Source: Gammaproteobacteria bacterium
GTDB lineage: Bacteria; Pseudomonadota; Gammaproteobacteria; Ga0077536
DNA length: 64,000 nt
NCBI GenBank assembly: GCA_020849475.1
Contig: JADLGE010000037.1
Coordinates: 1 to 64,000 of the forward strand
Reading direction: 5' to 3'
Part shown: in pieces, positions 1 through 64,000 of the stretch
Numbering within the stretch: position 1 is the first letter of the stretch
How the letters are laid out: every line of letters begins with the position of its first letter
Made by a program: the position numbers and the translations under genes
The notes under the pieces: model-generated
Seen by the model: only the letters and a program-made list of their open reading frames with translations
Told to the model about the DNA's origin: nothing
The model's database searches: none

Positions 1-212
1 GCGCGGCACAGGCGCGCCTTCAAGCTGCCTGGGGCGTAGTACACGCCGGCATGGATGACGCCGCTGTTGTGGCCGCTCTGATGGGCCGCGACCGCGGCCT
101 CCTTGTCCAGCACGGCGATGCGCGCCTTGGGATGGAGCGTGCGCAGGCGATGCGCGCACGCCAGCCCGACAATGCCGGCGCCTATCACCACGAAATCGTG
201 GCGCGCGCTCAC
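1..212 (-). CDS. lhgO: L-2-hydroxyglutarate oxidase, N-terminal part (runs off the window edge)
   Basis: This is the first ~70 residues of an FAD-dependent oxidase. They contain the dinucleotide-binding motif GAGIVGLACAHRL near the N-terminus and the HQSGHNSGVIHAGVYY segment, which is characteristic of LhgO/YgaF-type L-2-hydroxyglutarate oxidases. These enzymes oxidise L-2-hydroxyglutarate to 2-oxoglutarate and pass electrons to the quinone pool. The start is a GTG at 212 whose last bases overlap the TGA of the upstream FAD dehydrogenase (GTGA, 4-base overlap), so the two are probably translationally coupled. The pairing with a D-2-hydroxyglutarate dehydrogenase supports the substrate assignment. 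The gene is truncated only by the window boundary. Confidence 0.85.
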   Translation of the reverse strand, partial: MSARHDFVVIGAGIVGLACAHRLRTLHPKARIAVLDKEAAVAAHQSGHNSGVIHAGVYYAPGSLKARLCR

Positions 213-1618
213 CGTGCGGGGCCCTCCGGCAGCAGCAGCTTGCCGGGGTTCATGAGATTCAACGGATCGAGCGTGGCCTTCAACTGCCGCATCACCGCCA
301 GGGCCACCGGGTCGCCATACCGTTCGAGCAAGCCGCGCTTCAACACCCCGACCCCATGTTCAGCGCTGAAACTGCCACGCATGGCATGGGCGAGAGAGTG
401 CAGCACATCGCTGACCGCATCACCGTGACGACGCTTGAAGTCCTCCGCACCTTCATCGAGCGGCGCCAGCACATTGAAATGCACATTGCCGTCGCCGACA
501 TGCCCATAGACCGACAGCCGCACGCGCGGCCAGCGCGCCAGCACCGCCATGCGTGCGCGCTCGATGTAGGCGGCGACCTCGGCCAGCGGCACCGACACAT
601 CGTGTTTCACCGAGCCGCCGAGGCGTTTCTCGGCGGGCGGAATGGATTCACGCAGACGCCACAGCTGGCGCCGCTGGTTCTCGCTCTGCGCCACTACCAC
701 GTCCTGCAAGAGGCCGCGCTCGGCGGCCGTCGACAACGCACGCTCCAGCACGTCTTCATCGTCCTTGCCGAGCATCTCGACCAGCACATGATGGGCGGCG
801 GACAACGGCAGGCGCTGTTCGGGCGTGGTCTCGACGACCAGCGCCAGGGCAGCGTCGCTCATGTATTCGAACGAAGTCACCGCATCGCCACTCAGTTCGC
901 GCAGCGCCGCCAGCAAAGGCAAGGCGGCGTCCGCCGCGGTGATGCTCACCCACGCGCAGTTGCGCGGCGCCGCGGGAAAGAGCTTCAGCACCGCGGCGGT
1001 GATGATGCCGAGGCTGCCTTCGGCGCCGATGAACAATTGCTTCAGGTCGTAGCCGGTGTTGTCCTTGCGCAGGCTGGAGAGCCGGTCGAGCACGCGTCCG
1101 TCGGGCAGCACCACCTCGAGCCCCAAGGTCAGGTCGCGCATCGTGCCGTACTTCAACACCGCCAGGCCGCCGGCATTGGTCGACAGGTTGCCACCAATCT
1201 GGCAACTGCCCTGCGAACCCATGGCGAGCGGCAGCAGGCGTCCGTGTTCACTCGCGGCCTGCTGGGCGGCGGCCAAAGTCACGCCCGCCTGCACGCTCAT
1301 GGTGTGAGCGTCGGCGTCGACTGTCAGTACGCGATTCAGGCGCTCGAGACTCACCACCGCCTGCGTGCCCGAGGCATCGGCCGTCGCGCCACCGCAATAG
1401 CCGGTGTTGCCGCCGTGAGGAACGATGCCTATGCCATGGGATACACAACAGCGTACGAGCGCCGCCACCTCCGCGACGCTGCCCGGTCGCAGCACGGCCA
1501 GGGCGCGGCCGTGAAACAGCCCGCGTTCGTCGGTTTCATAACGCGCACACGCGTCGCCGCGCAGCACCTGCCCGGCGCCGATCAAGCCCTCGAGCTCGTG
1601 CAGCGCGGACGCGCTCAT
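209..1618 (-). CDS. FAD-linked D-2-hydroxyglutarate dehydrogenase
   Basis: A 469-residue FAD_binding_4/FAD-oxidase_C protein of the GlcD/D2HGDH family, predicted to oxidise D-2-hydroxyglutarate to 2-oxoglutarate. The FAD (PCMH) half carries PHGGNTGYCGG, GSCQIGGNLSTNAGG and SLRKDNTGYDLKQLFIG; the last is very close to the signature of D2HGDH enzymes. The C-terminal half has the metal/substrate motif YGHVGDGNVHFNV and EHGVGVLKRGLL. The ATG at 1618 was chosen because homology begins there and it leaves 20 bases after the preceding gene; a longer in-frame extension to 1735 would overlap that gene. Neighbouring lhgO handles the L-enantiomer. D-lactate or another D-2-hydroxyacid cannot be excluded as substrate. 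Confidence 0.87.
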   Translation of the reverse strand: MSASALHELEGLIGAGQVLRGDACARYETDERGLFHGRALAVLRPGSVAEVAALVRCCVSHGIGIVPHGGNTGYCGGATADASGTQAVVSLERLNRVLTVDADAHTMSVQAGVTLAAAQQAASEHGRLLPLAMGSQGSCQIGGNLSTNAGGLAVLKYGTMRDLTLGLEVVLPDGRVLDRLSSLRKDNTGYDLKQLFIGAEGSLGIITAAVLKLFPAAPRNCAWVSITAADAALPLLAALRELSGDAVTSFEYMSDAALALVVETTPEQRLPLSAAHHVLVEMLGKDDEDVLERALSTAAERGLLQDVVVAQSENQRRQLWRLRESIPPAEKRLGGSVKHDVSVPLAEVAAYIERARMAVLARWPRVRLSVYGHVGDGNVHFNVLAPLDEGAEDFKRRHGDAVSDVLHSLAHAMRGSFSAEHGVGVLKRGLLERYGDPVALAVMRQLKATLDPLNLMNPGKLLLPEGPAR

Positions 1619-1637
1619 GACGGGAAAAGGAGTCGGC

Positions 1638-2600
1638 TCAGGCCGCGCGGTCCGCTTCGACCGCGCTCTTGAAGTTGGCGCACCGCCGGAAGAAATTTTC
1701 AGTGGTCTTGGGCATCGGCACGCGCGCGAATGCAATCCACTCGATCAAACGTTTGCCTTCGCGCACGAGCTTGCTGCCCTGCTCGAGGATGGCATGGTTG
1801 TCGTCGGAGCCGCGCCGTTCAGGTTCGAAGTCCCACAGGTTGTCGCCGGTCACGACGAAATCTGGCCACACACGGAAGATCGCCGGGTCGGTCTTGATGG
1901 TTTCACTTTCGAGTTTCGCCGCGCGAGTATAAGCACTGACCCTGGCGGCCAGACCCGCGAAGCCCGGCACCACTTCGAAGGTATCGAGCAGACAGGCGCC
2001 GATGGCATCGATGGCCGCCATGGTCTGGGCAATCTTGATATAGCGCGATTCGTAGAATTCGGCGACCGGCATGTAGAACACTTTCAGCGGCTCGCCCCAC
2101 AGCTCATCGAGCCCTTCCTCGCCGCTGTAATGCTTGACCTGCTTGCCGAGATCGAACGCCTCGAGGAAGCACGACTCGCATTCGAGCATCAACTCGTTCG
2201 ACTGCGTGATCTCGATGCCGCGTCGATTAAGTTCGAAGATCATGGTGAAGATGTCGGAGCCGCGATTCAGCAATGCGCCCGCCAGCATCGCCGCATTGAC
2301 CCGCTTGTGATCCCGATCGGTTTCGGTCTCGTAGGCGTGACGGGCTTCGGCGAGATTGTAGCCGGGCGTATTGATGCCGGCTTCGGTGTGATGGAAAACG
2401 CGCTTGGTGAGTTGGTCGATGAGTTCGCGGCGGGCGGCGGCTTCGTCTTTCGGGACTTCGTACCGACGTATCCAGTAGCCGTCGTAGAAGACACAGGATT
2501 TGCCATCGATGTCTTTCACCATGCCATTGCTTGGCAAGGTATCGGCGAATCCGCAACGGGTGCTGGTCTGGGGGTCGGACATCAGCGAGGGCATGGGCAT
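1638..2600 (-). CDS. Conserved-looking protein of unknown function, first gene of the 2-hydroxyglutarate cluster
   Basis: A ~320-residue soluble protein that I do not recognise. No signal peptide, membrane segment, nucleotide-binding loop or metal motif stands out. It is rich in acidic and aromatic residues, with a paired-cysteine stretch (LECESCFLEAF, around residue 140). It is followed after 20 bases by the D-2-hydroxyglutarate dehydrogenase gene and lhgO on the same strand, so it probably belongs to their transcription unit. Several in-frame ATGs exist (2600, 2594, 2582, and 2648 for a longer form); the choice of 2600 is provisional. Coding character is good and no competing frame is credible. 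Confidence 0.7.
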   Translation of the reverse strand: MPMPSLMSDPQTSTRCGFADTLPSNGMVKDIDGKSCVFYDGYWIRRYEVPKDEAAARRELIDQLTKRVFHHTEAGINTPGYNLAEARHAYETETDRDHKRVNAAMLAGALLNRGSDIFTMIFELNRRGIEITQSNELMLECESCFLEAFDLGKQVKHYSGEEGLDELWGEPLKVFYMPVAEFYESRYIKIAQTMAAIDAIGACLLDTFEVVPGFAGLAARVSAYTRAAKLESETIKTDPAIFRVWPDFVVTGDNLWDFEPERRGSDDNHAILEQGSKLVREGKRLIEWIAFARVPMPKTTENFFRRCANFKSAVEADRAA

Positions 2601-2701
2601 GCTTGAGTCGCTCTTGCGATAGGGTCTGCGACCAGCCAAAGGGGCCAACCGCCGTCATGGCCGCGCATCATACTCGCTCCTTTTCAGGACCGGAACCGCC
2701 G

Positions 2702-2731
2702 CAAATACATTTTTGCAGTCGCTATTGACAA
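2702..2731 (-). promoter_or_regulatory. Putative sigma-70 promoter for the 2-hydroxyglutarate cluster
   Basis: On the minus strand TTGTCA (2731-2726) is followed 18 bases later by TATTTG (2707-2702); TGTATT with a 16-base spacer is an alternative -10. It sits in the 245-base gap between the end of the oxidoreductase gene and the unknown gene, upstream of the latter, and is locally AT-rich. Prediction from sequence only. Confidence 0.4.
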
Positions 2732-2845
2732 GCCACTGCGCGAGGTTCAAAGCGGGCATTTCCTGCCTTTCACGCCCCTCCCCGCGGCGCTGACCATGGC
2801 ACGGGATCGTAAACAAACGTGGCGTGACCAAGGCCACGGCCCGCG

Positions 2846-5800
2846 TCAAAATCCCGCGGCCTGCACGCCCGGCGGGCGCCAGCACTGCTGCGCCTCGCGC
2901 AGGGCGGCACGATAGGACTCGATGCTGCGTTCCTTTACCAGCCCATAGCCACGCACACGCAGCGCCATGCCCAGCAGTTCGACCGCCGCCGCGTGATTGC
3001 TGGCGTTGATCTGCCCACACAGTTCATCGACCAAGCTTTCGTAGTCGGCCAGCAACTGCCTCTCACTGCGTCGCTCTGCCGCGTAGCCAAACGGATCGAA
3101 ACGCGTGCCGCGCAAACCGCGCAAGCGCGCCAATACACGAAACACCGGCATCACCCAGGCGCCGTAAGCACGCTTCACCGGTCTGCCCGTCTGCGCATCG
3201 CGCTTCGCCCACAGCGGTGGCGCGAGGTGAAAGCGCAAACGATAGTCGCCTTCAAATTGCGCGCCGAGTCGCGCGAGAAAATCTCCCTGCGTGTAGAGCC
3301 GCGCCACTTCGTATTCGTCCTTGTAGGCGAGCAAATGGAAATAGCTCGCGGCCACGGCACGCGCCAGCGCATCGGAGGCAGGCAGCGTCTTACGTTCGAC
3401 GGCGGCCACTTTTTCCACCAGTGCGCGATAGCGCGCGGCGTAGGCGGCGTTCTGATAGTCGGTGAGAAAATCCGCACGCCGCTCGATGAACTGCGCAAGC
3501 GGTACGGGCGCTTGCGCATCGAGCTGTGACGCCTGCGGTGTTCCTTCCACCCGCGCCGGATCGTGGGCCAGCAAACGGCCGAGGCGGAATGCACGCACGT
3601 TGAATTCGACCTTGACATCGTTGATGGCAATCGCGCGTTCGAGCGCGGCCGCGCTCATTGGCACGAAACCCTGTTGATAGGCGTAACCGACCAGCATGAG
3701 ATTGGCGCCGATGGCATCGCCCAGCAGTCGCGTCGCCAATGCGTTGGCATCGAGACAATGCACGTGTTCACGGCCCGCGCCGTCGGCAATGGCGCGCACC
3801 ATCGCGTCGATACCGAAATCGAGATCGCCATTGCGGGTGAAGGCCGACACCACCGTGGCCTCGGTATCGACGATGACATGACTGCGCTCGCGCGCCAGGC
3901 GCCGAATGCCGTCGCGGCTGGCGGCGGTGACCAGATCGGCGCCCAGCACCAGGTCGGCGCCAGCGTCGGTGATGCGCGTGGCGCGCAGCCGCGCGGCATC
4001 ATCCGCAATCTGGATATGCGACATGACCGCGCCATATTTCTGCGCGAGACCGGTCTGATCGAGCACGCTCACATGCCGACCTTCGAGATGCGCGGCCATG
4101 CCAAGGATGTTGCCGATGGTCACCACACCGGTGCCGCCGACGCCGGTGACGAGGATGTTGTAGCTGCCGACGGCACTGCCCGCCGTCACGCGTTGCGGCT
4201 CCGGCACCAGAAGATTGCCGATGGTGGCGGCCTTGGCCGCACGCATCTGCCCGCCCTCCACTGTCACGAAACTCGGACACAGACCGTTCAGGCAACTGAA
4301 GTCCTTGTTGCAGGTGGATTGATCAATACGGCGCTTGCGCCCGAACTCGGTTTCGAGCGGACTCACCGCCAGGCAGTTTGATTGGGTACTGCAATCGCCG
4401 CAGCCCTCGCACACCATCTCGTTGATGACCACCCGCCGCGCCGGGTCGGGCAGTCGTCCACGCTTGCGTCGGCGGCGCTTTTCCGACGCACAGGTCTGTT
4501 CATAGATAAGCAGCGATACGCCGGGCACCTCGCGCAATTCGCGCTGCACGGCATCGAGTTCGCTGCGATCGTTCACCGTCACGCCGGCCGCGAGTGCATT
4601 GCGGTCAGCGTGACGCGACACGTCGTCGGTGACTATCGCGATGCGCTTTACGCCTTCGCCGTGCATCTGGTGGGTGATCATCGCCACCGACGCCTGACCG
4701 TCGACCGGCTGGCCACCGGTCATCGCCACCGCATCGTTGTAGAGCAGCTTGTAGGTGACGTTGACGCCGGCTATCACCGCCGCGCGTATCGCCAGCGATC
4801 CGGAATGGGTGTAGGTGCCGTCGCCGATATTCACGAACACATGGCGGGTGTCGGTGAACGGCGCCTGGCCCAGCCAACTTGCCCCCTCGCCGCCCATGTG
4901 GGTGAAGGTCGACGTGTCGCGGTCCATCCACTGCGCCATGAAGTGACAACCGATGCCGGCCAGGGCACGGCTGCCTTGCGGCACCTTGGTCGATGTGTTG
5001 TGCGGACAGCCAGCGCAAAAATGCGGGATGCGTTCCAGCACCGAGCTGGACTGCGCCAGGCGCGTCTCACGCTCGGCAATGCGCTGCAGGGCGGCGCCGA
5101 CCTGCGGTACATCCGGCCACTGCGCAATGCGCACACCGAGCAGCCGCGCCAGCAGCGTGCCGCTCAACTCGTTGTAGTCTGGCACCAGCGGCGCGCCCTG
5201 CTCATCGAACTTGCCAATCACCCGCGGGCGACGGGCCGCGGCACGGTCATAGAGCGCAGACTTCAATTGCGGTTCGATGACGGCGCGCTTCTCTTCAATG
5301 ACGAACACCGTCTCGGCGTCTTCGACGAAGTCGCACAGCGCCGCCGTGGCGAGCGGCCACACCGCCGCCACTTTATAGACCGCGATGCCGGCCTCCAACG
5401 CCGCTCGTTCATCGAGACCGAGCTCGGCGAGCGCCTGCATGACGTCGAGATAGGTCTTGCCGGCGGTCACAATCGCCAGCCGCTTGTGGCGCGGCGCCAG
5501 CACCGCGCGGTCGAGTGAATGATTAGCCAGCACCGCGCGCAGCAGCGGCAGCCGATAGCGATACAGACGTTCTTCCTGCGCAAGAGCCGTATCCGGCCAG
5601 CGCATGTGCAAGCCATCGGGCGGCAGGTTCACACCTGTCGGCAAGCGGAGATCCCACAGGCGCGGCGCGGCCTCGATGGAGCTTGCGCAATCGGTGGTCT
5701 CGGGCAGCAACTTCATCACTACCCAACTGGCGGTCAGGCGCGACAGCGCCCAGCCATATAGTCCGTACTCGACGATTTCACCAATCTCGGCCGGGTACAG

Positions 5801-6319
5801 CACCGGCATGCTGAGATCGATGAAACTCAATTCGGTATGACAGGCGACGGTCGAAGATTTGGCCGCGTGATCGTCGCCCGCCAGCACCAGCACGCCGCCG
5901 CGCGGCGCGGCGCCGGCATTGTTGGCGTGGCGCAGCGCATCGCCGCTGCGATCGACGCCGGGTGATTTGCCGTACCACAGTGAGAACACGCCCTCGGCCC
6001 TCGCGCCGGGGAAAAGCCCGAGCTGCTGCGTGCCCCAGATGGCGGTAGCGGCGATGTCTTCGTTGAGCCCGGCTTGAAAGTGGATGTCGGCACGCTGCAG
6101 GAATGCCGACGCGCGCCACAGCTGCTGGTCAAGCGCGCCCAGCGGCGAACCCCGATAACCTGACACATAGCCGGCGGTGTTCCAGCCCCGCGCACGGTCC
6201 AGTGCGCGCTGTTGCAACAGCATGCGCACCAGCGCCTGGGTGCCATTGAGATAAATGCGCCCGCTGGCGCAGCGGTATTTGTCGTCGAGACTGACATCGA
6301 CCAGGGCTTGCTTGCTCAC
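2846..6319 (-). CDS. Fused indolepyruvate ferredoxin oxidoreductase (alpha-gamma fusion)
   Basis: An 1157-residue single-chain 2-oxoacid:ferredoxin oxidoreductase predicted to decarboxylate aryl- or branched-chain pyruvates to acyl-CoA. The N-terminal half is the pyrimidine-binding region. The thiamine-diphosphate domain is marked by HFCAGCPHNTSTKVPQGS and NIGDGTYTHSG. A cysteine-rich iron-sulfur section follows around residues 635-680 (CEGCGDCSTQSNC, then CNKDFSCLNGLC). The gamma-type domain begins near residue 725 with GVGGTGVVTIGN. Such fusions are known in aerobic proteobacteria. The start is a GTG at 6319 with GAGGAA 4-5 bases upstream. An acyl-CoA ligase lies 28 bases upstream on the same strand, suggesting one operon for aromatic amino acid or aryl-acid catabolism. 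Confidence 0.9.
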   Translation of the reverse strand: MSKQALVDVSLDDKYRCASGRIYLNGTQALVRMLLQQRALDRARGWNTAGYVSGYRGSPLGALDQQLWRASAFLQRADIHFQAGLNEDIAATAIWGTQQLGLFPGARAEGVFSLWYGKSPGVDRSGDALRHANNAGAAPRGGVLVLAGDDHAAKSSTVACHTELSFIDLSMPVLYPAEIGEIVEYGLYGWALSRLTASWVVMKLLPETTDCASSIEAAPRLWDLRLPTGVNLPPDGLHMRWPDTALAQEERLYRYRLPLLRAVLANHSLDRAVLAPRHKRLAIVTAGKTYLDVMQALAELGLDERAALEAGIAVYKVAAVWPLATAALCDFVEDAETVFVIEEKRAVIEPQLKSALYDRAAARRPRVIGKFDEQGAPLVPDYNELSGTLLARLLGVRIAQWPDVPQVGAALQRIAERETRLAQSSSVLERIPHFCAGCPHNTSTKVPQGSRALAGIGCHFMAQWMDRDTSTFTHMGGEGASWLGQAPFTDTRHVFVNIGDGTYTHSGSLAIRAAVIAGVNVTYKLLYNDAVAMTGGQPVDGQASVAMITHQMHGEGVKRIAIVTDDVSRHADRNALAAGVTVNDRSELDAVQRELREVPGVSLLIYEQTCASEKRRRRKRGRLPDPARRVVINEMVCEGCGDCSTQSNCLAVSPLETEFGRKRRIDQSTCNKDFSCLNGLCPSFVTVEGGQMRAAKAATIGNLLVPEPQRVTAGSAVGSYNILVTGVGGTGVVTIGNILGMAAHLEGRHVSVLDQTGLAQKYGAVMSHIQIADDAARLRATRITDAGADLVLGADLVTAASRDGIRRLARERSHVIVDTEATVVSAFTRNGDLDFGIDAMVRAIADGAGREHVHCLDANALATRLLGDAIGANLMLVGYAYQQGFVPMSAAALERAIAINDVKVEFNVRAFRLGRLLAHDPARVEGTPQASQLDAQAPVPLAQFIERRADFLTDYQNAAYAARYRALVEKVAAVERKTLPASDALARAVAASYFHLLAYKDEYEVARLYTQGDFLARLGAQFEGDYRLRFHLAPPLWAKRDAQTGRPVKRAYGAWVMPVFRVLARLRGLRGTRFDPFGYAAERRSERQLLADYESLVDELCGQINASNHAAAVELLGMALRVRGYGLVKERSIESYRAALREAQQCWRPPGVQAAGF

Positions 6320-6347
6320 GCGTGTTCCTCGGGCTGAGTGCGTTGAA

Positions 6348-7988
6348 CTACGCCTGGTCGTCGGGAAAGCGATAGGCTGAAAGCTGGCGTCGCAATTCGA
6401 GCTTGCTGATTTTGCCGGTTGCCGTATGCGGCAGTGATTCCACTTCGAGCACGTCGTTGGGGATCCACCATTTCGCCACCTTGCCTTCGAACCAGTTCAG
6501 AAGCTCGGCCTTGTCGATGGCCTGCGCCGCCACCACCACCAGCAAGGGCCGCTCCTGCCATTTGCCGTGGCCCATGCCGACCACCGCGCATTCACGCACC
6601 GCGGGATGTGACATCGCGACGTTTTCCAGATCCAGCGAACTGATCCATTCACCGCCTGACTTGATCACGTCCTTGGCGCGATCCGTGATCTTGACGTAGC
6701 CATCGGCGTCGATGGTCGCCACGTCGCCGGTATCGAACCAGCCGTCGGCGCCATGCGCTTGCGACACGCCATCGAGCCGATAGTATTCGCTGCAGATCCA
6801 CGGTCCGCGCACCTTGAGCGCGCCGAAACTCTCGCCGTCCCACGGCAGCTCACGGTTGTCGTCGTCGGTAATCTTGAGTTCGACGCCGGGCAGCGCCCGC
6901 CCTTGCTTGACGACCTGCGCGGCCAGCGCCTCGCCAGTCAGACAGATATTGGCCGAGGTCGGGCTGTTGACCACGCCCACCGGGCTCATCTCGGTCATGC
7001 CCCAGCCGTGCAGCACCGCCACGCCATGCTTGTCGCGGAACTCTTCAATCATGGCCAACGGGCAGGCCGAGCCGCCGATCACGGTGCGATTGAGCGGCGC
7101 AATACTGCGGCCACTGCTGCGCAGATAGTCGAGCAGGGGCAACCACACGGTCGGCACACCGCCGGCGATGGTCACGCCCTCTTCGCTGATGAGGTCAACC
7201 AACAGCTCCGGCGAACTCAGGCGATGGCCGGGAAACACCAGCTTGGCGCCGACCATCATGCCGGCGTAGGGGTAGCCCCAGGCGTTGACATGAAACATCG
7301 GCACCACTGGCAGAATGCCATCGAGCGCCGACAGATTGGCGCTGTCCGGCAGCGCCAGCGCATAGCTGTGCAACACGGTGCTGCGATGACTGTAGAGCAC
7401 GCCCTTCGGATGGCCGGTCGTGCCCGAGGTGTAGCACAGACTGCTGGCGCGCCGCTCATCGAATTCGGGCCATTCACATTGATCCGATTCGTGCGCGAGC
7501 AGCGTTTCATAGCAGTGCAGATTGGGCAGCGTGCAATGCGCCGGCATATGCGCCTGGCTGGTCATCGCCACATAGCCCTTCACGCGCGGACACAGCGGCG
7601 CGATTTTTTCGAGGATGGCAGTAAAGGCGATGTCGAAAAATATCCACTCGTCGTCGGCGTGATTGACGATGTAACTCAACTGCTCGGCGAACAGGCGCGG
7701 ATTGATGGTATGCAGCACCCGCCCGCTGCAACTGACGCCGAAATAAAGTTCGAGGTGGCGAAAGTCATTCCAGGCCATGGTCGCGATGCGCGCATCGTCA
7801 GCGGCGCCGAGCCGCGTCAGCACGTTGCTCAGGCGACGCGCACGCGACAATGCCTCGGCAAACGTGTAGCGATGGCGATCGTGATCGGCGGTGACGGACA
7901 CCACCTCGCGTCGTGCGTGATTTCGTTCGGCGTGGCGCGCCAGAGTGGCAAGCGTGAGCTGCCGGTCCATCATCAATCCAAGCATCAT
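6348..7988 (-). CDS. Acyl-CoA ligase (AMP-dependent synthetase, FadD/AlkK-like)
   Basis: A 546-residue adenylate-forming enzyme that activates a carboxylic acid with ATP and CoA. Core motifs in order: the phosphate loop YTSGTTGHPKGV (about residue 187), the GWGMTEMSP motif, DGWFDTGDVATID, and the C-terminal hinge region ITDRAKDVIKSGGEW with the catalytic lysine motif TATGKISK near the end. It resembles the medium/long-chain and 3-methylmercaptopropionyl-type ligases more than acetyl-CoA synthetase. The start at 7988 has AGGAG five to six bases upstream. Its 28-base distance to the oxidoreductase gene suggests co-transcription; the precise acid is unknown. Confidence 0.9.
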   Translation of the reverse strand: MMLGLMMDRQLTLATLARHAERNHARREVVSVTADHDRHRYTFAEALSRARRLSNVLTRLGAADDARIATMAWNDFRHLELYFGVSCSGRVLHTINPRLFAEQLSYIVNHADDEWIFFDIAFTAILEKIAPLCPRVKGYVAMTSQAHMPAHCTLPNLHCYETLLAHESDQCEWPEFDERRASSLCYTSGTTGHPKGVLYSHRSTVLHSYALALPDSANLSALDGILPVVPMFHVNAWGYPYAGMMVGAKLVFPGHRLSSPELLVDLISEEGVTIAGGVPTVWLPLLDYLRSSGRSIAPLNRTVIGGSACPLAMIEEFRDKHGVAVLHGWGMTEMSPVGVVNSPTSANICLTGEALAAQVVKQGRALPGVELKITDDDNRELPWDGESFGALKVRGPWICSEYYRLDGVSQAHGADGWFDTGDVATIDADGYVKITDRAKDVIKSGGEWISSLDLENVAMSHPAVRECAVVGMGHGKWQERPLLVVVAAQAIDKAELLNWFEGKVAKWWIPNDVLEVESLPHTATGKISKLELRRQLSAYRFPDDQA

Positions 7989-8077
7989 GTTCTCCTGCGA
8001 TCATCACGCGCGCTGCGTGCGAATGGCGCCATTCTAACGGCTGCCGGCCAGCCAACCACCATGCTAGAGTCGCTCGC

Positions 8078-9130
8078 ATGAACAACACCACCCTGACTCT
8101 GCCCCGCCCCGACGACTGGCACGTGCATCTGCGCGACGGCGACGTGCTGGCCGCGGTGCTGCCCGATACTGCCCGCCATTACGCCCGCGCCATCGTCATG
8201 CCGAACCTGAAGCCGCCGGTCACCAGCGCCGCGGCCGCCGACGCCTATCGCACGCGCATTCGCGCGCTGCTCAGCGACGGCGACGATTTCGAACCGCTCA
8301 TGACCTGCTACCTGACCGATGTCACGGATGCGGCCGATCTCGCCGCCGGCACGCGCGATGGCATCTTCACCGCCGCCAAGCTCTATCCGGCCGGCGCCAC
8401 CACCAATTCCGCCGCGGGCGTCACCGACATCACGCGACTCGATGGCGTGTTCGAGACCATGAGCGCGCTGGGACTGCCGCTGCTCATCCACGGTGAAGTG
8501 GTGGATCGCGACGTCGACGTTTTCGATCGCGAGGCGGTGTTCATCGAGCGGGTGCTAACGCCGCTGCGCGCGCGCCACCCGGCGCTCAAAATCGTGTTCG
8601 AGCACATCACCACCGCCGAGGCCGCTGCCTATGTCAGCGCCGCCGACGCGCGCCTGCTGGCCGCCACCGTCACCCCTCATCACTTGATGTTGAACCGCGG
8701 CGCGATGTTCGAGGGCGGCATACGCCCGCATATGTACTGTCTGCCGATCATCAAGCGCGAGACCCATCGTCAGGCCCTGGTGAAAGCCGTCTGCAGTGGT
8801 GATGCGCATTACTTTCTCGGCACGGACTCGGCGCCACACGTCATGCACACCAAGGAAAGCGACTGTGGGTGCGCCGGCATTTACAACGCGCCGGTGGCCT
8901 TGGCCGCTTATGCCGAGGTATTCGCCGCCCACGATGCACTGCCTGCGCTTGAAGCCTTCGCGGCGCATAACGGCCCGGCCTTCTACGGCCTGCCGGTCAA
9001 CACCCGCCGCATCACCTTGACGCGCGACGCGCACCAGCCGCCGCCGTCACGCTGCGTGAGCGAGCTCGGCGATATCCTGGTGTTCGACGCGCCGGGCACC
9101 GCGCAGTGGCGCGTCAGCCCCGCGCCATGA
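8078..9130 (+). CDS. pyrC: Dihydroorotase
   Basis: A 350-residue class II dihydroorotase, the zinc enzyme of pyrimidine synthesis that cyclises carbamoyl-aspartate. The N-terminal metal site DDWHVHLRDG, the carbamylated-lysine segment AAKLYPAGATTNS, the HGEV and EHITT histidines, and the GTDSAPH aspartate are all present. Length is normal for PyrC. It is the first gene of a plus-strand chain; its TGA overlaps the bioA ATG (ATGA). It is divergent from the acyl-CoA ligase, with 89 bases between starts that must hold both promoters. Confidence 0.96.
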   Translation: MNNTTLTLPRPDDWHVHLRDGDVLAAVLPDTARHYARAIVMPNLKPPVTSAAAADAYRTRIRALLSDGDDFEPLMTCYLTDVTDAADLAAGTRDGIFTAAKLYPAGATTNSAAGVTDITRLDGVFETMSALGLPLLIHGEVVDRDVDVFDREAVFIERVLTPLRARHPALKIVFEHITTAEAAAYVSAADARLLAATVTPHHLMLNRGAMFEGGIRPHMYCLPIIKRETHRQALVKAVCSGDAHYFLGTDSAPHVMHTKESDCGCAGIYNAPVALAAYAEVFAAHDALPALEAFAAHNGPAFYGLPVNTRRITLTRDAHQPPPSRCVSELGDILVFDAPGTAQWRVSPAP

Positions 9131-10413
9131 GCGCCACGCCCGCCTGGCTTGCCTACGATCGCGAGCACGTCTGGCATCCCTACAGCACGCTCATTGATCC
9201 ACCCCCGGTGTTTCCGGTGGTGGGCGCCGAAGGCTGTCGCCTCAAGCTCGCCGATGGTCGCGAACTCATCGACGGCATGTCTTCGTGGTGGTCGGCCATC
9301 CACGGCTATCGTCATCCGGTGCTGGACACCGCGGTGCGCGGGCAGCTCGAACACATGGCGCACGTGATGTTTGGCGGCCTCGCGCACGAGGGCGCGGCGG
9401 AACTCGCCCGCACCCTGGTCGACATCACACCGGCCGGCCTGAACCATGTGTTCTTCGCCGACTCGGGTTCGGTGGCGGTCGAAGTCGCGATCAAGATGGC
9501 CCTGCAATACCGCGCCGCGCGCGGCGAAGTGGAAAAGCAGAAACTGTTGACGGTGCGCGGCGGCTACCACGGCGACACCTTCGGCGCGATGGCGGTGTGT
9601 GACCCGGTGACCGGCATGCACAGCCTGTTCAACTCAGTGTTGCCCGAACACATCTTCGCGCCGCGCCCCGATGTCGCCTTCAGTGAAACCTGGGACGCGG
9701 CGGTGCTGACTGACCTGCGCGAACTCGCGGCATTTCACGCCGACACCCTCACCGCCATCATTCTCGAACCCATCGTGCAGGGCGCGGGCGGCATGTGGTT
9801 CTACCATCCTGCCTACCTTGCCGGCGTGCGCGAGATCTGCGACGAGTTCGGCCTGTTGTTGATTGCCGATGAAATCGCCACCGGCTTCGGTCGCAGCGGC
9901 CGCCTGTTCGCCTGCGAACACGCCGGCATCGCGCCCGACATCCTGTGCCTCGGCAAAGCCCTGACCGGTGGTTACATGACGCTTGCCGCGACCCTGGTCA
10001 ACAGCGAAGTCGCCTACACCATCTGTCGCGCCGAGCCCGGCGTGTTCATGCACGGCCCGACCTTCATGGCCAATGCGCTGGCCTGCGCCTGCGCACGCGC
10101 CAGCGTCGAGCTGGTCTTGAACAGTGACTGGTCCGGCAACGTCGCGCGCATCGAAGCGGCGCTGCGACAAGGGCTGGCACCGTGCCGCGACCTGCCGCAG
10201 GTGGCGGACGTGCGTTGCCTCGGCGCCATCGGCGTGGTCGAACTCAAAGAGCCGGTAGACATGCGCAGCATTCCCCATGCCTTCGTCGCGCGTGGTGTGT
10301 GGCTGCGGCCGTTCGGCAGACTGGTGTACGTCATGCCGCCTTACATCGTGAGCGACGCCGAACTCACGCAACTGACGGCGGCCATGGTCGAAGTCGTAAG
10401 CGAACTGCCATGA
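9127..10413 (+). CDS. bioA: Adenosylmethionine-8-amino-7-oxononanoate aminotransferase
   Basis: A 428-residue class III PLP aminotransferase. It makes 7,8-diaminopelargonate in biotin synthesis using S-adenosylmethionine as amino donor. Diagnostic features: DGMSSWWSAIHGYRHP near residue 45, HVMFGGLAHEGA, LLIADEIATGFGRSG, and the PLP lysine in CLGKALTGGYMTLAAT. The start at 9127 (MSATPAWLAYD) is preferred because it forms an ATGA overlap with pyrC. Its own stop overlaps the next gene in the same way. No other biotin gene is in the window. Confidence 0.95.
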   Translation: MSATPAWLAYDREHVWHPYSTLIDPPPVFPVVGAEGCRLKLADGRELIDGMSSWWSAIHGYRHPVLDTAVRGQLEHMAHVMFGGLAHEGAAELARTLVDITPAGLNHVFFADSGSVAVEVAIKMALQYRAARGEVEKQKLLTVRGGYHGDTFGAMAVCDPVTGMHSLFNSVLPEHIFAPRPDVAFSETWDAAVLTDLRELAAFHADTLTAIILEPIVQGAGGMWFYHPAYLAGVREICDEFGLLLIADEIATGFGRSGRLFACEHAGIAPDILCLGKALTGGYMTLAATLVNSEVAYTICRAEPGVFMHGPTFMANALACACARASVELVLNSDWSGNVARIEAALRQGLAPCRDLPQVADVRCLGAIGVVELKEPVDMRSIPHAFVARGVWLRPFGRLVYVMPPYIVSDAELTQLTAAMVEVVSELP

Positions 10414-10952
10414 GCACCGAGCCGCTGCCGTGGCCGGCATTCGACGATGAAGTGGTGCGCGCCATGGCCAAGTGGCCGGACGTGCCACAGTGCTTCGGCT
10501 GGCTGTCGCTGGACGTGCGTGGCCTGTGGCGCATCCACGGCGATGTCATTCAACATCCGCGCGCGCAGGCCTTTCTGTCGCGACACTATCGCGCCGACGA
10601 GCGCGGCCGCTGGTACGTGCAGAACGGCCCGCAGCAGGTGTTCGTCGACCTTGATTACACGCCGTGGATTTACCGCTGGCAGCCGGATCAGACCTTCACC
10701 ACCCACACCGGCATGGCGGCGCGCGACCTGCTGGCGGTTTTCCAGGATGACGACGGCAACCTGCTGTTGCGCACCTCGCTCGGCATCGGCCTGCTCGACG
10801 ACCGCGATCTGGCGAGCTGTGAATGCCTCATCGAATGCGATGACGACGACGTGCCGCGCGCGCTGTTGTGGCGCGAGCACGTGCTGGCGCTGACCAGCGT
10901 GGCGCGCGCCGACGTCGCCGCGCGCTTCGGTTTCGAGCCACGGCCGCGATGA
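10410..10952 (+). CDS. Conserved protein of unknown function, third gene of the pyrC-bioA chain
   Basis: A 180-residue acidic, tryptophan-rich soluble protein, with WPDVPQCFGWLSLD near the N-terminus and RWYVQNGPQQVFVDLDYTPW in the middle. I recall similar proteins of unknown function in Pseudomonas-like genomes but cannot assign a family with certainty. No catalytic motif is visible. It starts with an ATGA overlap on bioA and ends with an ATGA overlap on the nucleosidase gene, so expression is tightly coupled to both neighbours. Confidence 0.8.
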   Translation: MSTEPLPWPAFDDEVVRAMAKWPDVPQCFGWLSLDVRGLWRIHGDVIQHPRAQAFLSRHYRADERGRWYVQNGPQQVFVDLDYTPWIYRWQPDQTFTTHTGMAARDLLAVFQDDDGNLLLRTSLGIGLLDDRDLASCECLIECDDDDVPRALLWREHVLALTSVARADVAARFGFEPRPR

Positions 10953-11782
10953 GCAGCGTGCCACGGGTCACTGTTATCTGCGCCTTGCCGAGCGAAGCCC
11001 AGGCGCTGGTCGCGCATTGGCGTTTGAATGCGCAGCGCGAGCGTCCGTTTCGCGTCTACGGCGACGGCAACCTGCGCGTGCTGGTCTCGGGTGTCGGTTC
11101 CCACGCCAGCGCCGCGGCGGTGGGTTACGCGGCCGGCCTCGATGACAGCCGCGCTGACGACATCTGGCTCAATATCGGCATCGCCGGCCACGCCCATCAC
11201 GCCCTCGGCACGCCGCTGCTGGCCGCGCGGGTCAGCCATCACGGTCGCGATCTCGCCTGGTATCCGAGCCTCGTGTTCACGCCGCCCTGCGCGACGTCCG
11301 CCCTCATCACTTACGACCATGCGGTCACCGACTACCCCACCGATGCCTGCTGTGACATGGAAGCCTCAGGCTTCATGGCCGCCACCAGCCGCATTGCGAG
11401 CGGCGACCTGGTGCAGGTTTTCAAGGTGGTGTCTGACAACGCCGCGAGCGGCATCGGGGTCATCGAGCGCACACGCGTGCACGGCCTCATGCAGGCTGCG
11501 CTGCCGGCCATCACCGCGCTGGTCGAACGCGTGCGCGAAGTCGCCCTGCGCCTGCCGGTCGCCGCCGCGGACGAACTCACGTCCGCGCTGCTGACACGCT
11601 GGCATTTCAGCCATACGCAAACCACGCAGCTGCGCCAACTGCTGCAGCGCCGCGCCTTGCTGACCGCGCAGGCCGCGCTCGACATGCAGACTCTGACCGA
11701 CTGTCGCAATGCCGCCGCCGTGCTGGCGCGCCTGCGCGCCGAAGTCGACGCCCTGCCCTTGCCGGCGGCCCGCACTGAGTGA
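10949..11782 (+). CDS. Nucleoside phosphorylase/nucleosidase-family protein with C-terminal extension
   Basis: A 277-residue protein of the PNP/UDP (MTA/SAH nucleosidase) superfamily. The N-terminal strand VTVICALPSEAQAL, the glycine-rich SGVGSHASAAAVGYA, the substrate motif DMEASGFMAA and the catalytic-aspartate motif KVVSDNAASG are all present, so hydrolysis or phosphorolysis of an N-glycosidic bond is likely. Roughly the last 80 residues form a helical extension not needed for the fold. It overlaps the preceding gene (ATGA) and the radical SAM gene (GTGA). The tight coupling to a spore photoproduct lyase-like enzyme suggests a shared nucleoside or DNA-lesion substrate, but that is inference. 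Confidence 0.8.
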   Translation: MSSVPRVTVICALPSEAQALVAHWRLNAQRERPFRVYGDGNLRVLVSGVGSHASAAAVGYAAGLDDSRADDIWLNIGIAGHAHHALGTPLLAARVSHHGRDLAWYPSLVFTPPCATSALITYDHAVTDYPTDACCDMEASGFMAATSRIASGDLVQVFKVVSDNAASGIGVIERTRVHGLMQAALPAITALVERVREVALRLPVAAADELTSALLTRWHFSHTQTTQLRQLLQRRALLTAQAALDMQTLTDCRNAAAVLARLRAEVDALPLPAARTE

Positions 11783-12765
11783 TCGAGACCGTCTATATCG
11801 AGCGCGAGGTGCTGGACCATCCGCGCACCGCGCGCGTGCTGGCGCGGGTCAGGCCGCGCCACGTCATCACCTGCGAGCGTTACGGCGAAGTGTTCAATCG
11901 CCACAACCAGAACTTCCGCGTGCAGAAGGCGCATCCCGCCTTGATTCTCGCCGCCAAGCACGGCCGCCGGCTGTTACCGGTGCCGGGCGGCTACGGCTTC
12001 ACCGCCGAGCCCGCGTTCTATTTTTCACACATGCTCAACTGCCTGTACGACTGCCGTTATTGTTTTCTGCAGGGCATGTTCCGCTCGGCGCACTATGTAT
12101 TGTTCGTCAATTACGAGGATTTCATTGCCGACATCGAAGCCGAGTGTGCGCGCAGCGACGCGCCACGCTGGCTGTTTTCCGGCTATGACTGCGACAGCCT
12201 CGCGCTTGAGCCGGTCACCGGCTTCGCCGCGACCTTCATCGACGCTTGCGCGAAACTGCCTAACGCGTGGCTGGAGCTGCGCAGCAAGAGCACCCAGATC
12301 CGCAGCCTGCTGAACCGTCCACCGGTGGCGCGCTGCGTATGCGCGTTTTCGCTCAGCCCGTCGGCGGTGGTCGATGCCTTTGAACAGCGCACGCCGAGCC
12401 TGGCGGCGCGCCTGGCCGCCATCAAGCGTCTACAGGCCCATGGCTGGCCGATAGGCCTGCGCTTCGATCCCTTGTTGCCGGTGGCGGATTTCGAAGCCGT
12501 GCACCGTGCGTTCTTCAACCAGGTGTTCGCCGAACTCGACGCCACCAAGCTGCACTCGGTGACCGTCGGCGTACTGCGCCTGCCGCGCGATCAGGCGCGC
12601 AACATCGCGCGCCTGTACCCCGATGAAGGCCTGTTCGCGCTGGCCGAGACCGAGCGCGACGGGCTGGTCAGCTACGGCGCCGACACCGATGCGCTGCTCG
12701 ACTGGTGCAGCGCCGAACTCGCCCGCCGCATACCCGCGCAGCGCATCCACCGCCAGGCAGCCTGA
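11779..12765 (+). CDS. Spore photoproduct lyase-like radical SAM protein
   Basis: A 328-residue radical SAM protein of the SPL family. The cluster-binding motif CLYDCRYC (CxxxCxxC, near residue 89) is followed by FLQGMFR, matching the NCxxxCxYCYLQ pattern of spore photoproduct lyases. Other family-like parts are RPRHVITCERYGEVFNR and a C-terminal region with GVLRLP. The start GTG at 11779 overlaps the nucleosidase TGA (GTGA). In spore formers SPL repairs UV-induced thymine dimers; this host shows no sporulation genes here, so the substrate is open. It is the last gene of the five-gene chain. Confidence 0.85.
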   Translation: MIETVYIEREVLDHPRTARVLARVRPRHVITCERYGEVFNRHNQNFRVQKAHPALILAAKHGRRLLPVPGGYGFTAEPAFYFSHMLNCLYDCRYCFLQGMFRSAHYVLFVNYEDFIADIEAECARSDAPRWLFSGYDCDSLALEPVTGFAATFIDACAKLPNAWLELRSKSTQIRSLLNRPPVARCVCAFSLSPSAVVDAFEQRTPSLAARLAAIKRLQAHGWPIGLRFDPLLPVADFEAVHRAFFNQVFAELDATKLHSVTVGVLRLPRDQARNIARLYPDEGLFALAETERDGLVSYGADTDALLDWCSAELARRIPAQRIHRQAA

Positions 12766-12848
12766 GGCGCGCGGCCGCCCCGGCGTATCAAGATCAGGGC
12801 AGGTATGGGAAGATCGCGCCCTCCTTACCCATCATGCAAAGGCATTAC

Positions 12849-13526
12849 ATGAAACGATTTCTCCTCGCCGCCGGCATCGCAATCACCAGCACTTCGGTAT
12901 TCGCGGTCGGCACTTCGCTCGAGACTGATGCCGAGAAATTCAGCTACGCATTCGGCATCAATTTCACCCAGAGCATGATGCGCCAGGGCGCGCCGCTGGA
13001 TGCGGATGCGGTCTACATGGCAATCAAGGATGCCCTCGCGAATTCCGAGCCGCGCCTGTCGGCCGAAGCAATGGAAAGCGCGCTGCGCAACGCCGCGCAG
13101 AAGGCCGGCGAGAAGAAGAAGGCCCTGGCCGGCGAGAACCTCGCCAAGGGCAAGGCCTACATGGAGAAGAACAAGGCCAAGAAGGGCGTCACCACCCTGC
13201 CCGACGGCCTGCAGTACGAGGTGCTGCGTGAAGGCACCGGCGCGCAGCCGACCGCCGACAGCACGGTCAAGGTGCACTACACCGGCAAGCTGGTCGATGG
13301 CCGCGAATTCGACAGCTCCAAGCGTGAAGGCAAGCCGGTCACGTTCCCGGTCAATGGCGTGATTGAAGGCTGGGCCAAGATTCTGCCCCTGATGAAAGCC
13401 GGCGCGCGCTGGCTGGTGACGATTCCGCCGGAACTCGCCTACGGCGTGAACGGTTCGGGCGCGGTCATCGGACCGAACGAAACCCTGGTGTTCGAAATCG
13501 AACTCCTGGACGTGGTCAAGGAGTGA
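12849..13526 (+). CDS. FKBP-type peptidyl-prolyl cis-trans isomerase (FkpA/Mip-like), exported
   Basis: A 225-residue protein with a cleavable signal peptide (MKRFLLAAGIAITSTSVFA), an FKBP_N dimerisation region starting DAEKFSYAFGINF, a lysine-rich helix, and a C-terminal FKBP domain (VKVHYTGKLVDGREFDSS, NGVIEGW, IPPELAYG). It probably assists folding of periplasmic or outer-membrane proteins. The ATG at 12849 has AAAGG upstream at good spacing; an ATG at 12834 would add five residues before the signal. It stands 83 bases after the radical SAM gene and may have its own promoter. Confidence 0.93.
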   Translation: MKRFLLAAGIAITSTSVFAVGTSLETDAEKFSYAFGINFTQSMMRQGAPLDADAVYMAIKDALANSEPRLSAEAMESALRNAAQKAGEKKKALAGENLAKGKAYMEKNKAKKGVTTLPDGLQYEVLREGTGAQPTADSTVKVHYTGKLVDGREFDSSKREGKPVTFPVNGVIEGWAKILPLMKAGARWLVTIPPELAYGVNGSGAVIGPNETLVFEIELLDVVKE

Positions 13527-13592
13527 CGGTGATTCTTCCTTGCCTGCTACTCGACGATCACGCGGCGCGCGCCGCGCACAGGGCCTGAAGCC

Positions 13593-13877
13593 ATGATCGA
13601 AGTCGAGCAGAAACCCAACGAGGGAGCATTGATGGTGTTCAGCGTGGTGGTGTCGGACAGCGCAGGTCGCACCCACCATCGCGTGACGCTGATGGAATCG
13701 ACCTATCAGCGTCTGACCGCCGGCAACGTCACGCCGCTGGCCTGCATCGAGGCCGCCTTCCATTTTCTGCTCGAGCGCCAGGCCAAGGGCGACATCCTGC
13801 CGAGCTTCGATTTGAACGTGCTGCAGTTGTCGCACGCCAATTTCGACAAAGAATTCCCCAACTATCTGAAGGGCTGA
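13593..13877 (+). CDS. Small conserved-looking protein of unknown function
   Basis: A 94-residue soluble protein starting MIEVEQKPNEG. It looks like a compact alpha/beta domain (VFSVVVSDSAGRTHHRVTL strand pair, then a helical LACIEAAFHFLLERQ segment). I do not recognise a family. It sits 66 bases behind the FKBP gene on the same strand and before a strong inverted repeat, so it may be the end of that unit. The coding frame is the only sensible one here. Confidence 0.6.
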   Translation: MIEVEQKPNEGALMVFSVVVSDSAGRTHHRVTLMESTYQRLTAGNVTPLACIEAAFHFLLERQAKGDILPSFDLNVLQLSHANFDKEFPNYLKG

Positions 13878-13888
13878 GACGGTGCTTC

Positions 13889-13914
13889 ATCGGCGGCGCC
13901 GTGGCGCCGTCGAT
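13889..13914. terminator. Inverted repeat between convergent genes
   Basis: ATCG-G-CGGCGCC, a GT loop, then GGCGCCG-T-CGAT: two 12-base arms with one G/T pair and a 2-base loop. It lies between the small unknown gene (plus) and the AsmA-like gene (minus). There is no run of T after it on either strand, so it is a hairpin of likely terminator or mRNA-end function rather than a textbook terminator. The rest of 13915-14101 shows nothing else. Confidence 0.5.
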
Positions 13915-14101
13915 AAATTGTCAGCGTGGTCAGCGTTTCGCGCATGTCGTGATGCTGGAACTGCGGCCGCACGTCACAGCCATGCCGCGTCGTGAGCGGT
14001 TCAAAGCGCGTTATCGCGTCGAAATCGTGACGCGCGGCGAGCGCACTGGCCGACCATTCGAATCATGCGATCGCGGGCGGATGCAGGAACACATCGCCGT
14101 C

Positions 14102-15055
14102 TCAAGGCTTTGTAAGCGGTGCGGCCAAGGCGCCGGCACACAGGCCCGGCGCCGGCTTGCGGCGCAGCAGGCGATTGAATACCACGCCGCCGCCGAGATT
14201 GGCGACATCGAGCCCGAGGCGTGCCGCACGTCCGACCAGGTGCGCGCTGTCCAGCGTCACCTCGGGTGCGCGCAGCGAGCCCCGCACCCGCACCCGCTCG
14301 ACCACTTTCAGACTCTGCAGCCGGATGGCGCCACGGGTTTCGGGCTTGAAGCTGAGATCGAGCCGCTCATCACGCAGGTTGACGCTGCCGCCACCGCGCA
14401 CCCACAGGCGCTTGGTGCGCAGCTCCATGGACTTGCTGGCCACGGCCACGCCTTCGGCGAACGGCAGATCCATCGCCACGCATTCGAGATAAGCATCGGA
14501 GCCGGCACGACGGAATACTTCAAAGGCACTGATGAAGTGATAGACCAGGTTGTCGCCCATCTCCTCGAAACCGTGACGCACGATGCCCGGCCCGGTGTTG
14601 CGCAGCTGCACCCGTCCGCTGGCCGAGGCGGCGAAGGCAGCAAGGCTGTCGCCTTTGCCGCTGAGTCGGGTTTCGAGGTCGACGGGCACGCCGCTCACGA
14701 ACGGGCGCAGCGCCGCGAGTTCACCGAGGGTCACGTGACTGGCGCTGACGGCGAGCGTGGCCGCGCCCTGCGCATCGCGGCGGGCATCGAGTCGCACATT
14801 GCCGCCGGCGAGGCGCGCATGCGCGCCCTGCACTTCCATGGCATTGTCATGCAGCACCAGCGGCACTTCGACATCGTGCAGCTCGTGGCCCTGCCATTCG
14901 ACGCTGTCGGCGCTGACATGGACATTCGCTTCGATTACACGCAGCCACGCCGGCAATAGCGGTCGCGCGCTCAGCAAAGGCCCATGGGACTCAGCGGCGG
15001 CCAGCGACGCGCAACCCCACAGCAAAGCCAGCAACGCCGCGCTAGCCCTGCCCAT
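14102..15055 (-). CDS. AsmA-like C-terminal-region protein, exported
   Basis: A 317-residue protein with a signal peptide (MGRASAALLALLWGCASLAAA), followed by beta-rich sequence typical of AsmA/DUF3971-type proteins. It has alternating strands and a GxGxSL-like section (LETRLSGKGDSLAAFAASASGRVQL), and ends in a SLKVVERVRVRGSLRAPEVTLD repeat-like region. Such proteins are periplasmic and linked to outer-membrane lipid transport or assembly. The ATG at 15055 lies 11 bases after the RNase D stop, so the two are probably co-transcribed. It is shorter than full AsmA and lacks an N-terminal membrane anchor other than the signal. Confidence 0.7.
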   Translation of the reverse strand: MGRASAALLALLWGCASLAAAESHGPLLSARPLLPAWLRVIEANVHVSADSVEWQGHELHDVEVPLVLHDNAMEVQGAHARLAGGNVRLDARRDAQGAATLAVSASHVTLGELAALRPFVSGVPVDLETRLSGKGDSLAAFAASASGRVQLRNTGPGIVRHGFEEMGDNLVYHFISAFEVFRRAGSDAYLECVAMDLPFAEGVAVASKSMELRTKRLWVRGGGSVNLRDERLDLSFKPETRGAIRLQSLKVVERVRVRGSLRAPEVTLDSAHLVGRAARLGLDVANLGGGVVFNRLLRRKPAPGLCAGALAAPLTKP

Positions 15056-15066
15056 GGCGGCGGCGT

Positions 15067-16191
15067 TCAGGCCTCCCACAAACCGTCGACGCGGGTCTCG
15101 GCATGCAGCGCCAGCAACGCGCCGAGCTGCGCACCGCGCCAACCGTCGCGCAGCCGCGCCGGCGTTTCATCCCACACCAGCATTTCGAGTTCGCGGCGCG
15201 TGACCAGGATCGACGCGGCGATGCCCAGCTGCTGCGCGATATCCTGCGCGCAGGCGGACAGGCGCTTGAGATGCGCGCGACCGGCGACCGTCAGGCGTTT
15301 CGAGGCCGGGCCAGGGGCCGTCATGGGGCAGGCATTCAGCAGCTCGATAATGGTCTCGGCGTGACGTCGCACATTGCCATTGCTGGCCAACTGCGCCGCG
15401 AGCTCACGTGCGCTGGCCGGCACATTGGTGGCAAGACTCATGAGTTCGTCGTCCTTCAACACCCAGCCGCGCGGCAGATTGCGCGACTGGGCGGTGCTTT
15501 CGCGCCACGCGGCCAGCGCCACGGCGCGCGCCTGCGCAACCGGCGGCAGGTTGGCAAGGCCGCGCAGCCGCTGCCACGCAAGCTCCGGCGCCTGGCGATA
15601 CTGCTCGACACCGAGCAACGCGCGACTGTCCTGCGCCAACCACGCACTGCGCCCGAGTTCGGCCAAGCGCGCTTCCAGCATCTGCGCTATCGGCCCGAGG
15701 TGCAGCACGTCGGCCGCCGCGTAATCGAGCTGCGCCGTGGTCAAGGGGCGTTGCCGCCAGTCGGTGCGGGTCTGTGACTTGTCGAGACTGACCCCCAGCA
15801 GTTGCTGGACGAGATCGGCATAGCCGATGTTGTCGGCGAATCCCGCCAGCCCGGCCGCCACCTGGGTATCGAGCAAGTCCACCGGCAGACGACCGTCGAC
15901 CTGATGCAGCACCTCGAGATCCTGTCGCGCGGCGTGCAGATACTTGGGTGAACCGGCGCTCGCCAACACATCCATGAGTGGCGCCAGGGACTCGACCGCG
16001 AAGGGGTCAATACAGGCCAACACCCCCGGTGCCGCTATCTGCACCAGACACAACTCGGCGTAAAAGGTCCGGCTGCGCTCGAATTCCGTATCCAGGCCCA
16101 GCCACGGCACAGCATGCAATTGCGCGCACAGTGCTTCGAGCGCCGCTTGCGTGGCGATGAACCGGAACTCGCCGTAGTGGATCTCAGTCAT
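15067..16191 (-). CDS. rnd: Ribonuclease D
   Basis: A 374-residue 3'-5' exoribonuclease of the DEDDy family that trims tRNA and other small RNA 3' ends. Exo motif I is WLGLDTEFER (near residue 31), motif II lies in YLHAARQDLEVL, and motif III has LDYAAADVLHL. Two HRDC regions follow; LPRGWVLKDDELMSLA marks the first. Length matches E. coli Rnd (375). It is divergent from prc; the 216-base space (16192-16407) holds promoter-like AT-rich sequence around 16320-16350 but no clear -35/-10 pair. Confidence 0.95.
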   Translation of the reverse strand: MTEIHYGEFRFIATQAALEALCAQLHAVPWLGLDTEFERSRTFYAELCLVQIAAPGVLACIDPFAVESLAPLMDVLASAGSPKYLHAARQDLEVLHQVDGRLPVDLLDTQVAAGLAGFADNIGYADLVQQLLGVSLDKSQTRTDWRQRPLTTAQLDYAAADVLHLGPIAQMLEARLAELGRSAWLAQDSRALLGVEQYRQAPELAWQRLRGLANLPPVAQARAVALAAWRESTAQSRNLPRGWVLKDDELMSLATNVPASARELAAQLASNGNVRRHAETIIELLNACPMTAPGPASKRLTVAGRAHLKRLSACAQDIAQQLGIAASILVTRRELEMLVWDETPARLRDGWRGAQLGALLALHAETRVDGLWEA

Positions 16192-16407
16192 GTGCGCGGG
16201 CCTGTGCAGGGGTGTGCGTGAGTGACCGCCGGCAGGCGCGGTCGGGCGGCCACAGGACGGGACGAAATGTTCGTGAATACGGTCAAACCTGCGATATCCA
16301 AGGCTGTGCGGAACAAGGTCTTATACTGGAAATTGCAACAAATACGCTAGACTAGGCGCGCGGTGCCGGCCGCGTTACCCAATCGCCTCGCGAAGCTTCG
16401 GAAATTT

Positions 16408-18593
16408 ATGAGACAAGCGACCACCCTTCTTCTGTCCCTGTTGCTGGCGGCGGTCTTCAGTGCCGCGAGCTGGGCCAACGCTCCTGTGGTGGCGCTTGAG
16501 GATCTCAAGCCGGGCCCCGAACATCGTCGCTCCACGCGTCTGATCACGCATGTCATCAGCAACTATCACTATCGCAACGTGCCGCTCGACGACGCGTTGT
16601 CGAAGAAAATCCTCGACCGCTACATCGATGCCCTGGACCCGGCGCGCAGCTATTTCAACCAGGCCGACATCGACGAGTTCCAGCAGCATGCGACGCGCGT
16701 CGACGACTACCTGCGCAGTTCGAGCCTTAACCCTTTGTTCGAAATGTTCGTGCGTTTCCGTCAGCGTCTGGGCGAGCGCGTCGATTACGCCGTGAAGGCG
16801 GTCGACGGCAAGTTCGATTTCAAGGTCGACGAATCATTTGAATTTGACCGCAAGAAAGCAGCGTGGCCCAAGGACACCGCCGAGCTCGACGAGCTGTGGC
16901 GCAAGCGCGTGAAGAACGACATCCTCTCGCTCAAGCTGGCCGGCAAGCCGGAAGGTGAAATCAGCAGCACGCTCAAGAAGCGTTACGACGGTCTGGTGCG
17001 CCGCACCGCGCAGTTGAACAGCGAAGACGTGTTCCAGACCTTGATGAACGCCTACACCACCGCCATCGATCCCCACACCGCCTATTTCTCGCCGCGCACT
17101 TCGGAGAATTTCAAGATTCGCATGAGCCTGTCGCTGGAAGGCATAGGCGCGGTGCTGCAGAGCGACAACGAATTGACCGTGGTGCGTGAAGTAGTGACCG
17201 GCGGGCCGGCGGATCTCTCTGGCAAGCTGCATGCCGACGATCGCATCGTCGGCATCGGCCAGGATGAAAAGGGCGCCATCGTCGACGTCATCGGCTGGCG
17301 TCTGGATGACGTGGTCGATCTCATCCGCGGTCCCAAGAGCTCGGTGGTGCGACTGCAGGTGCTGCCGAAAGGCACGGCGCTGGGTGGACCGACCACCACC
17401 GTCGCCTCACGCGCAACACCATCCAGCTCGACGAACAGGCCGCCAAGGGCTCGGTCATCGACGTCAAGCGCGGTAACGGCGTGGCCAAGATCGGCGTCAT
17501 CACCCTGCCGACCTTCTACATGGATTTCGAAGCACGCAGCGCCGGTGACGAGAACTACCGCAGCACCACCCGCGACGTGCGCAAGATCATCGACGAACTC
17601 ATGGCCAAGAAGATTGAAGGCCTGGTCATCGACCTGCGCGCCAACGGCGGCGGTTCCCTGAGTGAGGCGACCGAGCTGACCGGCTTGTTCATCGGCCCCG
17701 GGCCTGTCGTGCAGGTGCGCGATTCCCAGGGCCGGGTGCAGATTGAGCGCAGCACCGAGCCGCAGGTGGATTACAAGGGTCCGCTGGCGGTGCTGGTCGA
17801 TCGCAACAGCGCGTCGGCGTCCGAGATTTTCGCTGGCGCCATCCAGGACTATCACCGCGGCATGATCGTCGGCGAACCGACCTTCGGCAAAGGCACGGTG
17901 CAGAACCTGGTCGACCTGAACCGCTTCGATCAGACCATGAACGGCAAGCTTGGCCAGCTCAAGGCCACCATCGCGCAGTTCTTCCGCGTCAGTGGCAGCA
18001 GCACCCAGTACCAGGGCGTGGTGCCGGACGTGCCTTTCCCGACCGTGATGAGCGACGACGACCATGGTGAGCGTTCGCTCGACAACGCCCTGCCGTGGGC
18101 CGCCATCGACCCGGCGCGCTTCACTGCCGTCGCTTACTCCGAGGATCGCATTGCCACCGTGCGCAAGCTGCTCGACAAGCGCATCGCCGCCGATTCGGGT
18201 TTCCAGGCACTGCTGGCGACAGAGCGCGCAGTGAGCGACGCGCAGTCACAGAAATCGCTGTCGCTGCGTGAGGACAAGCGTCGCGCAGAGCACGACAAGG
18301 CGCGCAGCGAACAGCGCGCCCGCGAGAACCAGATCCGTGTTGCACGCGGCCTCGCGCCCTTGGCGGCCGACGCGGTGACGCCTGAGAGCGACGAGGAAGA
18401 CGATGAATTCCGCAAGCCCGACGAAAAGGACAAGGCGCTGGACGTCATCCTGTCGGAAGCCGGCAACGTGCTGACCGACTGGATCTATGCCGACACCGCC
18501 GACAAGCGCCTGGTCGACAACGACCGCAATGCCAAGGCGGCAGGCAAGAGCAATGTCTCGGCGCCCACCACCGCGACCTCGGAAACGCATTGA
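16408..18593 (+). pseudogene. prc: Tail-specific (C-terminal processing) protease Prc, broken by a one-base frameshift in this sequence
   Basis: The first frame (from ATG 16408) encodes a signal peptide (MRQATTLLLSLLLAAVFSA), the N-terminal Tsp domain (LDPARSYFNQADIDEF) and the PDZ domain. After TTTV at about 17401 it runs out of frame and stops at 17661. Homology resumes at once in the frame one base over (RLTRNTIQLDEQAAKG, then MAKIGVITLPTFY at 17481) and continues to 18593. That part includes the catalytic serine (DRNSASASEIFAG), the lysine (GEPTFGKGTVQ) and the C-terminal DUF3340 tail. One missing base near 17400-17404 explains it; restoring it gives a normal 728-residue protease. Everything else is intact, so a sequencing error is as likely as a real mutation. 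Confidence 0.88.
17400..17404 (+). other. Frameshift point in prc
   Basis: The codons read ACC ACC GTC GCC TCA in the upstream frame. Inserting one C (or G) after GTC gives GTC CGC CTC ACG, i.e. VRLTR, which restores the expected continuation. The site follows a repetitive ACCACCACCGTC stretch, a context where a base is easily lost in sequencing. Confidence 0.75.
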
Positions 18594-18600
18594 GGCGGCC

Positions 18601-18641
18601 CGCGGCGGCGCATCCGTTCACCCGTTGAGCGCTCCGCCGCG
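18601..18641. terminator. GC-rich hairpin after prc
   Basis: CGCGGCGG (18601-18608) can pair with CCGCCGCG (18634-18641), extended inwards by CGC/GCG across a two-base bulge. It begins seven bases after the prc stop. No T-run follows. Confidence 0.4.
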
Positions 18642-18650
18642 CCCTTGAAT

Positions 18651-18668
18651 GTGCGAATGAATTCGCAC
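18651..18668. repeat. Palindromic repeat GTGCGAATGAATTCGCAC, copy 1
   Basis: An almost perfect palindrome (TGCGAAT-GA-ATTCGCA) between prc and the HDAC-like gene. A 17-base exact copy in opposite orientation lies at 58402-58418. This resembles small REP-type intergenic elements. Confidence 0.6.
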
Positions 18669-18691
18669 CTATCGCAGTAAGAATCGCGCGC

Positions 18692-19636
18692 ATGACCACC
18701 GGCCTCATCGACGACGATCGTTTTCTTGCCCACGACACCGGCGCCCATCACCCCGAGACGGCGGCGCGCATCGGCGCGATTCGCCAGTCACTGGCCGCGC
18801 ACGCCGACTACGCGCAATTGCAGCGTATCGAAGCCAGCGCGGCGGACATAAGCATCATCGAGAACAGCCATTCGCTCGCCTACGTGCGGCGCGCGGCGCG
18901 CGCCTGCGCGAGCGGCGCACCCTATCTCGACACGCCCGACGTCGCGGTTTGCGAGTATTCCTACGAAGTGGCGCTGCTGGCGGCCGGCGCGCCGCTGGCG
19001 CTGGCGGACGCGATGGTTGCCGGTCACATCGACAACGGCTTCGCGCTGCTGCGACCACCCGGACATCACGCTGAGCGCGAAGCGGCGATGGGTTTTTGTC
19101 TGTTCAACAACGTCGCGATACTGGCGCGCTACCTGCAGCGCCAGCACGGCCTGGACAAGATTGCGATCGTCGACTGGGACGTGCACCACGGCAACGGCAC
19201 CCAGCACAGCTTCGAAGAAGATCCGTCGGTGCTCTATGTCAGCACCCACCAATACCCCTACTACCCCGGCACCGGCGCCGCCTATGAAACCGGCACTGGA
19301 CGCGGGCGCGGCGCGACGCTCAACTGCCCGATGCCGGCCGGCGCCACCGACAGCGCCTACGAACGCGCCTTCTTCGAAGAGATCCTGCCCAAGCTCGAGC
19401 ACTTCAAACCGGAGTGCGTGATCATTTCCGCCGGCTTCGATGCGCACCGTGACGACCCTTTGGCCGACGTCCAGTTGAGCACCTCATGCTTTCGCTGGAT
19501 GACCGAGCGTTTGATGGAAGTGGCGGCTCGACACGGCGGCGGCCGCCTGCTGTCAGTCCTGGAAGGCGGCTATAACCTCGAGCGCCTGGGTGACTGCGTC
19601 AGCGCCCATGTCGAGCGCTTGATGGCGCCACTCTGA
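18692..19636 (+). CDS. Histone deacetylase-family amidohydrolase
   Basis: A 314-residue arginase/deacetylase-fold zinc enzyme. The family motifs are complete: RPPGHHAE (catalytic histidine pair), GFCLFNNVAI, the metal-binding VDWDVHHGNGTQ, STHQYPYYPGTG, SAGFDAHRDDPL and LEGGYN. Bacterial members act on acetylated polyamines or other small acyl-amides, and some on acetyl-lysine; substrate is not predictable here. It is preceded by the palindromic repeat and followed, convergently after 15 bases, by a methyltransferase gene. Confidence 0.9.
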   Translation: MTTGLIDDDRFLAHDTGAHHPETAARIGAIRQSLAAHADYAQLQRIEASAADISIIENSHSLAYVRRAARACASGAPYLDTPDVAVCEYSYEVALLAAGAPLALADAMVAGHIDNGFALLRPPGHHAEREAAMGFCLFNNVAILARYLQRQHGLDKIAIVDWDVHHGNGTQHSFEEDPSVLYVSTHQYPYYPGTGAAYETGTGRGRGATLNCPMPAGATDSAYERAFFEEILPKLEHFKPECVIISAGFDAHRDDPLADVQLSTSCFRWMTERLMEVAARHGGGRLLSVLEGGYNLERLGDCVSAHVERLMAPL

Positions 19637-19651
19637 GCGCCGGCACGCGCC

Positions 19652-20404
19652 TCACGCAGGCCTGTGCGCGGTGAAGCGCAGCCGCACGTAATCGAGTATC
19701 CAGCGGCCTTCTTCGTTACACAGCTTGGGCGCCAGACGCACGGCAAGTTCGGCATAGAAATCTTCGCGCTCGGCCGCCGGTAAAGGCGCGGCGAAGGACT
19801 GCGCGAACAGGCGCAGCCAGTGCACAACGTCACCGGCCTGCGGCGTCGGGCGCGGAAACAACACCATCGAATCGACCACGAAGCCACGACTCTCCAGCAG
19901 TTCGCGATAGGCCTCGGGCGTCGGGAAATACCACGGACTCCAGGCAGCGGCATCGATGCCGCGTGCCGCCAACAGCGTGCCGACGGCATCGAGCACCGTC
20001 GCCACGTTGCCGGCGCCGCCCATCTCGGCGACGAAGCGTCCACCCGGCCGCAAGGCCTGCCACACGCCGTCGATCACCGCCGCCGGCCGCTTCATCCAAT
20101 GCAAGGCGGCATTGCTCAGCACTGCGTCGAATTCGTCATTGAAAGCCAGGCGCTCGCCATCGACCACATGGGCATCGAGACCGCGCGCGCAGGCGGCGCC
20201 GACCTGATCGGGGCTGCTGTCGACCGCCACCACCGTGCATCCGTGAGGCAGCAACTTGACGGTCAATGCACCATCACCACAGCCGAGATCGAGAATCCGC
20301 TCACCGGCGCGCGGCGCCAGCAGGTCGACCATATCGGCCGCCATGTCGACCACGAAACTCGCGTGGCGGCTGTAATCGGTGGGATTCCAGGTTTGATTGC
20401 TCAT
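19652..20404 (-). CDS. Class I SAM-dependent methyltransferase
   Basis: A 250-residue methyltransferase with the SAM-binding loop ERILDLGCGDGALT (near residue 36), the acidic VVAVDSSPDQV, and the SNAALHWMKRP segment seen in BioC/Tam-like enzymes. It resembles trans-aconitate methyltransferase-type proteins, but the target is unknown. The ATG at 20404 starts where homology begins; the open frame extends further to 20620 without credible sequence. It is divergent from the molybdopterin oxidase gene. Confidence 0.85.
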   Translation of the reverse strand: MSNQTWNPTDYSRHASFVVDMAADMVDLLAPRAGERILDLGCGDGALTVKLLPHGCTVVAVDSSPDQVGAACARGLDAHVVDGERLAFNDEFDAVLSNAALHWMKRPAAVIDGVWQALRPGGRFVAEMGGAGNVATVLDAVGTLLAARGIDAAAWSPWYFPTPEAYRELLESRGFVVDSMVLFPRPTPQAGDVVHWLRLFAQSFAAPLPAAEREDFYAELAVRLAPKLCNEEGRWILDYVRLRFTAHRPA

Positions 20405-20576
20405 GGGGATGACCTGCGCGTGACTGCGCGCATCTTGGTGCCCTGCCGCCGCCTTGTCCACCGCAAATCTGGCTGGACAGCGTGCAGGGACCTGTTTAGC
20501 TTGAAGCCATGCCCATCGCACACGACATCGTGACCACGCACTCGCTTCGCGCTGCGCACGCGGGCGCGTTTCAATC

Positions 20577-22808
20577 ATGACGCTGTCGCGCCGACGCTTC
20601 CTGCTCAGTGGCGTCGCCATCGGTGGCGGCTTGCTGCTTGGCTACGGCCTGCTGAAGCCACGCGATCTGCTGGGCTCACGCACGGTGCTCGATACGGCGC
20701 CCGGAGAGAGCGCGCTCAATGCGTGGCTGCGCATCGCCGCCGACGGGCGCGTGACCGTGGCGGTGCCACGCGCGGAAATGGGCCAGGGTGTTTACACCGC
20801 CCTGCCGATGCTGGTCGCCGAAGAACTCGATGTGCCGTGGGCCATGGTGAGCGTCGAGCAGGCGCCGATAGCCAAGGTCTACGGCAACATCGCGGCGCTG
20901 GTGGCAAGCGTGCCGCTTGCGGACCACGATCACGGACCACTGGCGCGCTCGGCCCGCTTTGCGTTTGAACGGACGGCGCGCGTGCTGGGCCTGCAGGCCA
21001 CCGGTGGCAGCAGCAGTGTGCGTGACGCGTGGCTGCCGATGCGCACCGCTGGCGCCGCCGCACGGGCCATGTTGCTCAGCGCGGCAGCGGCCAGGCTCAA
21101 AGTGCCGGCGACAGAACTCGATGCGCGTGACGGCGTGGTGACCCACGCCGCGAGTCAGCGCAGCCTCGCCTATGGCGCGCTGGCCGCGGAAGCCGCGCTG
21201 CTCGAGCCGCCGCGCGAGGTCACGTTCAAACCGCGCACCGCCTGGCGCCTCATCGGTCACTCGCCGCCGCGTCTCGACGTGCCGGACAAAGTCACCGGCG
21301 CGGCGCAGTTCGGCATCGATGTCGTGCAGCACGGCATGCTGTACGCGGCCATCCGCATCGCACCGGTGTTCGGCGGTCGCGTCGCGGGTGTTGATCACGA
21401 CGCCTTGCAGGCCGCTGCCGGCGTGCACAGCGTAGTGCGAAGCGCCGATGCCGTGGCGGTCGTCGCAGGCAGCTGGTGGCAGGCCGAAAACGCCTTGCGC
21501 ATGACACCGCCGGAGTTCGATGACGGCGACCATGCCGCGCTCTCCACGGCTTCGGTGCTGGCCGACTATGGGCGCGCCCTCGACGGCGGCGCGGGCTTTG
21601 CCTACGAAGACCAGGGCGATGCAGTGGCCGCGCTCGAAGGTGCGGCGAGTTTCAGCGCGGAGTACCAGGTGCCGCCGCTCGCCCATGCCTGCATGGAGCC
21701 GATGAATTGCACAGTACGCGTGGACGATGGCCGCGCGGAGATCTGGTGCGGCAACCAGGCGCCTGATTTGTGGCGCCTGCTGGCGGCTGGCGCGCTCGAC
21801 ATCGCGCAGGACCAAGTCACGCTGCACACACCGTTGCTGGGCGGCGGCTTTGGTCGCCGCATCGAAGCCGATGTCATGCTGCGCGCCATAGACATTGCAC
21901 GCACTGTCCCCGGCACGCCGGTGAAGCTCATTTATTCCCGTGAACAGGATGTGCAGCACGACAGCTATCGACCACCGGTGCTGTCGCGCTTCACGGCGCG
22001 GCTGGACGAGCATGGCAAGCTGCTCGCCTGGCATAACCGCATCGCCTCGCCATCGGTCAATCAGGCGGTGATTGGGCGCGCGTTCCCGCGTCTGCCGCTG
22101 GGTGGGCCCGATCGCACCAACGTCGAAGGCGCAGCGTGGCTGGCCTACGACATCCCCCATCGGCGTATCGATCACAGCCAGTGCGCACTGGCGCTGCCGG
22201 TCGGCTTCTGGCGCAGCGTCGGCCATTCCCATCATGGATTTTTCACCGAGTGCTTCATGGATGAAGCGTCGGCGGCAGCGGGCCGCGATCCCTTCGAGTT
22301 CCGTCTTGCGCATCTGCCGGCGGATACGCGCGAACACCGCGTGCTGAGCCAGTTGCTGGCGGTGTGGTCCGCGCCCGTGCCCGCAGGCCGGGCGCGCGGG
22401 CTCGCGCTGCATGAAAGCTTTGGCACGGTGGTGGCGCAGATTGCGGAAGTGTCCATCAATGCTGACCAACTCAGCGTGCATCGCGTGTGGTGCGTGGTCG
22501 ATTGCGGCACCGTCGTGCATCGCGACACCGTCATTGCGCAGATGCAAAGCGGCATCGTGTTCGGGCTCAGCGCCGCCCTGTACGGTGATGCCGGCTACGA
22601 GGCGGGTCGGATTAAGCGCCAGAACTTCAGTGACTATCGCCTGCTGACGCTGGCGCAGATGCCGGTCATCGACGTCCAGATAATCGACAGTGATGCGCCG
22701 CCGGGCGGCATCGGCGAACCGGGCGTGCCACCCATCGCGCCGGCCGTGGCCAACGCCCTGGCGCGTCTCACCGGCAAGCGGCAGCGCCGCCTGCCGCTCG
22801 TGGTGTAA
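20577..22808 (+). CDS. Molybdopterin-binding oxidoreductase large subunit (isoquinoline 1-oxidoreductase beta / aldehyde dehydrogenase type), Tat-exported
   Basis: A 743-residue xanthine-dehydrogenase-family protein. The N-terminus is a twin-arginine signal (SRRRFLLSG plus a glycine/leucine-rich segment), so it acts in the periplasm. Molybdopterin-domain motifs include [35 protein letters not shown] and the C-terminal [19 protein letters not shown] with the catalytic-type glutamate. Relatives work with a small 2Fe-2S subunit and a cytochrome; neither is adjacent (methyltransferase upstream, msrA downstream), so this copy is an orphan. The oxidised substrate is unknown (heterocycles or aldehydes in the family). 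Confidence 0.88.
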
Positions 22809-22814
22809 GCGTCC

Positions 22815-23450
22815 TCAGTCCGAACAGCGCACGCCGGTGCCGCCCAGGCCGCAATAGCCGTCGGGGTTCTTGGCCAGATATTGCTGGTGGTATTCCTCGG
22901 CGTAGTAGAAGGCCGGCGCGTTCAGGATTTCGGTGGTGATGGCGCCGTAACCGGCCGCCACCAGCGCGCGCTGAAAGCGCTCCTGCGAAGCCTGCGCATG
23001 CTGACGTTGCGCGTCGCTCGTGCAGTAGATGCCGGAGCGATACTGGGTGCCGAGATCATTGCCTTGACGCATGCCCTGGGTCGGGTCGTGCGCTTCCCAG
23101 AACGCTTTCAACAAGCTGCCGTAATCGAGCTTGGCGGTATCGAACACCACCATCACCACTTCATTGTGACCGGTCATGCCGCTGCACACTTCATGGTAGG
23201 TGGGGTTGGGCGTGAGGCCGCCGGCATAACCGACCGCGGTGGAATACACGCCGGGCATCTGCCAGAAGCGCTTCTCCGCGCCCCAGAAACATCCAAGTCC
23301 GAAATAGGCGACTTCGCAGCCCGCCGGAAATGGCGCGACCAGGGACGTACCCAGCACGAAATGGCGGGCCGGCACCGGCATCGAGATGTGACGGCCGGGC
23401 AAGGCTTCGTGAGGCTCCGGCATGCTCATGGCTTTACGTCTTCCCAACAT
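22815..23450 (-). CDS. msrA: Peptide-methionine (S)-S-oxide reductase
   Basis: A 211-residue MsrA that repairs methionine sulfoxide. It has the catalytic motif [11 protein letters not shown], the YAGG and GMTGHNEVV substrate-site segments, [22 protein letters not shown], and a C-terminal GGTGVRC resolving cysteine. Length fits the MsrA of E. coli type with an N-terminal extension. Start ATG 23450 has GGGAG eight bases upstream. A TlpA-like thioredoxin gene lies 63 bases upstream on the same strand and could supply reducing power. Confidence 0.95.
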
Positions 23451-23513
23451 GGTAGTTGCTCCCGTGTTTGCATGTGATGGGCCATCACGACGCGCGGGGC
23501 GCGATGGCGGGCT

Positions 23514-24062
23514 TCATTTCGCGGTGACCGTCCGATCCTGGCCGTGGTTCAACGCAGCTTCCAGGAACAGTCGCAACGATGCAGCGATTTCCTCGGGTGC
23601 GGCGCCGTCGATGTTCAGATCCCTTATGTGCATTTCGCCGTCGACGACTATCACCGCAGGCGTACCTTCGACGCCATAATCTTCCGCCACCAGATCGGCG
23701 GCCAGGAACAAGGGCAGATGGTAGCCATGTCGTGCGAAATAGGCGACCGCGTCGCCGTCTTCCCAGATGTTCATCGCGTAAAAGCGCACGCCACGCGGCG
23801 CGAATTGCTGGTAGAGCGCCTCCATGGCGGGCAAGGCCGCGCCGCAATGCGGACACCAGCTCGCCCAGAAGAACAGCACGGCCGGCGCACCGCGCGCATC
23901 GCGATGGAATTGCACGCTGCGGCCGGTGCTCGAATCGAGCGTCCAATCGGGCGCCGTGACTGAGGTCGCCGCCCACGCGGCAGGCGTGCCCAAGCCAAGC
24001 AGCAGGCACAACAGCAAACGACGCAGGAAGGCACGGGATGTCGGCATGACAGACTCGATCAA
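23514..24062 (-). CDS. TlpA-like exported thioredoxin-fold protein
   Basis: A 182-residue protein with a signal peptide (FLRRLLLCLLLGLGTPAAWA) and a TlpA/ResA-type thioredoxin domain. The redox motif is FFWASWCPHCGAALP, and GVEGTPAVIVVDG carries the cis-proline. It probably reduces or forms disulfides in the periplasm. Starts at 24062 and 24047 are both possible; the signal peptide is similar in either. It lies upstream of msrA. Confidence 0.85.
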   Translation of the reverse strand: MIESVMPTSRAFLRRLLLCLLLGLGTPAAWAATSVTAPDWTLDSSTGRSVQFHRDARGAPAVLFFWASWCPHCGAALPAMEALYQQFAPRGVRFYAMNIWEDGDAVAYFARHGYHLPLFLAADLVAEDYGVEGTPAVIVVDGEMHIRDLNIDGAAPEEIAASLRLFLEAALNHGQDRTVTAK

Positions 24063-24221
24063 TCTCTAGAAGTGCGCGCATCCAGGCAACTGTCGACGCC
24101 CGTCGCCTTGCCCGCGGCGCGCGCCGAAGTCTACCATTGCCCGCGCCGGGAAGCGCCGCATGGCCACTGCCCTGCCCGACCGTTGCCATCGACACCTGCC
24201 ACAGGAATTCGCCTACCCGCC

Positions 24222-24593
24222 ATGACCGTCAGCCTCAATGTTCTCGGTACGCCCCTCGAAAGCTGCTCGCTCGATCCCTTGACCGGCTACTTCCGCGATG
24301 GCTGCTGCAATACCTGCGCGGAGGACGTCGGTCAGCACACGATATGTGTGGAGATGAGCGAGGAGTTCCTGTTGTTCTCGCGCCAGCGCGGCAACGACCT
24401 TTTGACCCCGCGACTCGAAATGGGCTTTCCCGGCCTGCTGCCCGGTGATCGCTGGTGCGTGTGCCTGCCGCGCTGGATAGAAGCGTTCCACGAAGGCATC
24501 GTTGCGCGCGTGCATCTGCGCGCCACCCACCAGGCTGTCACCGACACGGTGCCGCTCGCGATCCTCGAGCAAGTCGCCTATCACGATGGCTGA
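24222..24593 (+). CDS. DUF2237 family protein
   Basis: A 123-residue protein matching the DUF2237 pattern throughout: LNVLGTPLESCSLDPLTGYFRDGCCNT at the N-terminus (cysteine-rich), then GNDLLTPRLEMGFPGLLPGDRWCVC and RATHQAVTDTVPLAIL. Function is unknown. The ATG at 24222 was chosen because homology starts there; upstream in-frame sequence is not protein-like. It overlaps the GFA-family gene by eight bases, so the two are coupled. The preceding 159 bases (24063-24221) hold no gene. Confidence 0.9.
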   Translation: MTVSLNVLGTPLESCSLDPLTGYFRDGCCNTCAEDVGQHTICVEMSEEFLLFSRQRGNDLLTPRLEMGFPGLLPGDRWCVCLPRWIEAFHEGIVARVHLRATHQAVTDTVPLAILEQVAYHDG

Positions 24594-24993
24594 TGCGCCA
24601 CGCGCGACCGACTTCGGTCTGCGCGAACACCCAGGCGCCTGCCATTGTGGCGCCGTGCGTTTCACGGTGCTGGCGCCGGCGCGCATCATCGCCCAAGACT
24701 GCAATTGTTCAATCTGCCGCAAGGCGGGCTATCTGCACTTGCGGGTGCCTGCCGCGCACTTGCGTCTGCTCGCTGGCAGCGATGCACTGACGACCTACAC
24801 GTTCAATTCCGGCGTCGCGAGGCACACTTTCTGTCGCCATTGCGGCGTCAAGGGCTTTTATATTCCGCGCTCCAATCCCGATGGCTACAGCGTCAATCTG
24901 CGCTGTCTCGACACGCGCGGTATGGAAGAAATCAGGCTCGAAGCTTTCGATGGCCAGCACTGGGAACAGCACGCCGCGCGAACCGCGCTCTGA
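24586..24993 (+). CDS. GFA/CENP-V family zinc protein (glutathione-dependent formaldehyde-activating enzyme-like)
   Basis: A 135-residue member of the GFA fold. Zinc-binding cysteines lie in GACHCGAVRF (near residue 19), DCNCSICRKAGYL and FCRHCGVKGFY. The family binds glutathione adducts; only some members act on formaldehyde, so the substrate is uncertain. The start at 24586 lies inside the last codons of the DUF2237 gene (8-base overlap). Confidence 0.87.
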   Translation: MADAPRATDFGLREHPGACHCGAVRFTVLAPARIIAQDCNCSICRKAGYLHLRVPAAHLRLLAGSDALTTYTFNSGVARHTFCRHCGVKGFYIPRSNPDGYSVNLRCLDTRGMEEIRLEAFDGQHWEQHAARTAL

Positions 24994-25180
24994 CGTCGCG
25001 GCCGCTGCGCGCACCAGCGCTGTGCCTCGCGGTCAGCGACGGTGCGATGCACGCCGCGGCCTGCCAGCTAAGCGATTGAAAAAGCATCGACTGGACATTG
25101 GCACACATGCTGCAAAGCTTCGTGCAGGCCGCGGCCCTGCCCAAGAGTCGCGTGCCACTCCTCTCTAAGTGCGACATTTT

Positions 25181-25204
25181 GGGGGGCGCAGCGATGCGCC
25201 CCCC
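25181..25204. terminator. Perfect 10-bp hairpin in the 24994-25271 gap
   Basis: GGGGGGCGCA, loop GCGA, TGCGCCCCCC: a perfect ten-base stem with a GNRA-type tetraloop. It is preceded by TTTT and followed by ACTGTTTCGG, so there is no classical T-run. It sits in the 278-base gap between the GFA gene and lolC and probably ends transcripts from the left. The remainder of the gap has no convincing gene or RNA. Confidence 0.6.
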
Positions 25205-25271
25205 ACTGTTTCGGCATCGTCCGTTGCGCGTGACATAATCCCGCCATCCTTGCGTCACCGACGGGTCGTTC

Positions 25272-26519
25272 GTGTTCCAGCCCTTTCCCCTGTTCATTGC
25301 CCTGCGCTACATCACCACCAAGCGCAGCAACCGCTTTGCCTCGTTCGTCACCTTCGTGTCCATCGCCGGCATCGCGCTGGGCGTCGGCGCGCTGATCATC
25401 GTGCTGTCGGTCATGAACGGCTTCGAGCGCGAAGTAGTGCGCCATGTGCTGGGCATGTCGTCCCATGCCGTGCTGCTCAGCGACAGCGGTCTGATTGCCG
25501 ACTGGCCGGCGCTCGAGCGGCGCGTGATGGCCGACCCGCGGGTGGTGGCGTTGTCGCCCTATGTCCGCGCCAGCGGCATGCTGACGCGCAAAGGCAAGGT
25601 CACCGGCACCATCATCGAGGGCATCGATCCTGAGCTCGAAAGCGCGGTGACCGATCTCGCCAGTTACCTGCCGCCCGGCCTGTTGCAATCATTGGACGCC
25701 AATCGCGGCGACGTATTGCTGGGTGACAGCCTGGCCAAGAAACTTGCCGCCCAGGCCGGCGATCAGGTGACACTCGTCGTGCCGCAATGGGACGAACAAG
25801 GTCGTGCGCTCGCGCCGCGCTACGAGCGTTTACGGGTGGCGGGAAGCTTCCATACCGGCATGCATCAATACGACGCGCGGCTGGTGGTCACGCACATCGA
25901 TCACGCGCGGCGCCTGTTTCACCTTGGCTCAGGCATATCCGGGGTGCGTACACGACTCAAGGATCCGGCCATCGCGCCGCAGGCGGCGAGCGAAATCGCA
26001 AAGCAGCTCGGAGCGGATTTTCGCGCGGTCGACTGGACCCAGTACGAGCGCAATTTCTTTCTCGCCCTGAAATCCCAGAAGCACATCATGTTCGTGATCC
26101 TGGTGCTGATCATCGCCGTGGCCGCCTTCAACATCGCCGCCAACATGATCATGATCGTGACCGAGAAGACCCGCGACATCGCCATCCTGCGCACGGTCGG
26201 CACCACCCGCACGCAAATCGTCGGCTTGTTTCTCGCCCAGGGTTTGATGCTCGGCACCGTCGGCGCACTGTTGGGCTTGGGGCTCGGCGCCTGGGGCGCG
26301 GCGGAAAGCCAGACCGCGATGAAATTCCTCGAAGGTCTTTTCGGAATTGACCTGTTGAATTCCGACGTCTACTTCCTCGACTACCTGCCGGCGGATCTGC
26401 GCGGCGCCGACCTGGTGGCGGTGGTTGGCGCGAGCCTTTTCCTGTCCTTGCTTGCGACGGTCTATCCGGCGCTGCGCGCGGCGGCGATTGCGCCGGCGCG
26501 CGCGGTGCATTTCGAGTAG
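25272..26519 (+). CDS. Lipoprotein-releasing system permease (LolC/LolE family)
   Basis: A 415-residue inner-membrane permease of the Lol ABC exporter, which extracts lipoproteins for transfer to LolA. It starts PLFIALRYITTKRSNRFASFVTFVS, the family signature. A first membrane helix follows (IALGVGALIIVLSVMNGF), then a ~220-residue periplasmic domain, then three C-terminal helices including the FtsX-type domain (MFVILVLIIAVAAFNIAANM, LAQGLMLGTVGALLG, a last one near residue 380). The start is a GTG at 25272. The usual partner lolD is not next to it: an unrelated gene converges four bases after its stop. Confidence 0.9.
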   Translation: MFQPFPLFIALRYITTKRSNRFASFVTFVSIAGIALGVGALIIVLSVMNGFEREVVRHVLGMSSHAVLLSDSGLIADWPALERRVMADPRVVALSPYVRASGMLTRKGKVTGTIIEGIDPELESAVTDLASYLPPGLLQSLDANRGDVLLGDSLAKKLAAQAGDQVTLVVPQWDEQGRALAPRYERLRVAGSFHTGMHQYDARLVVTHIDHARRLFHLGSGISGVRTRLKDPAIAPQAASEIAKQLGADFRAVDWTQYERNFFLALKSQKHIMFVILVLIIAVAAFNIAANMIMIVTEKTRDIAILRTVGTTRTQIVGLFLAQGLMLGTVGALLGLGLGAWGAAESQTAMKFLEGLFGIDLLNSDVYFLDYLPADLRGADLVAVVGASLFLSLLATVYPALRAAAIAPARAVHFE

Positions 26520-26523
26520 CCCG

Positions 26524-27579
26524 CTAAAAAAGCCAACGTTCGAAGAAACGCGCACCCCACTGCGCCCGCCGCGTCAACGCAAACTCGGTCAATATGCGCG
26601 ACAGCGCGGCGGAGTGTTCGCGGATTTGTTCGTACACCGGATGCAGTTCGGCGCGCATACGCGTCGCGGCGTCCGGCCCGCTTGCCACCAAGGCGGCTCT
26701 CAGCTCGGGCTGCACCAGCAATGCGAACGCGGCTTCATAAGCCGCCAGCAATTGAGCATAGGCCGCTGCATCATGACGCGCCATCACGGTGTACAGACGC
26801 TGCAAGGGCGTGTCGGCCAGCTGTGATTGCAGCCAGCTCACTTTATCGGGCAGGCCATCGCTCTCGCCGAGGAGGTACATGGTGGCGGCGAAAGTCAGCA
26901 GACGACTGGTGCGGAATTTCGCCTGGCGCAATTGCCAGCTGTCGTCCGTGCCGCGCTCGAACTTGAACTGCTGCCAGCCTGCGTAGGAATGCAGGTAACG
27001 CATGAGATCGTTGCACAGGTAAGTCCACGTGCGCGTCGGCTTGGCGACCACGAAGTCAGTGCAATACCAGGCGACGATATCGCGCTGCAGAGCATCGAAG
27101 CCGGCGCGACCGAATACCGGGCGGGCGTCGAGCAAAAGCTGTATGCGCTTGCCAAACACCGCGGGCGCTTCGTCGAGACTGCCGAGCGCTGCCGGATCGA
27201 GCAAGGCGCGGCGGGCAATACCCTGTCGGTAGATGCCATCGGCTTTGGGTGGCTTGAAAGTTGATTCGGCAAACAGGCGGTGGACCAGGGCGTTCTGTAC
27301 TTCGACGTGCGCGCTCGCGGCGCCGTCCCGCACGACCACGATGCAATCGACGTCGGACGCGGCGCCCGCTTCGTAGCGCCCTAGGGAGCCGCCCACCGCG
27401 ACCGTCACCACATCGGGCAGGTGCGCGGCCTGTGCTTCAAACGCTGCGGTCAGAGTTTGGAGTGCTGACCGCGAATAACGCCAGGCGGTCCGCAGGCCCG
27501 GACAGTTGGCAGCATTGAGATAAGCGGGCGTATCGCTCACAGGCCGGCGCGCCACGCAGTGCGCCTCGACTTCAGCCAT
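26524..27579 (-). CDS. Nucleotidyltransferase-domain protein (DUF294/GlnD N-terminal-like)
   Basis: A 351-residue soluble protein with a polymerase-beta-type nucleotidyltransferase core near residue 60 (VAVGGSLGRYEAGAASDVDCIVVV), giving the GS and DxD metal-ligand pattern. A helical domain follows with WYCTDFVVAKPTRTWTYLCND. It looks like a stand-alone nucleotidyl/uridylyltransferase, but no target can be named. It is convergent with lolC and divergent from the SDR gene. Confidence 0.7.
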   Translation of the reverse strand: MAEVEAHCVARRPVSDTPAYLNAANCPGLRTAWRYSRSALQTLTAAFEAQAAHLPDVVTVAVGGSLGRYEAGAASDVDCIVVVRDGAASAHVEVQNALVHRLFAESTFKPPKADGIYRQGIARRALLDPAALGSLDEAPAVFGKRIQLLLDARPVFGRAGFDALQRDIVAWYCTDFVVAKPTRTWTYLCNDLMRYLHSYAGWQQFKFERGTDDSWQLRQAKFRTSRLLTFAATMYLLGESDGLPDKVSWLQSQLADTPLQRLYTVMARHDAAAYAQLLAAYEAAFALLVQPELRAALVASGPDAATRMRAELHPVYEQIREHSAALSRILTEFALTRRAQWGARFFERWLF

Positions 27580-27615
27580 CGAATCACGGCCGTTTTCGCG
27601 CCTGCCCGCGCGTTA

Positions 27616-27643
27616 TTGCGACGCATCATATTCACCCTATAAT
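27616..27643 (+). promoter_or_regulatory. Sigma-70 promoter for the SDR gene
   Basis: TTGCGA (27616-27621), a 16-base spacer and a perfect TATAAT (27638-27643), 34 bases before the ATG at 27678. It lies in the short divergent gap between the nucleotidyltransferase and SDR genes. Confidence 0.7.
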
Positions 27644-27677
27644 GCCAGCGTAGTCCCATCTCGGAAACGAATACTCA

Positions 27678-28496
27678 ATGGATATCAAAGGGAAAGTCGC
27701 CGTCATCACGGGTGCGGCCAGTGGCATCGGGCGCGCCGCCGCGGCCGAGTTGTGCAAGCAGGGCGTCGCGGCCATCGCATTGGTCGACATGGCAGACGCG
27801 GTGCACGAAGTCGCCACCTCACTCAACGACACTTACGGTGCGCGCGTCGCGCGCGCCTTCCAGGGCGACACCACCGACGCCACCTTCCGCCACGAAGTGT
27901 TCGAGACCATGCGTCACGAGTATGGCCCGGTCAACATCTGCGTACCGGCGGCCGGCATCACCCGCGACGCGCTCGCCGTGCGCATGAACAAGGAAAAGGG
28001 CAAGGCCAATCTCTACCCGATAGAACATTTTCGCCTGGTCATGGAGGTCAACCTGATCGCGCCGGTGTACTGGGCCCTGGAGATGGTCGCGCAGCTCGCC
28101 GAAGATCGCTTCACACGCGGGCTCAAACAATGGTCGGCCGAAGAAGGCAGTCAGGGCGTAATCGTCTTCATCGGTTCGGTGTCATCGCAGGGCAACAAGG
28201 GACAGATTTCCTACGCCACGACCAAGGTCGGTCTCGAGGGCGCCGCATCGACGCTCATGAAAGAGGCCATGTATTACGGGGTGCGCTGCGCCGTGCTGCA
28301 TCCCGGCTTCACCGATACGCCGATGGTGCGTGCGCTCGGCGAGGATTACATCCAGAACCAGGTGCTGCCGGCGACGCAGATCAAACGCCTCATCCGGCCC
28401 GAGGAAATCGCCGACGCGATCTCGTTCCTGATCCGCAATTCGGCGGTCAGCGGCCAGCTGTGGGCCGATGCCGGCTGGCATCCCATGCCGACCTGA
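27678..28496 (+). CDS. Short-chain dehydrogenase/reductase
   Basis: A 272-residue SDR with cofactor motif ITGAASGIGRAAA at residue 10, the VPAAGITRD variant of the NNAG motif, catalytic serine in IGSVSSQGNKGQ and YATTK as the YxxxK pair. Proline-glycine PGFTDTPM follows. D at the end of the second strand (VDMAD) suggests NAD(H). Resembles 3-oxoacyl-ACP reductase-like/quinone SDRs; substrate unknown. A strong promoter precedes it and a strong hairpin follows. Confidence 0.9.
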   Translation: MDIKGKVAVITGAASGIGRAAAAELCKQGVAAIALVDMADAVHEVATSLNDTYGARVARAFQGDTTDATFRHEVFETMRHEYGPVNICVPAAGITRDALAVRMNKEKGKANLYPIEHFRLVMEVNLIAPVYWALEMVAQLAEDRFTRGLKQWSAEEGSQGVIVFIGSVSSQGNKGQISYATTKVGLEGAASTLMKEAMYYGVRCAVLHPGFTDTPMVRALGEDYIQNQVLPATQIKRLIRPEEIADAISFLIRNSAVSGQLWADAGWHPMPT

Positions 28497-28515
28497 TCCA
28501 TTCGGGCCGGCACTG

Positions 28516-28543
28516 CGCCTGAGCGCGAGCGTGCGCTCAGGCG
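28516..28543. terminator. Bidirectional terminator-like hairpin between SDR and queD
   Basis: CGCCTGAGCGC and GCGCTCAGGCG form a perfect 11-base stem with a 6-base loop (GAGCGT). It sits between convergent genes and overlaps the last codons of queD. No T-run is present on either side. Confidence 0.6.
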
Positions 28544-28899
28544 GCAGGCCCGAAATAGCGCACTCCCCGCGACGGATGCTCCTGCACTGTCACGCAATAC
28601 AAGCCCGGCAGCCGCGACGCGATATGCGTCCACAGCCATTGCGCGAGCCTCTCGGTGGTCGGATTTTCGAGACCGGCAATGTCATTCAACAAGCGGTGAT
28701 CGAGCTGTTCCTTCAGTTCCGCCATGGCGCGGTCGACATCGTCAAAGTCGACTATCCATCCTGATTCCGCCCCCAGTTCACCGCGGATGGTGAGTTCGAC
28801 GTGGAAGGTATGTCCGTGCACACGACTGCAGCGATGGGCGGCAGGAAGGTGAGGCAGGGAGCGCGCGGACGCGAAATCGAAACTGAAGAACAGATCCAT
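28537..28899 (-). CDS. queD: 6-carboxy-5,6,7,8-tetrahydropterin synthase (QueD/PTPS family)
   Basis: A 120-residue enzyme of the queuosine/7-deazaguanine pathway. The zinc site is recognisable as AAHRCSRVHGHTFHVEL (cysteine plus HxH), with the family segments GWIVDFDDVDRAM, LDHRLLNDI and NPTTERLAQWLW, and a C-terminal VQEHPSRGVRY with the catalytic glutamate. Length is normal. It is convergent with the SDR gene. No other queuosine gene is in the window. Confidence 0.93.
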   Translation of the reverse strand: MDLFFSFDFASARSLPHLPAAHRCSRVHGHTFHVELTIRGELGAESGWIVDFDDVDRAMAELKEQLDHRLLNDIAGLENPTTERLAQWLWTHIASRLPGLYCVTVQEHPSRGVRYFGPAA

Positions 28900-29062
28900 G
28901 GGTCATCATAACATCGCCATTGCGGCCGTCGCGTGGTGGCCAGGGCCGGCCAGCAGGCCGACGCAGTGCGTGGGCTGGCATTAGCATCCAAAAGCGCGGA
29001 CAGTCGATGTGCCGGCGCGGCGCCCGGCTCGCTCGTTTGCCAAGATAGTTCTTAGTGCAGGT

Positions 29063-29905
29063 ATGAACTCAATCCGACTGAAAGCCCTCTGCGTCGCGCT
29101 GTCACCCGCCCTCGCCGCGGAAGTCGAAACTTTGTTGCGCCAGGATTTCGACTGCCTGATGGTCGCATCGACGGACCAGGCGCGGGCGATACTGGACGGT
29201 CAAGACAGCTGCGCCCTGCTGCTCACCGATGCCACTGTCCTGTCGGAGTCGCGGTGCCTCGAACTGCAGCAACTGCGTCAACGGCGCTGGCCGGATACGG
29301 TCGGCATCATGGTGGTGTCGGCAGACGCGCTGGAGACCGCGCTCGCCGCGCTGCAGGATGGCAGTGTGTTTCGCGTGGTGCGTACACCCTGGCAGGCGCA
29401 GACGCTGGCCACCACGTTGGCCGAGGCCCGTGCCTACTTCGACATGCGTAGCGACGAGCGCCGCTTGCGCGAGCAGTTGGCACGCATCAATGCCGAACTC
29501 GACGAAAAAATTCAGGATCTCGACGAAGCCAACGAGTTACTCGAGTACTGGGTAGAGTTCAGCCCCGCCGTGCTGTACAGCTTTTCCTGCGAGGACGGGC
29601 AACTGCACCCGAGTTACATCAGCAAGAACTTTCATCGCCTGACCGGTTTTGAACGCACCGCGGCGGTGGTCGACGGCAGCTTCTGGCGCGAACTCGTCCA
29701 CCCCGGCGACGCGCAGCGCTATCGCGACGCGCTGGCGTCCCTCACCGCCGCCGACGCCAGCTTTGCGGTCGTCGAGTACCGCGTCCGCCACCGTGATGGC
29801 GCCTACCTCACCGTGGTCGATTCCATGCGTGCAGTGCGCGATGGAGATGGGGCGACCATTGAAGTGGTCGGCGCCTGGATGGACGTCAGCGCCCGCAGCC
29901 AATGA
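29063..29905 (+). CDS. Receiver-like plus PAS domain protein without output domain
   Basis: About 280 residues. Residues 1-120 look like a response-regulator receiver: an aspartate in LLLTDATVL and VVSADALE at the expected serine/threonine position. The C-terminal motif reads FRVVRTPWQ where receivers of the FRFLTKPWD kind have lysine, so phosphorylation signalling may be lost. A coiled-coil helix (LREQLARINAELDEKIQDLDEANELL, about 145-170) leads into a PAS fold with PAC-like end (YRVRHRDGAYLTVVDSMRAV). The protein ends there: no kinase, GGDEF or DNA-binding domain. A GTG start at 29009 would add 18 residues. The 163 bases before it hold no gene. Confidence 0.7.
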   Translation: MNSIRLKALCVALSPALAAEVETLLRQDFDCLMVASTDQARAILDGQDSCALLLTDATVLSESRCLELQQLRQRRWPDTVGIMVVSADALETALAALQDGSVFRVVRTPWQAQTLATTLAEARAYFDMRSDERRLREQLARINAELDEKIQDLDEANELLEYWVEFSPAVLYSFSCEDGQLHPSYISKNFHRLTGFERTAAVVDGSFWRELVHPGDAQRYRDALASLTAADASFAVVEYRVRHRDGAYLTVVDSMRAVRDGDGATIEVVGAWMDVSARSQ

Positions 29906-29990
29906 CCGATGCGCGGCGCGGCGCCGATCCGCGTCCGCCATTGCTCCCGCCTGTGCAACTCACGAAATCGTCGCAAGCGTATTTTTCGGC

Positions 29991-30019
29991 TTGACACCGC
30001 ATCTCGAACTAACTATAAA
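29991..30019 (+). promoter_or_regulatory. Strong sigma-70 promoter of the PilZ-like gene
   Basis: TTGACA (29991-29996, perfect consensus), a 17-base spacer, TATAAA (30014-30019). Transcription should start near 30024-30027, directly at the 5' arm of the hairpin described next. Confidence 0.8.
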
Positions 30020-30023
30020 TAAA

Positions 30024-30062
30024 CCTCGCAACCTATTAAAAATAGGAACTAAATTTGCGAGG
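30024..30062 (+). promoter_or_regulatory. Leader hairpin that covers the ribosome-binding site of the PilZ-like gene
   Basis: CCTCGCAA (30024-30031) pairs perfectly with TTGCGAGG (30055-30062). Directly inside, CCTAT (30032-30036) pairs with ATAGG (30042-30046) around a TAAAA loop, leaving an 8-base 3' bulge. The GAGG at 30059-30062 is the only Shine-Dalgarno-like sequence, eight bases before ATG 30071, and is fully within the outer stem. This suggests translation controlled by melting of the hairpin (RNA thermometer or ligand/protein control). Alternatively it is a DNA operator with half-sites three helical turns apart, overlapping the transcription start. Confidence 0.55.
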
Positions 30063-30070
30063 TCTGGACG

Positions 30071-30505
30071 ATGCGTAGCAACGACAGCCAAAAACAAGGC
30101 CGTGCTCAGCCGTTCTCAATGCCCAATGCGAGTACCAGTCCCACTCGCTTCGATAATTACAACAACGACTTCATCTCTCATCCGGCTCAGTTTCCGTTGC
30201 GCTATCGGCGACGGTCACTGATGCCGACACTTTTTCGTAAAGCCGAGCCCTTGGCCGGCGACATTGGCCTGCGCTTCCACGCTGACAAATACCTGCCGGC
30301 CGGCAGCATGGTCGATGTGGAGATCCCGTTGCGCGGGCGCGTGCAGCGCTTCACCGGCACCGTCGTGCTGGTGTGCGAATGCCAGGACGGCTTCGAGATT
30401 GGACTGTGGTTCGGCTCGATGGGCGATGCCGAGCGCGCGCGCATCGTCGAACGCATCTGCCACACCGAGTGTTATCTCAAAGGCGCACAGTCGCGCTTGT
30501 CCTGA
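30071..30505 (+). CDS. PilZ-like domain protein
   Basis: A 144-residue protein: an unstructured 40-residue N-terminus followed by a PilZ-like beta barrel (FPLRYRRRSLMPTLF, GDIGLRFHADKYLPAGSMVDVEIPLRG, RFTGTVVLVCECQDGFEIGLWF) and a final helix with ERICHTECYL. The RxxxR arginines of c-di-GMP-binding PilZ domains may be represented by RYRRR, and the D/NxSxxG motif appears reduced to GDIG, so c-di-GMP binding is uncertain. It is driven by a consensus promoter with a structured leader. The 29906-30070 region is distinctly AT-rich compared with its surroundings. Confidence 0.7.
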   Translation: MRSNDSQKQGRAQPFSMPNASTSPTRFDNYNNDFISHPAQFPLRYRRRSLMPTLFRKAEPLAGDIGLRFHADKYLPAGSMVDVEIPLRGRVQRFTGTVVLVCECQDGFEIGLWFGSMGDAERARIVERICHTECYLKGAQSRLS

Positions 30506-30623
30506 GCACGCGCCTCGCAGTCGCGAACCGCTGCCCGTCACCGCGACGGCAAGTTCGTCGACGGCCCGCCGGCATCTACACTATCGCCGCCATTGGCCAC
30601 GCGCCGCCCGGAGTTTCATTGCG

Positions 30624-31622
30624 ATGTATTTCCTGACCGAATATCTGCTGTTCGCCGCCAAGGCCTTGACGGTGGCGGCTCTGTGTATGCTGCCATTCAT
30701 CGCCCTCGTCGTGATGATAAGGGCATCGCGTCGCGGCGGCCCGCCGGCCAGTCTCACCATCGAGCGCATCAATGACCAACTGCTCGATCTCGAACTCGAC
30801 ATGCAAGCGCAACTGCTATCCGCCAAAGATTTCAAGCAGCGCCTGAAGGACAGCAAAAAGCAACGCAAGGCAGCGCACGAAACGCCCCCTGCCAGGCGCC
30901 TGTTCGTATGCGATTTCGAGGGTGATTTGCGCGCTGAGGCGGTGTCGTCGCTACGCCAGGAGATCTCCGCCGTCTTGTCCGTAGCCGGCGCTGACGATGA
31001 AGTCCTGGTGACACTGGAAAGCGGCGGCGGCACCATTCATGGCTATGGTCTGGCCGCTTCGCAATTGCAACGACTGCGCGACCGCAACATCCCGCTGACC
31101 GTCGCAGTAGACAAGATTGCCGCCAGCGGCGGTTACATGATGGCCTGCGTCGCGAACCGCATTATCGCGGCGCCGTTTGCCATCATCGGCTCCATCGGGG
31201 TAGTCGCACAGATCCCGAACTTCAATCGGCTGCTGCGCAAGAATGACATCGACTTTGAACTGGTGACCGCTGGCAGGTACAAACGAACCCTCACCATGTT
31301 CGGCGAGAACACCGCCGAAGGACGCGCCAAATTTCAGGCCGACATCGACGACGCCCATGCGCTGTTCAAGGAATTCGTCGCGCAGCACCGTCCGCTGCTC
31401 GATCTCGAGGCGGTCGGTACGGGCGAATACTGGTTTGGAACACGCGCCCTCGATCTGGGCCTGGTCGATCAGCTCGCCACCAGCGATGCCTATCTCATCG
31501 AAGCGGCCAGGGACCGCGCGGTCTACCGCGTTCGCTATGCGCGACCGCGCTCGCTGCTGGACAAGCTCGTCTCCCCGGTACGCAGCCTGGCGCGCGAACT
31601 CCGCCAGCAGCCCACCCCTTGA
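30624..31622 (+). CDS. sohB: SohB-like inner-membrane serine protease (peptidase S49)
   Basis: A 332-residue S49 protease. An N-terminal membrane helix (LTVAALCMLPFIALVVMI) and a charged coiled segment precede the protease domain. That domain has VTLESGGGTIHGYG, the nucleophile serine in DKIAASGGYMMAC, GSIGVVAQIPNF, and the general-base lysine in TAGRYKRTLTMFGENT. The overall arrangement (N-terminal helix, SohB_N region, single protease domain) fits SohB rather than SppA. The start at 30624 has GGAG ten bases upstream. It probably degrades membrane-embedded signal peptides. Confidence 0.93.
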   Translation: MYFLTEYLLFAAKALTVAALCMLPFIALVVMIRASRRGGPPASLTIERINDQLLDLELDMQAQLLSAKDFKQRLKDSKKQRKAAHETPPARRLFVCDFEGDLRAEAVSSLRQEISAVLSVAGADDEVLVTLESGGGTIHGYGLAASQLQRLRDRNIPLTVAVDKIAASGGYMMACVANRIIAAPFAIIGSIGVVAQIPNFNRLLRKNDIDFELVTAGRYKRTLTMFGENTAEGRAKFQADIDDAHALFKEFVAQHRPLLDLEAVGTGEYWFGTRALDLGLVDQLATSDAYLIEAARDRAVYRVRYARPRSLLDKLVSPVRSLARELRQQPTP

Positions 31623-31635
31623 GGTCGAGCGCGCT

Positions 31636-32913
31636 TCAGCCGCGCGCGTAGGCGCGGCGCACTTCCTCGGCGATGATGGCGATGCCCTGCTCGACTTCCC
31701 GCGCTGATTGCGCGTAGGAAATGCGCAGGCATTGACTCTTGTGCTCCCATTCCTCGTGCAGACCCGGGAAGAAGAATTGCCCCGGGATCACCAGCACATT
31801 GCGCTCTTTCAGGCGCGTATACAGCGCCTGGGCCGTGATCGGCAGCCCCTCGAACCACAACCACAGGAAGATGGCGCCTTCCGGCGCGTGGATTCGGAAT
31901 GGACAGCCCGCCAGGTAACGATGACACCATGCGACTGCCTGGGTGACACGCTCCAGGTAAAACGGCCGCACCACTTCGCGGGCCAACCTCAACACCTCGC
32001 CGGACTCGAACAAGGACGTCACCAGGCTCGCACCGAGGCTGCTCGATGCCAATGACAGGATGGCATTGAAGCTGCGCACCGCTTCAATGATTTCGGGACG
32101 CGCAATGACGATGCCGGTGCGCAGCCCCGGCAAGCCGAGTTTGGACAGACTCATGCAATAGATGACGTGCTGGTCGAACACCGGGTCACCGGCGCTGAAC
32201 ATGATGTCCGGAAATGGCACCCCGTAGGCGTTGTCGATGATCAGAGGCACGTCCGCGGCACGCGTCATTTCGAGCAGCGTGTGGAGTTCGTCGTTGGAGA
32301 TGACATTGCCGGTCGGATTGGTCGGGCGACTGACGCACACGGCGCCGGTGTCATCGTTGATATCCACGCTCGAGAAATCGATATGGTATTTGAAGCTGTG
32401 CTCATCCAGCCTTTCGATGCGCGGCCGGCTCGATTGAATCGCCGCGGGCGTTGCCGTCAGATCGCCATAGCCAATGTATTCGGGTGTCATCGGCAAGCGC
32501 AGGTGGCGACGACGTCCGTCCGCGCATTCGCCCGTCAGCAAATTGAACAGGATGAAAAAGCTCGACTGACTGCCGGCCGTCACCGCCACGTTGTCATCGG
32601 TAATCTGCCAGCCAAAACGCGTGCGAAACAGCGTTGCGACCGCGCGCAGGAACGGGCGATATCCCTGCGGCCCGTCGTAGACGCTGCTCAAGCGGTCGAA
32701 GCTGCCATCCGCGAGCTGCTGCTCCATCGCCTGGTGAAAGATGTCCTGCATGGCGGGAATGCGGGCAGGATTGCCACCGCCGAGATTGCAGATGTCGCGG
32801 TCGCTCTCCAACACTTCCCCCAAATCGTCCATCAGCAGGCGGGTGCCCGTCGGTCCGACAAAACGCGAAGCGAGACTGGAAAAATGCAGAGCCATGGGCG
32901 AGTGGAGCGTCAT
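31636..32913 (-). CDS. avtA: Valine-pyruvate aminotransferase
   Basis: A 425-residue fold-type I PLP aminotransferase. It begins with SSLASRFVGPTGTRLLMDDLG and NLGGGNPARIP, both typical of AvtA, then SVYDGPQGYRPF, RPTNPTGNVIS, DNAYGVPFPD, and the PLP lysine in SLSKLGLPGLRTG. It transfers the amino group between valine and pyruvate (alanine). Length agrees with E. coli AvtA (417). It is convergent with sohB (13-base gap) and divergent from a small membrane protein gene. Confidence 0.93.
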   Translation of the reverse strand: MTLHSPMALHFSSLASRFVGPTGTRLLMDDLGEVLESDRDICNLGGGNPARIPAMQDIFHQAMEQQLADGSFDRLSSVYDGPQGYRPFLRAVATLFRTRFGWQITDDNVAVTAGSQSSFFILFNLLTGECADGRRRHLRLPMTPEYIGYGDLTATPAAIQSSRPRIERLDEHSFKYHIDFSSVDINDDTGAVCVSRPTNPTGNVISNDELHTLLEMTRAADVPLIIDNAYGVPFPDIMFSAGDPVFDQHVIYCMSLSKLGLPGLRTGIVIARPEIIEAVRSFNAILSLASSSLGASLVTSLFESGEVLRLAREVVRPFYLERVTQAVAWCHRYLAGCPFRIHAPEGAIFLWLWFEGLPITAQALYTRLKERNVLVIPGQFFFPGLHEEWEHKSQCLRISYAQSAREVEQGIAIIAEEVRRAYARG

Positions 32914-32975
32914 AGGAAAGGAAGGCCGTAGTGTATTATCCAGGCCGGTAAGCGAACACAGCGGGTGCGGCAGGT

Positions 32976-33311
32976 TTGAATAATTGGCTCAAGAGTCTTG
33001 GCACTTTGCGCTTCCTAATGATGCTCGCGGCCTTGGCCTGTGTCGTTGCCGCGCCCTTTGCCGATGGCAAGACCTACGTTCATGACTGGCGTCTGCTGCC
33101 GTCGGTGATCGCGCCCTCAATCATGATGATGCTGGTGTTCGCCATTCCGCTTGACGTCTGCATGGCGAAAATCTTCATGTCCGACGCGCCGGCCAGCGAG
33201 GTCACGCGACTGTCGCGCGCCATCCGTATCGAACTCATCGTGCTGGTCATCCTGGTGCTGTCGTGGCTGCCCTTCATGTTGAAGGTGATGGATTACTGGC
33301 CGTTCGACTGA
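32976..33311 (+). CDS. Small integral membrane protein of unknown function
   Basis: About 111 residues with three predicted membrane helices (LRFLMMLAALACVVAAPFA, LLPSVIAPSIMMMLVFAIPL, IELIVLVILVLSWLPFMLKV). I do not recognise a family. The start is uncertain: no ATG precedes the first helix, so the listed TTG at 32976 is used; its AGG is only one base upstream. It is divergent from avtA and followed by an AT-rich promoter region. Confidence 0.6.
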   Translation: MNNWLKSLGTLRFLMMLAALACVVAAPFADGKTYVHDWRLLPSVIAPSIMMMLVFAIPLDVCMAKIFMSDAPASEVTRLSRAIRIELIVLVILVLSWLPFMLKVMDYWPFD

Positions 33312-33364
33312 GGCCTTTGACGTCACCGGGCGCCTGAATCCCCAACGCGGTCACAGTCGCGCGC

Positions 33365-33393
33365 TTGAAACTGTTTTAACTTGTTACTAGTAT
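33365..33393 (+). promoter_or_regulatory. Putative sigma-70 promoter of the FHA-domain gene
   Basis: TTGAAA (33365-33370), 17-base spacer, TAGTAT (33388-33393). It lies in an AT-rich island (33364-33460). The predicted leader of about 36 bases has no Shine-Dalgarno sequence near the ATG, and the ATG itself lies in the loop of a weak stem (CTTTGAA with TTCAAGG). Confidence 0.55.
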
Positions 33394-33435
33394 TTCGGAG
33401 TTAGTTTAAATTTAGACTGCAATTCTTTGAATTTC

Positions 33436-34341
33436 ATGCGCTTCAAGGATATAAAAATCACCGTCACCAGGATTCTGGCGCGCCTCGCGCCCGCCTTGTT
33501 CGGCGCCAGCAAGCAGCAGCGCGTCGAATTTCCGTGGGGCGCGGACAAACTTCGCTTCGAACACCTCGCTGATTTCGACTTCGCGCTGAGCGCCCGCACC
33601 GGCGTGCTGCCCGCGCGACTCCATGAACTCATGCGGCGCTCGGCCGCCGACCTCGAAGCCGAAGTGCACGGCATCCGCCATCTCGATCAACGCATCACCG
33701 ACATCCTGACCGCCAACGAAGCTGAGGCCGTACCCTGCGGCCCGGCCGTCGCGCAAGTAGGTGTCGCGGTGTTTTCCAAGGATTTCGATTGGCGCTCGCT
33801 GTTCGCGCATCTGGTGGAGCTGCCCGCGAGCGACAACAGCTATGTACGCACGGCGCTGCGCAAATATCAGCTCTATCTCAACGCACGCCTGTCGACCGTG
33901 CGCACGGTGCTCGAGTTGCTGGCCCACGCACCCGCCATGGCGTCGGAGGAAATGGACGCCAAGGCCACGGTGATGTTCACCGCCGACGGCGAGATGCACG
34001 AATTCACTCGCGACGAGTTACGCCGCTTGCCGCAAGGAGAAGCGGTCACTCTGAAACTCGCGCCCGGCAGTGCCATTTCCCTCAAGCTCGCCCGCCATCA
34101 ATTCTCGCTGACCCATAACCGTGAATGGGCCCTGGTCGCCGACAACGGCAAGACCTATACCCTGCACGACGGTGTGAACTGCGTCGGCCGCGGCCGCGAC
34201 AACGATGTCTCACTTGATTCAGATTTTCGCAACGTGTCGCGCAAGCACCTGCTCGCGCAGCCCCTCGCCAACGACGTCATCCTGCTGACCGACATCTCGT
34301 CCCACGGCACCTACGTGCCGCCGACCGCCCTGGCCTCCTAG
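33436..34341 (+). CDS. FHA-domain protein with unrecognised N-terminal region
   Basis: About 301 residues. Residues 1-225 are soluble and of unknown family, with a helical stretch around YVRTALRKYQLYLNARLSTVRTVLELL. The C-terminal ~75 residues form a forkhead-associated domain: YTLHDGVNCVGRGRDNDVSL, then VSRKHLLAQ and LTDISSHGTYV, with the phosphothreonine-binding arginine, serine and SSHGT loop preserved. It should bind a phosphorylated partner protein; no serine/threonine kinase or phosphatase gene is nearby. A TTG at 33427 is an alternative start. It ends five bases before the convergent hipA-like gene. Confidence 0.75.
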   Translation: MRFKDIKITVTRILARLAPALFGASKQQRVEFPWGADKLRFEHLADFDFALSARTGVLPARLHELMRRSAADLEAEVHGIRHLDQRITDILTANEAEAVPCGPAVAQVGVAVFSKDFDWRSLFAHLVELPASDNSYVRTALRKYQLYLNARLSTVRTVLELLAHAPAMASEEMDAKATVMFTADGEMHEFTRDELRRLPQGEAVTLKLAPGSAISLKLARHQFSLTHNREWALVADNGKTYTLHDGVNCVGRGRDNDVSLDSDFRNVSRKHLLAQPLANDVILLTDISSHGTYVPPTALAS

Positions 34342-34346
34342 CAGGT

Positions 34347-35798
34347 CTATTCGGGCAACAGGCTGATCTGACTGCCGCTCACGTATTTCGGCGTGGGCGT
34401 GGACGCAGTGGTTTCCGCGGGCGGCGCCGACGCGACAGCTTCTTCAGCAGGCGCCGTGGGCGTCGCTTGCGGGGGCTCGGCGACGGTTGGCATTGGGGTT
34501 GTCACTGCGGTGGCGGTTTCAGCCGCACCTTCGGCCTCCCTGGCCTTGGACAATTCTGCTTCCAGCGACACCAGCAGCTGGCGCGCACGCTGGTCAATCA
34601 GGGCACGAATCTGCCGAATGATGCTCGCGTAGCCGTTCTGACGCTGAAATCGCTCTTCTACCTCGGCGGCCAAAGGCGGCAGGCTCAGTGCGGCATCACG
34701 CAGTTGCTCGATGACATAGCTGCCGCGCACGCCAATCTGCCGCGCAAATTCGTGCCAGCGTCCAACCGTCATCCAGTCGGGCCGATCTTCGCCACCAATA
34801 GGAAAGCCCATGCGGTAGTTCATGCCGGGATAGACATGGGTGGACCACAGACCGAAAAACGGCGCGAGACGCGGCGCGTGGGCGCCATAGCGCAGCGCCA
34901 GCTGCTTGGCGTGTCCTGCGCCGAAGCCGACCAGGAAGCTGAACACCGTCCACTGCACGAGTGCGCGCAGATCGGCCGCCGGCCGCGCACTCAGGTCACG
35001 CAGCATGCGCGCGATGTCGTGCAGACCCAGCCCGCCTTCACGGGCGAATTTTTCGTGGGGATTCAAACCCGCAATCTGGCAGAAATCTTCCATATGCAGT
35101 GCATTCACCACCTCGCCACTGCTGCGGTCCATGCGTGTCACGCACAGCGCCGCGACCTGCCCATGCACGACCTCACAGGGCGCCACCGCCAAGCCGAAGG
35201 CCGCGGCCAATTGCGTGGTGTAGGCCTCGTTCATCACCGACTCGCGCAGGCCCGGGCGCGCCGGCTTCAGGATGTGGGTTGTCAGCTGCCCGTCCAGCAT
35301 CAGCGTCGCCGCGCCGTCCGCGTAGCGCACCGGCAGCTTGTCGAACTCGCCCGGCAGGGTCACACGCAGGCCATCGGCCTCGGCGAGCAAGGGGTGGATG
35401 GGCAAGATGGCGATGGCATTGCGCAGCTCAGCCTCGTTGAGCTGCCGCGGCGCACGTTTCTCGACTGGCGCCCCCGCGCTCGGCCGCAGACTCAAGGCGC
35501 CCGGGCAATCCCCCGCGAGTCGCGCCAGGAGAGCAAAGTCGTTGCGCTCCGAGATGCCGAGGCTCTGTGCCAGGCGCACCCGGATCTCGCCCTCCGGCAG
35601 CAGATTGCAAAACACTGCCCGCACCCGGTCGCCCTGGTATACCGCCTGGCGACGCGGCAAGGCGAGTGAGATCGGCGGTTCGAGTGCCTGCGCGGCGACG
35701 CTGCCGCCATAGACGAAAGACCACAGGCCGGCCGCCGATTCGCTGAGGCGCCCGGCAACGCGACCGTTCATCAAGACTTCGAGATCGTTGTTGGCCAT
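34347..35798 (-). CDS. HipA-family protein lacking the catalytic kinase residues
   Basis: A 483-residue HipA homologue, the toxin partner of HipB. The couple_hipA N-terminal domain (MANNDLEVLMNGRVAGRL) and the ATP-lysine strand TTHILKPA (K178) are kept. The catalytic loop normally reading GxxDxHxKN is GFGAGHAKQ (291-299): Asp replaced by Ala294 and Asn by Gln299. The metal-binding PxYDL motif is PFFGL, with Gly316 for Asp. The region around the usual activation loop reads TLPGEFDKLPV. A ~60-residue Ala/Pro/Thr-rich tail extends the C-terminus. It follows hipB by four bases. The reading frame is intact, so this looks like a selected pseudokinase rather than decay. Confidence 0.85.
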   Translation of the reverse strand: MANNDLEVLMNGRVAGRLSESAAGLWSFVYGGSVAAQALEPPISLALPRRQAVYQGDRVRAVFCNLLPEGEIRVRLAQSLGISERNDFALLARLAGDCPGALSLRPSAGAPVEKRAPRQLNEAELRNAIAILPIHPLLAEADGLRVTLPGEFDKLPVRYADGAATLMLDGQLTTHILKPARPGLRESVMNEAYTTQLAAAFGLAVAPCEVVHGQVAALCVTRMDRSSGEVVNALHMEDFCQIAGLNPHEKFAREGGLGLHDIARMLRDLSARPAADLRALVQWTVFSFLVGFGAGHAKQLALRYGAHAPRLAPFFGLWSTHVYPGMNYRMGFPIGGEDRPDWMTVGRWHEFARQIGVRGSYVIEQLRDAALSLPPLAAEVEERFQRQNGYASIIRQIRALIDQRARQLLVSLEAELSKAREAEGAAETATAVTTPMPTVAEPPQATPTAPAEEAVASAPPAETTASTPTPKYVSGSQISLLPE

Positions 35799-35802
35799 CG
35801 CG

Positions 35803-36021
35803 CTATTCGAGGTCGCGCCAATCGCGGGCGCGGACCGTGACCGTCAGTCCCAACATGCGCAACACCTGCATGGCGCGTCCCAGTTCGACGGTCGGCTTGC
35901 CGTTCTCGAGATCCGACAGAAATCGATTCCCGACGCCAGCCAAAGCGGCCAATTCTCCCTGTCTGAGCTTCTGTAAGCGCCGTTCGGCACGAATCACTCG
36001 ACCAAGCTCTTCAGGTGACAT
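35803..36021 (-). CDS. hipB: HipB-like antitoxin, XRE-family regulator
   Basis: A 72-residue helix-turn-helix protein: LGRVIRAERRLQKLRQGELAALAGVGNRFLSDLENGKPTVELGRAMQVLRMLGL. This is the HipB pattern, including the RFLSDLENGKPTVELG stretch. It should dimerise, repress its own promoter and bind the HipA-like protein. Upstream sequence contains a perfect palindrome and a related half-site flanking a plausible promoter. The E. coli HipB C-terminal tail is shortened to a few residues (RDWRDLE). Confidence 0.88.
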   Translation of the reverse strand: MSPEELGRVIRAERRLQKLRQGELAALAGVGNRFLSDLENGKPTVELGRAMQVLRMLGLTVTVRARDWRDLE

Positions 36022-36030
36022 ATTGCTTTC

Positions 36031-36040
36031 GTACGGGAAT
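36031..36040 (-). promoter_or_regulatory. Half-site related to the hipB palindrome
   Basis: On the minus strand ATTCCCGTAC, matching half of the palindrome at 36118-36139. It lies 10 bases upstream of the hipB start, downstream of the predicted promoter. Confidence 0.5.
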
Positions 36041-36061
36041 AAAACGTGGCAAGACGCAGCA

Positions 36062-36090
36062 AGAGTAGGAACTCTCCCGAACTATCGCAA
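36062..36090 (-). promoter_or_regulatory. Putative hipBA promoter
   Basis: Minus strand TTGCGA (36090-36085), 17-base spacer, TACTCT (36067-36062). It is bracketed by the full palindrome upstream and the half-site downstream, a layout expected for an autorepressed toxin-antitoxin promoter. Confidence 0.5.
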
Positions 36091-36117
36091 TAGCGACTAT
36101 GCAGGTCGATTCGTAAT

Positions 36118-36139
36118 TTCATTCCCTTACGGGAATGAA
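36118..36139. promoter_or_regulatory. Palindromic operator candidate for HipB
   Basis: TTCATTCCC-TTAC-GGGAATGAA: perfect nine-base arms with a four-base spacer in the hipBA upstream region, which is AT-rich compared with its surroundings. E. coli HipB also binds spaced palindromes in its own promoter. The remaining gap to the glycerate kinase gene shows no other feature. Confidence 0.65.
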
Positions 36140-36217
36140 TCGATAGGCGACGGCAAGGCTTGGCCGGCGCTGAGCCCCACAACCGCTCAGCGCCCTATCC
36201 GCACAGGGCCGCCAGAC

Positions 36218-37375
36218 TTAAAGTGATGGATGAAGTTTGGAAAGAAGCGCCAACCACAGGCCAAGGCGCACTCCGGCTTGGGTCACATTCGAACAAGCAT
36301 CTCGCAGTGCATCGGCAACAGCGCAAGGCTCGGTGACGGCCGCCTCGAGTGCATCGAACAGACCGGACCGCCACAGCGCCTCGGTCGCCTGCACACTGCC
36401 ACCGATGGCGACCACCGGAATGCCCATCTCGTGCGCCAGGCGGGCAACACCGGCCGGCGCCTTGCCGAACAGGGTCTGCGCATCCACCCTGCCCTCCCCC
36501 GTGACGACCAGGCTCGCCCCATGCAGATGGTGTCGGAGCCCGACAGCTTCCATCACCACCTCGACGCCGGGCCGCAGCTGGCCGTTCAGCACCAACAGCA
36601 AGGCGGCGCCCAGACCGCCGGCTGCACCGGCGCCAGGACGCTCCGCCACCTGCCAACCGCAGCTTTGCTCGAGCAAAGAGAAGAGCTGGCGCAGGTTGCG
36701 GTCGAGGGTCACGACGTCGGCGGCACTGGCCCCTTTCTGGGGACCGAATACCGCCGCGGCGCCACGCACCCCGCACAGGGGATTGTCGACATCGCTGGCG
36801 ATATCGATGCGGGTGTGACACAGGCGTGGATCGAGCTCACGCACATCGAGCGCGGCAATGTCGGCAAGGCTGGCACCGGCCAGGGGTTCGATGATTGCGA
36901 CACCGTCGCCGTCAAAGAAGCGCACGCCCAGGGCTTGCAGCATGCCGGCGCCGCCGTCGACGGTGGCCGAGCCGCCCAGCCCGACCACCAGGTGTCGCGC
37001 CCCACGCTCGAGACAGGCGAGGATCATCTGCCCGACGCCAAAGCTCGAGGTCCGCAATGGCGAGCGGCGCGCCGCCGGAATTTTGTCGAGGCCAATGACT
37101 TCAGCAATTTCGATGAGCGCGCGGTGGCCGTCGTCCAGCACACCGTAGCGCGCCGATATGGGTTGCCCCAGCGCATCACGCACTTCGACAGCATGCAGAC
37201 TCACGCGCGTACTCGCGGCCATGGCCTGCAAGGTCCCCTCGCCGCCATCGGCCATCGGCACTTCGATGATTTCGAGCGCGGGAAGCACGCGTCGCAGACC
37301 AACGGCCAGGGCGGCGGCCACTTCGGCGGCACTCAGACTTTCCTTGAAGGAATCGGGCGCAATCACGACTTTCAT
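36218..37375 (-). CDS. Glycerate 2-kinase (GlxK/GarK type)
   Basis: A 385-residue class I glycerate kinase forming 2-phosphoglycerate from glycerate and ATP. Family motifs: MKVVIAPDSFKESLSAAEVA at the N-terminus, VPMADGGEGT, GLGGSATVDGGAGMLQALG, GAGAAGGLGAAL, and VTGEGRVDAQTLFGKAPAGVA near residue 285. The ATG at 37375 starts the conserved N-terminus; the open frame extends 10 codons further. It works in glyoxylate/glycerate assimilation. No tartronate semialdehyde reductase gene is adjacent. Confidence 0.93.
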   Translation of the reverse strand: MKVVIAPDSFKESLSAAEVAAALAVGLRRVLPALEIIEVPMADGGEGTLQAMAASTRVSLHAVEVRDALGQPISARYGVLDDGHRALIEIAEVIGLDKIPAARRSPLRTSSFGVGQMILACLERGARHLVVGLGGSATVDGGAGMLQALGVRFFDGDGVAIIEPLAGASLADIAALDVRELDPRLCHTRIDIASDVDNPLCGVRGAAAVFGPQKGASAADVVTLDRNLRQLFSLLEQSCGWQVAERPGAGAAGGLGAALLLVLNGQLRPGVEVVMEAVGLRHHLHGASLVVTGEGRVDAQTLFGKAPAGVARLAHEMGIPVVAIGGSVQATEALWRSGLFDALEAAVTEPCAVADALRDACSNVTQAGVRLGLWLALLSKLHPSL

Positions 37376-37466
37376 GGTCGCAATGTAAACCAGCGGCATG
37401 ACCAATGGGCCGCGGCATCACGCGGGCGTATGGCGATCCCCGCGGCCGACGCGCGCGGCGCGGCGC

Positions 37467-40400
37467 TCAGAACAGGCGACGGCGGCTACGTGGTCCGGCC
37501 TGGCGCTGTCCCAAACCGCCGACCAGCGCGGTGCGCACGCGCAACATCGTTGCGGTATCGAGTGATTTCAGAAATTCGATGTCGCCGCCATTCTTGATGG
37601 CTACCAGCTCGCCGCCCACCAGCGCGAGGTGCTGGTGAGCGAGCGCCGGCACGCGCGTGCCGGGCAGCACCGTACCCGCCAGGTTCAAGGGATCGACCGC
37701 CGCCAGGCGCACCACGCCGCCTTCATCGTCACGCTTGGCGCAATCACGCAGCGCGGCAACGGCATCCGGCAAGGCAAACTGCTCGCCCGTGGCGCCGGCC
37801 ACGAAACGTCCACCGCGAATTTCGCCAGCGGACTCCAGACGACGCAACGCGCGCAGCAGCAGGCGCCACGGCGGCAGCGCGGCTTCGCGCTCGACGATGC
37901 GCCGAAACACCACGCCATAGCGACCCAACACCACCCGCGCGATGGTTTCGATGGTGTCTTCGTCCAGACCTTCGTTGAGTGCATCGCCGCCGCTGCGGGG
38001 ACGCACCAGCCGATCCCAGCGGCCGGCGTCTTCGATGCCGGGCAAGGTGCTGCGACGCGCGCGTCTGCCGAGCGGATTGCGTCGCGCCAAGGGCGTGGTC
38101 AAAGCGCGCAGGCCGACGAAGCTGTCACAGGTCACGAGGCCAACGGCGGCCAATTCATCCAGCGCGTTTTCCACCTGGCTGCGCAGCAGGCCGCGGACGC
38201 CGGCGATGTCATCGAAAAACGCCGCCCCACGCGCTTCGATATAGCCGAGCACCTGGCGCGCGGCGCTGCTGATCTGGCAACCATCCTCGGGCCCGGCGAC
38301 CGCCAGCCATGCCTGCAATTGACTGCGCGCGACCAGACTGACGGGCGTGGTGCGCAAAGTGCCGGCGAGTCGCGGTGCGGTGCTGCGCTTTGGACTCAAG
38401 CGCAGCCACACATAACGCCCGGCGCGAATCGCCTCGTCGAGCATGCGGCTGTCGTAACCGCGCACGCGCGCCGGCAGGATCTCGCTCTCCCAGGCCGCCA
38501 CCGGCGCTTCGAATCCAGACAGTTGGGTGAGCACCGCCTGCAGCCCGGCGCTGCCTTCGACACGCGATGCAGGCGAGACACTCTGCCAGTCCAACAGAAA
38601 GCGTGCGAACACCGCCGCCGGCACTGCCTCGATTTCCTGGCGCAGGCGATTGAGCGTGTATCGATGGATGCGCGCCAGCAGGCGTCGCTCGCACCACTGC
38701 GTGGGCTCCGCGAATTCTTCGCTGAAATGACCACGCAGCGCGATGCCGGCCTGTTCCAGCGCGAGCAAAGCCTGCTCCACCTCGCGCGGCGCGCACGGCA
38801 AAGCCATGGCCAAGGCCGTGGCGGTGGTCGGGCCGGCGATTTCGAGGCGACTGCGCACCAAGGACTTGATGGCTTCCTCGCGTGCCGGCGGCGCGGGCCC
38901 GGCATAGGCGGCGGCCGCCTCACTCATGCACAGTTCGGCCGCCGGCTCGAGCGCCAGCAATTCGTGTCGCCTCTCGGTGGCGCACCAGCCGCTCACGCGT
39001 CCTTGCCACCCTACCGCGCGACCGCGCTCGAACAGCGTACGCAGGGCGTCGGCGAGCCACGCGCCGTCGTCGCCCTCAGCACCGGCGATGTGTTGAACTT
39101 CGTCGCCACTGGCCACGCCGAGCATCAACAGCGCATCGTGCAGTTCCTCGGCGTTGCGCGCGCTGGGCCACACTTCGTCGCGCACGCGTGCAATGGCCGC
39201 CGCATCGAGCGCGGCGAGATCCTTGGCGGCGGCGCTGTCCAGCCAGCGGCGACTGCTGACCGCCTGCGTGCGGCGCTCTTCGAGCGGCGCGTCGTCGAGA
39301 AATGCATAGGGATTGGCGTTCAAGACCTGCAAGGCGAACGGCGAGGGTTCGGTCAGATCGCGCGCCACCAGTTGCTTGCGCCCGGCAGCCATGTCGCGCA
39401 GCAGGTTTTCGAGCGCGACGATGTCCATCGCCTCGTGCAGGCAGTCATCCAGCGCCTGGTTGACCAGCGGGTGATCGGGCACCTCGCGGCGTCCGCCGAG
39501 ATTCTCCGCACACGCCAATTGATCCGGAAACACCAGCGCCGCGAGGTCATCCGCGTTCATGCGCAGCAGGCGCGGCGGCGTCTTGCGGCCGGCGCGAAAG
39601 CGCTCGATGGCGAGCGCACAGCCCGCCACCCAGCGCCAGCGCACGGTGAACATCGGCGCTGTCAGCACGGCCTGAATGAGCACGTCGCGTACGCTGTCGG
39701 CGTTGAGATAACGCCACACGTCATCCAGCGCGAAACTGTGCACCGCGCCGAGCGACAACACGATGGCATCCTCGACGGCGGCTGCCTGCAGTTCGAAATT
39801 GAAAGTGCGACAGAAACGTTTGCGCAGCGCCAGTCCCCAGGCCTTGTTCAAGCGACTGCCGAAAGGCGAATGGATGACGAGCTGCATGCCGCCCGATTCA
39901 TCGAAGAAGCGCTCCATGACCAAGGTCTGCTGGGTCGGCATCGCGCCCAGCGCGCGATAGCCGACCGTGAGGTAGTCGGCGGCCTGCCGCGCAGCCACCA
40001 CACCCACGCCTTCTATCGCTGCCAGGCGACGCGCCAGCGCGCTCGCATCGCCGCCCGCCTCGTCCAACATCCGCGCGGCGGTTTCCCTTAAACGCGCAAC
40101 CGCCCGCGACAACTCCGCGCTGCGCGACGGCGCCTCGCCCAGCCAGAACGGCATGTTGGGCGGCTCGCCCTGTGCGTCTTCGACCCGCAGGCCGGCGGCC
40201 TCGACGCGCAACACGCGCCACGACGTATTACCGAGTTGGAAGATGTTGCCTGGCAGACTCTCGATGGCGAAGTCTTCGTTGACCGTGCCGACGCGCTCGC
40301 CCTGCGGCTCGGCGATGACGTCATAGTCGGCGTTATCGGGGATCGCGCCCCCGCAGGTGACGGCCGTCAGCCGCGCGCCACGCCGCGCACTCAGGCGGCC

Positions 40401-41840
40401 ATTGACGTCATCGAGATGCAGATAGGCCGAGCGACGCCCGTGGCCAAAGCTGAAGCCCTCGGCCAGCATGCGCACCACGGTATCGAATTCCGTGCGCGGC
40501 AAGGCGCGGTATGGCCACGTGGCGCGGTACATCTCGTAGAGTTCATCCATGCCGCGCTCGCCCATCGCCACTTCGGCGACGATCTGCTGCGCCAGCACGT
40601 CACGCGGACCGGGCGGCACTTCGACGATATCGAGCTCATCGCGCGCGACCATGTCCAGCAGCGCGATGGATTCAATCAATTCGTCGCGCGTCTGCGGGAA
40701 CAGACGTGCGCGGGCAATGCCGTCGACCGCGTGGCCGGCACGGCCAGCGCGCTGCAGGAACATCGACAAGGTCCGCGTGGCGCCCAACTGGCACACCAGG
40801 TCGACATCGCCGATATCGATGCCGAGTTCCAGCGAGGCGGTCGCCACCAGCACTTTCAACTGGCCGCGCTTGAGGCGCGTCTCGGCATCGAGGCGACGCT
40901 CACGCGACATGCTGCCATGGTGCGCGCAGACCTTGTCGTCACCGAGTTCGTCGGCCAAGGCGCGCGCCAGGCGCTCGGCCATGCGCCGAGTGTTGACGAA
41001 CACCAGCGTGCTGCGATGGCCGTTGACGAGTTCGATCATGCGCGCCCGCAGTTCGCCGGCAACTTCAGCGGAGATCACCGTTTCCAGCGGCGACGGTGGC
41101 ATTTCGATGGCGAGATCGCGAGCGCGCTTGTGGCCTTCGTCGACGATCGCACAGAGCGGCGCGGTGTCACCTTGCGCGCCATGTGGTTGGCCGCACAGAA
41201 ATTCCGCGACGCGCTCTATCGGTCGCTGGGTTGCCGACAGTCCGACGCGCACGGCAGGCCGCGGCGTGAGCGCATCGAGCCGCGCCAGACTCAAGGCCAG
41301 GTGCGCGCCGCGCTTGTTGCCGACCAGCGCGTGAATTTCATCGATGATGACGGTGCGCACCGTGCGCAGCATGTCGCGCCCACTGTCGCTGGTCAGCAGG
41401 ATGTAGAGCGATTCGGGCGTGGTGACCAGGATGTGCGGCGGACGCTTGCGCATGAGCGTGCGGGCGGCGGCCGGTGTATCGCCAGTGCGCACCGCGGTGG
41501 TGATGGCCGGCGCGTCTCCGAGTTCCTCGGCAAGCAGGGCCTGGATGCCGGCCAGCGGCCGTTCGAGATTGCGTTGGATGTCGTTGCTGAGCGCTTTCAG
41601 CGGCGATACGTACAGCACCGCCGTCTCCTGACACAGGCTGCCATCGCGGGCCTGCGCGGCGAGCTCGCTCAGCGCGGTCAGGAATGCCGCGAGGGTTTTA
41701 CCCGAGCCGGTAGGCGCGGCCACCAGGGTGTGCCGACCCGCTTCGAGCGCCGCCCAGGCACGCGTCTGGCACGGCGTGGCAGCGGCAAAGCTGGCGTTGA
41801 ACCAGCGCTGGACGGCGGCATCGAAAGCGGCAGCGGGCAT
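37467..41840 (-). CDS. lhr: Lhr-family ATP-dependent helicase, large form
   Basis: A 1457-residue superfamily 2 helicase close in size to E. coli Lhr (1538). Motif I is AAPTGSGKTLAAF (near residue 40), motif II DEIH, motif III GLSATQRP, and motif VI FLQRAGRAGHAVDG. The Lhr winged-helix/core section and a long C-terminal domain follow; the C-terminal region resembles the Lhr-CTD linked to nucleic acid repair (GLRALTTPLARRNPLG near the end). It unwinds RNA:DNA or DNA with 3'-5' polarity. The Lhr-associated exonuclease gene is not adjacent; the upstream neighbour (HDOD gene) is 64 bases away on the same strand. Confidence 0.93.
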   Translation of the reverse strand: MPAAAFDAAVQRWFNASFAAATPCQTRAWAALEAGRHTLVAAPTGSGKTLAAFLTALSELAAQARDGSLCQETAVLYVSPLKALSNDIQRNLERPLAGIQALLAEELGDAPAITTAVRTGDTPAAARTLMRKRPPHILVTTPESLYILLTSDSGRDMLRTVRTVIIDEIHALVGNKRGAHLALSLARLDALTPRPAVRVGLSATQRPIERVAEFLCGQPHGAQGDTAPLCAIVDEGHKRARDLAIEMPPSPLETVISAEVAGELRARMIELVNGHRSTLVFVNTRRMAERLARALADELGDDKVCAHHGSMSRERRLDAETRLKRGQLKVLVATASLELGIDIGDVDLVCQLGATRTLSMFLQRAGRAGHAVDGIARARLFPQTRDELIESIALLDMVARDELDIVEVPPGPRDVLAQQIVAEVAMGERGMDELYEMYRATWPYRALPRTEFDTVVRMLAEGFSFGHGRRSAYLHLDDVNGRLSARRGARLTAVTCGGAIPDNADYDVIAEPQGERVGTVNEDFAIESLPGNIFQLGNTSWRVLRVEAAGLRVEDAQGEPPNMPFWLGEAPSRSAELSRAVARLRETAARMLDEAGGDASALARRLAAIEGVGVVAARQAADYLTVGYRALGAMPTQQTLVMERFFDESGGMQLVIHSPFGSRLNKAWGLALRKRFCRTFNFELQAAAVEDAIVLSLGAVHSFALDDVWRYLNADSVRDVLIQAVLTAPMFTVRWRWVAGCALAIERFRAGRKTPPRLLRMNADDLAALVFPDQLACAENLGGRREVPDHPLVNQALDDCLHEAMDIVALENLLRDMAAGRKQLVARDLTEPSPFALQVLNANPYAFLDDAPLEERRTQAVSSRRWLDSAAAKDLAALDAAAIARVRDEVWPSARNAEELHDALLMLGVASGDEVQHIAGAEGDDGAWLADALRTLFERGRAVGWQGRVSGWCATERRHELLALEPAAELCMSEAAAAYAGPAPPAREEAIKSLVRSRLEIAGPTTATALAMALPCAPREVEQALLALEQAGIALRGHFSEEFAEPTQWCERRLLARIHRYTLNRLRQEIEAVPAAVFARFLLDWQSVSPASRVEGSAGLQAVLTQLSGFEAPVAAWESEILPARVRGYDSRMLDEAIRAGRYVWLRLSPKRSTAPRLAGTLRTTPVSLVARSQLQAWLAVAGPEDGCQISSAARQVLGYIEARGAAFFDDIAGVRGLLRSQVENALDELAAVGLVTCDSFVGLRALTTPLARRNPLGRRARRSTLPGIEDAGRWDRLVRPRSGGDALNEGLDEDTIETIARVVLGRYGVVFRRIVEREAALPPWRLLLRALRRLESAGEIRGGRFVAGATGEQFALPDAVAALRDCAKRDDEGGVVRLAAVDPLNLAGTVLPGTRVPALAHQHLALVGGELVAIKNGGDIEFLKSLDTATMLRVRTALVGGLGQRQAGPRSRRRLF

Positions 41841-41904
41841 GGCCGGAGGTTAACCCGTCGCGGCGCTCGCTGCCACGGGCGCAACCGCCCGCGCTGAACA
41901 GCAG

Positions 41905-43152
41905 TCACGTCAGTGCTTGTTGCAGAGCATCGATACGCGCGCGCGCCTCGCGGATGATATCCATGCTGAGTTCCGGCGTGACCGCCGTGCCGAGGATACG
42001 CATGGCCTTGATAGTTTCAGGTCGCGGCAACTGCCGGGCTTTCCGTAAGCTGATCAGGCTGTGGTAGCGCGCACAGATCACCACTTCGGCAAGGCGCGCC
42101 ACGCCTTCGACTTCGTAGGACCAGTCCGTCACATGCCCGACTGCCTCGACCACGCCGTCACCCAGTTGCCAGTGGCGGCAGATGACTTTGCTCAGGCGTG
42201 CGGTATAGGCCGCCAGCGTGCGCTCGACGCGCGTGGCGTCCTTCAGCAACTGCGGTTGCTGGGATAAACGTTCCAGCACCACGTAGGCGCCGATGTTGGA
42301 CAACAAGCCCGCCACCAGAGCCTGGTCCGCAGCGACACCGTTGACGCGCGTGGCGATGACAGACGCCGTCGCGCCAATGCGCACCGCCTCGATGACCAGT
42401 TCGCCAAAGCGCTCGCGCAGTCTCGGCGAATTGGCATTGAATAAATCCTTCAGGGAGAAACACACCACCAGTTCGCCGACCGTGAACATGCCGATGCGAT
42501 TGACTGCGTCGCGCAGGTTGCTGATGGTACTGTCGCCGCGGCACAGGGGGCTGTTCGCGACTTTGAGAATCTTGGCGGCCAGGGCCGGATCGGCAGCCAG
42601 CAAATCGGCGACCTTGCGGCTGTCGGCGGCGGCCTGAGAGATGGCCGAACGCACCCGTAGCGCATGGTCGGGCAAACTCGGCAGCTTCAAACGATCAGCG
42701 AGGATGTCACCTTCCAGATCGCGAAACAGGTCGCTCGTTTCATCCAGCGCCGCCTCGGCGTCTTCGGGCCGCGCGCGCGGAACCCGCAGCGATGCCTCGC
42801 GCAGCAAGGCCACTTCGCCGCGCGCCATCTTCGCGCACAGCACCGGCCCCAGCGCACGCACATCGAACAAGGCAGGACGCAGCGGCGCCAGCGGATTGGC
42901 GGCGTCGGAAGAGCCGCTCGCAATCATTTTGGAATTACCGTCGGAGTCGAGCAGCACCACGTTGCCGTCGAGCAGAAAATAATCGCTGTCATCCTCACTG
43001 CCGCGCGTCAGCACCAGGTCGCCGTCGCGAAAGCGCTTCAGCGCGGTGCGGCCCGCCGCGACGATGAGTTGCTCCGCCGACAGTTGCGCGAACGGCGCGA
43101 ATGGCCGCAGGCGTCCCGGCATGACGGATTCCTGGTTGCGCTGTGGAAGCAT
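41905..43152 (-). CDS. HDOD signalling protein with degenerate cyclic-nucleotide-binding-like N-terminus
   Basis: About 415 residues. The N-terminal ~130 residues resemble a CAP-type effector domain (FAPFAQLSAEQLIVAAGRTALKRFRDGDLVLTRG, then DYFLLDGNVVLLDSDG), but the phosphate-binding cassette is not recognisable. The HDOD domain runs from about residue 170 to 370 (LPSLPDHALRVRSAISQA, KILKVANSPLCRG, AVNRIGMFTVGELVV). HDOD proteins lack HD-hydrolase metal residues and act in signalling and motility networks. The ATG at 43152 has GAGAA five bases or so upstream; a later ATG at 43122 is possible. Confidence 0.82.
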   Translation of the reverse strand: MLPQRNQESVMPGRLRPFAPFAQLSAEQLIVAAGRTALKRFRDGDLVLTRGSEDDSDYFLLDGNVVLLDSDGNSKMIASGSSDAANPLAPLRPALFDVRALGPVLCAKMARGEVALLREASLRVPRARPEDAEAALDETSDLFRDLEGDILADRLKLPSLPDHALRVRSAISQAAADSRKVADLLAADPALAAKILKVANSPLCRGDSTISNLRDAVNRIGMFTVGELVVCFSLKDLFNANSPRLRERFGELVIEAVRIGATASVIATRVNGVAADQALVAGLLSNIGAYVVLERLSQQPQLLKDATRVERTLAAYTARLSKVICRHWQLGDGVVEAVGHVTDWSYEVEGVARLAEVVICARYHSLISLRKARQLPRPETIKAMRILGTAVTPELSMDIIREARARIDALQQALT

Positions 43153-43264
43153 CAGTTCTCGTGGCTTTATAGTGTGGCCCGCGTTTCCAAGCGCGAACGA
43201 TTCCCGACGCGCCCGTATCGGCACGAGGCGGGTGCGGCTTTACCCCCTACCCAGAGCGAACATC

Positions 43265-43738
43265 ATGGCTCGTGACGTACGCATCGAAATGCGCGCCATC
43301 GGCGTCATCCATACCGACGTGGCCGACGATGAGGTGGCGCGGCGCCGGCGCGAAATGGTCTCGACCATCGAAGTGTGGCCGGCCTACCGCGACGGCCTGC
43401 TCGGCATCGAGGGCTACTCCCATCTGTTCGTGCTGTTCGCGCTGGACCGCGCAGCGCCGCCAACGCACCTGACCGCCCATCCGCGTGGCGACACCTCGCA
43501 GCCGGCACAAGGCGTGTTCGCGGCCCGCGGGCGCAATCATCCCAATGGCCTCGGTTTGGCGGTGGTTGAACTGCTGGCGGTGGATGGCGCGCGTCTGACC
43601 GTGCGCAAACTCGATGCGTATGACGGCACGCCGCTGCTCGATCTGAAACCCTACGACAGCTACGACGTGGTCGAGGCGCCGCGCGTACCGGACTGGTGGC
43701 GGCGACGCGCGCTCACGCCGCGTGGCGATCTACGGTAA
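43265..43738 (+). CDS. trmO: tRNA (adenine(37)-N6)-methyltransferase TrmO
   Basis: A 157-residue TsaA/YaeB-fold protein, which methylates the t6A37 of threonine tRNA. Motifs: IGVIHTDV at the N-terminus, GLLGIEGYSHLFVLFALDR, HPRGDTSQPAQGVFAARGRNHPNGLGLAVVELL, LDAYDGTPLLDLKPYDSYD. It is shorter than E. coli TrmO because it lacks the C-terminal appended domain, as in many species. It is divergent from the HDOD gene and followed 30 bases later by the IalB-like gene. Confidence 0.88.
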   Translation: MARDVRIEMRAIGVIHTDVADDEVARRRREMVSTIEVWPAYRDGLLGIEGYSHLFVLFALDRAAPPTHLTAHPRGDTSQPAQGVFAARGRNHPNGLGLAVVELLAVDGARLTVRKLDAYDGTPLLDLKPYDSYDVVEAPRVPDWWRRRALTPRGDLR

Positions 43739-43768
43739 AGTGCCCGGCAGTCCGACAACCACCGCATC

Positions 43769-44275
43769 ATGAGCCCAACGCTTCGTCATCTGGTCATCAT
43801 TACCACGCTGTGGGCCGCGGCTCTGGGTGTGCAGGCACAAGACACGCAGCAGGTCTTCGGTAGCTGGACCTTACGCTGCTCCGGACCGGGCGCCGACGCG
43901 GGCGCTGATTGCATGATGTTCCAGAACCTGGTGCAAAAGGCCGGCGGTCAACCGGTGCTGCAATTCGGCATCGGCATGGCGCCGCCCGATGGATTGCCCA
44001 CGGTGCTGGTCAGCCTGCCATTGGGCATTGCCTTGCCGCCCGGCATCACGGTGCAGATCGACAGCGGCGCAGCGGCGATTTTTCCCATCGAACGCTGCGA
44101 ACCCGACGGTTGTCGTGCGAGCTTCAAGATGCGCGACGCCACCGTGCAGCAACTCTCGCAAGGGCAGCAGCTGCGGCTGACCTTCTATGACGGCGAACGC
44201 AAACCACTCAAGGTGTCATTGTCCCTCGAGGGTTTCGGCGCCGCCTTCAAGGCCCTTGCCGCCGCCCAGCACTGA
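43769..44275 (+). CDS. Invasion-associated locus B (IalB) family protein, exported
   Basis: A 168-residue secreted protein with signal peptide (LVIITTLWAAALGVQA) and the IalB pattern: VFGSWTLRCSG, DCMMFQNLVQKAG, LPTVLVSLPLGIALPPGITVQID and FPIERCEPDGCRASFKM. Four conserved cysteines suggest disulfides in the periplasm. Its molecular role is not known outside Bartonella, where the namesake is linked to invasion. Its last 60 bases overlap the 3' end of the DUF192 gene on the other strand. Confidence 0.82.
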   Translation: MSPTLRHLVIITTLWAAALGVQAQDTQQVFGSWTLRCSGPGADAGADCMMFQNLVQKAGGQPVLQFGIGMAPPDGLPTVLVSLPLGIALPPGITVQIDSGAAAIFPIERCEPDGCRASFKMRDATVQQLSQGQQLRLTFYDGERKPLKVSLSLEGFGAAFKALAAAQH

Positions 44276-44695
44276 AGCGCGGTCACCCACCGCCAGGCCC
44301 AGGCTGCGCGCTTCGCCGCCCTGCAACTCCAGCACGTAGCGCACCAGCGCTGGCGCCGTGATCAAGGCCAGCGATTCGGGCGTGGTGCGTTCACCTATCC
44401 ACACCACTTCGCCGCACTCGTCGAGGAACAACATGTCGAGCGACAGCGGCGTGTTCTTCATCCACATGGTGGCGATGACTGGTGTGCCGAAATCAAACAG
44501 CATGCCGTGACGCGCCGGCAGCGAAGTACGCCCCATGAGTCCCGCGCTGCGCTGTTCGGCGCTGCGCGCGACTTCGACTTCGAAATCCACCCGCACCGCA
44601 TCGCTGCGCACCACGCTGAGCGCACGCACCGGCAAGGGCTCATGCGCCAGCGCGCCGCCCGCACACAGGCACAGCAGCAGCGCCCATGGTTTCAT
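44216..44695 (-). CDS. DUF192 family protein, exported
   Basis: A 159-residue protein with signal peptide (MKPWALLLCLCAGGALA) and a DUF192 fold: VDFEVEVARSAEQRSAGLMGRTSLPARHGMLFDF, MWMKNTPLSLDMLFLDECGEVVWI, then YVLELQGGEARSLGLAVGDRAS. The function is unknown. Its start overlaps the photolyase stop (ATGA), so it is coupled to that gene. Its final 20 codons lie antisense to the end of the IalB-like gene. Confidence 0.9.
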   Translation of the reverse strand: MKPWALLLCLCAGGALAHEPLPVRALSVVRSDAVRVDFEVEVARSAEQRSAGLMGRTSLPARHGMLFDFGTPVIATMWMKNTPLSLDMLFLDECGEVVWIGERTTPESLALITAPALVRYVLELQGGEARSLGLAVGDRASVLGGGKGLEGGAETLEGQ

Positions 44696-46092
44696 CGTGG
44701 CAGCGATGCGTAGCGCGCCAAGGCCTGCCGACGACCTTCGGCGAGGTCAACCATCGCCTCGGGATAGCCACTGACGCGCACGCCTGGCTGGTGAATCGCC
44801 TTGTCGTCGAGGGCGGCGCGCTCCGGCAGCCAGCGCCGCAGGTAGAGACCCGCGGGATCGAACTTCACGCTCTGACTGACGGGATTGAAGATGCGAAAGT
44901 AGGGCGCCGCGTCGGCGCCACAGCCGGCGCTCCATTGCCAGCCCAAAGTGTTATTGGCGAGATCGGCGTCTATGAGCGTATCCCAGAACCAGCGCGCGCC
45001 CGCCAGCCAGTGCAGGCCGAGGTGTTTGCACAACCACGATGCCACCACCATGCGCACGCGGTTATGCATGTAGCCGGTATGCCACAGCTCGCGCATGCCG
45101 GCATCGACCAACGGAATACCGGTCATGCCGCGCTGCCAGCGACGCAGCACCGAGTCGTCGTGCAGCCACGGGAACGCCTGCCATTCCGCGCGGAACGGCG
45201 CGTCTGGCGTGTGCGGAAAATGATGTAGCAGGTGGTAGGCGAACTCGCGCCATATCAGTTGCCGCGTCCAGCCCTCCGCCGCGCTGGTGCGCCCCGCATC
45301 ACGCTCGCGCAGCGCCGCCTGGTGGGCCGCGTGCCAGCAACTGCGTGCGCTTAATGCGCCGACGCACAGGTAGGGCGATATGCCTGCGGTGCCGTTCAGC
45401 GACGGCCGGTCCCGGTCCCGCGCATAGTCGTTCATGCGTTCGTCGATGAATTCGTCGAGCGCGACATGCGCGGCCTGTTCACCGGCCGGCCAGCGCGCGG
45501 CAATGCCGCCGGCCCAGGCAATGCGCGGCAGGAGTTGCAGTTCCTCAAGGGCCAGCCCCGCGGGCGCGCCGGCGGGCGCCGGCCAACGTCGCGGCGCGGG
45601 CAACGGCGGGCGCGGCGTGGGCAGTTGCAGACAGGCACGGTAATACGGCGTGAAGACGCGATAGGCGGTTCCCGTACCGGTTTGCACCGCCTCCGGCTCG
45701 AACAACAGATGACTGGCAAAGCTGCGGACTTCGCACCGCGCGCCAAGTGTCTGCGCGATGCGCGCATCGAGAGCATGGTCATGCGGTTCGTAGCGCCGAT
45801 TGAAATACAAGGCATCGGCGCCGCAGGCCGCGCGCAAGCGCGTGAGTTCAACCTGCGCGTCGCCACGCAACAACAACAGCCGTTGGCCATGGCGTTGCAG
45901 GTCGGTCGACAGCGCAGCCAGCGTCTCGTGCAACCAGTAACGCATCGCCGCGCCGGCGCGCCACGGCCCCTGCTCTTCCAATACATACACCAGGACCAGC
46001 GGCACGCCGCGCGCCACCGCGGCATGCAGGGCTGCGTGATCGTGAATGCGCAAATCCTGGCGGAACCAGACTATCGTGGCCCCCGTCGTCAT
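44692..46092 (-). CDS. phrB: Deoxyribodipyrimidine photo-lyase
   Basis: A 466-residue class I CPD photolyase that repairs UV-induced pyrimidine dimers with light, FAD and an antenna chromophore. The N-terminal antenna domain starts TIVWFRQDLRIHDHAAL. The FAD domain has RDRPSLNGTAGISPYLCVGALSAR, WTRQLIWREFAYHLL, GIPLVDAGMRELWHTGYMHNRVRMVVASWLCKHL, and DADLANNTLGWQWSAGCGADAAPYFRIFNP, including the tryptophans of electron transfer. The ATG at 46092 begins the conserved region; its GGAG is only one base away. It heads a two-gene unit with DUF192. Confidence 0.95.
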   Translation of the reverse strand: MTTGATIVWFRQDLRIHDHAALHAAVARGVPLVLVYVLEEQGPWRAGAAMRYWLHETLAALSTDLQRHGQRLLLLRGDAQVELTRLRAACGADALYFNRRYEPHDHALDARIAQTLGARCEVRSFASHLLFEPEAVQTGTGTAYRVFTPYYRACLQLPTPRPPLPAPRRWPAPAGAPAGLALEELQLLPRIAWAGGIAARWPAGEQAAHVALDEFIDERMNDYARDRDRPSLNGTAGISPYLCVGALSARSCWHAAHQAALRERDAGRTSAAEGWTRQLIWREFAYHLLHHFPHTPDAPFRAEWQAFPWLHDDSVLRRWQRGMTGIPLVDAGMRELWHTGYMHNRVRMVVASWLCKHLGLHWLAGARWFWDTLIDADLANNTLGWQWSAGCGADAAPYFRIFNPVSQSVKFDPAGLYLRRWLPERAALDDKAIHQPGVRVSGYPEAMVDLAEGRRQALARYASLPR

Positions 46093-46273
46093 GCTCCATG
46101 CCCCATCCCGTGGCGCCAAGCTTGCCGCGCCTTGGCCGCTCCAGGCCCAACGATTACCATGCGCCGACAGTCGCATCGCGCGGCGCTTTGCCCGCCGCCG
46201 AATCCGGTCTTCAACATCGACTCGCGCCTGCCGTCCATCGTTTTACTGCCCAAGATTGTGGAGATGATATCCA

Positions 46274-46807
46274 ATGACACGTTCACTGCTCGTATTCCTC
46301 GCCTGCCTGCTATACGTCGGCCAAAGCTTTGCGCACGGCCCGAGTCGTCTGAAAGTTGAGGAATCGATCGTCGTCAAGGCGCCGGCCGCCAAGGTGTGGG
46401 CCTTGATCGGCGACTTCTGCACCATCGACAAATGGGCGCCGGGCATCATCAAGTCCGACTGTCAGGGCGGCAACGAGATCGGCGCGAGCCGCGTTCTGAC
46501 CCTCGGCAAAGAGGGTGGCCCGCAGATCGCAGAGGAATTGCAGAAATACGACGCCGCGACCATGACCTACAAGTACAAGATCACCAAGACCGACATGACA
46601 GTGCTGCCGGTCACCACCTACTCGTCGTTCCTGTCGGTCAAGGACAATGGCGACGGCACCTCGACGGTCGGCTGGCGCGCCGGCTTTTATCGCGGCCACC
46701 CCAACAATAATCCGCCCGCCGATCAGAATGACGAGGCCGCCACCAAGGCCGTAACCGGCGCCTATCAAGGTGGGTTGGCGCACATCAAGGAACTGGCCGA
46801 GAAGTAG
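46274..46807 (+). CDS. MxaD-like SRPBCC-family protein, exported
   Basis: A 177-residue protein with signal peptide (LVFLACLLYVGQSFA) and a polyketide cyclase/START-like fold: VEESIVVKAPAAKVWALIGDFCTIDKWAPGI at the N-terminus is characteristic of MxaD-type proteins. MxaD helps electron transfer from PQQ methanol dehydrogenase to its cytochrome. GGAG precedes the ATG. A beta-propeller gene follows after 27 bases, a pairing seen in PQQ-dependent alcohol oxidation clusters, but no dehydrogenase gene is present in the window. Confidence 0.8.
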   Translation: MTRSLLVFLACLLYVGQSFAHGPSRLKVEESIVVKAPAAKVWALIGDFCTIDKWAPGIIKSDCQGGNEIGASRVLTLGKEGGPQIAEELQKYDAATMTYKYKITKTDMTVLPVTTYSSFLSVKDNGDGTSTVGWRAGFYRGHPNNNPPADQNDEAATKAVTGAYQGGLAHIKELAEK

Positions 46808-46834
46808 GCGACGGCGCGCGCGGGGTCGTTCAGC

Positions 46835-47797
46835 ATGAATCGTGGTGTCGCCGCTCTCACGCTGTGCGCCTTGGCGTCGCTGGCCGGTCTCGCGCAGGCC
46901 GACGACGCCACGCCCCTGGCCTTCATCACCAACCAGGGCGCCGACACCGTCAGCGTGATTTCTCTCGTCGACGGCACCACCCGCAAGACCCTGCCAGTGG
47001 CCGATGACCCGGCCGGCGTCGGCATCGACAGCCGCCATCGGCTGGCCTTCATCACCAGCAGCAAGAGCCACCAGCTGAGCAGCATCGACATCGACAACCT
47101 GACGGTGGTCAATCACGTCGATGCCGGCATCACGCCGCTCGGCATCACTGTCGACAGCCGTTCCGGACGCGTCTACGTGGCCGATTGGGACGGCGGCGTG
47201 GTGCGCGTGTTCGACGCCATGACGCTCGGTAAACGCGGCGAGTACAAGACCGGCGCCACGCCCTGTGGCCTGGCCCTGACGCCGGATGGCGGCCGCCTGC
47301 TGGTCGCTAACCGCGACGACAACGATGTCGCTGTCATCGACACCGTCAATGGCGTCACCGAGGCGCGCATCCCGGTCGGCAAGGCGCCCTATGGCATCAC
47401 CATTTCTCCCGAAGGCCACTATGCCTTCGTGGCCAATGTGCAAAGCGACGAAGTGACGGTCATCGATCTGCAGGCGCTGCAGCCGAGCACCACCTTGGGC
47501 GTCGGCGACATGCCCTATGCGTCAGCCTTCGATCCAATGCGTGGGCGCCTGTTCGTGACCAATCAGAGCGACAGCTCGGTGTCGGTGCTGGATGTGGTCG
47601 ATGAGCGCGAAATCGCGCGTATTCCTGTCGGTGACTACCCGGAAGGCATAGACATGCAGATTGAAGCGCGGCGCGTGTACGTCGCCAACTGGATGAGCAA
47701 TGACATCACCGTCATCAATGCCGACACACTGACGGTCGAAACCAGTATCGCCACCGGCGACGGCAGCCGCGCTTTCGGTCGCTTCATCCTCCACTAG
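46835..47797 (+). CDS. YVTN-repeat beta-propeller protein, exported
   Basis: A 320-residue protein with signal peptide (LTLCALASLAGLAQA) and about seven YVTN-type blades; examples are FITNQGADTVSVISL, VYVADWDGGVVRVFD, LLVANRDDNDVAVIDT, AFVANVQSDEVTVIDL, LFVTNQSDSSVSVLDV and VYVANWMSNDITVINA. Similar proteins accompany PQQ-dependent catabolism. It is probably a periplasmic binding or scaffold protein, co-transcribed with the MxaD-like gene. Its end overlaps the convergent epimerase gene by 14 bases. Confidence 0.85.
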   Translation: MNRGVAALTLCALASLAGLAQADDATPLAFITNQGADTVSVISLVDGTTRKTLPVADDPAGVGIDSRHRLAFITSSKSHQLSSIDIDNLTVVNHVDAGITPLGITVDSRSGRVYVADWDGGVVRVFDAMTLGKRGEYKTGATPCGLALTPDGGRLLVANRDDNDVAVIDTVNGVTEARIPVGKAPYGITISPEGHYAFVANVQSDEVTVIDLQALQPSTTLGVGDMPYASAFDPMRGRLFVTNQSDSSVSVLDVVDEREIARIPVGDYPEGIDMQIEARRVYVANWMSNDITVINADTLTVETSIATGDGSRAFGRFILH

Positions 47798-48641
47798 CGA
47801 GCAAGGACGGCAGGGCCGCGCGGCTGTCCGGCCACCGCGGCCTGAGCCCGAGGGCCGCCCAGCTCGAACTCGAATCGCAGCGCCGCGAGCCCGCACGCCG
47901 TCCGCCGGCGCCACCGAATTGCGGTGCGGGCGCGCCAAGTACACGGGCAAGCTGGGGGTAGTAGTCACCGCGCTGCAACGGCGCGGCGTCGCTGATCAAG
48001 GCATGACGCAAGGGCTGCGCAGCGTGGGCGGTCGCCAGCAGCGCACGGGCGGCGTCCTCGATGTGCAACAGGTTGAGCCACTCGTCGGCGTCGCCCGGCA
48101 GAATCTCGCCGCGCGCAACGGTGTCCCGACCGATGACGCGGCCGGGACCGTAGAGCCCCGCCAGGCGCACTACGTAGCTGTCGAGTCCGCCACTCATCCA
48201 CGCCTCCTCGATGGCGAGCAGTTTGTGACTGCGCGCGTCGCAGTCCCTGACCGCACTTGCCGCGCTGACCCATTGGCCGCCGGCATCGCCGTACACCGCG
48301 GTGCTCGAGGCCAGCACCGCGCGCGTGATGCGCGCCGTGCGCAAAACCGAGGTCAGACGCTGCAGTGCCGGGCGCGGGTCGGCGTCCAACCACGCCGAGG
48401 GCGGCGCGAGGACATAGGCAACACCGTCGAAGCCAGCCAAGGCCGGCGTGAGTTGCTGGTCGAGATCCGGCGCCGACAGGTCGCAGGCCAGGCACTGCAC
48501 GCCGGCGGCGCGCAAGGCCGCGTGGCGCTGCGTGCCGCGGGTCAAGGCCGTGACGGCGCTGCCGCTCAACATGCGCACCATCACTGCGCCGAGGTATCCG
48601 CAGCCAATCAAGAGAGCGCCGGTGCCGGCTGGGGTGCTCAT
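47784..48641 (-). CDS. NAD(P)-dependent epimerase/reductase-like SDR (extended, YeeZ-like)
   Basis: A 285-residue Rossmann protein. The cofactor loop is LLIGCGYLGAVMV (GxGYLG) at residue 10; ASSTAVYGDAGGQWV follows in the position of the catalytic serine; VVRLAGLYGPGR is typical of extended SDRs. The YxxxK pair is not obvious. Similar proteins are annotated as sugar-nucleotide epimerases, but activity is not established. It is convergent with the beta-propeller gene and divergent from icd. Confidence 0.8.
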   Translation of the reverse strand: MSTPAGTGALLIGCGYLGAVMVRMLSGSAVTALTRGTQRHAALRAAGVQCLACDLSAPDLDQQLTPALAGFDGVAYVLAPPSAWLDADPRPALQRLTSVLRTARITRAVLASSTAVYGDAGGQWVSAASAVRDCDARSHKLLAIEEAWMSGGLDSYVVRLAGLYGPGRVIGRDTVARGEILPGDADEWLNLLHIEDAARALLATAHAAQPLRHALISDAAPLQRGDYYPQLARVLGAPAPQFGGAGGRRAGSRRCDSSSSWAALGLRPRWPDSRAALPSLLASGG

Positions 48642-48857
48642 CGGGCAGTGCCTTTGCAGTGAAAAATCATGCCGCGATGATGGCCGCCATGGGCGCCTGC
48701 GTCCATCGCGCCGGCGCGCACGGGAAAGTGTCGCGATAACGTGCGAATAACGGCGCCGCAGCGCGCGCAGTTGCGCATAACTTCGCTATTCACATAACAT
48801 CACAGGGGCATTGCAGCATTAGTTTTGAATGCGATTACGAAAGTCGGAGGCAGTTTG

Positions 48858-50153
<1,296 letters not shown>

Positions 50154-50175
50154 ACTTCGCGTTCGTTGTTCCTTG

Positions 50176-51915
50176 GTGAGCACGACCGATACGCACTTGT
50201 GGATCCGGCAGGCTGCTGCCGCGATCCACGAGGGTTTCGTCAACTACAACAACAATTTCCGCCGCATCACGCAGCGCGCCCGCGCGCACTTTGAAACGCG
50301 TGACTGGGCCGGCGCCCGCACCGACCTGAGCGAGCGCATCGAGCTCTACGAAAAATCCGTGTCGCGCACCCTGGCGACGCTGCGCAAACAGTTTCCCGAA
50401 CAGGTCGACCTCTTGCCGCGCTGGCAGGCGATCCGCGCCATCTACTGGAGCCGCGTCGACGACATTCCCGATGGCGAATTCGCCAAGACCTTTTTCAATT
50501 CCGTGCATCGCGACATCCTGCGCGATCTGCATGTCGACCCGACCCAGGTCTCGGACACCGCCGACGTGGTGCGCGCCGAAGCACCGCTGCGCTACCCGGC
50601 GCGCCAACACAATTACGTGAACTGGAGCAATGTGCGCGCCATCGTGCGGCGCCTGCTCGCCGACTTCCAGTTCAAGACGCCCTATCTCGATGTCGAAGCC
50701 GATGTCGATTTCATCTGCGCTGAAATAGCACGGGTGGTCGGCGCGGACGACTCGCCGGACGAAGCGGTGCGCCGGCTGGAAATGATGCACGACGTGTTCT
50801 ACCAGTCGAGCCGTGCCTTCGTGGTCGGCAAGATGTTCTGGGAAACGCATAACTGTCCCTTCGTGCTGGCGTTCGAGAACACCGACGAGGGCGTGCGTGT
50901 GGAAGCCGTGCTGACTTCCAGTGACGATGTCAGCGTGCTGTTCGGCTTCACCCGTTCATATTTCATGGTCGATGTGGAACCGGTGGAAGGCGCGGTGTAT
51001 TTCATCAAGGCCATGATGCCGCGCAAGCCGCTCGATGAGCTCTACACCATTCTTGGTCGGGCGCGGCAGGGCAAGACCGAGAGATACCGTTCGTTTTTCC
51101 ATCACCTGTCTGCCTGCGACGATCAGTTCATTCACGCCGCGGGCGACCCCGGCCTGGTGATGCTGGTCTTCACCCTGCCCTCCTACGACCTCGTGTTCAA
51201 AGTCATACGCGACAGCTTTGGCTACACCAAGAACATCAGTCACGACGGCGTGAAGACCAAATACAAATTCGTCTTCAACCACGACCGCGCCGGTCGTCTG
51301 ATCGATACCCAGGAGTTTCGCAACATCGAATTTCCGGTGTCGAAATTCGCACCGGAACTGCTCGAAGAACTGCTGACCAGCACCTCCAAGACGGTGCGCA
51401 TCGAAGGCGATCAGCTGGTCATCGATCATCTCTATTCCGAACGCCGCGTCACGCCGCTCAATCTCTACCTGCGTGATTACGACTTCGAGGACGCGCGCCT
51501 GGCGCTGCTCGACTATGGGCAGGCGATCAAGGATCTGGCGATGACGAATATCTTTGCCGGCGATCTGCTGTTGAAGAATTTCGGCGTGTCGCGCCATGGG
51601 CGCGTGATCTTTTATGACTACGATGAACTGTGCCTGGTCACCGAATGCCAGTTCCGCGACGTGCCGGAAGCCGACAACCTCGACGATGAAATGAGCGCCG
51701 ACAACTGGTTCTACGTTGGCCCGCGCGACATCTTTCCGCAGGAGTTCATCCGCTTCCTGGCCATCAATGATGAACTCAAGGCAGCCTTCCTCGAGACCCA
51801 CGGCGACATGCTGACGGCCGACTACTGGCGCGACATCAAACAATTGCACCTGACCAATTCCGCGCCCGAGGTCGCCCCCTACTATCGCCTGGGTACGCGG
51901 CGGGGCGCTGTTTGA
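50176..51915 (+). CDS. aceK: Isocitrate dehydrogenase kinase/phosphatase
   Basis: A 579-residue bifunctional enzyme that phosphorylates and reactivates Icd to divert isocitrate into the glyoxylate bypass. Family segments: HEGFVNYNNNFRRITQRA at the N-terminus, NYVNWSNVRAIVRRLLADFQ, ARQGKTERYRSFFHHL, LVFKVIRDSFGYTKNI with the ATP-binding lysine, and FYDYDELCLVTECQFRDVP. Starts GTG 50176 or TTG 50173. Being directly downstream of icd, rather than with aceBA, couples it to its substrate. Confidence 0.96.
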   Translation: MSTTDTHLWIRQAAAAIHEGFVNYNNNFRRITQRARAHFETRDWAGARTDLSERIELYEKSVSRTLATLRKQFPEQVDLLPRWQAIRAIYWSRVDDIPDGEFAKTFFNSVHRDILRDLHVDPTQVSDTADVVRAEAPLRYPARQHNYVNWSNVRAIVRRLLADFQFKTPYLDVEADVDFICAEIARVVGADDSPDEAVRRLEMMHDVFYQSSRAFVVGKMFWETHNCPFVLAFENTDEGVRVEAVLTSSDDVSVLFGFTRSYFMVDVEPVEGAVYFIKAMMPRKPLDELYTILGRARQGKTERYRSFFHHLSACDDQFIHAAGDPGLVMLVFTLPSYDLVFKVIRDSFGYTKNISHDGVKTKYKFVFNHDRAGRLIDTQEFRNIEFPVSKFAPELLEELLTSTSKTVRIEGDQLVIDHLYSERRVTPLNLYLRDYDFEDARLALLDYGQAIKDLAMTNIFAGDLLLKNFGVSRHGRVIFYDYDELCLVTECQFRDVPEADNLDDEMSADNWFYVGPRDIFPQEFIRFLAINDELKAAFLETHGDMLTADYWRDIKQLHLTNSAPEVAPYYRLGTRRGAV

Positions 51916-51967
51916 CGGGGATCAAATGCCGGACGCCGGCGACGCACTATATTGTTATTGCAACTAA

Positions 51968-51982
51968 GAATAATTATTATTC
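51968..51982. promoter_or_regulatory. Fur box upstream of feoA
   Basis: GAATAAT-T-ATTATTC is a perfect 7-1-7 inverted repeat that matches the Fur consensus TGATAATnATTATCA at most positions. It lies 48 bases upstream of the first feoA in an AT-rich island (51945-51990). A TATATT-like -10 lies just upstream. Iron-dependent repression of feoA-feoA-feoB is expected. Confidence 0.75.
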
Positions 51983-52030
51983 AAACAATACCGGACCGAC
52001 CAGGATCCGAGGCCGAGGACCCGACGCGAC

Positions 52031-52294
52031 GTGGTGACCTTATCGAATCTCCAGCATGGCGACCGCGCGATTATCGTTTCCATCGAAGCGGACGACCCCC
52101 ACACCACTGCCCGGCTGGCAGCGCGCGGCATCGTGCCCGGTACCAGCATCGGCGTGCTGCGCGCCGGTGACCCGGTGCTGATTGGCATCGACAATGAGCG
52201 TTGGGCCATCAATCGCAACGAAGCGGCCAGCATCCATGTCGACCTCGAACCGCGCCGTCGTCGCTCCCTTTTCGGCCTGCTGAAACGCGCATGA
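52031..52294 (+). CDS. feoA: FeoA-domain protein (first copy)
   Basis: An 87-residue SH3-like FeoA protein: LSNLQHGDRAIIVSIEADDPHTTARLAARGIVPGTSIGVLRAGDPVLIGID, with a basic tail (PRRRRSLFGLLKRA). It supports ferrous iron transport through FeoB. Start is a GTG at 52031 (GTG GTG ACC). Its stop overlaps the second feoA (ATGA). The two copies are distinct in sequence, suggesting a heteromeric role rather than a recent duplication. Confidence 0.85.
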   Translation: MVTLSNLQHGDRAIIVSIEADDPHTTARLAARGIVPGTSIGVLRAGDPVLIGIDNERWAINRNEAASIHVDLEPRRRRSLFGLLKRA

Positions 52295-52524
52295 GCACCA
52301 CGCTGGCGGACCTGCGCCCCGGCGAAGCGGGCGTGGTGGAAGGTTTTGCGCAAATCGACGAGACCGCGCAGCGCCTCATGCAGATGGGCGTGGTGGAAGG
52401 CATGGAAATCGAGATCCTGCGCTACGCACCGGCCGGCGACCCCATAGAAGTGAGGGTGCTGGGTTACGCCCTGTCGCTACGCGGCAAGGAAGCGGCCAAC
52501 GTCCTGGTCAGCCGCAGCGGCTGA
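52291..52524 (+). CDS. feoA: FeoA-domain protein (second copy)
   Basis: A 77-residue FeoA: LADLRPGEAGVVEGFAQIDETAQRLMQMGVVEGMEIEILRYAPAGDPIEVRVLGYALSLRGKEAANVLV, closer to the canonical FeoA pattern (RLMQMGVVEG, ALSLRGKEAANVLV) than the first copy. It starts inside the stop of the first feoA (4-base overlap) and lies six bases before feoB. Confidence 0.93.
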   Translation: MSTTLADLRPGEAGVVEGFAQIDETAQRLMQMGVVEGMEIEILRYAPAGDPIEVRVLGYALSLRGKEAANVLVSRSG

Positions 52525-52530
52525 ACACTC

Positions 52531-54657
52531 ATGAGCGCCCAGGACTCATCCCCCGAACTGCCGATAGTCGTCACGCTCGGCAACCCCAACACCGGCAAGA
52601 GCACGCTCTTCAACCGCCTTACTGGCCTGCGCCAGAAAGTCGGTAATTATCCGGGGGTGACGGTCGAACAGGTGTCGGGCCAGACCGAGATCGGTGGGCG
52701 TCAGGTGCGCCTGGTCGACGTGCCCGGCACCTACTCGCTGGCCGCCATGTCGCCGGACGAAATGATCGCCGTCGATGTGTTGCGCGGCGGCATCACCGAC
52801 ATGCCGGCGCCGGCCGCGGCCCTGATCGTGGTCGATGCCACCAATCTGCGCCGCAACCTGTTCCTCGCCAGTCAGATCCTCGAAGCCGGGGTGCCGGCGC
52901 TGATCGCGCTGAACATGGTCGACCGCCTGACCGCCGAGGGCGTACACCTCGATATCGAGTTGCTGTCCAAGCGCCTCGGCGTGCCGCTGGTGCCGATCTC
53001 GGCCGCCAACGGCACCGGCATCGACGAACTCAAGGCCGCGCTGGACGCGGTATTGCGCGCGCCCGCCGCGCCGCACCTGGTGCTCAACCAGTCCCTGGAA
53101 GACGCGGTCGCGCGGCTGTCGACGCAACTCGCCGAGCGCGGCGTGGCGGCGAGCGCGATTGAACTGCGCCGCGCACTGATCGACGCCGGCGGATATGCCG
53201 AGCAGCGTCTGGGTCAACGCGTAGGGCCCGAGCTCGAAGCCATGCTCGCGGAACTGCGGCTGTCGGTCGGCGGCGGACGCAACCTTGCCACCCTCGAGGC
53301 GCGCGACCGCTACAGCTGGATTCAGGCGCAGCTGAAAGGCGTCGAAGAACGCGGTCCGAGCCAGCGCCACGCGGCGGTCGATACCGCCGACAAAGTCGTC
53401 AATCATCCGGTGCTTGGCACGCTGTTCTTCGCGCTGGTGATGGCAATGGTGTTCCAGGCGGTGTTCGCCTGGGCAGCGCCGCTGGTCGACGCCATTGACT
53501 ACCTGACCAGTGCCTTGGGCGCAACCGTCGGCAGCCATCTGCCGCCGGGCCTGCTCAATCGCTTCATCACCGAAGGTGTGATCGCCGGCGTCGGCAGCGT
53601 GGTGGTGTTCCTGCCGCAGATCATCATCCTGTTCACCTTCATCATCATTCTCGAAGACACCGGCTACATGGCGCGCGCCGCCTTCCTCATGGACCGCGCG
53701 ATGCGCGCGCTGGGTTTGTCCGGGCAATCCTTCATTCCCATGCTGTCGAGTTTTGCCTGCGCGGTGCCGGGCATCATGGGCACGCGCGTCATCGCCAATC
53801 GCCATGACCGGCTCGCGACCATCATGGCCGCGCCGTTCATGACCTGCTCGGCGCGCCTGCCGGTCTATTCACTGCTGATTGCCGCGTTCGTGCCCGAGCG
53901 GCATTTCCTGGGCGGCTTCATCAATCTGCAGGGACTGGTGCTGTTTGCGCTGTACATGCTCGGCATCGTCGGCGGCGCGCTGACGGCGTGGCTCATCAGC
54001 CGCCTCTACTGGTCGCGCGCCAAGGCGCGTTTCCTGCTGGAAATGCCGCCCTACCGCATGCCCAATCCGCGCGCCGTGCTGTCCAAGCTGCTGTCACGTG
54101 CGGTGACTTTCCTGCAACGCGCCGGCACCATCATTTTCAGTGTTGCGCTGGTGGTGTGGGTGTTGGCGTCGTTTCCGCGCGACGACGCAGCGCCGGCCGG
54201 CATGAGTGACGCCGACTTCGCCGCGCAGCAGTTGTCCGACAGCTATCTCGGGCGCATGAGCCGCAGTGTGACGCCGTTGTTCGAGCCACTCGGCTGGGAC
54301 TGGAAAGTGACCGCCGCGGTCATCGCGTCCTTCCCCGCACGCGAAGTCGTGATTGCGGCGCTCGGCACCATCTATGCCGTCGACGGCACCACCGAAGACA
54401 ATGCCAACAGCACCTTGACCTCGCGCATCCGCGCAGCGCGCCATGCCGACGGCGCGCCGGTATACACCCTGCCCATGGTGTTGGGCCTGCTGATTTTCTA
54501 TGCCCTGTGTCTGCAATGTGTGTCGACCATCGCCGTCATGCGCCGCGAGACCGGCACCTGGCGCTGGCCTCTGTTTGCATGGGTCTACATGAGCAGCCTC
54601 GGCTATCTCGGCGCTTGGCTCGCGGTCGTCGTCGGCGGCCGCATGGGTCTCGGTTAG
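52531..54657 (+). CDS. feoB: Ferrous iron transport protein B
   Basis: A 708-residue inner-membrane Fe(II) importer. The N-terminal G domain has GNPNTGKSTLFNRLTG (G1), VDVPGTYSLAAMSPDE (G3) and NMVD (G4), followed by the helical guanine-dissociation region. The membrane part has two Gate domains (SFACAVPGIMGTRVI, SARLPVYSLLIAAFV; SFPAREVVIAALGTIY) and a C-terminal LGYLGAWLAVVVGG helix. Length is slightly short of E. coli FeoB (773); no FeoC gene follows. Confidence 0.96.
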   Translation: MSAQDSSPELPIVVTLGNPNTGKSTLFNRLTGLRQKVGNYPGVTVEQVSGQTEIGGRQVRLVDVPGTYSLAAMSPDEMIAVDVLRGGITDMPAPAAALIVVDATNLRRNLFLASQILEAGVPALIALNMVDRLTAEGVHLDIELLSKRLGVPLVPISAANGTGIDELKAALDAVLRAPAAPHLVLNQSLEDAVARLSTQLAERGVAASAIELRRALIDAGGYAEQRLGQRVGPELEAMLAELRLSVGGGRNLATLEARDRYSWIQAQLKGVEERGPSQRHAAVDTADKVVNHPVLGTLFFALVMAMVFQAVFAWAAPLVDAIDYLTSALGATVGSHLPPGLLNRFITEGVIAGVGSVVVFLPQIIILFTFIIILEDTGYMARAAFLMDRAMRALGLSGQSFIPMLSSFACAVPGIMGTRVIANRHDRLATIMAAPFMTCSARLPVYSLLIAAFVPERHFLGGFINLQGLVLFALYMLGIVGGALTAWLISRLYWSRAKARFLLEMPPYRMPNPRAVLSKLLSRAVTFLQRAGTIIFSVALVVWVLASFPRDDAAPAGMSDADFAAQQLSDSYLGRMSRSVTPLFEPLGWDWKVTAAVIASFPAREVVIAALGTIYAVDGTTEDNANSTLTSRIRAARHADGAPVYTLPMVLGLLIFYALCLQCVSTIAVMRRETGTWRWPLFAWVYMSSLGYLGAWLAVVVGGRMGLG

Positions 54658-54749
54658 CAGCCAGATTGATCTGACCCTCGGCTGGCATCCCCTGCGATGC
54701 CGCTTTATCATCCCGGCCCTCGCTGAACGCACCCCTGGAGTCCTGTTCG

Positions 54750-55811
54750 ATGTTCCACAGCACCGACGACGAACGTATCGCCGGTTACCGACCGCTGATT
54801 TCTCCCGCCATTCTGATGGAGGAATTGCCGGTATCCGAGCAGGCTGCCAACACCGTTGCCGAAGCCCGACGTGCGGCCGAAGCGGTGGTGCGTGGCGAGG
54901 ATGACCGTCTGCTGGTGGTGACCGGCCCGTGCTCCATCCATGACCCCAAGGCCGCGCTCGAGTACGCCGACCGGCTGCAGAGCGTCAAGCGCGCGCTGTC
55001 GGATGACCTGTGCATCATCATGCGCGTGTATTTCGAAAAGCCGCGCACCACCATCGGCTGGAAAGGACTCATCAACGACCCGCATCTCGATGGCACCTTC
55101 GACATCAACAACGGCCTGCGCGCGGCGCGCCGCCTGCTGCTCGACCTCGCCCATCGCGGCATGCCCGCCGGCTCGGAATTTCTCGACGTCATCACGCCAC
55201 AGTTCGTCGCCGATCTCATGGCCTGGGGCGCGATTGGCGCACGCACCACCGAGAGCCAGATCCATCGCGAGCTGGCGTCCGGCTCTTCGATGCCCATCGG
55301 CTTCAAGAACGGCACCGATGGCAGCGTGCAGATCGCGGTCGACGCCATCGGCGCGGCGCGTCACCCGCATCACTTCCTGTCCGTGACCAAGCAGAGCATC
55401 GCCGCCATCGTCACCACGCGCGGCAACGACACCTGCCATCTGATCCTGCGCGGTTCGAACAACGGCCCCAATCACGATGCGGCCTCGGTCGCCGCCGCCG
55501 GCGCCGCGCTGCGTGCCGCGGGGCTGCGCGACCGCATCATGATCGATTGCAGTCACGGCAACAGCCGCAAGGATCATCGCCAACAGCCCGCGGTCACGCG
55601 CGAGGTGTGCGCGCAGGTCGCGGACGGATCACAGCTGGTGTGCGGCGTGATGCTGGAAAGCCATCTCAAGGAAGGCAAGCAGAATCACTCCAGCGACACG
55701 CCGCTGGTCTACGGCCAGAGCATTACCGACGCCTGCATGTCATGGGAAACCACCGAACCGCTGCTGCACGAGCTTGCCGACGCGGTACGCCGGCGGCGCG
55801 CGGCAAGCTGA
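54750..55811 (+). CDS. 3-deoxy-7-phosphoheptulonate synthase, class I (AroF/G/H type)
   Basis: A 353-residue enzyme that starts the shikimate pathway from erythrose-4-phosphate and PEP. Motifs: LLVVTGPCSIHDPKAALEYA, MRVYFEKPRTTIGWKGLINDPHLDGTF, GARTTESQIHRELASGSSMPIGFKNGTDG, ILRGSNNGPNH, DCSHGNSRKDHRQQP and GVMLESHLKEGKQ. Length fits AroG of E. coli (350). The feedback amino acid cannot be read with confidence. GGAG stands nine bases before ATG 54750. The importer operon follows without a gap. Confidence 0.95.
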   Translation: MFHSTDDERIAGYRPLISPAILMEELPVSEQAANTVAEARRAAEAVVRGEDDRLLVVTGPCSIHDPKAALEYADRLQSVKRALSDDLCIIMRVYFEKPRTTIGWKGLINDPHLDGTFDINNGLRAARRLLLDLAHRGMPAGSEFLDVITPQFVADLMAWGAIGARTTESQIHRELASGSSMPIGFKNGTDGSVQIAVDAIGAARHPHHFLSVTKQSIAAIVTTRGNDTCHLILRGSNNGPNHDAASVAAAGAALRAAGLRDRIMIDCSHGNSRKDHRQQPAVTREVCAQVADGSQLVCGVMLESHLKEGKQNHSSDTPLVYGQSITDACMSWETTEPLLHELADAVRRRRAAS

Positions 55812-56617
55812 GACCCCTGCTCCTCCTCGTTCTGCTGCTCGGCGCCGTCGCGGTCGCGGCGGCGCCGACGCGCGTCGCATCGCTGAATCTGTGCACCGAC
55901 TCGCTGCTGTTCGAGCTGCTGCCCGACAGCGACATCGTGTCCGTCACCTCGTTGTCACGCGACGCCAACCTGAGTTACTTCCACCAACGCGCTGCGCATA
56001 TCGACGTCAACCATGGCGCCGTCGAAGAACTGCTGGCGCGGCATCCGGACCTGGTCGTCACCGCCGACAATACCGACGCGCTGGCCAGGCGCATGCTCGG
56101 TCAACTCGGCCTGCGCGTGCTCAGCCTGCCATCGGCCAATCGCCTGGAAGACTATCGTCACAACCTGCGTCAGCTCGCCGCGGTTCTCGACAAGTCGGCG
56201 CGCGCCGAGCAGTTGCTGACGCAGTTGGAGCAGGCCGTCGCGGTGGTACCGCAAACGCCACTGCGCGCACTCGTCTATCAACCCAACGGCTATACGCCGG
56301 GCCGCGGTTCGCTCATGCATGAGATGCTGGCTTACGCGGGCTTGCGCAATATGGCGGTGTCGTTGGGGCTAGCGAACGGCGGCTATCTCAGCCTCGAGTC
56401 ACTGCTGCTGACCCAACCTGACATGATCGTGTTCAGCCAGCGCCGCTCCGAAAGGCCATCGCTGGCCGAAGCACAGTTGGCGCAGCCGGCCTTGCGCAAA
56501 CTCTTCAAGCGCGACGAGGCGCGTGTGTTGCGCGCCGCCGTGCCCGAGAACCTGTGGACCTGTGCCGGCGCCTTCAACGGCGAAGCCGTCGCGCTGTTGC
56601 GCGGAGCGCGACCGTGA
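55742..56617 (+). CDS. Periplasmic substrate-binding protein of a BtuFCD-type (corrinoid or iron-complex) importer
   Basis: The mature part starts APTRVASLNLCTDSLLFELLPDSDIVSVTSLSRDANLS, a BtuF/FhuD-like helical-backbone binding protein; LLARHPDLVVTADNTDALARRML and GGYLSLESLLLTQPDMIVFSQ continue the fold. The leucine-rich signal peptide begins KLRPLLLLVLLLGAVAVAA. The only in-frame ATG near it is 55742, inside the DAHP synthase gene and giving a long unusual N-terminus. A CTG at 55808, forming a CTGA overlap with the DAHP synthase stop, would give a compact signal peptide. Translation start is therefore unresolved. The ligand (cobalamin, siderophore or haem) is also open. Confidence 0.8.
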   Translation: MGNHRTAAARACRRGTPAARGKLRPLLLLVLLLGAVAVAAAPTRVASLNLCTDSLLFELLPDSDIVSVTSLSRDANLSYFHQRAAHIDVNHGAVEELLARHPDLVVTADNTDALARRMLGQLGLRVLSLPSANRLEDYRHNLRQLAAVLDKSARAEQLLTQLEQAVAVVPQTPLRALVYQPNGYTPGRGSLMHEMLAYAGLRNMAVSLGLANGGYLSLESLLLTQPDMIVFSQRRSERPSLAEAQLAQPALRKLFKRDEARVLRAAVPENLWTCAGAFNGEAVALLRGARP

Positions 56618-57635
56618 GCGCCACCCGCCACCCGGCGCTGGGTGAAATGCATGGTTACGGCCGGCTGACCTTGCTCCTGCTCGGCGTGACCTTGGCGCTG
56701 TGCCTCGCCTCGCTGTGCGTGGGCCCATTGTGGTTGTCGCCACTCACCGTGCTTGGCCACCTGGTGTCCGCCGACGACTCCACGGTGTCGCTGGTGGTGC
56801 GCGACATTCGCCTGCCGCGCACCGTGCTGGCGGTGCTGATCGGCGCGAGTCTTGGCAGCGCCGGCGCTGCCCTGCAAGGCCTGTTACGTAATCCCCTTTC
56901 CGAGCCCGGCATCATCGGCATCTCGGGCGGCGCGGCGCTCGGCGCGGTGGCCGCGTTTTACAGCGGACTTGCCGCCGGCGCGGTGTGGGTGCTGCCGGCG
57001 AGCGGCATGTTGGGCGCGTTGCTGGCGGTGTCCGCCATTCACCTCCTGGCCGGTCGCGGCGCCGACATCCTCACCGTGATCCTGGCCGGTGTCGCCATCA
57101 ACAGCCTGAGCGGTGCGTTGACCACCTTGATCCTCAACCTGTCGCCGAATCCCTTTGCCGCCTACGAAATCTATTTCTGGTTGCTGGGCTCGCTGGCCAA
57201 CCGTGGCTTCGATCACGTGTTGCTGGCACTGCCGTTCATGGTGGCGGGTTTCGCGCTATTGCTCGCCACGCGCCGCGCGCTCGATGTGCTCGCGCTCGGC
57301 GAAGACAGCGCCGCCAGTCTCGGCATCAATCTCACCCGCACGCGCGCGCAGATCATCGCCGGCAGTGCGCTGGCGGTCGGCGCGGCGGTGTCGATCAGCG
57401 GCGTGATTGGTTTCGTGGGGCTGGTCGTTCCCCACGTCCTGCGCCCGTGGGTCGGTCATCGCCCGGGCGCGCTGTTGATCCCGAGCGCCCTGGGAGGGGC
57501 GGCACTGACCTTGGCCGCCGACCTTGGCACACGCATCCCGCTCGCCGGCGGCGAACTCAAACTCGGCGTGGTGACCGCGCTGATTGGCGCGCCGTTCTTT
57601 CTGCGCCTGGTGCTGAAATCGCGGACAGACCATCG

Positions 57636-57639
<4 letters not shown>
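56614..57639 (+). CDS. BtuC/FecCD-family permease
   Basis: A 341-residue permease with about ten membrane helices: LLLLGVTLALCLASLCVG first, then the conserved RLPRTVLAVLIGASLGSAGAALQGLLRNPLSEPGIIGISGGAALGA, GRGADILTVILAGVAINSL, and AVSISGVIGFVGLVVPHVLRPWVG (EAA-type coupling loop). The start is GTG 56614, overlapping the binding-protein TGA (GTGA); it overlaps the ATPase gene by ATGA. Family members carry cobalamin, haem or ferric siderophores. Confidence 0.92.
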
Positions 57640-58400
<761 letters not shown>

Positions 58401-58401
58401 C

Positions 58402-58418
58402 TGCGAATTCATTCGCAC
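58402..58418. repeat. Palindromic repeat TGCGAATTCATTCGCAC, copy 2
   Basis: Exact reverse complement of the 17-base core at 18651-18667, located just after the ATPase stop. With the adjacent hairpin it fills the short gap before the monooxygenase gene. Confidence 0.6.
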
Positions 58419-58453
58419 ATTGCTGGCGCGGCGAAGCGTCAGAAATAAAAACC

Positions 58454-58475
58454 GACGCGCGAATGAACGCGCGTC
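58454..58475. repeat. Hairpin GACGCGCG-AATGAA-CGCGCGTC
   Basis: A perfect 8-base stem with the loop AATGAA, immediately upstream of the ATG at 58477. It shares the GCGAATGAA core with the 17-base palindromic repeat and may belong to the same element family. Confidence 0.5.
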
Positions 58476-58497
58476 AATGAAACAAGGCATGCAAGCA

Positions 58498-59520
58498 ATG
58501 TCAGCAACCCAGGGCTTGAAATTCGGTCTGTGGTACTCGTTCCGCAATCCCGCGCAATGGCAGGTCGACTATGCCGATCTGTACGAGGCGCATCTGCGCC
58601 AGATCGCGTGGGCCGAGACCATCGGCTACGACGATGTATGGCTGACCGAACATCATTTCTGCGCTGACGGCCACGCGCCCTCGATCTTGCCGCTGGCGGC
58701 GGCAGTCGCCGCCACCACTCAGCGCATCCGCATCGGCACCGGCGTGTTGCTGCTGCCGCTGCACGACGCGGTGCGGGTCGCCGAGGACTGCGCCACCATC
58801 GACATCCTCTCGCGCGGGCGTTTCGAACTCGGGGTCGGCATTGGCTATCGGCCGCAGGAATTCGCGGGCCTCGGTCGCGACACCCGCGACCGCGCGACCC
58901 TCATGGACGAAGGCCTGACCATCATCCGACGCCTGTGGGATGGCGAGAGCGTCGACTTCGACGGCAAGCATTACCAGTTGCAAGGGCTCAGACTGACGCC
59001 GCCACCGCTGCAGCGCCCACGTCCGCCACTGTGGGTGGGCGGTTTCGCCCCCGCCGCCGCACGCCGCGCGGCACGCCTCGCCGATGGCTACATCGGCACC
59101 GCCGACATGGCCGCACAGGCGCGCCTGTTTCAGGATGAATGGCAGCGTCTCGGCCGCCCAGGTCGCGGGCGCCTGGCCGGCGGGCATTTCTGGCTCATCG
59201 TGAGTCGCGAGCCGGCACGCACCTTCGCCGCGGTCGCGCCCCACGTGCAATACCAGATCGAGGTCTACAACCAGTGGTTGAAGGACGCCGGCCAAGCTTT
59301 GTTCCCGGCCATTTCCGGCCCCGAGGACCTGCGCAGTCTCGGCATCCTCAACGTCGTCACACCGGCCGAGGCGGTCGACATCATCGGCGCCTACGCGGAA
59401 GCGACGGGCATCGAGCGCTACTACTGCTGGACCGTGCCGCCAGGCTATCCGGTGGCGCGCATGAACGAGCACCTGGCCTTGTTCGCGGACGAGGTCATGC
59501 CACATTTCCGGTCGCGCTGA
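58498..59520 (+). CDS. LLM-class flavin-dependent monooxygenase
   Basis: About 340 residues of the bacterial-luciferase fold (F420/FMN-dependent TIM barrel): LKFGLWYSFRNP, YDDVWLTEHHF, RIRIGTGVLLLPLHDAVRVAEDCATIDILSRGRFELGVGIGYRPQEF, and PPLWVGGFAPAAARRAARLADGYIG. Substrate unknown. Starts at 58477, 58489 and 58498 are possible; 58498 has AAGG some ten bases upstream. It stands alone between the importer operon and cysH. Confidence 0.87.
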   Translation: MSATQGLKFGLWYSFRNPAQWQVDYADLYEAHLRQIAWAETIGYDDVWLTEHHFCADGHAPSILPLAAAVAATTQRIRIGTGVLLLPLHDAVRVAEDCATIDILSRGRFELGVGIGYRPQEFAGLGRDTRDRATLMDEGLTIIRRLWDGESVDFDGKHYQLQGLRLTPPPLQRPRPPLWVGGFAPAAARRAARLADGYIGTADMAAQARLFQDEWQRLGRPGRGRLAGGHFWLIVSREPARTFAAVAPHVQYQIEVYNQWLKDAGQALFPAISGPEDLRSLGILNVVTPAEAVDIIGAYAEATGIERYYCWTVPPGYPVARMNEHLALFADEVMPHFRSR

Positions 59521-59547
59521 GCTGCAGCCAAAATCGAAGGCTATATT

Positions 59548-59578
59548 CATATGAGGAATTAAACTAATTTCTCATATG
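59548..59578. promoter_or_regulatory. Long palindrome upstream of cysH
   Basis: Two 14-base arms, CATATGAGGAATTA and TAATTTCTCATATG, match except for one G/T pair and are separated by AAC. The element is very AT-rich against the GC-rich surroundings, next to a TATATT -10-like sequence (59542-59547), and ends 49 bases before the cysH ATG. It fits an operator for a dimeric repressor/activator (or, as RNA, a leader hairpin). Confidence 0.65.
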
Positions 59579-59627
59579 CCAATTGAGGCAGAATTCGCTC
59601 CATCGAATACGGGATGGAGACGCATCC

Positions 59628-60290
59628 ATGAGCCTCATCAATGCCACTTTCAGCACCAACCCGTTGACCTTGCCGGCCAATATCGCCGAGGCCAACGCCT
59701 ACCTCGACGGCGCCAGCGCCGCCGAGATCATCACCTGGGCCCTGGCGCGCGCCCGCAACCCGGTGGTGTCTAGCAACTTCCGTCCCCGCTCCGCCGCCCT
59801 CTTGCACATGGTCACCCGCGCCTGCCCGAACATCCCGGTGGTGTGGGTCGATACCGGCTATAACACGCCGGCCACCTATCGCTACATCGAAGCGCTGAGT
59901 GCGCGCCTGAAGCTCAACCTGCGCGCCTATACGCCGCACGTCACGGTGGCGCGACGCGCCGCCCGCGGCGGCCTGCCGGCCACCGACAGCCCGCAGTTCT
60001 CAGGCTTCGTGCATGAGACCAAGCTCGAGCCCTTCGAGCGCGCGTTCAACGATCTCAAACCCGATGTGTGGTTCACCGGCGTGCGTCGCGATCAGAACGA
60101 ATTCCGCAGCGGCTTGGGTGTGGTGTCGCGCGGCGCGCAGAACACGCTGCGCGTGGCACCGGTATTCGACTGGAATGATGACGCCCTGGCGGCCTACCTC
60201 GGCCACCACGGCGTGCCCGACAACGAAGACTATGTCGACCCGACCAAGCCCGGCGCCAAGCTGGAGTGCGGTCTGCAGTTGCTGAAGTAA
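59628..60290 (+). CDS. Phosphoadenosine phosphosulfate reductase family protein (CysH-like, atypical)
   Basis: A 220-residue PP-loop protein of assimilatory sulfate reduction. The nucleotide loop is SSNFRPRSAALLHM where canonical enzymes have SSFGxxSAVLLH. IPVVWVDTGYNTPATYRYIE and VWFTGVRRDQNEFRS are typical. The catalytic cysteine is at the very end in LECGLQ, where the common motif is ECGLH. The section with YxSxGDxHTT is missing, and there is no CCxxRKxxPL cluster motif. GGAG lies eight bases before ATG 59628. It may be a divergent PAPS reductase or act on another thiol/sulfonucleotide substrate. Confidence 0.78.
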   Translation: MSLINATFSTNPLTLPANIAEANAYLDGASAAEIITWALARARNPVVSSNFRPRSAALLHMVTRACPNIPVVWVDTGYNTPATYRYIEALSARLKLNLRAYTPHVTVARRAARGGLPATDSPQFSGFVHETKLEPFERAFNDLKPDVWFTGVRRDQNEFRSGLGVVSRGAQNTLRVAPVFDWNDDALAAYLGHHGVPDNEDYVDPTKPGAKLECGLQLLK

Positions 60291-60304
60291 AAGCGCCCTT
60301 CCCC

Positions 60305-60331
60305 GCACGCACGGCGCCCTGCCGTGCGTGC
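60305..60331. terminator. Hairpin between cysH and fumarase genes
   Basis: GCACGCACGGC, loop GCCCT, GCCGTGCGTGC: a perfect 11-base stem between convergent genes. No T-run on either strand. Confidence 0.6.
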
Positions 60332-60342
60332 CTTCGCCTGCC

Positions 60343-61866
60343 TCAGGCTTCGACCTTGACCGGAATTTTCCCGATGCGCGCCTGCCACTCGCGCGGCCCG
60401 GTGTCGTGCACCGACACCCCGCGACTGTCGACCGCTACCGTCACCGGCATGTCTTCCACCACGAATTCGTGGATGGCTTCCATGCCGAGATCTTCGAACG
60501 CCACCACGCGCGCCTTGCGAATGGCCTTGGACACCAGGTAAGCCGCGCCGCCGACCGCCATGAGATACACCGCCTTGTGGCGCTTGATGGCATCGATGGC
60601 CACCGGCCCGCGTTCGGACTTGCCTATCATGCCGAGCAGGCCGGTCTTGGCCAGCTTCATCTCGGTGAATTTATCCATGCGCGTGGCGGTCGTCGGGCCG
60701 GCCGGCCCCACCACTTCCTCGCGCACCGGGTCGACCGGGCCAACGTAATAGATGAACCGTCCGGTGAAATCGACACCGGCCGGCAGCGCTTCGCCGCGCG
60801 CAAAAATCTCCTCGATGCGCTTATGGGCGGCATCGCGGCCGGTCAGCATCGCGCCCGACAAAAGAATGGTTTCACCCGGCTGCCAGGTCTGAATCTCGTC
60901 CGCCGTGACGGTGTCGAGATTCACGCGCCGCGCATTGCCGACCGACCAGGTGATCTTCGGCCAGTCCTCGAGCTTCGGCACCGGCAGGTGTGCTATCCCT
61001 GAGCCGTCGAGATGGAAATGCACGTGACGGGTCGCGGCGCAGTTCGGGATCATCGCCACCGGCAAAGACGCCGCGTGGGTCGGATAGTCTTTGATCTTGA
61101 CGTCGAGCACGGTGGTCAGGCCGCCCAGGCCCTGGGCGCCGATACCGAGCGCGTTGACCTTTTCATAGAGCTCAACGCGCAGCTCTTCAATGCGATTGCG
61201 CGGGCCGCGCGCAATCAGTTCCTGCATGTCGATATCGTCCATCAAGGACTCTTTCGCCATCAGCATGGCCTTCTCGGCGGTGCCGCCGATGCCGATGCCG
61301 AGCATGCCCGGCGGACACCAGCCGGCGCCCATGGTCGGCACCGTCTTCAGCACCCAGTCGACGATGCTGTCGGAGGGATTGAGCATCACGAATTTGGACT
61401 TGTTTTCCGAGCCGCCGCCCTTGGCCGCGACCGTGATGTCGACTTCGTGGCCCGGCACCAGTTGTACGTGGATGACGGCCGGCGTGTTGTCCTTGGTGTT
61501 CTTGCGCGCGCCGGCCGGATCAGACAGCACGGACGCTCGCAGTTTGTTGTCGGGATGGTTATAGGCGCGTCGCACGCCCTCGTTGATCATGTCTTCCAGC
61601 GACATGTCATCGGCCCAACGCACCTGCATGCCGACCTTGACGAAGACGTTGACGATGCCGGTGTCCTGGCACAGCGGGCGGTGGCCCTCGGCGCACATGC
61701 GCGAATTGATCAGAATCTGCGCCATGGCATCCTTGGCCGCGCTGGACTCTTCCAGCTCATAGGCGCGCGCCACGTTCTTGATGAAATCCGGCGGGTGGTA
61801 ATAGGAGATGTACTGCAGCGCGTCGGCCACGCTTTGAATCACATCGGCAGCTTTGATTGCGTTCAC
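60343..61866 (-). CDS. Fumarate hydratase, class I (iron-sulfur)
   Basis: A 507-residue class I fumarase (FumA/FumB type) interconverting fumarate and malate with a 4Fe-4S cluster. Cluster cysteines lie in PLCQDTGIVNVF, IPNCAATRHVHF and GAGWCPPGMLGIGIGG. The C-terminal beta-domain has LSGAMLTGRDAAHKRI, YYVGPVDP, GPAGPTTATRMD and IGKSERG. The start GTG 61866 has GGAG seven bases upstream; the longer frame to 61962 lacks support. It is convergent with cysH and downstream of the DUF2783/monooxygenase pair (133-base gap). Confidence 0.93.
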   Translation of the reverse strand: MNAIKAADVIQSVADALQYISYYHPPDFIKNVARAYELEESSAAKDAMAQILINSRMCAEGHRPLCQDTGIVNVFVKVGMQVRWADDMSLEDMINEGVRRAYNHPDNKLRASVLSDPAGARKNTKDNTPAVIHVQLVPGHEVDITVAAKGGGSENKSKFVMLNPSDSIVDWVLKTVPTMGAGWCPPGMLGIGIGGTAEKAMLMAKESLMDDIDMQELIARGPRNRIEELRVELYEKVNALGIGAQGLGGLTTVLDVKIKDYPTHAASLPVAMIPNCAATRHVHFHLDGSGIAHLPVPKLEDWPKITWSVGNARRVNLDTVTADEIQTWQPGETILLSGAMLTGRDAAHKRIEEIFARGEALPAGVDFTGRFIYYVGPVDPVREEVVGPAGPTTATRMDKFTEMKLAKTGLLGMIGKSERGPVAIDAIKRHKAVYLMAVGGAAYLVSKAIRKARVVAFEDLGMEAIHEFVVEDMPVTVAVDSRGVSVHDTGPREWQARIGKIPVKVEA

Positions 61867-61999
61867 GTCAATACTCCACGGCAATGGCGAGCGCGCCTGT
61901 CCACACGGCGGCGACCTGGCGCTCGATAATGAGAAATTCCGGCGGCGCGCATTGTCCGCCAATGTCTTGCCCGCAGTATAGCCGCGCAGGCCGCGCGCC

Positions 62000-62191
62000 T
62001 CAGTCCAGCGCAGCTTCAGCGGCGTCGATCGCGGCCAGCACCGCGGAAATCTCCGGCGCGGCCTGCATCAGCAACAGCGCCAGGCGCGCGAGAAACTCGC
62101 TTTCGCGGCCAGGCCCGACGCTGTCGAGTGCCGCCGCCAGGCGCTCATAGGCGAGTTCGAAATCGGCTGCGGGCAAACGCTGTTCAAACAT
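62000..62191 (-). CDS. DUF2783-like small protein
   Basis: A 63-residue helical protein (LPAADFELAYERLAAALDSVGPGRESEFLARLALLLMQAAPEISAVLAAIDAA pattern in shorter pieces: LAYERLAAALDSVG, FLARLALLLMQAAPEI). It resembles the DUF2783 proteins coded next to FAD monooxygenases. Its ATG lies within the last codons of the monooxygenase gene (8-base overlap), supporting a partner role. Function unknown. Confidence 0.7.
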   Translation of the reverse strand: MFEQRLPAADFELAYERLAAALDSVGPGRESEFLARLALLLMQAAPEISAVLAAIDAAEAALD

Positions 62192-63869
62192 CCTCGGCCC
62201 TCGCCATGGCGCGCACGTACGCATGTGACAGCGCGTCTGCCCGCCATTGGCGCCAGCGCGCACAGACGTGGCGGTCGGGACGCACGAGATAACAGCTACC
62301 GTCGACCGCGCCATGGGCAGCGAACAGGTGGCCGTCGACATCGCGCAAGGTCTGCGCGTCCATTGCGCCACGCATCGCTATCACCAGCAGACGGGCCGGC
62401 ACGTCGGCGACCGTCATGGCGGCGCAGGCGGCATGCAGTGCCTCCGGTGCGCGGCCGTCCGCGCTGAAATAGAGCACCGTGAAGCCGCGTCCCAGGTGCT
62501 CGAGCAGATAGCCCTGCTCGCCACAGTGGCCGTCGGGCAGCGGCGCGCCGACCACCGGTCCCGCCGTGAAAGACGGGTCGTCGTCGCAACTCAGCGCGCT
62601 GCCGGCATAGGTATAGGGTTGCGACTGTCGAGGATCGAGCAGCCGCCGCGCGAACTCGTGCGCCGGAGACAAGGCCAGCGCTGCGTCACGCAGCAACCGA
62701 TAGCCACGCGTCGGCGGTGACATGAAGCGTGTGCTCTTGCTGGCCTGCGCAAAAATGTCCAGGGTCGCGCCGCGCCGCTCGGGGCTGTAACTGTCGAGCA
62801 AGGCATCACTGGCCTCGCCGCGCAGCACGCAGGCGAGTTTCCACCCGATGTTGAGCGCGTCGGCAAAACCGGAATTCAAGCCGCGCACGCCGAAAATCGG
62901 CACGAGGTGCGCAGCGTCACCGCAGAACAGCACGCGCCCATGGCGGTAATCGTCCAGACACAGGGTGTAGGCCTTGTAGATGCTCCACCATTCGAGCTCC
63001 CAAGGCGCGGTCTCTCCCAGCATGGCGATGATGGCCGCGACCTTGCTGTGGATGGTGCCTTCGGCCAAGGCCTCGCTTTCATCATCGTGCTCATCGAGCT
63101 GGTAATCGATGCGCCAGATGTCCTGCGGCTGACGGTGCACCAGCACCGTCGCACCGGGATTGCCCGCGCAGTCGAAGAAAGCGCGCCTCTCGGTCGGATG
63201 ATCCGAGGCCATTTTGACGTCGACTATCACGTAGCGCCCCTCGTGAGCCGCGCCGTGCAATTTCAAACCCAGCGCCTGGCGCACTGCGCTGCGCGCACCG
63301 TCCGCCGCCAGCACATAAGCAGCCTTCAAGTGATAGGCGCCCTCGGGCGTCGCGACATCGAGCGTGACCTGCTGCGCCCCCGGCGTGACGCCCTCCACGC
63401 GGCTCTGCCAGCGGAATTCAATCAGCGCCTCGCGCTGTGCGCGTTCAATCAGGAATTGTTCGATGAACTGCTGCTGCAGATTGAGCATGGGCGGAAAGCG
63501 TTGCTCGACGCTGTGCGGCATTTCCAGGCGAAACACCGGCTGGCCGCGGAAATAGGAGGTGCCGTGGGTCCAGGGCAGGCCCGCGGCCATGAAGCGCTCC
63601 GCCACATCCAGTTGCTGCAGGCCTTCGAGACTGTGGCGCGCGATACAGATGGCACGACTGCCGTCGTTGAAACTGGCCTTGTCGTCCAGCACCACCACTC
63701 GCACGCCATGACGCGCGAGTTCAAGGGCCGCCGTCACGCCCACCGGCCCGGCGCCGACCACCACCACTTCATGGGTCACGACCTCGCCGTCCAATTCCGG
63801 CGGCCGCACAAAGTCGAAACAGGGGTAGTCGAAATACAGCGAACGCGGGTTGGCGGCAGGACGCGTCAT
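62184..63869 (-). CDS. FAD-dependent aromatic-ring monooxygenase (MhpA/PheA-TfdB family)
   Basis: A ~561-residue flavoprotein hydroxylase. The FAD/NAD motif is EVVVVGAGPVGVTAALELARHGV; the second FAD motif is VLFCGDAAHLVPIFGVRGLNSGFADALNIGWKLACVLRG; the C-terminus carries the thioredoxin-like domain of phenol hydroxylases (DVDGHLFAAHGAVDGSCYLVRPD). Members hydroxylate phenolic acids or similar rings using NAD(P)H and O2. The ATG at 63869 is one option; the frame extends to an ATG at 63896. An AT-rich region with CGATA-N8-TATCG lies upstream near the window edge. Confidence 0.88.
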   Translation of the reverse strand: MTRPAANPRSLYFDYPCFDFVRPPELDGEVVTHEVVVVGAGPVGVTAALELARHGVRVVVLDDKASFNDGSRAICIARHSLEGLQQLDVAERFMAAGLPWTHGTSYFRGQPVFRLEMPHSVEQRFPPMLNLQQQFIEQFLIERAQREALIEFRWQSRVEGVTPGAQQVTLDVATPEGAYHLKAAYVLAADGARSAVRQALGLKLHGAAHEGRYVIVDVKMASDHPTERRAFFDCAGNPGATVLVHRQPQDIWRIDYQLDEHDDESEALAEGTIHSKVAAIIAMLGETAPWELEWWSIYKAYTLCLDDYRHGRVLFCGDAAHLVPIFGVRGLNSGFADALNIGWKLACVLRGEASDALLDSYSPERRGATLDIFAQASKSTRFMSPPTRGYRLLRDAALALSPAHEFARRLLDPRQSQPYTYAGSALSCDDDPSFTAGPVVGAPLPDGHCGEQGYLLEHLGRGFTVLYFSADGRAPEALHAACAAMTVADVPARLLVIAMRGAMDAQTLRDVDGHLFAAHGAVDGSCYLVRPDRHVCARWRQWRADALSHAYVRAMARAEDV

Positions 63870-64000
63870 GGCGGGACGCCCATCGACGCCATGCAACCCA
63901 CGACCCGCTCACCGCGAACCACCATCGCGCCTGTTGCCTGTGTGCTTAAGCTTTTCTGCATAACTGTCCGATAAATCGCTATATCGACCCTCCAAAAGGG

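Follow-up and report, generated by a model that had tools for sequence, protein, structure and literature searches.

HipA, the founding persistence toxin, is usually treated as an active kinase. In the E. coli K-12 HipBA system (PDB 2wiu, 3dnv, 4yg7) hipB precedes hipA, HipA has a two-domain fold, and the helix-turn-helix (HTH) protein HipB has a palindromic operator, TATCC-N8-GGATA (PMC4655474). The HipBA-operator complex of Shewanella oneidensis (PDB 4pu3, 4pu4) shows HipA, HipB and DNA assembled together, with a HipA of the active kinase type. HipBST of E. coli O127 and Legionella is tripartite, with a split HipA and a kinase that is active in nature, and its kinase subunit aids repression by HipB even when dead: leaky expression of hipBST or hipBT with kinase-dead HipT reduces transcription, HipB on its own has to be made in large amounts, and repression requires less HipB when dead HipT is present (PMC10627512). 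The kinase families surveyed by Gerdes (2021; PMC8262856) share a homologous core with the protein described here, and in the part of that survey drawn on here their kinase motifs are described as conserved and no pseudokinase family appears. A search of the literature, covering open-licence text, likewise returned no published HipA pseudokinase. The general idea that toxin-antitoxin systems can be domesticated through vertical inheritance has been put forward before (PMC2701414).

Here we analyze computationally a hipBA module in a 64,000-nucleotide stretch of gammaproteobacterial DNA (the window, meaning the whole stretch; Table 1) whose HipA-like product is hereafter called pseudo-HipA. Both reading frames are intact. 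Pfam detects an HTH domain in HipB (PF01381, E=1.7e-8) and, above cut-off, both HipA domains in the 483-residue partner (PF13657, E=6e-24; PF07804, E=1.5e-33); against TIGR03070 (couple_hipB) HipB scores 70.7 bits (E=7.1e-20), slightly short of the curated cut-off of 71.65. With an HTH gene directly upstream in the same operon and palindromic operators in the hipB promoter, the pair has the features of a type II module, and it lacks the HipS/HipT split of HipBST, since the N-terminal domain and core share one frame. Gene order, HipA fold, HTH protein and palindromic operator are those of E. coli K-12 HipBA, whereas the window module lacks the catalytic Asp, Asn and metal Asp, has a HipB of the Y4mF/couple_hipB type and a different operator, and occupies a fixed chromosomal locus inherited vertically. 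It could adopt the assembly seen in Shewanella, whose HipA is 25% identical. Closest by sequence are couple_hipB-couple_hipA modules of the same class (e.g. L015/L106, L105 and L108), of which L015 also has the EDRP motif; these differ in that all retain the catalytic Asp, loop Asn and metal Asp (D-N-D) and an AGxQxK Gly-rich loop.

Table 1. Features of the hipBA locus in the window and operator-like clusters at candidate target promoters.
Feature	Position	Strand	Description
Class I/II aminotransferase	31636..32913	-	Downstream syntenic anchor; PF00155, E=3.3e-23
111-aa protein	32976..33311	+	Downstream syntenic anchor; no Pfam match
FHA-domain protein	33427..34341	+	Convergent; PF00498, E=1.8e-5; syntenic, not judged part of the module
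pseudo-hipA	34347..35798	-	483-aa HipA-fold pseudokinase; A294/Q299/G316, K178 kept
C-terminal tail of pseudo-HipA	34350..34538	-	Residues 421-483; Ala/Pro/Thr-rich (57% A/P/T), disordered, low pLDDT
hipB	35803..36021	-	72-aa HTH antitoxin/repressor, Y4mF/couple_hipB type
Weaker operator-like half-palindrome	36025..36040	.	ATTCCCGTACGAAAGC (- strand), beside hipB start; second copy
HipB operator-like palindrome, main copy	36121..36136	.	ATTCCCTTACGGGAAT; kept upstream of hipB across the family
Glycerate kinase (garK-type)	36218..37405	-	Upstream syntenic anchor; PF02595, E=5.5e-132
Lhr-type large helicase	37467..41840	-	Syntenic anchor; DEAD, Helicase_C, WH_Lhr, DEAD_assoc
Operator-like palindrome cluster, window's genome (G000)	L082:4118-4253 (G000:C6:32117-32252)		Ahead of DUF6632-P450, beside a biotin-dependent carboxylase gene
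Operator-like cluster, same-genus relative (G001)	L083:1709-1797 (G001:C386)		Ahead of DUF6632-P450 (promoter of the P450 orthologue), beside a biotin-dependent carboxylase gene

A phmmer alignment with E. coli HipA, with which other HipA alignments agree, places A294, Q299 and G316 of pseudo-HipA at the positions of the catalytic Asp of the DxHxKN loop, the loop Asn and the metal-binding Asp, and K178 at the ATP lysine. A preliminary description of the locus had made the same assignments; its title says that all key kinase residues were lost, which holds for the Asp, Asn and metal Asp and fails for the lysine, retained here and lost only in relatives of genus g4. That description had also raised the objection that the catalytic Asp might be displaced nearby; this is ruled out because residues 277-336 contain neither Asp nor Glu. 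The Gly-rich loop with its adjacent autophosphorylated Ser is altered as well, with T147-LPGEFDK in place of S-xAGxQxK and S, V, L or T at position 147 among relatives. Sequence, fold and gene order place pseudo-HipA in the HipA family, and by the catalytic residues tested it is not an active HipA Ser/Thr kinase.

The structure of pseudo-HipA was modeled with AlphaFold2 from 31 related sequences (mean pLDDT 87.8, pTM 0.84). The closest solved structure was E. coli HipA 3dnv (Z 48.5; 2.1 A over 397 residues), and other matches included HipA D309Q with ADP (Z 48.1), HipA in the autorepression promoter complex 4yg7 (Z 44.5) and the Shewanella HipBA-DNA complex (Z 42.5), indicating that the kinase-dead protein retains the whole two-domain HipA fold, N-terminal subdomain included. 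The Ala/Pro/Thr-rich tail already described for this protein is real; its pLDDT is mostly below 50, with disorder starting at about residue 440. A long tail is found only in the window and in its same-genus relative G001, and it evolves faster than the core (tail dN between the two, 0.42). The tail ends in QISLLPE (residues 477-483, positions 34350-34370, - strand), which is identical in G001 (L036) although the tails are only about half identical. This end resembles a short linear motif, which we take to be possibly of the sliding-clamp type.

Orthologues were sought in 36 genomes of the family that includes the window's organism (group f1), the set to which all genome counts apply, the relatives compared being metagenome assemblies. 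Pseudo-HipA orthologues occur in 18 of them, spread over 7 genera, and every orthologue lacks the catalytic Asp, which is replaced by Leu (six), Ala (five), Gly (five), Gln (one) or His (one). HipA homologues aligned from outside the family are all D-N-D with a single exception, L107 (D to N). In a maximum-likelihood tree the 17 pseudokinases included form one clade (support 100/100) apart from the D-N-D HipAs, so the search for close homologues with the same substitutions, suggested in the preliminary description, leads to family orthologues that share the losses as one clade. With a kinase fold, missing catalytic residues and conservation by descent, there is strong evidence that pseudo-HipA is a pseudokinase, and it presumably lacks kinase activity. 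The outlying L107 (G193:C117:4542-5777) has Asn at the catalytic Asp and keeps the other kinase residues, a possible independent loss of kinase function.

As far as contigs reach, the orthologous loci share the order Lhr, garK, hipB, pseudo-hipA, (FHA), 111-aa protein and aminotransferase, with some gaps: glycerate kinase is missing in some, the 111-aa protein was not found in two, and the FHA gene occurs only in genera g1, g6, g7, g9 and g10. In all 18 loci hipB lies directly upstream of pseudo-hipA at the same chromosomal place, with a hipB-hipA start overlap in most and a 4-nt gap in the window, and HipB is 92% identical in G001 and 86% in G002. In G009 and G011 the flanking genes have stayed together with neither hipB nor pseudo-hipA present, showing that the two were lost as a unit. 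The module is therefore dispensable, two complete genomes having lost it cleanly. The FHA gene is absent from g8 and g4 loci that have pseudo-hipA and present in G011, which has no hipBA; the FHA protein is therefore a neighbor rather than a partner, and a functional link was rejected. Ahead of its FHA domain, this protein has a conserved stretch (RLPQGEAVTLKLAPGSAISLKLARHQFSL in the window) and is syntenic in five genera. One record carrying the locus, CAMCBY010000156.1 (L003), is titled as a Klebsiella pneumoniae MAG and looks misnamed, as the same locus is found in G001.

The hipB promoters carry palindromes like ATTCCCGTACGGGAAT. Allowing up to two mismatches, the hipB promoters (4,288 bp in all) contained seven such sites and the 284,914 bp taken from elsewhere in the same loci and the window contained none; at three mismatches the counts were 10 versus one. 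Promoters of g4 are among those bearing operators, though the HipA of this genus has lost even the lysine, while the hipB promoters of G002, G007, G010, G015, G017 and G021 contain no site this near the consensus. The operators first noticed in the window are real, a main copy and a weaker one beside the hipB start, and the HipB recognition region, GVGxRFxxxLExGKxxxExGR, is conserved with slight variation in all orthologues. Separately, one g4 genome has a D-N-D hipBA module (L053/L054, G034:C431) whose hipB promoter carries three similar palindromes (TTTCCCGAACGGGAAA and variants) 50 bp apart.

On balance, we favor the reading that the HipBA module has been domesticated, with pseudo-HipA serving as the co-repressor of HipB. 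Early in the history of the family the module would have settled for good at a single chromosomal site and lost its kinase, while keeping the HipA fold and the translational coupling of hipB to hipA; HipB dimers would bind the ATTCCCGTACGGGAAT-like palindromes, and pseudo-HipA, which probably binds HipB, would stiffen or bridge the HipB complex and thereby set the strength of repression. The preliminary description had offered two functions, co-repressor or binding toxin. The first is better supported because the DNA-binding parts are conserved and a dead HipT lowers the amount of HipB needed (PMC10627512), although the role is deduced from these parallels; the second we rate as very unlikely. 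HipB alone could also do all of the repression, and the dispensability of the module counts against this reading too. Toxicity of the window's module is doubtful, and the pattern suggests that what was once a toxin now serves in a gene switch.

Other explanations are less likely than co-repression, though there is room for a variant in which the cleft of the pseudokinase senses a nucleotide or metabolite, binding it without phosphate transfer and changing the hold of HipB on DNA, as in an inducible repressor. K178, Q299, G316, P149, G150 and K154 are invariant in the ten members that have K178, whose mean pairwise identity is 49%, and this conservation of the lysine and cleft is a hint that a ligand or nucleotide plays some part, which would be superfluous in a bare scaffold. 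The catalytic-loop segment is conserved in g1, g6 and g7, and a laboratory mutant, HipA D309Q, still binds ADP (title of PDB 3tpt). However, in g4 K178 is always replaced by Arg, K154 and Q299 are lost, and other positions vary, with Asp or Asn sometimes present, yet hipB, the operator and the locus are kept; ligand binding in the old pocket is therefore not needed throughout the clade, and we consider a sensing role unlikely.

Very unlikely, in our view, is a non-catalytic toxin that binds a target, for example an aminoacyl-tRNA synthetase, and so halts growth unless HipB neutralizes it. Retention of the HipA fold and the antitoxin would fit such a toxin, and Makarova and colleagues, answering a reviewer, offered the speculation that a toxin may in some cases remain functional after its enzyme activity is lost (PMC2701414), but growth arrest by HipA requires kinase activity, to go by the title of Correia 2006 (cited in PMC2701414), and the fixed locus, vertical inheritance and clean joint loss are unlike an addiction module.

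The chances are slimmer still that pseudo-HipA is a decoy or immunity protein that occupies HipB or operators against an active HipA, whether resident in the same genome or encoded by an incoming hipBA. The window's genome does encode an intact D-N-D HipA of a distant type (17% identity; L001:1363-2649, - strand, G000:C40) with an overlapping HTH-like gene (2642-2998, - strand). Its locus has no such operator site, and pseudo-HipA is the sole HipA_C protein in 11 of the 18 genomes, so the idea that it depends on an active HipA in the same genome was rejected.

A pseudogene, or a functionless toxin-antitoxin module in slow decay, would account for the progressive loss of kinase residues, greatest in g4, and for the two complete genomes that lost the module, but we give this reading little credence. 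The preliminary description had argued against simple decay from the open frame in the window; frames are open in all 18 genomes, and purifying selection on pseudo-HipA is strong. Over the 420-residue core, comparison with G001 gave dN 0.081 and dS 1.41 (NG86; dS is near saturation in g1 pairs), and the less saturated g4 pairs gave dN 0.013-0.014 against dS 0.08-0.20, values that are silent on which function is under selection. In the comparison with G001 dN was 0.27 for garK, 0.22 for the FHA gene and 0.058 for hipB, so that the core is more conserved than the neighboring GarK enzyme and the FHA protein. Decay is thus already contradicted by purifying selection, and the operator and HipB recognition region are conserved too, in keeping with the earlier view of a pseudokinase partner maintained with an intact antitoxin and operators. 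Kinase-fold proteins with other activities exist, and conserved cleft residues in ten members could suit an unorthodox catalysis in which a rearranged active site transfers a different group, as happens in some atypical kinase-fold proteins, but residues 277-336 offer no acidic group for a metal and the same residues vary freely in g4, leaving this reading a negligible chance.

Returning to HipB and its co-repressor, a candidate target lies outside the window. In the whole genome of the window's species (G000), 11 sites match TTCCCGTACGGGAA within two mismatches, fewer than the 45 for a reversed control pattern, which means that the motif shows no enrichment across the genome. Of these 11 sites, three fall within 134 bp (G000:C6:32118-32251), in the gap ahead of the DUF6632 and cytochrome P450 genes. 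The P450 orthologue of G001, a genome with no HipA_C protein besides pseudo-HipA, is 90% identical, and its promoter holds two of the six sites in that genome; an identical 16-mer is shared by the two P450 promoters in a gap that is otherwise poorly conserved. No such sites lie near the P450 homologues of other members, the pattern being confined to G000 and G001. The P450 operon may therefore belong to the regulon in these two species of one genus, although another XRE-type regulator may instead use the sites. Other operator-like sites in G000, G001, G007 and G017 are probably chance matches. Most are inside coding frames, and one, with mismatches at 4 of 16 positions, is about 58 bp upstream of a gene for a penicillin-binding protein (L084).

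Taken as a whole, the proposal is of a family-wide, vertically inherited pseudokinase clade in which the dead toxin became the permanent co-repressor of HipB, possibly also a ligand sensor, within a dedicated regulator that in some species controls metabolic genes such as the P450 operon; in this full form we see it as evenly poised between right and wrong. The clade is a natural separation-of-function experiment, addressing what a hipBA module is selected for once toxicity is gone. A sequence series is available that runs from D-N-D relatives through A-Q-G and G-Q-G forms to lysine-less ones, and the proposal that chromosomal toxin-antitoxin systems can become ordinary regulators would be made testable.
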